Below are positions 1 through 33,978 of a stretch of DNA of 33,978 bases, piece after piece. Source of the stretch: Rhodospirillaceae bacterium. Its GTDB lineage: Bacteria; Pseudomonadota; Alphaproteobacteria; TMED109. The stretch covers positions 1 to 33,978 of the forward strand of contig CACMKJ010000007.1 of NCBI GenBank assembly GCA_902614225.1, written 5' to 3'. The notes beneath the pieces were generated by a model. The model was not told the DNA's origin. It ran no database searches and saw only the letters and a program-made list of their open reading frames with translations. The position numbers were made by a program, and so were the translations under genes. Every line of letters begins with the position of its first letter. The stretch's first letter is position 1.

Positions 1-552
1 ATCTTCTAAACTAATAAAATCATCGTTCTTATATGAGAAATCTTTAGTTTTAATAGCATTACTAATTTTCTCTAGATTAGCGTTACATATATGATTGTGG
101 TTTACTTCAACCACTGGAGCTAAATTACATCTACCCATACAAGGAGCTTTTTCTATTCTAGCATTAAAATTACTATCTTTTATTTGTGAATGTAAATCTT
201 CTGATTTATTCATAAAACATGTAATGCTGTCACAAACTTTTATAGTAACTTCAGATTGTGGTAATGCGTCATCATCAATAATTTTAAAATGCGCATAGAA
301 ACTTGCAACTTCATATACTTCAGACATACTAATTTTTGTAAGTTCAGCTATTGCTCTAAGATGCTTGGCATATAAACCATGAAATTTATCGTTAAATAAA
401 TGCAAGTATTCTATTAACATGTCTTTTTTAAATGGCCTGTAAGAATCTAATATTTTTTTTGCTTCTTCAAAAGCACTTAAATCTAATTGTCTACCTTTAT
501 TGTAGTAAACTTTTTCTCTTCTACCTGGTGCTCTTTTGTTAATAGTATTCAT
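1..552 (-). CDS. NAD-dependent formate dehydrogenase flavoprotein subunit, NuoE-like N-terminal part (partial)
   Basis: The C-terminus lies beyond the left edge; 184 codons are visible from an ATG at 552. The visible part is a NuoE/HoxF-type thioredoxin-like [2Fe-2S] domain with its four cysteine ligands as C107-x4-C112 and C138-x3-C142 (VCDSITC and APCMGRC). The N-terminal helical part (EVYEVASFYAHF near residue 79) is also typical. Reading continues more than 40 residues past the last cysteine, which fits a fused NuoE-NuoF protein of the HoxF/FdsB kind better than a stand-alone NuoE. In soluble NAD-linked formate dehydrogenases this subunit carries FMN and Fe-S centres and passes electrons to NAD+. 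The divergent molybdenum-cofactor genes support formate dehydrogenase over respiratory complex I or a hydrogenase, but the catalytic subunit is not in view. Confidence 0.8.
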   Translation of the reverse strand, partial: MNTINKRAPGRREKVYYNKGRQLDLSAFEEAKKILDSYRPFKKDMLIEYLHLFNDKFHGLYAKHLRAIAELTKISMSEVYEVASFYAHFKIIDDDALPQSEVTIKVCDSITCFMNKSEDLHSQIKDSNFNARIEKAPCMGRCNLAPVVEVNHNHICNANLEKISNAIKTKDFSYKNDDFISLED

Positions 553-640
553 GATATATTTCTATTTATTACTCATATATGAATATAATATAAAAAATAA
601 AGAAATATCTACACTTTTATATTTTTTTAATAAATTAAGT

Positions 641-668
641 TTTTCAAAAGTTTTAGTTTTTGTATAAT
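641..668 (+). promoter_or_regulatory. candidate sigma70-type promoter for mobB-moeA-tusA
   Basis: A perfect TATAAT lies at 663-668. Sixteen bases upstream is TTTTCA (641-646), which matches four of six positions of the -35 consensus. Transcription would start near 675, about 28 bases before the mobB start. The surroundings are so AT-rich that chance matches are common, so this is only a candidate. Confidence 0.35.
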
Positions 669-702
669 TAAATAATTAAAATAAGTAACAAACGTTATTG
701 CA

Positions 703-1218
703 TTGAAAAAAACCATAGGTATAGCAGGATGGAGTGGCTCAGGTAAAACAACACTTGTAGAAAATCTTATTAAAGTTTTTAAAAATAAGTACAAACTAAA
801 AGTGTGCACACTAAAACATGCCCATAAAAATTTTGAAATAGACAAAAAAGGAAAAGATAGTTACAGATTTTCAAAGGCAGGTTCAGATCAAGTTATAATA
901 AGTTCTTCAAGGCAATGGGCAGTAATAAATCAATTAAATGATAAAGAGAAAGATCTTAATTTTTTATTAAAAAATACAATTAGTGCTGATATAACTTTAG
1001 TAGAAGGTTGGAAATATTCTAATATTAAAAAAATCGAAGTATACAGAAAAGAAGTGAATAAAGAATTTTTATATAGACATGATGATAACATAATTGCCAT
1101 AGCTCTAGAAAATAAAAATATTAAAATACATAAAGATATTTTTAAATTAGATTTAAACAACTATTGCAGTATAGCAGACTTCATTATTAAAAATAACTTT
1201 GAAATTAATAATGATTAA
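703..1218 (+). CDS. mobB: molybdopterin-guanine dinucleotide biosynthesis adapter MobB
   Basis: This 171-residue P-loop protein of the MobB family is thought to bind GTP and assist MobA when GMP is joined to molybdopterin, giving the guanine-dinucleotide cofactor used by formate dehydrogenases. The Walker A motif GWSGSGKTT lies at residues 9-17, LKHAHKNFEID follows the first strand, and LVEGWK is the conserved strand-loop near residue 100. Length is normal. The start is a TTG at 703: an in-frame stop lies 18 bases upstream and there is no ATG or GTG between. No good Shine-Dalgarno is visible. The last codons overlap the start of moeA by 8 bases, so the two are probably translated together. 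mobA itself is not in the window. Confidence 0.88.
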   Translation: MKKTIGIAGWSGSGKTTLVENLIKVFKNKYKLKVCTLKHAHKNFEIDKKGKDSYRFSKAGSDQVIISSSRQWAVINQLNDKEKDLNFLLKNTISADITLVEGWKYSNIKKIEVYRKEVNKEFLYRHDDNIIAIALENKNIKIHKDIFKLDLNNYCSIADFIIKNNFEINND

Positions 1219-2413
1219 TACTGAAAAAGCATATAATTTAATTAAAAAAAATATTTCTTGTATAAAAAAAACTAACAAAGTAAATATAAAAAAATCTATA
1301 GGCCTTTATTTAGCAGAGGATATAAAATCAAATATAAATATTCCTCCACAAGATAATTCAGCAGTAGATGGTTTTGCAATAAATTTTTCAAACCACAAAA
1401 AGAACCTTAATAAAGTTTATGATATAGTTTATGAAATTAATGCAGGCGATATATTTAAAAAAAAAATCAAATTTAATCAGTGTGTAAAAGTGTCAACAGG
1501 AGCACATTTACCTAAGCACCTAGATACGGTTATTATGTTAGAAGATGTAGAATTCATAAATAAAAATCAAATTAAGATTAAAACATTTATTAAAAAAAAA
1601 AATGTTAGAAAAAAAGGAGAAGATATTAAAAAAGGCAAAATAGTTTTATCTAGATATAATTTAATAAGACCACAGGAAGTAGGTTTATTATCTTCAATAA
1701 ATAAAGAAGAAATAAAAGTCTTAAAAAATATTAATATAGCTGTTTTATCTAATGGAAACGAGTTAGTTAATCCAGGTAACTCAAAAAGGAATCATCAAAT
1801 ATATGATAGTAATAGGTTTATGTTGATGGAGTTATTAAATAAACCTTTCATAAAATTAAAAGATTGTGGAATAATAAAAGATGATTTTAATGAAATAAAA
1901 AATAAACTTCTTAATTTAAAAAATGATTATGATTTAATTGTTATTAGTGGTGGAGCCTCTGTGGGTCATAAAGATTTCTTAATTAAAATTATTAAAGAAG
2001 TTGGTAAAATAATTTTTTCAAAAGTAGCAATCAAGCCTGGAAGGCCTTTATCTTTTGGTATAATAAAGAATGTTCCAGTTTTAATACTACCAGGAAATCC
2101 TGTTGCAAGTTTTGTAACATTTAATTTATTTGGTAACTTTATATTAAATTGTTTAAATGGTAATCTAGAAAAAAAGCCAACTTTTTTTTCAGTAAAATCA
2201 AATTTTAATATGAAAAAAAAAATTGGTAGAGAGGAATATTTAAGGGGTAAACTAGTTAAAAAAAATAATGAATTATATGTAAATAAATATAATACTGAAG
2301 GAGCAGGAATATTAAGTTCAGTGGTTTGGTCTGAAGGCTTAATTAAATTAGAACTAAATACACAAACAATTAAAGTAAATGATAAATTACAATTTTTTTC
2401 ATATGAGAATTAA
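1211..2413 (+). CDS. moeA: molybdopterin molybdenumtransferase MoeA
   Basis: This protein of 400 residues inserts molybdate into adenylylated molybdopterin in the cytoplasm. Family landmarks are in order: PPQDNSAVDGFA (usually PP..NSAMDGYA), GAHLPKHLDTVIMLED, GEDIKKGK, then the MoCF-like domain with NGNEL, YDSNR and VISGGASVGHKD, followed by KPGRPLSFG and LPGNPVASF. The C-terminal domain is present, so the gene looks intact. I chose the ATG at 1211 over a TTG 12 bases upstream because MINTEKAYNLI aligns with the usual MoeA N-terminus and overlaps the end of mobB by only 8 bases. tusA follows after three bases. The product would serve the formate-dehydrogenase-type enzyme encoded divergently. 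Confidence 0.93.
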   Translation: MINTEKAYNLIKKNISCIKKTNKVNIKKSIGLYLAEDIKSNINIPPQDNSAVDGFAINFSNHKKNLNKVYDIVYEINAGDIFKKKIKFNQCVKVSTGAHLPKHLDTVIMLEDVEFINKNQIKIKTFIKKKNVRKKGEDIKKGKIVLSRYNLIRPQEVGLLSSINKEEIKVLKNINIAVLSNGNELVNPGNSKRNHQIYDSNRFMLMELLNKPFIKLKDCGIIKDDFNEIKNKLLNLKNDYDLIVISGGASVGHKDFLIKIIKEVGKIIFSKVAIKPGRPLSFGIIKNVPVLILPGNPVASFVTFNLFGNFILNCLNGNLEKKPTFFSVKSNFNMKKKIGREEYLRGKLVKKNNELYVNKYNTEGAGILSSVVWSEGLIKLELNTQTIKVNDKLQFFSYEN

Positions 2414-2416
2414 GCT

Positions 2417-2647
2417 ATGCGAGTTTTAGATTTTAAAGGTTTAAAATGCCCTATACCTGTACTAAAAGCCTTTAAAATTGTTAAAGAAGAAAAAGAAATT
2501 AACGAATTTACATTTCTAACTGATGATACTTCTGCTCCAAAAGATTTCAGAGACTTTTGTAAAAATACTGGTTTTATTCTTATCAGTATAAATAAAAAAA
2601 ATGACCATCATGAGATTGTAATAAAAAGGCCTAATTCTGGAAAATAG
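2417..2647 (+). CDS. tusA: TusA/SirA-family sulfur carrier protein
   Basis: This 76-residue protein belongs to the TusA/SirA/YedF family. The signature CPIPVLKA begins at the reactive cysteine near residue 11, which carries a persulfide in characterised members. In E. coli TusA feeds 2-thiouridine synthesis and also influences how sulfur is shared with molybdenum-cofactor synthesis. Lying three bases behind moeA, this copy may serve cofactor sulfuration of the dehydrogenase; that is inference from position. The last 17 bases overlap the end of the convergent gene at 2631-3347, so no terminator can lie between them. Family assignment is secure, the specific role is not. Confidence 0.85.
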   Translation: MRVLDFKGLKCPIPVLKAFKIVKEEKEINEFTFLTDDTSAPKDFRDFCKNTGFILISINKKNDHHEIVIKRPNSGK

Positions 2648-3347
2648 CTAAAACCTCAGCTCCTCCTCCAGCAACTGAACCATTAGTAGCTGGCGAAAGT
2701 ACAGATATCGTAAATGTTGTAGTTGAAGGAACACTAGAAATTACATGAAATTTATTAATCTCACTTGCCGCTATACCATCAATAGAATTATCTACATTTG
2801 ATATTTGAACAAACTGTCCTGGAATAGCCCCGTGAACACCAGGTGTAGTTATTTGTAATACTTTTGAACCAGCAGATGTGCTTACAATTGGGTTTGTCCC
2901 TAAAGACATAGTACTTCTAATATTATTATTTACATTTGATTTTGTAGATTCCTGTTGTGTAGAAATAATTTGTGGTGATCTTAAAGCTTCTGCTTCAGCT
3001 CTTGCTTTAATTCTTTTAGTTTTTTCCTCCTCCTGTCTAATAGCTAACCTTCCAGCTTGAGAAAGCTCTCCTTCTTGTATTAATTCATTTATAATTTTAT
3101 CTGTTTTATTAGTAGATATGTATTCACTTCCCTGGGCTTTTTTATTCACTTCATAATTATTACTATAAATATTTATTGGATTGATATTTTCCCTACACAA
3201 AGTTAAAATTTTATTTAGTGATATCTCATTAGAAATAGCTTTTTTAATACATTCATTCAAATTATCAGATCTGAGTAAACTAATGTTAAGAGTATAAAGT
3301 AAACTCAGAATAAAAAGTGATGTCATTCTTATTTTCTTAACTAACAT
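2631..3347 (-). CDS. secreted protein with phage-tail-like C-terminal module, function unknown
   Basis: A 238-residue protein with no function I can name. It begins with a likely signal peptide (hydrophobic stretch at about residues 9-24), possibly initiated at the second methionine, M8. A short Cys-containing region follows (C33, C51), then a charged helical segment rich in E, K, R and A (about 84-122) and an N/S/T-rich linker. Residues about 154-236 form a beta-rich, glycine-rich module containing PGVHGAIPGQFVQISNV, GIAASEINKFHVIS and TFTISV, ending near GSVAGGGAEV. This order (H-G...GD/Q-x-V...GI-A-A-E-x-N...V.S.TTFT...GGG) is familiar from FCCH-like modules of phage tail and virion proteins. 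Its ATG overlaps the stop of the upstream pentapeptide gene, so the two are probably translated together. Confidence 0.7.
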   Translation of the reverse strand: MLVKKIRMTSLFILSLLYTLNISLLRSDNLNECIKKAISNEISLNKILTLCRENINPINIYSNNYEVNKKAQGSEYISTNKTDKIINELIQEGELSQAGRLAIRQEEEKTKRIKARAEAEALRSPQIISTQQESTKSNVNNNIRSTMSLGTNPIVSTSAGSKVLQITTPGVHGAIPGQFVQISNVDNSIDGIAASEINKFHVISSVPSTTTFTISVLSPATNGSVAGGGAEVLAIFQN

Positions 3348-4039
3348 TTTTCTATATCTTCACTCCAAGGAAATATTGTATCACAAGTAATACTATTAAT
3401 AAAATTACCTTTTGTTAAATTAAAGTTAGCAAAATTCATACCAGATACGTTAGTACTCATAAAGTTTACCTCATCTAATTTAGCACTTGTAAAAACCGAA
3501 TTAGTCAAATCTAGAGCAATCATTTCAGCTTCCGTTAAGTCTGCAGCACTAAAATCTGTAAAAAATAAAATACTTCCATTAAACTTTGCTTTTTGAAGAT
3601 CTGAACCTCTAAATTTAGTGTACTTAAGGTTAGCACCGTCTAATATTATTTTGTTTAATTTACTTTTAGACAATACTGTAGAAATTAAAGTTGCATCAAT
3701 TAAATTAGCTCCTTTTAAACTAGCTCCATTTAATCTAGCTTCTGTCAAGTTTGCTCCCTCTAAATTAGCAAAATCTAGGTTAGCTATATAAGCTTTACTT
3801 TTCACTAAAGAAGAATATGATAAATCTGCTTTAAAAAAATTAGTATTAGTTAGATTAGCCAAAGAAAGATTAGATCCTGATAGCAGAGCATTAGAAAGAT
3901 CTAATTTACTTAAATTTGCATTTGCAAGGTCACAATTTTCGCACTTTTTAGTTTTTTTAAGGGTGACTAAATCATTTTCATCATAAGCTCGTAAAAATAA
4001 AGAAAATATTAAACAAAATAAGTAAATTATAAATTTCAT
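3341..4039 (-). CDS. secreted pentapeptide-repeat protein
   Basis: A 232-residue protein with an N-terminal signal peptide (about residues 1-18) and then roughly 30 tandem A(N/D)Lxx-type pentapeptides, such as ANLSKLDLSNA and GANLTEARLNGASL. These should fold into a right-handed quadrilateral beta-helix. A KCENCDL motif opens the repeats and a CDTIFPWSEDIEKC tail closes them; similar Cys-bearing ends occur in exported pentapeptide proteins and suggest disulfide-capped helix ends in the periplasm. Its biochemical role is unknown. The gene starts only 9 bases after the CCA end of tRNA-Lys on the same strand, and its stop overlaps the next gene's start. No other in-frame start would preserve the signal peptide. 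Confidence 0.85.
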   Translation of the reverse strand: MKFIIYLFCLIFSLFLRAYDENDLVTLKKTKKCENCDLANANLSKLDLSNALLSGSNLSLANLTNTNFFKADLSYSSLVKSKAYIANLDFANLEGANLTEARLNGASLKGANLIDATLISTVLSKSKLNKIILDGANLKYTKFRGSDLQKAKFNGSILFFTDFSAADLTEAEMIALDLTNSVFTSAKLDEVNFMSTNVSGMNFANFNLTKGNFINSITCDTIFPWSEDIEKC

Positions 4040-4048
4040 GCTTTCATA

Positions 4049-4123
4049 TGGTGAGCCCGCTGGGATTCGAACCCAGGGCCCCTCGCTTAAAAGGCGAATG
4101 CTCTACCGCTGAGCTACGGGCTC
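4049..4123 (-). tRNA. tRNA-Lys (anticodon UUU), CCA encoded
   Basis: The reverse strand folds as a full cloverleaf. The acceptor stem GAGCCCG pairs with CGGGCTC, the D-arm GCTC pairs with GAGC, and the anticodon stem TTCGC/GCGAG holds the loop CTTTTAA, giving anticodon UUU. The variable loop has 5 bases, and the T-arm is CTGGG-TTCGAAT-CCCAG. The discriminator is A and the 3' CCA is encoded at 4051-4049. It lies 40 bases downstream of tgt, but lysine tRNA is not a queuosine substrate, so the proximity has no obvious enzymatic meaning. Confidence 0.97.
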
Positions 4124-4163
4124 TTTTTAATATATCATTATATTTATTTAAACATATTTCAAG

Positions 4164-5240
4164 TTAAACTTTCAAATTATTCAAATTATTTTTTTTTATA
4201 GCTGATCTAATATTTTTCATCAAGTTACTATAAAAACTTAAATTATGTTGAGTAAGGAAAACACTTCCAAGGATTTCTGAAGATTTCACCAAATGATGTA
4301 GATAAGCCTTCGAGTAATTAGAACAAACCTCACAACTACAATCAGGGTCTAAAGGAGTTTTATCATTAGAATATTTAGAATTTCTAATTTTTATAGTTCC
4401 AACAGAGGTAAATGCTAAACCTGTTCTTCCAGATCTAGTGGGAAGTACACAATCGAACATATCAACACCATGTTTAACTGCATTCAAAATATCTTCAGGA
4501 TATCCTACTCCCATAAGATATCTTGGCTTGTTTTCAGGCAATAAGTTAGATGTAAATGCAGTAATATCATTTAATATATCTTTTCCCTCTCCTACAGCTA
4601 AACCTCCAATTGCATAACCATCAAAATCATGCTCTAAATTTTCTCGTATAGAATTTTCTCTTAAATCTTTATACATTCCACCCTGAACTATACCAAAAAC
4701 ACCATAGCCCTCTCTTCTTTTATATGCTTTTTTTGACCTTTTTGACCATTCCACTGATCTTTTTAAAGATTCTTCTGTGTCGTAATAAGAATATGGGTAT
4801 GGAACACATTCATCAAAAATCATAGATATTGTAGACCCAAGATTATATTGTATATCCATAGCTTTTTCTGCATTTAAACGTATTAGCTCACCATCTATGT
4901 GTGACCTAAAAGTTACACCTTCATTATCTACCTGAACATTATTTCCTAATGACATGACTTGAAAACCGCCTGAGTCAGTTAATATTGATTTATTCCAAGA
5001 CATAAACTTATTTAAACCACCAATATTTTTGATAATTTTCAATCCTGGTCTCAGCATTAAATGGTAAGTATTAGATAAAATTATATCATAGTTTAATTTT
5101 TCTAATGTTTGCTTTGTAATGCCTTTTACTGACGCCAGTGTTCCTACTGGCATAAATACTGGCGTTTCTATTTTTCCATAAAAAGTTTCTAATTCTCCAA
5201 CCCTGGCTTTGCCATCTTGTGACAGTAATTTAAAGTTCAT
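4164..5240 (-). CDS. tgt: queuine/preQ1 tRNA-guanine transglycosylase
   Basis: The enzyme exchanges guanine 34 of tRNAs with GUN anticodons for preQ1, in the queuosine pathway. Visible landmarks are SNTYHLMLRPG, the LTDSGGFQVMSLG segment with the general acid/base Asp, GGLAVGEG, the nucleophile region DMFDCVLPTRSGRTG, and the C-terminal zinc site DCSCEVC with a following HH. Length is 358 residues, slightly short at the C-terminus compared with about 375 in E. coli. I start it at the ATG at 5240 (MNFKLLSQDG), which matches the family; an in-frame ATG at 5267 adds nine unlikely residues inside queA. It overlaps the end of queA by 11 bases, so the two pathway enzymes are coupled. Confidence 0.96.
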   Translation of the reverse strand: MNFKLLSQDGKARVGELETFYGKIETPVFMPVGTLASVKGITKQTLEKLNYDIILSNTYHLMLRPGLKIIKNIGGLNKFMSWNKSILTDSGGFQVMSLGNNVQVDNEGVTFRSHIDGELIRLNAEKAMDIQYNLGSTISMIFDECVPYPYSYYDTEESLKRSVEWSKRSKKAYKRREGYGVFGIVQGGMYKDLRENSIRENLEHDFDGYAIGGLAVGEGKDILNDITAFTSNLLPENKPRYLMGVGYPEDILNAVKHGVDMFDCVLPTRSGRTGLAFTSVGTIKIRNSKYSNDKTPLDPDCSCEVCSNYSKAYLHHLVKSSEILGSVFLTQHNLSFYSNLMKNIRSAIKKNNLNNLKV

Positions 5241-6252
5241 ATTTATCCAATAGCATTGCATCTCCAAAACTAAAAAATTTCATCTTACTTTCTATAGCAA
5301 AGTCATAAAATTCTTTTATTTTATTTTTTGTTGAGAATGAAGAAACTAGAATTAATAAACTTGATTTAGGTAAATGAAAGTTAGTAATTAACTTATCTAT
5401 GACTTTAAACTTATATCCAGGATAAATAAATAAATCAATGTCCTCATTAAAATTTTTTATAGTTTTATATTTAGAGTAGCATGCCTCTAATAAACGTACT
5501 ACCGTTGTACCTACAGCAACTATTCTTTTTTTTTTAGATATGGCTATATTAATTTTTTTTGCAGCCTCAATACTAATGATACCTCTTTCTTTGTGAAGAG
5601 TATTTTTTTTAATGTTTTCATTTTTTAATGGTAAAAAGGTACCTGCTCCTACATGTAAGGTAGTAAAAATTGTATCGATGTTTCTTATTTTAAAATTTTG
5701 CATTAAATTTTTATTAAAATGTAATCCAGCTGTAGGACTTGCAACTGCACCAACATTTTTAGCAAATACAGTTTGATAATATTTTTCATCTAATTCTCTA
5801 TTAGAATGAGATTTAATATACGGAGGCAAAGGCAAATTTCCAAATTTATTTAAATAGTTTATCACTGCTTCATATTTTTGATTAAACCTTACTTCTACTA
5901 TTACAGAATCTTTCTTTATTAATTTACAAGACAAACCATTTTTAAAATTTATAACTTCATTAAGCTTTACTTTTTTTGCTGGCTTTATAAAAACTTTCCA
6001 AAAATATGTTTGATAGTTTTTTAATAATGTAAATTTAACCTGATTACCGTTACAAACCCCTTCTATAACGGATGGTAAAACCTTTGTATTATTAAATATT
6101 AAAACATCATCTTTATCTAATTCATTAAATATATCATTAAAATTAATTATTTTTTTTTTATTACAAATCAAAATTTTTGATTCTCTTCCATTTGTAGGTC
6201 TTTTTGCAATTAAATTCTTAGGTAAAGAATAATTAAAGTCTTCTAAATACAT
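5230..6252 (-). CDS. queA: S-adenosylmethionine:tRNA ribosyltransferase-isomerase QueA
   Basis: This enzyme converts preQ1 in tRNA to epoxyqueuosine by transferring and rearranging the ribosyl part of SAM. It is 340 residues, the normal length. Landmarks are FNNTKVLPSVIEG near residue 52, GAVASPTAGLHF near 168, TLHVGAGTFLPL, VAVGTTVVRLLEA, and the C-terminal YPGYKFKVIDKLITNFHLPKS. The gene sits 8 bases downstream of coaD and overlaps tgt. Lysine-rich stretches are coded by T runs on the plus strand (for example ten T at 5526-5535), in keeping with the AT bias. The preQ1 synthesis genes are not in this window, so the base could be made elsewhere in the genome or salvaged. Confidence 0.96.
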   Translation of the reverse strand: MYLEDFNYSLPKNLIAKRPTNGRESKILICNKKKIINFNDIFNELDKDDVLIFNNTKVLPSVIEGVCNGNQVKFTLLKNYQTYFWKVFIKPAKKVKLNEVINFKNGLSCKLIKKDSVIVEVRFNQKYEAVINYLNKFGNLPLPPYIKSHSNRELDEKYYQTVFAKNVGAVASPTAGLHFNKNLMQNFKIRNIDTIFTTLHVGAGTFLPLKNENIKKNTLHKERGIISIEAAKKINIAISKKKRIVAVGTTVVRLLEACYSKYKTIKNFNEDIDLFIYPGYKFKVIDKLITNFHLPKSSLLILVSSFSTKNKIKEFYDFAIESKMKFFSFGDAMLLDKYEL

Positions 6253-6260
6253 TAATTTTA

Positions 6261-6761
6261 CTAGTTTTTATTTAGCTTTTTTTTTAACTTATAAAATACT
6301 TCTTCAGGTATAAAAGACTTTACATCTCCATCTAACATACATATCTCTTTTACAAACCTGGAAGATATAAATTGGTGCTTTTCACTGGCCATTAAAAAAA
6401 CTGTTTCAATTTCAGAATTTAGTCTAGCATTCATACCTGTCATTTGAAATTCATAATCAAAATCTGATACTGCCCTTAGACCTCTAATAATAATATTAGC
6501 TTTTAAGTTTTGAGCAAAATTCATTAAAAGTCCATTAAAAGCTATAACTTTAGTATTTGAAATTTTTGTTTTATTAATTGAAAGCTGCTCATTTATTAGA
6601 TTTGTTCTTTCTGTCATATCAAATAAATGTTTCTTTTTTTCATTTATGGCTACGCCAATAATCAATGTATTAACAATTTTTGAGGCCCTAAATATGATAT
6701 CGAGGTGGCCATTTGTAATAGGATCAAAAGACCCTGGATATAAACCAATAATTTGCTTCAT
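6261..6761 (-). CDS. coaD: phosphopantetheine adenylyltransferase CoaD
   Basis: CoaD catalyses the penultimate step of coenzyme A synthesis, ATP + 4'-phosphopantetheine to dephospho-CoA. It is 166 residues, typical of the family. The nucleotidyltransferase signature GSFDPITNGHLDII begins at residue 10 and carries the TxGH motif. RGLRAVSDFDYEFQM (about 91-105) and SSRFVKEICMLDGDVKSFIP (about 133-152) are the other conserved blocks. It lies 8 bases after gyrA on the same strand and 8 bases before queA, an order common in alphaproteobacteria. Nothing unusual is visible. Confidence 0.96.
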   Translation of the reverse strand: MKQIIGLYPGSFDPITNGHLDIIFRASKIVNTLIIGVAINEKKKHLFDMTERTNLINEQLSINKTKISNTKVIAFNGLLMNFAQNLKANIIIRGLRAVSDFDYEFQMTGMNARLNSEIETVFLMASEKHQFISSRFVKEICMLDGDVKSFIPEEVFYKLKKKLNKN

Positions 6762-6769
6762 AAAGTACT

Positions 6770-9430
6770 TTACTCTATATTTTTTTTAACTCTAGTTACT
6801 GATACAACTCTCTCTGTTTTCTCAGTATTTAATAATGTTACCCCTTGAGTTACTCTACCTGCTATTCTTATACCGTTAACAGGTAATCTGATTAATTTTC
6901 CCTTATTTGTAACTAACATAACCTCTTCATCTTCAACAACAGGAAATGATGCAACTACTCCTCCATTTCTTTCAGAAGTTTCAATATTTAAAATACCCTG
7001 ACCTCCCCTTCTAGTTTTCCTGTATTCATATGAAGACGATCTTTTTCCAAACCCATTTTCAGTTACTGATAATAAAAATTCTTCTTTATCTTGTATTGTA
7101 TTCAATCTATTTTTTTCAATGTTTACTTTTCTTTTTTCTTTTCTTCTTATTGCACTACTATATTTTAAATATTCTTCTCTCTCATCAGTATTAATTTCAA
7201 TTGAATTAAGCACCGATGCAGAAATTATCCTATCATTATTTTGAAGTTTTATTCCTCTTACTCCCATTGAAGTTCGCCCACTAAAAACTCGCACATCATC
7301 AGTACTAAATCTTACACATTTACCCTTAGATGTAGATAAAATTATATCCTTTTCATTGCCTACTAAAAGAACTTGAATTAATTTATCATTGTTATCTAAT
7401 TTCATAGCTCTCTTACCGTTAGCTTTTATATTTATAAAATCAGATACTTTATTTCTTCTTACATTTCCAAATTTGGTAACAAAAATCAATGTTTTATCCG
7501 TTTCTTTGTTAGGCAATATTAACATAGCTGTTGTTAGCTCATTCTCTGTAAGTGGAATAACATTAATTAGTGGTCTTCCCTTAGATTGAGGAGAACCTTT
7601 TGGTAGTTTATAAACCTTAATTTGATGAACTGTGCCTTTATTTGTGAAAAATAAAACTATGTCATGACTATTGACAGTTAAAACTTTTTCAACAAAGTCA
7701 TCTTCTTTTGTGGTCATTCCTGACCTGCCTTTACCACCTCTCTTTTGAGATCTATAAAAATCTACAGGAACTATTTTTACATAACCAGAATTAGTTAGAG
7801 TAAGAACAACATCTTCTTTCTCAATTAAGTCATCAATATTTTTTTCCTCATAATTTTCAAATATTTTAGTTCTTCTATCTACAGCATAGTTGCTTTTAAT
7901 ATCACTTAACTCTTCTATTATTATTTTTCTAATAAGCTTATCTGAAGAAAGAATTTTTAATAGTTCTGCTATTTTTTTTGAAATTTCTAATAAATCAGTT
8001 TCTACCTTATTTCTTTCTAATCCAGTAAGTCTTTGTAATCTTAACTCTAAAATTGCTTTTGCTTGTTCAACTGAGAGATACATTGCTCCTTCAATTTTTT
8101 TTAATAACCTATCATCTTTATTTTTTTTTAATAAAGAAACTAAGTTTTTTGATTGCCATTTATTCTTAATAAGATTTTCTTTGGCTTCAGTAGAGTCTTT
8201 CGATGACCTTATGATTTCTATAATTTTATCTATATTTTCTATAGCTATAGCTAAACCTATTAAAATATGTTCTTTTTCTCTTGCTTTATTTAAGTCAAAT
8301 GAAGTACGCTTAATTATTACTTCAATTCTATAATCTACAAATGTTTCTAGTATCTCTCTTATCCCAAACTGGGTTGGCATTCCATTTTTTAAAGCTAATA
8401 TATTTGTACCAAAACTAGTTTGTAATGATGTAAATTTATGAAGTTGGTTTAATACTACTTCTGCTGTAGCATCACGCTTTAGTTCTACAACTATACGAAC
8501 ACCATCTTTGTCAGACTCGTCTCTTAGATCTGTAATTCCTTCTATTTTTTTAGCACGGACGCAATCAGCTATTTGCTCTACTAAACGTGATTTATTCACT
8601 TGATAAGGTATTTCATTAATAATTATAGAAGATTTTTCTTTCGAATTTGTTTCAATTTCTGTATTACCCCTAATAATTATTGATCCACGACCTGTACTAT
8701 AAGAACTTAGTATTCCACTATTTCCTATTATTATTCCCCCGGTAGGAAAATCAGGTCCTAAAATATATTCTTTTATTTCACTGTCCTCTGCTTTTGGATT
8801 TTTTAAAAGTAAAATAGTTGCATCAATTATTTCCCCAAGGTTGTGAGGAGGAATATTAGTTGCCATTCCTACAGCTATACCACCTGCTCCATTTACTAAT
8901 AAATTAGGATATTTTGCTGGTAATACAGAAGGTTCTTTTAAAGAATTATCATAATTTTCTATAAAGTTAACAGTCTCTTTATCTATATCATCAAGTAAGG
9001 TACTGGCTACTTTACCTAACCTAATCTCAGTATATCTCATAGCTGCAGGTGGATCTCCATCCATTGAACCGAAATTTCCTTGACCATCTAAAAGCTTTAA
9101 ACTCATAGAGAAGCTCTGTGCCATTCTGACCATTGATTCGTATATAGCACTGTCTCCATGAGGATGAAATTTACCCATAACCTCACCAACAATTCTAGCA
9201 GATTTCCTGTAAGGTTTATTCCAATCATAATTACCATCATACATCGAATAGAGTATTCTTCTATGTACAGGTTTTAAACCATCTCTAATATCTGGAAGAG
9301 CCCTACTTACTATAACGCTCATAGCATAGTCTAAATATGACTTCTTCATTTCATCTTCAATTTCAACTCTTTCTACTGAAGAATTTATTTTTTTATTTAT
9401 TTTTATTGAATCTTGATTGTTATCTGGCAA
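6770..9430 (-). CDS. gyrA: DNA gyrase subunit A
   Basis: An 886-residue type IIA topoisomerase subunit. Together with GyrB it introduces negative supercoils. The breakage-reunion domain holds the catalytic tyrosine at residue 133 (RYTEIRLGK). The quinolone-interaction region reads [17 protein letters not shown], with Ser at 94 and Glu at 98, a configuration not known for resistance. The GyrA box of the C-terminal wrapping domain is QKRGGKG at 562-568, a conservative form of QRRGGKG, which marks gyrase rather than ParC. Start is a TTG at 9430 with only a weak GGA upstream; the next in-frame ATG would remove conserved sequence. The gene follows ssb by 14 bases. gyrB is not in the window. Confidence 0.97.
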
Positions 9431-9444
9431 TTTTTTTCCAATTG

Positions 9445-9897
9445 TTAAAAAGGTATATCATCATCTAGGTCAGAACTTTTTCCATTAAACTCATCAATAG
9501 GGCTCTTATTTTCAATGTTTTTATTATTATCAATAGACCTAGATTCTATTTTATCTAAAATCACTAATTCTCCTCTATATTTTTGTAGAACAATTTCTGT
9601 TGAATATCTGTCGTTGCCAGATGAGTCCTGCCATTTTCTAGTTTGTAGCTGGCCCTCAATATATAACTTCATACCCTTTTTAACAAATCTATCTGCAATA
9701 TCAACTAAGGCATTATTAAAAATAGCTACTTTATGCCACTCTGTTAAGGATTTTTGCTCTCCACTTTCTTTGTCCTTCCAGCTTTCACTTGTAGCAATTG
9801 AGAAATTAATTACTTTATCACCACTTTGAAATGTCTTCACTTCAGGATCATTGCCAACATTTCCTACTAAAATTACTTTATTAATACTATATGCCAT
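9445..9897 (-). CDS. ssb: single-stranded DNA-binding protein
   Basis: A 150-residue SSB that coats single-stranded DNA during replication, repair and recombination. The OB fold occupies about residues 4-110, with [17 protein letters not shown] at the front, [10 protein letters not shown] in the middle and [15 protein letters not shown] as a later strand. A short disordered linker leads to the acidic tip DDDIPF, the docking peptide for partner proteins. Residue Trp near 55 and aromatic residues in the fold fit stacking onto DNA. It is divergent from uvrA, as in many proteobacteria, sharing an 82-base intergenic region. No Shine-Dalgarno is evident. Confidence 0.97.
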
Positions 9898-9979
9898 ATA
9901 AGATTTATATCAGATTGATATATTATTTACTATATTAAATTGTATATATATATATTGTTTTTAAAAAATAATCTTAGTT
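9898..9979. promoter_or_regulatory. divergent ssb/uvrA intergenic region
   Basis: These 82 bases must carry promoters for both ssb (leftward) and uvrA (rightward). They contain an alternating TA tract at about 9942-9955 and several TATAAT-like words, too many to choose among. I looked for the alphaproteobacterial SOS box (GTTC-N7-GTTC) and for CTGT-N8-ACAG and found neither, so LexA control of this pair is not supported here. Confidence 0.4.
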
Positions 9980-12802
9980 ATGAAAAATAAAATAATTATT
10001 AAAGATGCAAAAGGTAATAATCTTAAAAATTTGTCTATAGAAATTCCTAAAAATAAAATAGTTCTAATTACTGGTGTTTCTGGTAGCGGCAAATCTACTT
10101 TGGCTTTTGACACTATTTATGCAGAAGGCCAGAGGCGTTATGTAGAAAGTTTATCAGCATATGCTAGACAGTTTCTGCAAATGATGCAAAAACCTGAAGT
10201 TAGTCGAATTGATGGATTGTCTCCTGCAATTGCAATTGATCAAAAAACGGTATCTAAAAACCCAAGATCTACAGTAGGTACTATTACTGAAATTTATGAT
10301 TATGTAAGACTTTTGTACGCCAGGATTGGTATTCCCTATTCTCCTGTTACTGGAAAACCAATAACTAAGCAAACAGCCACACAAATTATTAATAAAGTTC
10401 GTCAACTTAAACTAGGAACAAAAATTTTAATACTAGCACCCATAGCTAAAGCAAAAAAAGGTGAATTTAAAAATGAATTAGCTAATTATCAAAAAAAAGG
10501 ATTTCAAAGAGTTTTTGTTAATAAAAAAATGTATGATATAGATGATATTCCGACGCTAGATAAAAATAAAAAACATGATATTGATATTGTTATTGATAGA
10601 CTTGTAATTTCTAAAACTTTAAATAATAGATTAGCAGATAGTATAGAATTATGTTTAAGCATATCGAAGGGCTTAGTATATGTTTATGATGTTGAAAGGA
10701 AAAATTTAGAAGTTTTTTCTTCAAATTTTTCTTGTCCTGTATCAGGTTTTACTTTAGAAGAAATTGCACCAAGAATATTTTCTTTTAATAGCCCTCAAGG
10801 AGCTTGCAAACATTGTGATGGTCTAGGAGAAAATAATTTTTTTGACCCTGAATTATTAATTCCTAATAAAAATATATCTATAGCTGAAGGAGCTATTAAA
10901 ATATGGGAAAAAGGAATAAATAGATACTATCAAAAAGTATTAAATCAACTTAGTGTACAGATAAAATTGCCATTAGATATTCCTTTTAAAAAAATTGATA
11001 AAAAAATAGTAAATATTCTTTTATATGGTTCAGAAAATTTATTTATAGAAGAGCTGCAATTCAAAAGATTTTATAAAAGTAAATTAGTACCCTTTAAAGG
11101 CTTACTATATTTGTTGCAAAAACAATATAATTATATTAAAGATTCCTGGCTAAAAGATGATTATGATAAATTTAGAATTTCAAAGATTTGTGAAAATTGT
11201 AATGGATACAGATTAAATTCCAAATCTTTATCTGTAAAAATATCTGATAAGAATGTTGGAGAAATTTGTAATTTTTCTATAGAAAAACTGTATAGTTGGT
11301 TTGATAACTACCAAGGTTCTATTAAAGGTAGTGATAAAATAATTGCCACACCTATACTTAAAGAAATATTGAGCAGAATTAAATTTTTAAAAGATGTAGG
11401 ATTAAATTATCTAACGTTAAATAGAAAGGCTTCTACCTTATCAGGAGGAGAAAGCCAGCGAATACGCCTTGCATCTCAAATAGGTTCTGGTCTTGCAGGT
11501 GTTATATATGTTTTAGATGAACCTTCAATAGGTCTGCATCAAAAAGATAATGATAGGTTACTTAAAACACTCTATAAACTAAGAGATCTTGGTAATTCTG
11601 TAATAGTAGTAGAACATGACGAAGAAGCAATTAAAGCTGCAGACTTTATTATAGATATAGGACCTTTAGCTGGAGTACATGGTGGAAAAATTGTAGCAAA
11701 AGGAAATTTAAAAGAAATTTTAAAAAGCAAAGATAGCTTAACTGCACAATATTTGTCAGGAAAAAAGAAAATTTTCATTCCAAAAAAAAGAAGAAAGGTT
11801 CAAAATACTAAATGGCTTGAATTTCATGATGTTTCCACTAATAATTTAAAAAATATTAATGTAAAATTTCCTTTAGGAACACTTTGTAGCATAACAGGAG
11901 TTTCTGGAAGTGGAAAATCAAGTTTGATAATTGATACAATATATCCCGCACTATTTAATAAAATAAATCATTCTAATAGACAGACTGGGAATTTTAAAAA
12001 AATCATTGGAGATCATTATTTTGATAAAATAGTAAATATAACTCAGTCGCCTATAGGAAGAACTCCAAGGTCAAATCCTGCTACTTACACAGGAACATTT
12101 ACTCCTATTAGAGATTGGTTTGCGCTTTTACCTGAAGCTAAAGTAAGAGGTTATAAAGCAGGTAGATTTTCATTTAATACTAGTGGTGGTCGTTGTGAAG
12201 CTTGTAACGGGGATGGAGTAAAAAAAGTAGAAATGCACTTTCTTTCTGATATCTTTGTAAAATGTGAAGAGTGTAATGGATCAAGATACAATCAAGAAAC
12301 CTTAGAAGTTAAATATAATGGTAAAAATATCTCAGATATATTAAATTTGTCAGTAGAAGATGCGCTAGGGTTTTTTAAAGCTATACCTAACATTAAAAAT
12401 AAATTAGAAATGTTATACAAGGTAGGATTAGGCTATATTAGTATAGGTCAGTCCGCTACTACATTATCGGGTGGGGAAGCACAAAGAATTAAAATAGCTA
12501 AAGAACTTTCAAAAAAGGCTACTGGAAAAACTTTATATATTTTAGATGAACCTACTACAGGATTACACTTTGAAGATGTAAAAAAGTTAATAGAAGTTCT
12601 TCAAGAACTTGTTAATAATGGTAATACGGTTTTAGTAATTGAGCACAACTTAGATGTAATAAAATGCTCAGACTGGATAACAGATTTAGGTAGAGAGGGA
12701 GGAAACAATGGTGGTGAAATTGTTGCTCAAGGCTCACCTGAACAAATAGTCAAAATAAAAGAAAGTTATACAGGCATTTATTTATCAAAATATTTAAAGT
12801 AA
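9980..12802 (+). CDS. uvrA: excinuclease ABC subunit A
   Basis: A 940-residue damage-recognition ATPase of nucleotide excision repair, which works with UvrB. It has two ABC ATPase halves: Walker A GVSGSGKS at 32-39 and again near 640, with signatures LSGGESQRIRLASQIGSG near 487 and LSGGEAQRIKIAKEL near 829, each followed by LDEP. Zinc modules are visible: CPVSGF...CKHCDGLG (about 252-280), CENCNG near 405, and CEACNGDG...CEECNGSR (about 738-765). In the first of these the second cysteine of the usual CPxCG is Ser, a variant I recall from other alphaproteobacteria. The stop overlaps the end of the convergent gene by 9 bases. Confidence 0.97.
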   Translation: MKNKIIIKDAKGNNLKNLSIEIPKNKIVLITGVSGSGKSTLAFDTIYAEGQRRYVESLSAYARQFLQMMQKPEVSRIDGLSPAIAIDQKTVSKNPRSTVGTITEIYDYVRLLYARIGIPYSPVTGKPITKQTATQIINKVRQLKLGTKILILAPIAKAKKGEFKNELANYQKKGFQRVFVNKKMYDIDDIPTLDKNKKHDIDIVIDRLVISKTLNNRLADSIELCLSISKGLVYVYDVERKNLEVFSSNFSCPVSGFTLEEIAPRIFSFNSPQGACKHCDGLGENNFFDPELLIPNKNISIAEGAIKIWEKGINRYYQKVLNQLSVQIKLPLDIPFKKIDKKIVNILLYGSENLFIEELQFKRFYKSKLVPFKGLLYLLQKQYNYIKDSWLKDDYDKFRISKICENCNGYRLNSKSLSVKISDKNVGEICNFSIEKLYSWFDNYQGSIKGSDKIIATPILKEILSRIKFLKDVGLNYLTLNRKASTLSGGESQRIRLASQIGSGLAGVIYVLDEPSIGLHQKDNDRLLKTLYKLRDLGNSVIVVEHDEEAIKAADFIIDIGPLAGVHGGKIVAKGNLKEILKSKDSLTAQYLSGKKKIFIPKKRRKVQNTKWLEFHDVSTNNLKNINVKFPLGTLCSITGVSGSGKSSLIIDTIYPALFNKINHSNRQTGNFKKIIGDHYFDKIVNITQSPIGRTPRSNPATYTGTFTPIRDWFALLPEAKVRGYKAGRFSFNTSGGRCEACNGDGVKKVEMHFLSDIFVKCEECNGSRYNQETLEVKYNGKNISDILNLSVEDALGFFKAIPNIKNKLEMLYKVGLGYISIGQSATTLSGGEAQRIKIAKELSKKATGKTLYILDEPTTGLHFEDVKKLIEVLQELVNNGNTVLVIEHNLDVIKCSDWITDLGREGGNNGGEIVAQGSPEQIVKIKESYTGIYLSKYLK

Positions 12803-13177
12803 TTTTATTATTGATACTAAGTTTCTATTTTCTGATAACAAAATATTATGAGTGTTAAAAGCGGAATTAGTACTCATAATTTCAAAATTATGTTTATGCT
12901 CTATTAAGTATTTTTTTAGTTTTTCAGGTATTTTTTTTAAGTTTTCTCCTGTACCAAATAATATTATATCAAATTTTGATGTCTGTAGAATTTTATGCAA
13001 ATGTTTAACTACAGTTTCATCAAAAACATCTAAATTATTATTTATAATTTTAATTTGCTCATTATAAAAAAATAGTAAATTATAATATTTTTTTTTATCT
13101 ATAATCACGTAGTTGCTACCATAAGCAGATATAAATGCTTTATTTTCTAAACTTTCTATATCTACTTGTATATTTAT
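12794..13177 (-). CDS. Mth938/NDUFAF3-like domain protein, probable AUA start
   Basis: A small protein of the Mth938-like (DUF498, NDUFAF3-related) family. The conserved block IILFGTGENLKKIPE and the closing block FEIMSTNSAFNTHNILLSENR match it well. The mitochondrial relative NDUFAF3 helps assemble complex I; the bacterial role is uncertain, though the gene commonly follows secF. The first conventional start is GTG at 13108, but family-like sequence (AFISAYGSNYVIID) continues upstream in frame to a TGA at 13183-13181 without any ATG, GTG or TTG. An AUA codon at 13177-13175 lies 8 bases after AAGGAG and overlaps the secF stop, so I extend the gene to it (127 residues). The shorter form (104 residues) remains possible. 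Confidence 0.72.
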   Translation of the reverse strand: MNIQVDIESLENKAFISAYGSNYVIIDKKKYYNLLFFYNEQIKIINNNLDVFDETVVKHLHKILQTSKFDIILFGTGENLKKIPEKLKKYLIEHKHNFEIMSTNSAFNTHNILLSENRNLVSIIKLL

Positions 13178-14097
13178 TCTTCAGACTCCTTATTGGTTAT
13201 TCTTATTTTCATATTTAGTAAGATAGGAGTAGCGATTAAAATTGATGAATAAGTTCCAATGACTATTCCCCATATCATTGCTAAACTGAAATCTTTTATA
13301 ATGTTACCTCCAAATATAAACAGAGCTAATAAAGCTAAAATAGTCGTAGCCGTTGTATTTATAGTTCTAGATAAAGTTTCATTAATAGATTTATTTAGTA
13401 AAGAAACTGTATCTAGTTTTTTAAATTTTTTTAAATTTTCTCTTACTCTATCATAAACTATAACTGTGTCATTCATAGAATAACCTATAATTAATAATAT
13501 TGCTGCTACAGTAGATAAATTAAACTCTAAACTAGTTATAGAAAACATTCCTATGGTAAGAATAGTATCATGTACTAAAGCCAATACAGCACCTATAGCA
13601 AAAGGCAATTCAAATCTAAACCAAATATAGATTAACATTGAAAAGATAGCTATTAGTATAGCTATAATTCCGGTCATTATTAGCTCTTTACTAACTGTGG
13701 GACCAACGTACTCAATTCTTCTATAATCTACTTTTCCTTCAAAATTATTTTTAATTTTTTCTTTAAATTTAGCAATTAATGTTTCTTGATTTCCTTTCAT
13801 ATCAGAATTTAATTCAATTTTAATTAAAAAATTATCATTAGAATTATCTAGTTTTTGTAATGTAAAGTCTCCATAATTTAGTTCTGCTATATTATTTCTT
13901 AAAATTTCTAATTCTATATTATTTTCATGTTTTATTTCTACTAGCAGTCCACCTTTAAAATCAATTCCGAAATTCAGTTCTTTAATCCAAAGCGAAAATA
14001 TGGAAATAATCGCAAAAAATAGTGATAATATGTAAAATTTTTTTCTATTTTCTACAAAACTAATTTTAGGTGTTTTTTTAATAAATCTTAATAACAC
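13174..14097 (-). CDS. secF: protein translocase subunit SecF
   Basis: SecF, 307 residues, an inner-membrane partner of SecD that uses the proton gradient to complete protein export through SecYEG. It has an N-terminal membrane segment (about 29-43), then the family signature LNFGIDFKGGLLVEI, a periplasmic domain of about 90 residues, and a block of five further membrane segments. Conserved sequences include GPTVSKELI, GYSMNDTVIVYDRVREN and LSRTINTTATT. It starts 2 bases after the secD stop, so they are co-translated. Length and motifs are ordinary. Confidence 0.97.
   Translation of the reverse strand: MLLRFIKKTPKISFVENRKKFYILSLFFAIISIFSLWIKELNFGIDFKGGLLVEIKHENNIELEILRNNIAELNYGDFTLQKLDNSNDNFLIKIELNSDMKGNQETLIAKFKEKIKNNFEGKVDYRRIEYVGPTVSKELIMTGIIAILIAIFSMLIYIWFRFELPFAIGAVLALVHDTILTIGMFSITSLEFNLSTVAAILLIIGYSMNDTVIVYDRVRENLKKFKKLDTVSLLNKSINETLSRTINTTATTILALLALFIFGGNIIKDFSLAMIWGIVIGTYSSILIATPILLNMKIRITNKESEE
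13186..13191 (-). promoter_or_regulatory. Shine-Dalgarno AAGGAG before the Mth938-like gene
   Basis: On the minus strand AAGGAG ends at 13186, and eight bases separate it from the AUA at 13177. It lies inside the last codons of secF. No ATG, GTG or TTG in the Mth938 frame lies within normal reach, which is why this site argues for the unusual start. Confidence 0.5.
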
Positions 14098-14099
14098 TA

Positions 14100-15641
14100 T
14101 TAAATCTCTATTTCTCTATTAGGGTTAAGTATGTAAAAATAATTTATTAAAAGTCTACTAATAATCATCGTACATAAAATCGTACTAACTACACCTAACC
14201 CCAATGTAATTGAAAAACCTCTGATAGGTCCAGACCCTAGGAAAAATAATATCAGAGCAGCTATCAATGTAGTAACATTTGCGTCTAATATAGCTCTTAA
14301 TGCTTGATCAAATCCTGTATTAATTGAGCTAATTTTACTTCTACCTAATATCTTTTCTTCTCGTATTCTTTCAAAAACTAAGACATTTGCATCAACAGCC
14401 ATTCCTACAGTCAATGCAATACCAGCTATTCCTGGTAAAGTGAGCGTAGCTTGAAATAATACTAACCAGCCAATTATAAATAGAAAATTTATAATTAAGA
14501 CAAAATTAGCAATTAATCCAATCTTTCCATAAATGAAAATCATGTAAACTAAAACTAAAGACAGTGCAATAATTACTGAAATTACTCCCGCATTTATAGA
14601 ATCTTGCCCTAGACTAGGCCCTACTGTTCTCTCTTCTATAATACTAATTGGTGCTGGTAAAGAACCTGCTCTCAATAAAATAGCTAAATCATTAGCACTA
14701 TCAAATGAAAAATTACCTGAGATTTGAGCGCTTCCTGATGGTATTGCTTCTCTAATTACTGGAGCTGAAATTACCTTTTTATCCAACACTATAGCAAACC
14801 TCTTGCCAACATTTTTAGCTGTTAAATCTGCAAATTTCCTTGAACCTATACTATCAAATCTTATAGAAACTATAGGTCTATTAAATTGATCTACAGAAGC
14901 ATTTGCATCTACTAAATTATCTCCGCTGACTCCAATTCTTTTTTTAACAATATAATTAACACTAAAGTCATCTCCTTCTAAAATTTCTGAACCTACAAAA
15001 TATTTCTTTTCTCCTAGTAAACTCATTGCCTTTTCATCTACCATTCTAAAATTCATTTTTGCAGTCTGTCCTAATAAGCTTTTAATTCTATCTGGGTTTT
15101 CTAATCCAGGTAATTGTACCAACACTCTTTGTTTGCCTTGTACTTGAATAATAGGCTCATTAGTTCCTACTTCATCAACCCTATTTCTGATGATTTCTAG
15201 TGATTGCAATATTACAGAACTTTGAAATTCTCTAATAAACTGTTCAGTAAAATTAATTTTTGCAGCCCCTTTATCATACTCAGCTTCTAATTGATTATTT
15301 TCCTTAATTAAATTTTCTAATTTTTTTATTTCATCATCATTAACTTTTACAAAAATAATATTATTCACTAACTTTAAATCTTGAGGCTGTATATCAGCTT
15401 TCAGGAGCTCAACTCTAATATCTTCTGTTTGAATAGCTAATTTTTCTTGGATTGCTTTTTCTGTTTCTACCTGAAGCAGTAATTGTGATCCACCTTGCAG
15501 ATCTAGACCCAACTTTAACTTATTTTTACTCCACCAATTTGGCAAATGGTCGCCCAAATCAAATAAAGATGGGAAAGCAAAAAATACACTAAATATTATG
15601 ATTGCAATAGAACTTATAAATTTAAAGGAATACTTCTTCAT
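14100..15641 (-). CDS. secD: protein translocase subunit SecD
   Basis: SecD, 513 residues, forms the SecDF export motor with SecF. The N-terminal membrane segment (about 7-26) is followed by KLGLDLQGGSQLLLQV, the P1 periplasmic region with EIIRNRVDEVGTNEP and VQLPGLENPDRIKSLLGQTA, and then the membrane block with TVGPSLGQDSI and GMAVDANVLVFERIREE, whose charged residues line the proton path. The C-terminal ALRAILDANVTTLIAALILFF is typical. The gene is 18 bases downstream of yajC, in the standard yajC-secD-secF order. Confidence 0.97.
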   Translation of the reverse strand: MKKYSFKFISSIAIIIFSVFFAFPSLFDLGDHLPNWWSKNKLKLGLDLQGGSQLLLQVETEKAIQEKLAIQTEDIRVELLKADIQPQDLKLVNNIIFVKVNDDEIKKLENLIKENNQLEAEYDKGAAKINFTEQFIREFQSSVILQSLEIIRNRVDEVGTNEPIIQVQGKQRVLVQLPGLENPDRIKSLLGQTAKMNFRMVDEKAMSLLGEKKYFVGSEILEGDDFSVNYIVKKRIGVSGDNLVDANASVDQFNRPIVSIRFDSIGSRKFADLTAKNVGKRFAIVLDKKVISAPVIREAIPSGSAQISGNFSFDSANDLAILLRAGSLPAPISIIEERTVGPSLGQDSINAGVISVIIALSLVLVYMIFIYGKIGLIANFVLIINFLFIIGWLVLFQATLTLPGIAGIALTVGMAVDANVLVFERIREEKILGRSKISSINTGFDQALRAILDANVTTLIAALILFFLGSGPIRGFSITLGLGVVSTILCTMIISRLLINYFYILNPNREIEI

Positions 15642-15659
15642 TTAATCTTTACCAAAAGC

Positions 15660-15986
15660 TTAATTTTTTTGATTACTATTTTCTAGCAATTCCACTATGG
15701 TATCTCTTTTGATTTTTACATCAACATTATCTGAAATATTTACTGTTATAAAAATATCATCGTTTAATTTAACTACCTTACCAACTATTCCTCCAGATGT
15801 AACTACTAATGAACCGACTTTTAATGAATTAACCATTTCCTTATGCTGCTTTACTCTTTTTTGTTGTGGTCTAATTAAAAGAAAGTAAAAAACTACAAAA
15901 ATTAAAATTAATGGTAGTAATTGAATTAAAAGCCCTTGTCCCCCACTTGCTCCTGCAGCCTGGGCGTATGCAAAATTTATAATCAT
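15660..15986 (-). CDS. yajC: preprotein translocase accessory subunit YajC
   Basis: A 108-residue single-span membrane protein. The membrane segment lies at about 21-42 (LIQLLPLILIFVVFYFLLIRP) and is followed by the hallmark RPQQKR and KEMVNSLKVGSLVVTSGGIVGKV, which begins a small cytoplasmic SH3-like domain. YajC associates with SecDF at the Sec translocon. A good Shine-Dalgarno, AGGAGT, precedes the ATG by about 6 bases. This is the first gene of its operon; the 131 bases upstream separate it from the divergent DUF815 gene and must hold the promoter. Confidence 0.96.
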   Translation of the reverse strand: MIINFAYAQAAGASGGQGLLIQLLPLILIFVVFYFLLIRPQQKRVKQHKEMVNSLKVGSLVVTSGGIVGKVVKLNDDIFITVNISDNVDVKIKRDTIVELLENSNQKN

Positions 15987-16117
15987 AAATAACTCCTATC
16001 TTCAAATAATATACATTTCAGCTTCTGTATTGCAAGAAATGAATATTTTAGATACTTTTTAGCAATTAACAATAATTTTAATAATAATTAATAAATATTT
16101 AAATCTATACGCTAATC

Positions 16118-16873
16118 ATGAGCATGAATTCCTTTAAAAAAAAAATATTAGCTTGGGATGAGTTTGATAAAAATTTTTACGTTTTAGAGAATAGTATTAA
16201 TACTAAAATTGAAGATCTTCTATTTATAGAAAAGCAAAAACAAATTCTTCTAGAAAATACAATTCTATTTGCTGAAGGAAAGCCATCAAATAATGGTTTG
16301 CTATGGGGAGCTAGAGGTACTGGAAAATCGTCGCTTATTTACAGCGCTTTTAATTATGTAAAAGAAAAATATAATATTGCATTATTAGAAATCAAAAGAA
16401 ATCAATTGAAATATATTCATTCTATATTACGTCAAATTAATAATATTGATCAAAAAATTATTATCTTTTTTGATGACTTTTCTTTTTCTGCTAATAGTGA
16501 TGACTTTATAATTTTCAAAAATATTTTAGATGGAGCAGCTAGTAAAAATTTGAATTTTTTATTTTATACAACATCTAACTTTAGAAGTATAATTCAATAT
16601 AATAATAAATCAAATATGGATATGATTGAACAACAAGAAGCATTAGATAATGAAACAGCTCTATCAGATAGATTTGGTATCTGGTTAGGTTTTGAAAAAT
16701 TTACAAATAATCAATATTTAGATATCGTAAATTATTATTGTTTAAAATTTAATATTAGTAATGACAAAAACTTTATTAATAATAAGGCATTACAATGGTC
16801 ATTAAATAGAGGTGCTAAATCAGGTAGAGAGGCCTATCATTTTGTAAAAAGCTTGCATAATAAAAAAATTTAA
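16118..16873 (+). CDS. DUF815-family AAA+ ATPase
   Basis: A 251-residue ATPase of the DUF815 family. The block LLWGARGTGKSSLIYS (about 62-77) holds Walker A, IIIFFDDFSF (about 112-121) holds Walker B, and TTSNFRSI is the sensor-1 region. The ETALSDRFGIWLGFEKF segment is highly characteristic of DUF815. The role is not established; related proteins are often encoded beside yajC or nlpD in alphaproteobacteria. Here it is on the strand opposite both neighbours: divergent from yajC, and ending only 2 bases from the end of nlpD. ATG at 16118 is used; the ATG at 16124 would also serve. Confidence 0.88.
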   Translation: MSMNSFKKKILAWDEFDKNFYVLENSINTKIEDLLFIEKQKQILLENTILFAEGKPSNNGLLWGARGTGKSSLIYSAFNYVKEKYNIALLEIKRNQLKYIHSILRQINNIDQKIIIFFDDFSFSANSDDFIIFKNILDGAASKNLNFLFYTTSNFRSIIQYNNKSNMDMIEQQEALDNETALSDRFGIWLGFEKFTNNQYLDIVNYYCLKFNISNDKNFINNKALQWSLNRGAKSGREAYHFVKSLHNKKI

Positions 16874-16875
16874 AA

Positions 16876-17760
16876 TTAAGGTTTTTTTAAAAATTTCATT
16901 GGATCTAGTGGTTTAGAGTTTTTTCTAACCTGAAAATGAAGTTGGCTTTTATCCACATTACCTGTAGCTCCTACAGAGGCAATGATATCTCCTGTTTTAA
17001 TAATTTCACCTTTTTTAACAAGTAACTTATCTAAATGAGCATACGCTGTTGTCCAATTATTTTTGTGCTTTATAATAATTAAATTTCCCCATGCTAATAA
17101 TTCATTGCCCCTATAAATCACTTTACCAGTCATTGCTGCTCTTACAGGATTCCCTTTAACTGATATAATATTAATTCCATCATTTTTTCTGCCTCCTTTT
17201 TGTTTTCCAAAATAAGTAATTATACTACCTTTTACTGGCCAAATAAAAATTTCTTTAGATTTTATTGACTTTTTTATGGATCTATTCTTTTTAGCAATCT
17301 TTTTACTTATTAGCTTGCAATTATCTATGGAGTAGTAAGGTAAATTTATTACCGAACCTACTATCAACTTTTTTTCATTTAAATTAGTGTTTTTATTTTT
17401 AATCTCTAAAACATTAGTGGCACTACACTTAGCTATTTTATATAATGTATCACCTTTTTTAATTTTATATCTTTTCGAGACTGGGATTTTAATAAACTTT
17501 CCAGGTTTTAATATATAAGGATATTTAATTTTGTTAAATCTTATTAGCTCTTTTTTCGTCACTTTATATTTTTTGGATATAGAATCTAATGTGTCACCAG
17601 TTACTATTTTAATTTTTTTGCTTTTAGTTTCTTCTTTGATTTTGCTACTATCGTAAATTCCCTTTACTACATCTGTTACTATTGGTCCCTTCCCGCAGTT
17701 ACTCAAAAGCAATGATAAGAAAGAAAAAATAAATAAATAGAAAAAAATTGTTTTTTTCAT
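16876..17760 (-). CDS. nlpD: NlpD-like LysM/LytM lipoprotein, probable amidase activator
   Basis: A 294-residue outer-membrane-type lipoprotein. A signal peptide ends in the lipobox LLSNC, with lipidated Cys22. Two LysM domains follow (about 50-94 and 98-142) for peptidoglycan binding, then a LytM/M23 domain (about 172-290). The metallopeptidase residues are replaced: the HxGxD motif is N193-D-G-I-N197 and the HxH motif is Q273-L-H275. The fold is kept (GNLIIIKH, TTAYAHLD, VGATGN). This is the pattern of E. coli NlpD, which activates amidase AmiC at division rather than cutting the wall itself. The start overlaps the end of the Pcm-like gene by 4 bases (ATGA), giving the classic surE-pcm-nlpD arrangement. 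Confidence 0.9.
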   Translation of the reverse strand: MKKTIFFYLFIFSFLSLLLSNCGKGPIVTDVVKGIYDSSKIKEETKSKKIKIVTGDTLDSISKKYKVTKKELIRFNKIKYPYILKPGKFIKIPVSKRYKIKKGDTLYKIAKCSATNVLEIKNKNTNLNEKKLIVGSVINLPYYSIDNCKLISKKIAKKNRSIKKSIKSKEIFIWPVKGSIITYFGKQKGGRKNDGINIISVKGNPVRAAMTGKVIYRGNELLAWGNLIIIKHKNNWTTAYAHLDKLLVKKGEIIKTGDIIASVGATGNVDKSQLHFQVRKNSKPLDPMKFLKKP

Positions 17761-18362
17761 ATCAAATCACTATTAATTAATAAATCACAGTTACAATTTT
17801 GATTAGCTTTAAGATTTGCTTTATCTATTCTTATCATACTAATTTTGTTATTTGCACTGATACTTGGAAAAATACCCTTACCCTTAATAGATAATTGGCT
17901 AATTATGTCAGTAATTGAAAAATCATTTTTTTTAAATATAAAAATTAAATCAAAAGGAGCTACTCTACTCCATGAAAGAATATTTTCTCCACAGCATAAG
18001 TAAATATTTTTAAAATTATTATTTAAAAAAAATTGTTCTAATTTCTTTTTATGTTCCATACTATGACATATTCCATAAACACGTTTACAAAAATTTGTTA
18101 ACAATAACAGCAACCAACCACTTTTAAATCCTAATAATAAAATATTTTCATTTTTATAATTTTCTTTCAAACTTAATTGTAAAAGTTTTGCTATTTCTAA
18201 AACTTCATCAATATTAATTTTTTTCAAATCCTTGCTAGAATTAAAAAGATTATAATAAAAATGTGGAGGTACTTTTTCTATAGCTCCTAAAATTTTATCA
18301 CTTTTAATACCTATACTTCTTAATTTTAATAATATTTGAATTAAATACTCTTTATTATTCAA
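17757..18362 (-). CDS. degenerate protein-L-isoaspartate methyltransferase (Pcm-like)
   Basis: The position between surE and nlpD and the N-terminal pattern (LRSIGIKSDKILGAIEKVPPHFY) place this 201-residue protein in the Pcm family, which repairs isoaspartyl residues using SAM. It is strongly altered. The substrate region that normally reads GQTIS..P is not recognisable, and the SAM loop, normally EIGTGSGY, reads LLLGFKSGWL near residues 75-84. Later strands (KRVYGICHSMEH, PFDLIFIF, KGKGIFPSI) still fit a Rossmann methyltransferase. The reading frame is intact and overlaps both neighbours by a few bases, so it is probably translated. It may have lost or changed activity. Family assignment is moderately confident. 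Confidence 0.68.
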   Translation of the reverse strand: MNNKEYLIQILLKLRSIGIKSDKILGAIEKVPPHFYYNLFNSSKDLKKINIDEVLEIAKLLQLSLKENYKNENILLLGFKSGWLLLLLTNFCKRVYGICHSMEHKKKLEQFFLNNNFKNIYLCCGENILSWSRVAPFDLIFIFKKNDFSITDIISQLSIKGKGIFPSISANNKISMIRIDKANLKANQNCNCDLLINSDLI

Positions 18363-19125
18363 AGTTCTTCCTAAAAATACTTTTTAATTTTAATATATTA
18401 TTATTAGTAACTATAAATTTACTTTTATCGTGGATTGTAACAGTAATAAATCCTTTCCTTAGTTCAAATTCATCTTCATTAGGTTTAGCACTTTTTAATA
18501 TTTTTCTATCTGAAGGCATTAGATAGTTGTAATCATCTATTTTTTTTAATTTACCAGGCTTTCTCTCACTCATTTTTACGATTTTAATTCCTTTTATTTG
18601 CTCTTTATTACAACTTGGAAAGTTTACATTAAGAAAAAAATTATTGGTTAGTTTAATTTTTGTAAATTCATGGAAAATTTTCGGGGCGAAATGCTCCAAT
18701 GCATTCCAGTTTATTTTTTTATTGCTTTTATCAATTGATATAGCGATAGATTTTATATTATTTAAGGCTCCTTCTCTTGCTGCAGCTACTGTTCCCGAAT
18801 ATAATAAATCATACCCTAAATTTACTCCTTCATTTATTCCTGATATCAGCAATATATTTTTATTTTTTTTATTTTTTATTTTTTCTAACCCCAATATGAC
18901 GCAATCAGATGGCGTTCCTTTAATAATATATTCTTTTTTATTAGCCATTTTAATATTAATATTTTTATTAATGGTTATAGAGTGACTTTTAGCAGATTGG
19001 TTTTTTGAAGGAGCAAACACCCAAATATCACTGCTAATTTGCTTTACTATTTTTTTTAAGTATTTTAGGCCTATAGCCTTATAGCCATCATCATTAGTTA
19101 AAAAAAAACAATTTTTATTGTTCAT
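18355..19125 (-). CDS. surE: 5'/3'-nucleotidase SurE
   Basis: A metal-dependent phosphatase acting on nucleoside monophosphates and short polyphosphate. It is 256 residues from the ATG at 19125, matching the usual 250 or so. The active-site motif LTNDDG (about residues 9-14), the NQSAKSHSIT loop with its metal-binding Asn and Ser, and SGINEGVNLGYDLLYSGTVAAAREGAL are all clear. An in-frame ATG at 19152 would add MEKKKLVQK inside the end of serS; I prefer 19125 because the family starts a few residues before LTNDDG. It overlaps serS by 11 bases and the Pcm-like gene by 8. Confidence 0.95.
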   Translation of the reverse strand: MNNKNCFFLTNDDGYKAIGLKYLKKIVKQISSDIWVFAPSKNQSAKSHSITINKNINIKMANKKEYIIKGTPSDCVILGLEKIKNKKNKNILLISGINEGVNLGYDLLYSGTVAAAREGALNNIKSIAISIDKSNKKINWNALEHFAPKIFHEFTKIKLTNNFFLNVNFPSCNKEQIKGIKIVKMSERKPGKLKKIDDYNYLMPSDRKILKSAKPNEDEFELRKGFITVTIHDKSKFIVTNNNILKLKSIFRKNFE

Positions 19126-20398
19126 TTTTTGTACTAATTTCTTTTTTTCCATTCATATAGTCAACTAAAACATTAGGTACTTTTATTATGTTCTCATCTA
19201 TTTGATAATTTTCTAATATTGCTAGAAGTGTTCTACCAACAGCAAGCCCTGAACCATTTAATGTGTGAATAAACTCTTTATTACCATTAGAATCCTTATA
19301 CTTTGTTTTCATTCTTCTAGCTTGAAAGTCTCTACAGTTAGAACAACTTGAAATTTCTCTATATTTATTTTGACTTGGCAACCAGACCTCAATGTCATAA
19401 GTTTTACAAGCAGAAAAACCCATGTCTCCAGTACATAGTTTAACTACTCTATAAGGTAATTCTAATAAATCTAATACCTTAGAGGCACTCTTTAATAATC
19501 TTTCTAACTCCCCATCTGATTTATTTTTTTCTACTAAGGACACAAGCTCAACCTTTTTAAACTCATGCAGTCTAATCATTCCTTTAGTGTCTTGTCCAGC
19601 AGATCCGGCCTCTGACCTATAACAACTGCTTTGAGCAACTAGTCTAATTGGTAAATCCTTTTTATTTAAGATACGATCCTTAAAAAAATTTGTAAGTGTT
19701 ACTTCTGCGGTAGGTATGAGCCACTTATCATCATTAACTTTAAATAAGTCATCTTCAAATTTTGGTAATTGTCCAGTTCCAATTAATGTATCTTTTTTAA
19801 CTATATGAGGTGCACTTACTTCCATATAGTTGTGCTCTTTAACATGTAAATCTAACATAAAATTAATTAATGCTCTTTCTAATAACGCTAATTCAGACTT
19901 CAATATTACAAACCTTGCTCCAGAAATTAGTGATCCCAAATCAAAATCCATCATTTTGTTTAAATTTTTTCCAAGAATATCATGAGAAATTGGATCGAAT
20001 TTAAATTCATTTGGAGTAAATTTTTTTAAAATTTCTTTATTATGACTTTCATTTTCTCCTATAGGTACATCTTCATCAGGTATATTTGGTAATCTAAGAA
20101 TTATTTCATTTAATTGTCCTTCTATCTCTTTAAGAATCTTTTCCATTTCTGCTGTTGTTCTTTTTATATCAGTTACCTTATTCTCCAAATCAACCGTTTC
20201 TTTTTGTTCTTTTTTATAGACTCCTATGAGTTTTGATATATAATTTCTTTCAGTTTGAAGTTTCTGCAATTCAGATATTTTTAGCTTTTTATCTCTGTCT
20301 AGCTTGATTATCTTTTCTATTGAAATGTTTGTATTTCTTTGTTGCATTAATTTAGAAAATTTTTCTGGATAGTCTTTTATGAAATTAATATCAATCAT
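19115..20398 (-). CDS. serS: seryl-tRNA synthetase
   Basis: A class II synthetase of 427 residues that charges tRNA-Ser and supplies substrate for selenocysteine where used. Residues about 30-100 form the tRNA-binding helical coiled coil (KKEQKETVDLENKVTDIK). Motif 2 is seen in CYRSEAGSAGQDTKGMIRLHEF, TAEVTL binds serine, and motif 3 is LNGSGLAVGRTLLAILENYQ near the C-terminus. CKTYDIEVWLPSQNKYREISSCSN is a further signature. It follows tatC by 3 bases in the conserved alphaproteobacterial tat-serS-surE order. Confidence 0.97.
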   Translation of the reverse strand: MIDINFIKDYPEKFSKLMQQRNTNISIEKIIKLDRDKKLKISELQKLQTERNYISKLIGVYKKEQKETVDLENKVTDIKRTTAEMEKILKEIEGQLNEIILRLPNIPDEDVPIGENESHNKEILKKFTPNEFKFDPISHDILGKNLNKMMDFDLGSLISGARFVILKSELALLERALINFMLDLHVKEHNYMEVSAPHIVKKDTLIGTGQLPKFEDDLFKVNDDKWLIPTAEVTLTNFFKDRILNKKDLPIRLVAQSSCYRSEAGSAGQDTKGMIRLHEFKKVELVSLVEKNKSDGELERLLKSASKVLDLLELPYRVVKLCTGDMGFSACKTYDIEVWLPSQNKYREISSCSNCRDFQARRMKTKYKDSNGNKEFIHTLNGSGLAVGRTLLAILENYQIDENIIKVPNVLVDYMNGKKEISTKNEQ

Positions 20399-20401
20399 AA
20401 A

Positions 20402-21250
20402 CTATTCACTGTAATCAGTGTCTCCAATATTTTTTTTTATTTTACTTTTCCTTTTATTCTGATCTTTTTTTTTCTCAAAAAATTTTGCTAATATAATGGA
20501 TATTTCAAATAATATAATTATAGGTATCCCTAAACCAATTTGACTAATTAAATCCGGAGGGGTTAATATTGCAGCAACTACAAAGGCTAGTACTATTGCA
20601 TATTTTCTTCTTTTTTTTAAGTCTTCGCTATGTACTATACCAGCTCTAGATAATAAAGTTAAAGCTACAGGTATTTGAAAAGCTAATCCAAATGCAAACA
20701 TTAGCTTTAAAACTAAGGATAAGTATTCATTAACTTTTGCCTCTAACTCTATAGCCATTCCAGACTCTATGGTACTAGTTTGAAACCCTAAAAAAAACCT
20801 CCAGGCTAGAGGAAAAATAAAATAATAAACTAAAGCTGCTCCTGAACCAAATAATACTGGCGTAGCAATTAAAAAAGGAAGAAAGGCTTGTTTTTCTTCT
20901 TTATACAATCCTGGCGCTGCAAATTTGTAAATTTGTAATGCTATGACTGGAAAAGAAATAAAAAGAGCACCGTAAAAAGAGACTTTTAAGAAAGTAAAAA
21001 AAGCTTCTGTTAAAGCAGTATAAATCATTCTAGGGTTCTCAATGCCTTTTTCTATGTAAATATCATACAAAGGAGCTACTAAAAACTTGTAAATATCAGT
21101 AGCAAAATAGTAGCAAACACAAAATGAAACAAAGAAAAATAATACGGCCCATTTTAATCTATCTCTTAATTCTATTAGATGTGAAATTAATGGAGCTCTA
21201 GAGTCTTCAATATTAACATCTTGACTACTACTTTTATTATTTTTGTTCAT
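20402..21250 (-). CDS. tatC: Sec-independent protein translocase subunit TatC
   Basis: TatC, 282 residues, the polytopic receptor of the twin-arginine translocase for folded, often cofactor-containing proteins. The N-terminal APLISHLIELRDRLK is the family signature, including the Glu that contacts the signal peptide. Six membrane segments can be traced between about residues 34 and 250. FALG-type sequence appears as LMFAFGLAFQIPVAL, followed by KRRKYAIVLAFVVAAILTPPD. The C-terminal tail is lysine-rich. It lies 112 bases after tatA, with no tatB in the gap. Confidence 0.96.
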   Translation of the reverse strand: MNKNNKSSSQDVNIEDSRAPLISHLIELRDRLKWAVLFFFVSFCVCYYFATDIYKFLVAPLYDIYIEKGIENPRMIYTALTEAFFTFLKVSFYGALFISFPVIALQIYKFAAPGLYKEEKQAFLPFLIATPVLFGSGAALVYYFIFPLAWRFFLGFQTSTIESGMAIELEAKVNEYLSLVLKLMFAFGLAFQIPVALTLLSRAGIVHSEDLKKRRKYAIVLAFVVAAILTPPDLISQIGLGIPIIILFEISIILAKFFEKKKDQNKRKSKIKKNIGDTDYSE

Positions 21251-21362
21251 TTGTGCTATTAGACATTTTAAAGCTAATATAATAACTATTAAGTTGTATT
21301 ATAAATTAATTAAATATATTTAATTCTTTACGTATTACAGAATAAAAAAAATATTTATACAA

Positions 21363-21593
21363 TTAACTTTTTTTCTTTTTCGAGGCTGAAGTTTTAGTTC
21401 TTTTAGCTTTCTTACTAGATACTACCTCCTCTGCTGAAGCCTCTATTTCTTCATTTTCTCCTTCTTTCATACCAGCTTTAAAACTTTTAATACCTTTAGC
21501 TACATCTCCCATAACTCTAGGTATTTTGCCTGCACCAAACAAAATCAATATAATTACTAAAACTAAAACAATTTGCCATATACTTATTCCCAT
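21363..21593 (-). CDS. tatA: twin-arginine translocase subunit TatA
   Basis: A 76-residue protein with a single membrane helix (about 5-19), the hinge LFGAGKIP with its Phe-Gly, an amphipathic helix ([17 protein letters not shown]) and a charged, disordered Lys/Ser tail. This is the TatA/TatE pattern. A clear Shine-Dalgarno GGAG sits 6 bases before the ATG. Alphaproteobacteria usually encode TatB next; here the following gene is tatC, so this protein may do both the TatA and the TatB job, or tatB lies elsewhere. Confidence 0.93.
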
Positions 21594-21652
21594 TATAATC
21601 TCCTATTTATTTAGAATTTATATAATATTTTACTTGTCGGCAATGAAATTTT

Positions 21653-22699
21653 TTATTCTTGAAAAATAAATATATCTTTCTTACTAGCATTTACCCTAAT
21701 ATACTGATTTTTTTTAAGCTCTCTTTTACAGTTTGTAATATTTAATATTGGAAATTTTGCTCCTAAGTCTAATTGATAAGCCCAACTGGCCCCTAAAAAG
21801 TATTTGTTTATAACTTTTGCTTTAACTCCTTTTTTGCTAATAATTATGTTTTCTGGTCTTATTATACAAAAATGTTTTTTTTGTTGGCAAAATTTATTTA
21901 TACTTCTGCATTTATTACAACTTACACTACCAAAGGGTGTAAATAATTTACCTTTAGCATCTGCCTCTATTTCAAACTGATTGGTTGATCCTAACATATT
22001 TGCAACACATTTATTGATAGGACTGTTATAAAGTTTTTTAGGCGAGTCAATTTGAAGAATTTTTCCTTTTTTTATAACTATAATTCTATCACTGACACTC
22101 ATTGCCTCTTCAACATCATGTGTCACAAAAATTACTGGTATGTTATTTTTTTTTAAGGTTTCTAAAGTATAATTGCATATTTCTTTTTTAAGATTAATAT
22201 CTAAGTTTGAAAATGGTTCATCCATAAGCAATGCCTTGGGCTTTGTTATTAAGACTCTTGCAAGTGCCACTCTTTGTTTCTCTCCACCTGATAAAGAATT
22301 GGGAAAGTTATTTTTCTTTTCAAGCAGACTAAATTCTTTTAAGTAATGTAAAACTTTTTTTTCTTTTTCTTTAAAAGAAGTCCGTTCTAATCCAAATGCA
22401 ATATTTTTAAATACTGTTAAGTGAGGAAATAATACATCTTCCTGAAACATAAGTGCTATGTTTCTCTGTCCAGTAGGAACAATACTTTTGTTTGAAGAAA
22501 TTAATTTATTAGAAAAATAAACATAACCTTCAGAAGGCTTTATCAAACCTGCAATAATTCTAAGAATACTTGATTTTCCTGCTCCAGATGGCCCTAATAT
22601 TGAAACAACTTCTTTTTTATTTAACGAAAAAGTAATATCTTTTATTATACTCAAATTATTTAATGTCAATGATACTTTTTCTAAATTAATTATACTCAT
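21653..22699 (-). CDS. fbpC: ferric-iron-type ABC transporter ATP-binding protein with extra Cys cluster
   Basis: A 348-residue ABC ATPase of the FbpC/CysA/PotA superfamily that would power import by the permease just upstream. Walker A is GPSGAGKS at 36-43, signature LSGGEKQRVALAR at 136-148, Walker B ALLMDEP near 156-162, and the switch His in VTHDVEEAM near 194. The C-terminal regulatory (TOBE-like) region contains four closely spaced cysteines: C261, C264, C271 and C278 (C-x2-C-x6-C-x6-C), just before IRPENI. These could bind iron, zinc or an Fe-S cluster and sense metal status, which is inference. The start overlaps the permease stop (TAATG). The substrate is inferred from the permease. 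Confidence 0.88.
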   Translation of the reverse strand: MSIINLEKVSLTLNNLSIIKDITFSLNKKEVVSILGPSGAGKSSILRIIAGLIKPSEGYVYFSNKLISSNKSIVPTGQRNIALMFQEDVLFPHLTVFKNIAFGLERTSFKEKEKKVLHYLKEFSLLEKKNNFPNSLSGGEKQRVALARVLITKPKALLMDEPFSNLDINLKKEICNYTLETLKKNNIPVIFVTHDVEEAMSVSDRIIVIKKGKILQIDSPKKLYNSPINKCVANMLGSTNQFEIEADAKGKLFTPFGSVSCNKCRSINKFCQQKKHFCIIRPENIIISKKGVKAKVINKYFLGASWAYQLDLGAKFPILNITNCKRELKKNQYIRVNASKKDIFIFQE

Positions 22700-24333
22700 T
22701 AGTTTCCTTCTTTATAATTAAGTATTTTATATATAAAAAGTAATGGGAAAAGCCCAATTATAGTTATTAAGAGTGCTGGCAAAGCAGCCTGAGCAAGCTG
22801 TTCTGAGCTTGCGTACTCATAGGTTAATACAGATAAAGTATTGTAATTAAAAGGTCTTAAAATTAAGGTTATTGGCAACTCTTTTAAAATGTCAATGAAT
22901 ATAAGTAAAAAAGCAATTAAGCAAGAACTAATTATCATAGGTAAATGGATTTTAAACAATAATGTTTGTTTATTGGCCCCTAAATTTAAAGCAGAGTAGT
23001 CTATTTTTTCACTAACTTTTTCTAAACCAGACTCAATAGGATTAAATGCAACTGATAAAAATCTAACCAAATAAGCAAAAATTAAAATTGTAATTGATCC
23101 ACTTAAAATTAATCCAATATCTTTTCCAAAATAAGAAAAAAATTGGCTTATTTGTTTATCAAGAAATATTGAAGGAGAAATTACTCCAATTGCAATAACA
23201 ATTCCTGGTGCAGCATACCCAATCTTAGAAAAGTTTATAATAAAAGAGAGTATATTAATTTTAAAAACACGCTTAGTAAAAATAATAAATGTAGCAAAAG
23301 AAATTATTACAAATGCACCTATAAATGCAACTTTAAAACTATTAAAAGTTGCATAGAAAACTGTATTTACACTATTAAATGACTCCAAGCTGACATTAGT
23401 AATTAACCATAAAATTGGAACAATTAATGATAAAAATATAATTATAAATAGAAAAAAAACAGGAAAAGTTATTTTAGAATTAAACAAAGAATTAACATCT
23501 GTATGTTGTCCTAAAGTAGTATAATTTTCTTTTTTATTTCTTCTTAGGTATTTTTCAATCAAAATTACACTTAATGTAAAAATTAATAAAACTGCTGAAA
23601 GTCTCGCAGAGCTTTGCAAGTCATCAAAACCAAACCATGCTTTGTAAATACCTACAGATAATGTATTAATACCAAGGTAACTTGCTACTCCAAAATCAGC
23701 AAGTGTCTCCATTATAACTAAAGTTATACTGGCTACTAAAGCTGGTCTTGATATAGGCAAAGCAAAATTAAAAAAAAGTTTTATTTTTGATACTCCAAGG
23801 TTAGCTGCTGATTCAATAATTTTAAGCGCATTATATTGAAAAGAATATTTTAATATTAAAAAAATATATGGAAACAAAGTTAATGATAAAACAAAAATGC
23901 ATCCCATTAAAGATCTTACATTGAGCATTGATAAATAGGACTCTCCTAAATTTATACCAGATAAAACACTATCTATACTTCCACCTTTATCAGTAATAGC
24001 TGCATAGCAATAAGCCACAGCATATGAGGGTATCGCGATTGGTAATACTAAAAGAGTAGATATTAATTTTTTAAAAGGTAAATCATAAAAAACTAAGAAC
24101 CAAGCTGCTAGTACACCTATAAATAAAGTTAATGCTAATACACCTATTACTAAAAATAACGAATTTAATACATAAGAGGCAATTAAATAATTATAAATAT
24201 GAGCCCATACTTCATTATTTACTTTAAAAGACGAAAAAAAAATTACTAATATCGGGGTTGATACAATTATTGCAAAAAAAAGCGTCCCCAATAACCAAAA
24301 ATTAAAAAAATTGTTTTCTTTTTTTATTATAAT
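22699..24333 (-). CDS. fbpB: ferric-iron-type ABC transporter permease (FbpB), probable AUU start
   Basis: A fused double-permease protein with about twelve membrane segments and two EAA loops (ESAANLGVSKIKLFFNFALP and DYSALNLGANKQTLLFKIHLP). LVIMETLADFGVASYLGI and ELPITLILRPFNYNTLSVLTYEYA are close to iron permeases of the FbpB/SfuB kind. The first conventional start is TTG at 24291, but that would begin inside the first membrane helix. In the same frame a strong AAAGGAG at 24347-24341 is followed after 7 bases by AUU at 24333, giving an N-terminus IIKKENNFFNFWLLGT with a cationic lead and a full helix. I therefore extend the gene to 24333 (544 residues). No periplasmic binding protein gene is nearby. 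Confidence 0.85.
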   Translation of the reverse strand: MIIKKENNFFNFWLLGTLFFAIIVSTPILVIFFSSFKVNNEVWAHIYNYLIASYVLNSLFLVIGVLALTLFIGVLAAWFLVFYDLPFKKLISTLLVLPIAIPSYAVAYCYAAITDKGGSIDSVLSGINLGESYLSMLNVRSLMGCIFVLSLTLFPYIFLILKYSFQYNALKIIESAANLGVSKIKLFFNFALPISRPALVASITLVIMETLADFGVASYLGINTLSVGIYKAWFGFDDLQSSARLSAVLLIFTLSVILIEKYLRRNKKENYTTLGQHTDVNSLFNSKITFPVFFLFIIIFLSLIVPILWLITNVSLESFNSVNTVFYATFNSFKVAFIGAFVIISFATFIIFTKRVFKINILSFIINFSKIGYAAPGIVIAIGVISPSIFLDKQISQFFSYFGKDIGLILSGSITILIFAYLVRFLSVAFNPIESGLEKVSEKIDYSALNLGANKQTLLFKIHLPMIISSCLIAFLLIFIDILKELPITLILRPFNYNTLSVLTYEYASSEQLAQAALPALLITIIGLFPLLFIYKILNYKEGN

Positions 24334-24340
24334 TTTCTTA

Positions 24341-24347
24341 CTCCTTT
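24341..24347 (-). promoter_or_regulatory. Shine-Dalgarno AAAGGAG before the iron permease gene
   Basis: This is one of the strongest ribosome-binding sites in the window. It is 7 bases from an in-frame AUU (24333-24331) and 10 or 13 bases from two AUA codons. No ATG, GTG or TTG lies at workable distance; the next one, TTG 24291, is 49 bases away and has no Shine-Dalgarno of its own. Confidence 0.6.
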
Positions 24348-24412
24348 AAGAAAATTATAATAAATAAAAGATTAAATAATGTAAATGATAATAATTAACA
24401 TTTGCAATTAGC

Positions 24413-24976
24413 TTATTGCTTTGAAATCTGTAGCTTTAAATTATCACCTTTAGCTAGAAGGCCTGACTCCACTAATTCTCTTTTTGAAGGTAAATCTTTT
24501 ATTGAATTTAAATTAAAATACATTAGAAAATCTCTAGTTGTGTGCCAAAGTTGTGGTCTTCCTGGAACCTCTTTTCTTCCCTTTGATACAATCCATTCAT
24601 TATTAAATAAAATTTCAAAAATTCCTGAATGTGTAGTAACACCTCTTATTTCTTCTATCTCAGGTTTAGTAATAGGTTGAAAATAAGCTATTATAGATAA
24701 TGTTTCCATAGCCGCTTTAGATAATTTTTTTCTTACTACTCTATGTTCTTTCAAATAATCAGAAATATCAGTTGCTGTTTCAAAAAACCATGTATTATCA
24801 ATTTCTCTTAAGACTATACCTCTATTCTTATAAAATTTTTGTAAATCATACAAAACTTTTTTAATATTTTTAATGTTTGGAAGTTTTTTCTTTAAGTCCA
24901 TAATATTAATAGACTTTTCACTAGCAAAAATAAGTGCTTCTATTACTCTAATTTCTTCTTTTTCAACATCACTCAT
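24413..24976 (-). CDS. scpB: segregation and condensation protein B
   Basis: ScpB, 187 residues, a kleisin-interacting protein of paired winged-helix domains that works with ScpA and SMC in chromosome condensation. Recognisable blocks are VIEALIFASEKSI at the N-terminus, LSKAAMETLSIIAYFQPITKPEIEEIRGV in the middle, and WHTTRDFLMYFNLNSIKDLP towards the end. A Shine-Dalgarno AAGGA precedes the ATG. It starts 2 bases after scpA, so the pair is translationally linked. The gap to the next gene (iron permease) is about 80 bases. Confidence 0.94.
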   Translation of the reverse strand: MSDVEKEEIRVIEALIFASEKSINIMDLKKKLPNIKNIKKVLYDLQKFYKNRGIVLREIDNTWFFETATDISDYLKEHRVVRKKLSKAAMETLSIIAYFQPITKPEIEEIRGVTTHSGIFEILFNNEWIVSKGRKEVPGRPQLWHTTRDFLMYFNLNSIKDLPSKRELVESGLLAKGDNLKLQISKQ

Positions 24977-24978
24977 AA

Positions 24979-25767
24979 TTATTTCCTTTTTTTAAGAAGA
25001 ATTTCTCCAAATTCCTTTTCCTGTCTTAATTTTATTTCTCCTTTTTTAGCTAATTCTAAAGATGCAGCTATTGTAGCTACCATCGCTATTTTAAATTCAT
25101 TTTTAAATTTTTGACTTCCATTAAACTTAGGGTAAAAAACATTTATAGCTGTCCAATCATTAAACAATTTATATAATTCTCTTATCCTTTCTATAGCATT
25201 TTCAATATTATAATATTTGTTTGTAATTAAGTTAATAGCTTTAGAAGCCTTTCTATTAAAAATATTTGCAAAGCATATAATAAGATTTTTTGGACTACAA
25301 TAATATTCAGTTTCTAGAACAATTGATTGATCTAGAATTTGACCTTTCAGAAATCTTGTTTCATTTAATAATTTTCTTTTAGATAAACTATCAGCATACT
25401 TTCTCATGGCATTCAATCTCTTTAGATTAAATTCTAAGATTTCAGGTAATGGTATATTGTCTTTTGCTTTCTCATCTTGATCAGGAAGTAACATTTTTGA
25501 TTTTATATATGCCAAAATAGCTGCCATTACTAGATAGTCAGAAGCAATATGTAAATCTAATTCTTTAGCCTTTTTAATAAAATTAAGATATTGGTCTACT
25601 AATTCTAGAATAGAAATTTTTGTGATATCCAGTTTTTTTGTCTGTGCTAATTGCAAAAGAAGGTCTAAAGGTCCGTTAAATCCATCAATATCAAGATTGA
25701 GAATAAAATTATTTTCTTTTCTTAATTCATCTTTTTCATCAAAATCTTTATTGTCTACATGATACAA
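24979..25767 (-). CDS. scpA: segregation and condensation protein A
   Basis: ScpA, 262 residues, the kleisin subunit that bridges SMC heads. The N-terminal helix block FNGPLDLLLQLAQTKKLDITKISILELVDQYL is a strong family marker, followed by ASDYLVMAAILAYIKSKMLLP. The C-terminal winged-helix region is less conserved but ends with KKGEIKLRQEKEFGEILL, typical of ScpA. The start is TTG at 25767: the codon before it is an in-frame TAG, and GGGAG stands 9 bases upstream. Confidence 0.94.
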   Translation of the reverse strand: MYHVDNKDFDEKDELRKENNFILNLDIDGFNGPLDLLLQLAQTKKLDITKISILELVDQYLNFIKKAKELDLHIASDYLVMAAILAYIKSKMLLPDQDEKAKDNIPLPEILEFNLKRLNAMRKYADSLSKRKLLNETRFLKGQILDQSIVLETEYYCSPKNLIICFANIFNRKASKAINLITNKYYNIENAIERIRELYKLFNDWTAINVFYPKFNGSQKFKNEFKIAMVATIAASLELAKKGEIKLRQEKEFGEILLKKRK

Positions 25768-25824
25768 CTAGTGGTACTCCCATATGTTTATAATACTATA
25801 TACATTAATTACTAAGGTAAAGTA

Positions 25825-26763
25825 TTAATTAAATATCTTTAGTTCTTTCATTTTATCTATGAGGCTTATAGAAACATATCCAGCACCCTCACATGATTTT
25901 TTAATATTTGAAATATTTGGCTCACAATGAAGAACAATATCACAACCTGCCTTAATAGCATTTCTAGCTCTATAAATATAAGATCCTTTTAGCGCTTTCA
26001 TGCAAAGATCATCAGAGAACAAAATACCTTCAAAACCTAATTTATTTTTTATAAAGCTAATAATTGGTTCTGAATAAGTTGCGCATTTTTCTTTATCTAA
26101 ATCTAAATATTTAATGTGAGCTATCATAGCTAAAAGCTGTTTATTTAATCTTTTGAAGGGGTAAAAATCTTCCTGTAAAACTTTCTTAGAAGATTTTATT
26201 ATTGGTAAATAATGGTGACTATCTACTTTAGCTCTTCCATGCCCTGGTATGTGTTTAATTATTGGAAAAACACTTTCTGATATTAAGGCCTTGCAGGCTT
26301 GCAATGAAAGTTGACTCACTATTTTTGGGTCTCTAGAAAAAGCTCTGTTTCCTATTACACTACTTGCTCCTTTAATTTTTAAATCTAAAACAGGAGCACA
26401 ATTAAAATTTATGCCTAATTTATGAAGATCAATTCCTATATCTTTAAAATTTCTATAAGTTAATCTTTTTGCTTTAGCAAGATTATTTTTCGCAATTTTA
26501 CCAAAATAATTTGCCTCAGGATAAGTTTTCCAATAATTTTTATTTAATCTAGAAACTCTACCTCCTTCCTGATCAATTAGTATCATAGCTTCTTTACCTA
26601 AAATCTCTCTAATGGATTCTGTCAACCTTAGTATTTGTTTAGGGTTATTTACATTTCTCTTAAAAAGTATTACACCTAAAGGTTGTTTCTCATGAAGCAG
26701 TTTTTTTTCATCTGAGCTTAATTTAAGTCCTTTAATACCTATAATAATAGCAGACTTATTCAT
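25825..26763 (-). CDS. nagZ: beta-N-acetylhexosaminidase NagZ
   Basis: A family 3 glycoside hydrolase of 312 residues. It removes N-acetylglucosamine from anhydromuropeptides in the cytoplasm during cell-wall recycling. Motifs are LIDQEGGRVSRL (about 62-73), the substrate loop KHIPGHGRAKVDSHH (about 170-184) carrying the His/Asp acid-base pair of NagZ, and FSDDLCMKAL (about 249-258) with the catalytic Asp. No signal peptide is present, as expected. It overlaps the upstream SPOR gene by 8 bases. Together with the NlpD-like and SPOR proteins it gives this operon a cell-wall theme. Confidence 0.94.
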   Translation of the reverse strand: MNKSAIIIGIKGLKLSSDEKKLLHEKQPLGVILFKRNVNNPKQILRLTESIREILGKEAMILIDQEGGRVSRLNKNYWKTYPEANYFGKIAKNNLAKAKRLTYRNFKDIGIDLHKLGINFNCAPVLDLKIKGASSVIGNRAFSRDPKIVSQLSLQACKALISESVFPIIKHIPGHGRAKVDSHHYLPIIKSSKKVLQEDFYPFKRLNKQLLAMIAHIKYLDLDKEKCATYSEPIISFIKNKLGFEGILFSDDLCMKALKGSYIYRARNAIKAGCDIVLHCEPNISNIKKSCEGAGYVSISLIDKMKELKIFN

Positions 26764-27523
26764 TATTTTTTTTAATTATACATTTATTGAGACTTAAACT
26801 TTCACAAAAAATATTTGCTTCCTTTTTACTCTTAAATTTTCCCACTAAAAGTCTAAAAAACACTCTATTATCTTTTAACTCAGCTTTTTGAGATATATAA
26901 GTTAAGTTTGTCATATATTTAGAGTTTTTCTTTTTAAACCTATTCCATTCTTTTTTTACTAGATCTTTTTTAGAAAGTGAAGCCACTTGTACATAAAAAA
27001 TTACTTCTTTATCAGTATTATTTTCTTGTAAATTATAATTATTTTTTGATTTATTTATAATCTGATCATTGTTAGTTTTAAGTTCGCTCTTTAATTTTTT
27101 TTCTTCTGAACTATTTTTTTCCTCTAAAATTTGATTTGCCTCTGAAGTTTTTATTTCAACTTTTCCATCACCTATTAATTTATTTCCTTTGTTTAGTTTG
27201 GCATTTTCTGTTTCATTATTATTTTCTATTTTATTGCTTTTATTTTCAAAATTATTTTCCGATTTTTTATTATTAGGTATTATTTCCTCATGATTTAACT
27301 TATCTTCAAATGCCTGCCATATTTTACTTTTTTCATTGGGAAAACTCTGATCTTTAGGAGCTAAGTATTTTTTAAATTGATTATCAGGCTCAATAACTAT
27401 AATGTCTTCTTGTGTTGCAAATTTTTCTTCTAAAAATTTGAGATAACCTAAAGACCACGCTAGTAAAAGCAAATTTACTATTATAAATAGTATAATCCAA
27501 ATTTTATAACTTTTATTTATCAC
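26756..27523 (-). CDS. SPOR-domain inner-membrane protein
   Basis: A 255-residue protein with a short cytoplasmic start, one membrane helix (about 8-25), a long low-complexity periplasmic linker rich in Asn, Lys and Glu (about 80-172), and a C-terminal SPOR domain (about 174-252) with FYVQVASLSKKDLVKKEW, YISQKAEL and RLLVGKFKSKKEAN. SPOR domains bind septal peptidoglycan stripped of stem peptides, so a role at the division site is likely, as for FtsN or DedD. It lies between argS and nagZ, the usual alphaproteobacterial place. The start overlaps argS by 4 bases (ATGA type). Confidence 0.9.
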   Translation of the reverse strand: MINKSYKIWIILFIIVNLLLLAWSLGYLKFLEEKFATQEDIIVIEPDNQFKKYLAPKDQSFPNEKSKIWQAFEDKLNHEEIIPNNKKSENNFENKSNKIENNNETENAKLNKGNKLIGDGKVEIKTSEANQILEEKNSSEEKKLKSELKTNNDQIINKSKNNYNLQENNTDKEVIFYVQVASLSKKDLVKKEWNRFKKKNSKYMTNLTYISQKAELKDNRVFFRLLVGKFKSKKEANIFCESLSLNKCIIKKNNE

Positions 27524-29223
27524 ATTTTTTCCACAGGCTTTATTGCTAATATGTCTAAGCCTAATTTAATAACTTTACTAATACAATTTAATAAAGTCAG
27601 TCTAGCTACTGTTAATTCAATATCTGTTTCATTAATTACTCTTAAATTACTATCTAAGTTTCCTTTGCTCCAATAATTATGAAAAGATCCTGCCAGATCT
27701 ATCAAATAATAAACAACTCTATGAGGTTCTTTATGAATAACAGAATTCTCTATGATTTTAGGCCATAAAGATAATATTTTTAATAAATCAATCTCATTTT
27801 CATTAAATTTATCAAATAATTTCTGATTAAAATCTACAAACTCTAGTTTTTTTTCTTTAAAAAACTTATTTAAGGAATTTACTCTTGCTATAGCATATTG
27901 AATATAGAAAATAGGATTTTCTTTACTTTCATCTAAACATTTTTTCATATCAAAGTCTAAATGTGCATCATTTTTTCTAATCAACATAAAAAATCTTACT
28001 ACATCTTTATCAATTTTTTTTAAAATTTCATTAATTAAAATAAAATTACCTGATCTTTTAGACATTTTAACACTTTTATTATTTTCAAGTAAGTTTACTA
28101 TTTGACATAATTTTACATTAAACTTTATGTGATTATTACCTAGTGCTTTGATAGATGCGTCTACTCTTTTAATATAACCTGCATGATCAGCGCCCCAGAT
28201 ATTTATTATTTCTTCAAAACCTCTTTCAACTTTATTATAGTGATAAGCTATATCTGATGCGAAATAAGTCCATTCGCCATTATTTTTTTTTATGGCTCTA
28301 TCAACACTATCACCAAAATTAGAAGATTTAAAAATTAATTGATTTTCTGGCTTCCAATTTATATCTTTTTTACCCCTAGGTGCTTCTAAAGTTCCTTCAT
28401 AAATTAGATTTTTTTTATCTAATATATTTAAAACTTTATTTAATAGCCCCTGCTCATGAATTACTTTTTCTGAAATGAAACTATCAAATACAATTCCCAA
28501 CTTACTTAAGTCTTTTTTTATTAAATCTAATGTTTTTTCAACTATACTTTCTTTTACCTGGATTTTATTACTTAAATCAATATTTTCTTTTATTAATTGC
28601 AACGCTATATCTTTTAAGTAATCCCCCGGATACATTCCTTCTTTTAAAGCTTTGTTGGTATTACTAACTGTATTTTCAATATGTATTTTTACGGTTTGAA
28701 ATAAATTTTCTATTTGATTACCTAAATCATTTACATAATATTCCTTGGTCACTTTAAAGCCTGTTTTAGTCATTAATCTAGAAAGCACATCACCAAATAC
28801 TGCTCCTCTTAAATGGCCTATATGCAGAGGACCAGTTGGGTTAGCAGAAATAAACTCTAAATTAACCTTCCTATTAGAGCCTAAATTTTTTAAGCCGTAA
28901 TTTTTATCTTTAATTATACTACATAAAACCTCATACCAAATATTTTTATTCAAGATAAAATTTATAAAACCAGGTTTTACATATGTAACTCTTTCAAATA
29001 TTGAAATAGCCTTAAGGTCAACTATTATCAAATCTTTTATATCATTTATATCTTCATTAATTATATTTTTTAAAATCATTAATATATTGGTTGATAAGTC
29101 ACCAAATTTTAAATTTTTTGGTTGTTCACAGGTTATTAAATTTAATGTTTTAATATCTAATTGATTATACCTTTGGGTAACTACATCTATAATTGCATCT
29201 CTTACTTTATTATAAATATCCAT
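27520..29223 (-). CDS. argS: arginyl-tRNA synthetase
   Basis: A class I synthetase of 567 residues. The N-terminal tRNA-contact domain (about 1-110) is followed by the HIGH-type motif NPTGPLHIGHLRGAVFGD near residue 127, the GADHAGYIKR segment, the KMSKS-type VKMSKRSGNFI near residue 385, and ENPIFYIQYAIARV opening the anticodon-binding domain. I start it at the ATG at 29223, which overlaps the dgt stop as TAATG; a TTG 6 bases upstream is less likely. Length and order are normal. Confidence 0.97.
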   Translation of the reverse strand: MDIYNKVRDAIIDVVTQRYNQLDIKTLNLITCEQPKNLKFGDLSTNILMILKNIINEDINDIKDLIIVDLKAISIFERVTYVKPGFINFILNKNIWYEVLCSIIKDKNYGLKNLGSNRKVNLEFISANPTGPLHIGHLRGAVFGDVLSRLMTKTGFKVTKEYYVNDLGNQIENLFQTVKIHIENTVSNTNKALKEGMYPGDYLKDIALQLIKENIDLSNKIQVKESIVEKTLDLIKKDLSKLGIVFDSFISEKVIHEQGLLNKVLNILDKKNLIYEGTLEAPRGKKDINWKPENQLIFKSSNFGDSVDRAIKKNNGEWTYFASDIAYHYNKVERGFEEIINIWGADHAGYIKRVDASIKALGNNHIKFNVKLCQIVNLLENNKSVKMSKRSGNFILINEILKKIDKDVVRFFMLIRKNDAHLDFDMKKCLDESKENPIFYIQYAIARVNSLNKFFKEKKLEFVDFNQKLFDKFNENEIDLLKILSLWPKIIENSVIHKEPHRVVYYLIDLAGSFHNYWSKGNLDSNLRVINETDIELTVARLTLLNCISKVIKLGLDILAIKPVEKM

Positions 29224-30386
29224 TACCAACCTTTATTAAAGTCATATAGTTTTTTATGTTCATTTATAGCAAACCTATCAGTCATACCAGCAATGTAATC
29301 AGTAATAATTCTATTTTTAGCAAAAGAATTTTTTGCTTTGTCATAATTAAGCTTCCATTCATTTGGCAAACAATCAGCCTCTTGAGAATAAATTTTAAAT
29401 AAATCAGAAACTATTCTTTTAGCCTTACTAGTCATTCTATTAATTTCATAATGCTTGTACATTTTATTTGTTAGAAAAGTTCTAATTTCATACATACTTG
29501 AACTCATTGCATCAGAAAACTCAATCAAAGGCTTACCTAACAACCTTACATCTTGACTACTTTTTGGTTGAAACTTAATAATATTTTCTTTTGTTTTTAT
29601 AACTAAGTCTAAAATCATTTTAGAGATAATTAATCTTCTTATTTCATTCACTATTCTTTTTACAGAATAGTCATTCATTTTATTATATAAATTTTTTTTC
29701 ACATCACTAAGTATAGAAAAAGTGTCAATTATTTCTTCTAATGTGAAAAAATTTGCTCTTACCCCATCTTCAAAATCATGACTAAAATAAGCAATATCAT
29801 CAGATAGGGCAGCAACTTGAGCTTCAGGCCCACACCAGGTTTCTATTTCTAAGTTCATGCCATTTTTTAAATAATCTTGAATTGCGAAAGGAAGATTATT
29901 TTCTTCTAAAGGTCCGTTATGCTTTACTATTCCTTCTAATGTTTCCCAGGTTAAGTTTAGACCATCAAAACTAAAATATTTTTTCTCTAGTAGTGTAACT
30001 ATTCTTAAGGTTTGTGCATTATGATCAAACCCTCCATAATCTGACATAGATTTATTTAAGGCTTCTTCGCCAGCATGACCAAATGGCGTATGGCCTAAAT
30101 CATGAGCCAAAGCAATTACTTCAGATAAGTCTTCATCTAATACAAGCATTCTTGCTATAGTTCTAGCTATTTGACTTACTTCTAGGCTATGGGTAAGCCT
30201 AGATCTATAATGATCTCCCTCATGGTGAACAAAGACTTGCGTTTTATGTTCCAGCCTTCTGAAAGCAGAGGAATGAATTACTCTATCTCTGTCTCTTTGA
30301 TATATAGATCTATTAACATCCTCTTTTTCTTTATAAAGTCTACCTTTACTTGTACTGAAGTTTGTAGAAAAATTTTTTTTTAACAT
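29223..30386 (-). CDS. dgt: deoxyguanosinetriphosphate triphosphohydrolase-like protein
   Basis: A 387-residue HD-domain phosphohydrolase of the dGTPase-like family, which cleaves dNTPs to nucleoside and triphosphate. The metal-binding residues are in RLTHSLEVSQ (His66) and ALAHDLGHTPFGHAGE (His95-Asp96, His99, His104), preceded by SAFRRLEHKTQVFVHHEGDHYRSR. A later conserved block is AALSDDIAYFSHDFEDG. In alphaproteobacteria this type usually sits directly before argS, as here. It is the first gene of the long minus-strand run, and only 34 bases separate it from the divergent erpA-like gene. Substrate preference cannot be read from the sequence. Confidence 0.93.
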   Translation of the reverse strand: MLKKNFSTNFSTSKGRLYKEKEDVNRSIYQRDRDRVIHSSAFRRLEHKTQVFVHHEGDHYRSRLTHSLEVSQIARTIARMLVLDEDLSEVIALAHDLGHTPFGHAGEEALNKSMSDYGGFDHNAQTLRIVTLLEKKYFSFDGLNLTWETLEGIVKHNGPLEENNLPFAIQDYLKNGMNLEIETWCGPEAQVAALSDDIAYFSHDFEDGVRANFFTLEEIIDTFSILSDVKKNLYNKMNDYSVKRIVNEIRRLIISKMILDLVIKTKENIIKFQPKSSQDVRLLGKPLIEFSDAMSSSMYEIRTFLTNKMYKHYEINRMTSKAKRIVSDLFKIYSQEADCLPNEWKLNYDKAKNSFAKNRIITDYIAGMTDRFAINEHKKLYDFNKGW

Positions 30387-30420
30387 TGTAATAATTTGCC
30401 ATTGATATTATATACTTAAT

Positions 30421-30780
30421 ATGCGTAAAACTTCTAATAAAAATAAAAAAAATATATTTTTATCTAGCAGTGCTATTAATCAGTTTAAAAAAATACTTTT
30501 AAATGAAGATAAAAGTTCTTTTGTCAGATTATTAGTGGATAGTGGAGGTTGTTCTGGCTTTTCATATAAATTTTCAGTAGATAAAAGCATAGATGATTTA
30601 AATGATATTATAATATTAGAAGAAGAAAGTAAAAAAATATTTGTTACTGACAAAATTTCTTTTAATTATCTAAAAGATTCCTCTGTAGACTGGGTTGAAA
30701 GTTTAACTAATTCGCAATTTACTATCTCAAATCCAATAGCAAAATCTAGCTGTGGTTGTGGTTCGTCTTTTTCAATATGA
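30421..30780 (+). CDS. erpA: A-type iron-sulfur carrier (HesB/IscA/ErpA family)
   Basis: A 119-residue A-type carrier that passes Fe-S clusters to apoproteins. The three ligand cysteines are in the family positions: C44 in DSGGCSGFSY, and C111 and C113 in SSCGCGSSF at the C-terminus. The short lysine-rich start precedes SSSAINQFKKIL. Placement next to dgt and xth is the standard alphaproteobacterial place for the ErpA-type carrier, but the family members are hard to tell apart by sequence alone, so the symbol is provisional. The stop overlaps the start of xth as ATGA. Confidence 0.9.
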   Translation: MRKTSNKNKKNIFLSSSAINQFKKILLNEDKSSFVRLLVDSGGCSGFSYKFSVDKSIDDLNDIIILEEESKKIFVTDKISFNYLKDSSVDWVESLTNSQFTISNPIAKSSCGCGSSFSI

Positions 30781-31565
30781 CAAAGGTGTCAATTGCTACT
30801 TGGAATGTTAATTCCATTAGAGCAAGACTAAATGTTCTGTTAAAATGGCTTAAGAAGTCCAAACCTGATATATTGCTGTTACAAGAATTAAAAGCGCAAG
30901 AGGATGATATACCAAGAACAGAGCTAGAAGATCTTAATTATAACTTTATTACTTTTGGACAAAAAGCTTATAATGGTGTAGCTATTTTATCTAAGTATCC
31001 AGTTTCTGATATTACTTATAATTTACCTAACTTTAATCAAGACAAGCAATCTAGATACATAGAGGGATTTATTAATATAGACAGAAAAGGAATTAGAGTA
31101 GCCTCTATTTACGCTCCCAATGGTAATCCTATTAATTCTGAAAAATATAGCTACAAAATAGAATGGTTAAAAAAATTTTGTAATCATGCAGAAAAACTTT
31201 TAGAGTTTGAAGAATATACATTTTTAGGAGGTGATTTTAATATATGCCCTAAAAGTCTTGACACAGCAGATGAAAACCTTCTAATCAATGATGCTATATA
31301 TACAACAGGTGTTAAAAACTTATATAAAAAAATTATTAATTTAGGCTATTATGATTCTTTTAGAAACATAAATCCTGATATGCCAGGTTTTACTTATTGG
31401 GATTATGGTCAGTCATTTAAAAATGACATTGGTGTTAGAATAGACCATTTTCTACTATCACCATATGCATTAGATAAAATTGATAAAATTTATGTTGACA
31501 AAGAACCTCGTGCTTGGGAGAAACCATCTGACCATACACCATTAGTTTTAGAAATAGAGATATGA
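30777..31565 (+). CDS. xth: exodeoxyribonuclease III
   Basis: An AP endonuclease and 3'-exonuclease of base excision repair, 262 residues from ATG 30777. Conserved motifs are SIATWNVNSIRARL at the start, LLLQELKAQ with the metal-binding Glu, YNGVAILSK, GGDFNICP with the catalytic Asp and Asn, IGVRIDHFLLS, and the C-terminal SDHTPLVLEIEI with the active-site His. A TTG-initiated extension at 30756 is rejected because the ATG overlaps the erpA stop (ATGA) and matches the family N-terminus. The gene overlaps the following YkuD gene by 4 bases. Confidence 0.95.
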   Translation: MTKVSIATWNVNSIRARLNVLLKWLKKSKPDILLLQELKAQEDDIPRTELEDLNYNFITFGQKAYNGVAILSKYPVSDITYNLPNFNQDKQSRYIEGFINIDRKGIRVASIYAPNGNPINSEKYSYKIEWLKKFCNHAEKLLEFEEYTFLGGDFNICPKSLDTADENLLINDAIYTTGVKNLYKKIINLGYYDSFRNINPDMPGFTYWDYGQSFKNDIGVRIDHFLLSPYALDKIDKIYVDKEPRAWEKPSDHTPLVLEIEI

Positions 31566-32056
31566 TAACTGTTTATCAAAATGGTGAGCTTCATTTTCAA
31601 AATAAAATATATAAATGTGCTATAGGCAGAAATGGTATTAAAAAAAAAAAAATAGAAGGAGATGGCTGTACGCCAGCAGGCATGTATACATTAGGGCCTT
31701 TGTACTATCGTTCTGATAGAATTAAAAAACTAAAAACCTATTTTAATGCTGTTGCCATAGAAAAAAATATGTTTTGGTCAGATGATCCTCAAAGTGAACA
31801 TTACAATAAATTAATAAGATTTAAAGACACTTCCTATGAAAATTTATACAAAATAAATCATACCTATGACATAATTATAGTTATAAACTATAATACTAGT
31901 CCAATAATTAATGGAAAAGGAAGTGCGATATTTATACATTTGGCTAAAAAAGACTTTTCTCCTACCTCTGGTTGTATTGCGTTAAGGAAAGAATGCATCT
32001 TTGAAATACTAGAAAAACTTAATATTACAGATAAAATAAAAATAATAAGTCACTAA
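31562..32056 (+). CDS. YkuD-family L,D-transpeptidase-like protein without signal peptide
   Basis: A 164-residue protein with the YkuD catalytic signature H126-x11-C138 in FIHLAKKDFSPTSGCIALR, where Cys138 would be the nucleophile and Arg142 the partner. The N-terminal portion (ALGR-like CAIGRNG, EGDGCTPAGMYTLGPLYYR) matches a short family found widely in alphaproteobacteria. YkuD enzymes normally cross-link peptidoglycan or attach proteins to it outside the cytoplasm, yet no signal peptide or membrane helix is visible here, so location and substrate are open. It overlaps xth by 4 bases. A run of 13 A lies inside the gene at 31640-31652. Confidence 0.88.
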   Translation: MITVYQNGELHFQNKIYKCAIGRNGIKKKKIEGDGCTPAGMYTLGPLYYRSDRIKKLKTYFNAVAIEKNMFWSDDPQSEHYNKLIRFKDTSYENLYKINHTYDIIIVINYNTSPIINGKGSAIFIHLAKKDFSPTSGCIALRKECIFEILEKLNITDKIKIISH

Positions 32057-32360
32057 GATAATCTATGTTTCATATAAATAGTTACCTTTTATTACATGTA
32101 CTTCAAAAATTGAACAATTAAATTTTCATCTATTGATTTATCTAATCTAAACACAGAATTATATTTTAATGTTCATTATCAGGATGAAAACTTTTACTTT
32201 CTATCTTATATTAAAACTTTAACTTTTGTTATGAAAAATAATTACATAGTTTCAATTTACATGTATATAAAACATTGATATTATAGTGTTTAAGAGTCAT
32301 TAAAGTATTTGTTAAAAGTCTTACAAAAAAAAATCTAAACTTCAAAATCAAAGGTTTTAG
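32057..32360. other. 304-base intergenic gap between convergent ykuD-like and ilvD genes
   Basis: This AT-rich stretch shows no convincing gene. The longest reading on the plus strand from an ATG is about 18 codons (from 32065) with no ribosome-binding site, and I see no tRNA or repeat array. Apart from a weak terminator candidate next to ilvD it appears empty, which stands out because every other convergent junction in the window overlaps or nearly touches. It could hold a small RNA or a decayed gene; nothing I can see shows it. Confidence 0.5.
32325..32357 (-). terminator. weak candidate rho-independent terminator after ilvD
   Basis: Just past the ilvD stop the minus strand reads AAACCTT, an 8-base loop, then AAGTTT, followed by AGA and nine T. 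The stem is short, AT-rich and has one bulged C, so stability would be low. The T tract and position favour a terminator; the stem does not. Confidence 0.3.
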
Positions 32361-33978
32361 CTATATATCAGCATAACAAAATTTTTCCTTATTTGCCCCA
32401 GGATGAGTTACGGCTCCATTTAATGCCGATCCAACTAACTGCGAATATTTCCATAAATCACCTGATTGATAATCATGTTTTTTAGGTTTCCATTGCTTTT
32501 TTCTAGATTCTAACTCTTCCTCAGTTACGTCTACTTCTAAAATACCTTTATTAGCATCAATAAATATTTCGTCTCCATCATTTATAAAAGCAATGTTACC
32601 TCCTACAGCAGCCTCTGGCCCTACATGGCCAATACAAAATCCTCTCGTAGCTCCTGAAAACCTACCATCAGTTATCAAAGCAACTTTATCACCCATTCCT
32701 TGCCCATAGATAGCCGACGTAGTTGCTAACATTTCTCTCATACCAGGTCCTCCTCTAGGACCTTCGTATCTAATAACGATTACATCTCCTTCTTTATAGT
32801 TTTTATTTTGTACGGCTTCATAAGCTGCTTCTTCACTATTAAAAACTCTTGCAGGGCCTTTGTGGACTAGCCTTGTCATCCCGGCAACTTTAACAATAGC
32901 TCCTTCCTTAGCAATATTACCTTTCAAGCCTACTACTCCTCCTGTTTTAGTAATTGGATCATTAATATTTCTAATAACCTTTTGATCATTAGGGAATGCT
33001 ATATCTATTAAATTTTCTTTTAAGGTTTTTCCTGTTACTGTAAGACAGTTCATATTTAAATGTCCTCCTTCTGCAAGTGCTTTTAATAATACTGGTACCC
33101 CACCAGCTTCATATAAATCTTTTGCAACATAGTTGCCACCAGGCTTTAAATCTGCAATATATGGAGTTGACTTAAAAATATCTGCAACATCAAATAAATC
33201 AAATTTGATTCCTGCTTCATTTGCCATAGCAGGTAAATGTAAAGCTGCGTTAGTAGAACCACCAGATGCTGCTACTGCCCTTGCAGCGTTTTCAAGTGAT
33301 TCTAATGTCACTATATCTCTAGGTCTTATTTTATTTTTAATGCATTCCATAACAACTTTTCCTGCATTGTAAGCATAATCATCTCTACTCTCATAAGGAG
33401 CAGGTGCCATAGTAGAATTAGGTAAAGCTAAGCCTATAGCTTCTGATACACAGGCCATTGTATTAGCTGTAAATTGTCCTCCACAACTTCCAGCTGATGG
33501 ACATGCCACTTTTTCAATATCCTCTAGTTCATTTTCAGAAATAGACCCTCCAGAAAAATTTCCTACCGCTTCAAAAACATCTTGTACTGTAATATCTTTT
33601 CCCTTATACCTACCTGGTAAAATTGATCCTCCATAAATAAAAACAGATGGTATATTTAATCTAAGCATAGCCATCATCACGCCTGGCAAAGCTTTATCAC
33701 AACCTGCAAGTCCCACTAAACTATCATAAGAGTGTCCTCTAACACTTAGCTCTATACTGTCAGCTATAGCTTCTCTACTAGCCAAAGATGCTTTCATTCC
33801 TTGATGTCCCATTGCTATACCATCTGTGACAGTAATTGTTGTAAACTCTCTAGGAGTACCCTCTGAGTCTAATACTCCTTTTTTTACAGCTTGAGCTTGT
33901 CTTCTTAAAGTAATATTGCAGGGAGCTGATTCATTCCATGTACTCACTACTCCTACAAACGGCTGGTTTATTTGCTTT
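32361..33978 (-). CDS. ilvD: dihydroxy-acid dehydratase (N-terminus beyond window)
   Basis: IlvD makes 2-oxo acids from dihydroxy acids in valine, leucine and isoleucine synthesis. About 538 residues are visible, and the frame stays open to the right edge, where [16 protein letters not shown] matches the usual sequence before STWNE, so a short N-terminal part is missing. The GTG at 33947 is internal, not a start. Fe-S ligand cysteines are seen in [15 protein letters not shown] and [18 protein letters not shown]. Further conserved blocks are [19 protein letters not shown] and the C-terminal [13 protein letters not shown]. It is convergent with the YkuD-like gene. Confidence 0.97.

Follow-up and report, generated by a model that had tools for sequence, protein, structure and literature searches.

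A small exported-type protein carrying a single FCCH-like module, homologous to phage virion modules, in three related genera of uncultured small-genome bacteria

How a module of the kind found in phage virion proteins came to stand at the end of a small, apparently exported protein encoded among housekeeping genes, and what it might do there, is the question raised by the open reading frame at positions 2631..3347 on the minus strand of the window, i.e., the whole stretch of 33,978 nucleotides analysed here, which forms a single contig within an assembly of 1.06 Mb and 55% completeness. The initial annotation described the product as an exported protein composed of a signal peptide, a charged helical stretch and a phage-tail-like module, and proposed that a virion building block had been recruited by the cell, perhaps for binding, decoy or assembly.

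The reading frame encodes 238 amino acids from an ATG start (stop codon included in the coordinates) and is supported as a gene by its orthologues and by purifying selection; the presence of a second in-frame methionine at residue 8 makes the exact start uncertain. A hydrophobic peak of 12 residues was observed by hydropathy at the N-terminus of every orthologue, in agreement with the signal peptide claimed before, and residues 1-27 (3267..3347, on the minus strand like all parts of the protein) constitute a probable signal peptide, the putative cleavage site of which, just before DN/EN, was read by eye. Judged from this hydrophobic N-terminus, the protein is probably exported by the Sec pathway. 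The subsequent helical pair (residues 28-60; 3168..3266) was defined by invariant columns in the orthologue alignment A1 and contains Cys33 and Cys51, a candidate disulphide pair, while helices over residues 28-39 and 44-52 were predicted with low confidence. The charged helical stretch was indeed recovered from A1 and the structural model as a region of residues 77-128 (2964..3119), with an AlphaFold2 pLDDT of about 80 across roughly residues 81-122. Throughout the helical residues 28-128, both cysteines are invariant in A1, the block EKTKRIKARAEAEALRSPQII of the charged region is near-invariant, and further strictly invariant blocks are found. A variable linker of residues 129-142 (2922..2963), recognized by gaps and variation in A1 and by a pLDDT mostly <50, leads to the C-terminal FCCH/endosialidase-type beta-barrel module of residues 143-238 (2634..2921), which is delimited by BLAST, profiles and the predicted fold. 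Its C-terminal position had been correctly given, but its start lies nearer residue 143 than residue 150. The strings HGAIPGQFVQISNV, GIAASEINKFHVIS, TTFTISV and GGGAEV were all found in the product of 2631-3347(-).

As a whole, the protein gave marginal matches only in searches with Pfam, NCBIfam, PADLOC and phmmer, and no convincing family was found for it in Pfam, PHROGs or NCBIfam. The single PADLOC match was a weak one to the DruE model (E 0.0086, 11.5 bits), covering residues 39-156 and thus mostly the helical part. A profile of the helical part, searched against 385 genomes of the class, detected no relative outside the clade, the matches being the window itself and one match whose E value of 0.0065 is at chance level because 385 genomes were searched; the latter concerns the N-terminal helix at a locus with two tandem pentapeptide proteins (L149, genome G029), which weakly resembles the helical part. 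Predicted alone, the helical part reached a mean pLDDT of 59, too low for a fold search. Promoter and terminator scans gave signals no better than those of shuffled sequences.

When the module alone (87 aa) was used as the query, 45% identity (E 1e-6) to a virion protein of Roseobacter phage CRP-901 was detected, together with a match in CRP-902 and weaker matches among cyanophage structural proteins. In tblastn searches against phages at E up to 1, the module retrieved 66 records (best 1e-6) and the reversed sequence one (E 0.7). A viral profile constructed from 25 phage modules, with the window left out, matched the window module (E 6.3e-11) and nothing else in the window's genome. Moreover, the real module scored 43.2 bits against the phage-only profile, compared with 14.6 bits for the best of 5000 shuffles, and hhalign, run with the orthologue modules against the viral ones, gave a probability of 98.3 and E 1.5e-14. 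The PHROG family phrog_358 of T4-like marine phages also matches the module (41% identity, E 1.8e-5). Homology of the C-terminal module to phage virion modules could thus be demonstrated at the sequence level by BLAST, profile and profile-profile comparison. The relationship to virion proteins first noticed in the sequence is therefore borne out by tblastn, the phage-only profile, hhalign and the fold, and the profile search that had been suggested for phage structural similarity returned phrog_358. Searched alone against Pfam, the window module gave no match up to E 1, so that its membership of the superfamily is founded on intermediate sequences and structure. Against the PDB, profile A2 matched the endosialidase 4hiz (1e-5) and the UBA1 FCCH domain 2lzj (0.003), and the phage-only profile A3 matched 4hiz at E 0.001. 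In a module tree of 85 columns, the orthologues form one group (94/97), and the donor lineage was not recovered; no relative was found among viral contigs either, whether the window module or the full-length profile served as the query.

The AlphaFold2 model has a pLDDT of about 90 over residues 150-238 and low confidence across much of the N-terminal part. In the structural ranking of the modelled module by VIA-align, endosialidase barrels came first (4hiz at Z 11.7, with 2.0 A across 85 residues, then 1v0e at Z 10.6) and E1 FCCH domains second (Z up to 9.2, UBA6), and the Foldseek ranks agreed, with viral proteins matched in BFVD at 1.5e-7. The module is accordingly predicted to adopt the beta-barrel fold shared by endosialidases and the FCCH domain of ubiquitin E1, and not an ordinary beta-sandwich; since viral modules were part of the alignment behind the model, the fold and the homology are not fully independent lines of evidence.

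Among known systems, the phage endosialidase beta-barrel (PF12195; 4hiz, 1v0e, 3ju4) is the best structural match (2.0 A, 83-85 residues) and shares with the window module the core pattern HG..GD.V..S. Unlike the endosialidase tailspikes, the window protein is a single barrel on an exported-type helical protein of 238 aa, devoid of the beta-propeller sialidase, stalk, spike and C-terminal chaperone domain of those proteins. The FCCH domain of ubiquitin-activating E1 (PF16190; 2lzj, 4p22, 6dc6) has the same barrel, as judged from profile and structural matches (Z about 8-9), but belongs to an intracellular eukaryotic enzyme with no known functional link to the window protein. The closest sequence matches of the module, the phrog_3287 virion protein of CRP-901 and CRP-902 and the phrog_358 protein, are large virion proteins without the helical part.

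The module family also has cellular carriers outside the cytoplasm, namely FlgK, FlgE, TadG-like, PilY1-like, DUF1217 and RTX-type proteins, in which the module is inserted or in tandem within a large known protein, whereas in the window it stands at the C-terminus of a small protein. FCCH-like inserts occur in flagellar FlgK (two genomes) and the hook protein FlgE at L150 and L168 of genome G328 and L047 of G136, in TadG/VWA-type pilus-associated proteins (L049, L050, L052, L058 and L153), and in an RTX-type protein; E1_FCCH exceeds the Pfam cut-off in L050. Several tandem modules are present in PilY1-like proteins (L155 of G438 and L157 of G504). The names were assigned by Pfam for FlgK of G328, FlgE, Tad and DUF1217, and by sequence reading for FlgK of G136, PilY1, RTX and FliL. 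Judged from the sequences of its carriers, the family is an extracellular module common to virions and bacterial appendages.

Nine genomes, the window's among them, carry full-length orthologues with 55-91% identity; they belong to three related genera, namely g1 (which includes the window's genome) and g6 with four genomes each, and g3 with a single genome that has two near-identical copies. The gene order, compared in the window and six relatives, is gyrA-coaD-queA-tgt, then the FCCH-module gene, then the convergent tusA-moeA-mobB, where gyrA, coaD, queA and tgt were named from sequence. On the upstream side, the flank with tgt (4164..5267, minus strand) is conserved in the locus comparison. 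The convergent TusA-like gene (2417..2647, plus strand), with moeA and mobB further out, shares 17 nt with the FCCH-module gene at their 3' ends in the window, and this downstream flank is kept in most relatives; in genome G001, tgt and the pentapeptide gene stand on one flank, and the opposite flank has a different ORF pattern. The upstream gene for a pentapeptide-repeat protein with an export-type N-terminus (3341..4039, minus strand) overlaps the start of the FCCH-module gene by 7 nt in the window. It lies between tgt and the FCCH-module gene in g1 and g3 and is absent there in g6, so that the conservation beside the pentapeptide gene asked about in the initial annotation holds for the former two genera, not for g6. 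Close relatives of the window pentapeptide protein occupy this site in both g1 and g3, and remoter ones are encoded at other loci in g2, g4, g5 and g7. The FCCH-module gene was found in 0/6 genomes of g2, g4 and g5, neither beside tgt, which is present, nor elsewhere, and one acquisition in the common ancestor of g1, g3 and g6 would be the simplest reading. Strong Pfam matches were obtained for 21 other window genes, all of them housekeeping or envelope genes, with 0 phage genes, which confirms for the Pfam-assigned neighbours the picture of a single module in a housekeeping neighbourhood; ORFs 17757-18362 and 22699-24291 have no strong Pfam match. Secretin PF00263, a pointer to pilus or type II systems, occurs only in one congener and two g8 genomes and does not correlate with the gene.

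Outside the signal peptide, pairwise dN is well under dS across the orthologues. Between the window and L003, for instance, dN is 0.031 versus a dS of 0.249 for the module and 0.045 versus 0.201 for the helical part. The dN values range over 0-0.14 for the module and 0.02-0.26 for the helical part, and in most pairs the module is the slowest-evolving segment. These values point to a maintained function.

The reading that we favour, with slightly better than an even chance of being right, is that of an exported envelope or surface protein in which the helices oligomerise or anchor and the single barrel binds a ligand. The protein would be exported via Sec to the cell envelope or surface, where the helical part at the N-terminus, which contains a long charged helix and probably one disulphide, would oligomerise it or hold it in the envelope, and the C-terminal barrel would bind a surface glycan or partner protein, as proposed for its phage virion counterparts. 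A binding role is suggested by analogy with the K1F tailspike barrel, which harbours one of three polysialic-acid sites in structures and is a host-discrimination hotspot (PMC12632334), and by the inclusion of End_beta_barrel among Pfam domains listed as related to receptor binding (PMC9230537). The cellular carriers that could be named are surface structures (FlgK, FlgE, TadG-like, PilY1-like and RTX-type). Because most module carriers have no known binding function, the barrel may be a mere spacer, and it is a real, if minor, possibility that it serves as a stability or spacing element without specific ligand while the helical part does the work. The inserts and tandems in flagellar and pilus carriers would suit such a role, as would the strictly invariant blocks in the helical part too, but most pairs show stronger conservation in the module than in any other segment, beyond the need of a mere spacer. 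Somewhat more doubtful is an envelope complex with the adjacent exported pentapeptide-repeat protein, which would be compatible with ligand binding by the barrel; the adjacency in g1 and g3, the overlap in the window and the chance-level resemblance of the helical profile to the helix of a pentapeptide protein elsewhere speak for it, yet the partner cannot be obligatory, since the g6 genomes keep the FCCH-module gene without any pentapeptide homologue at E 1e-6.

Phage-to-cell transfer of the module is plausible, but the occurrence of the module in cellular appendage proteins means that it may have come from a different cellular protein. Of the recruitment proposed at the outset, the phage-type module on an exported-type protein stands, whereas the recruitment itself is no more than plausible, given the appendage carriers and a tree in which the donor was not recovered. 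It appears unlikely that these bacteria took a virion barrel into their chromosome and kept it as a stand-alone exported protein governing contact with phages or other cells, which would make it a domesticated module for phage adhesion. A T4-like phage contig in a same-genus assembly (L061, G005:C30:9000-20000), a candidate phage of this genus, encodes a 2031-aa structural protein (phrog_358) that carries the module, and the IMG/VR contig L103 is 99% identical across this phage region. Its module would accord with a decoy role, in which the exported module mimics the virion module and blocks adsorption of the phage using it, in the manner of superinfection exclusion. This role is nevertheless quite improbable: the L103 module is only 30% identical to that of the window, no diversifying selection was seen in a module that is among the slowest-evolving parts, the DruE match is not a convincing defence family, and the neighbouring genes are not defence genes. 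The homology to virion proteins could also be taken to indicate that the gene is left over from a prophage or gene transfer agent, which is very improbable given the lack of phage genes among the Pfam-assigned neighbours, the same housekeeping site in three genera with low dN/dS, and a full-length profile that matches no viral contig. GTA_TIM (PF13547) was found in 0/28 family genomes with a positive Caulobacter control, the window's genome being 55% complete.

Although the barrel is known to Pfam, the protein with its clade-specific single-module architecture appears undescribed, and no relevant paper joining FCCH with phage tails, pili or endosialidase was found by title or abstract. With this protein, a module family of virions, flagella and pili gains a small single-module member, which is conserved in uncultured bacteria with small genomes that are related to marine single-cell genomes; its small size makes the ligand question approachable with one purified domain. 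The same barrel in FlgK, FlgE, Tad and PilY1-like proteins suggests module exchange between phages and bacterial appendages. Six FCCH-like modules were further observed in a DUF1217 protein of 1420 aa (L060, 2747-7009), encoded beside a FliL-like gene in an assembly with 6% contamination.
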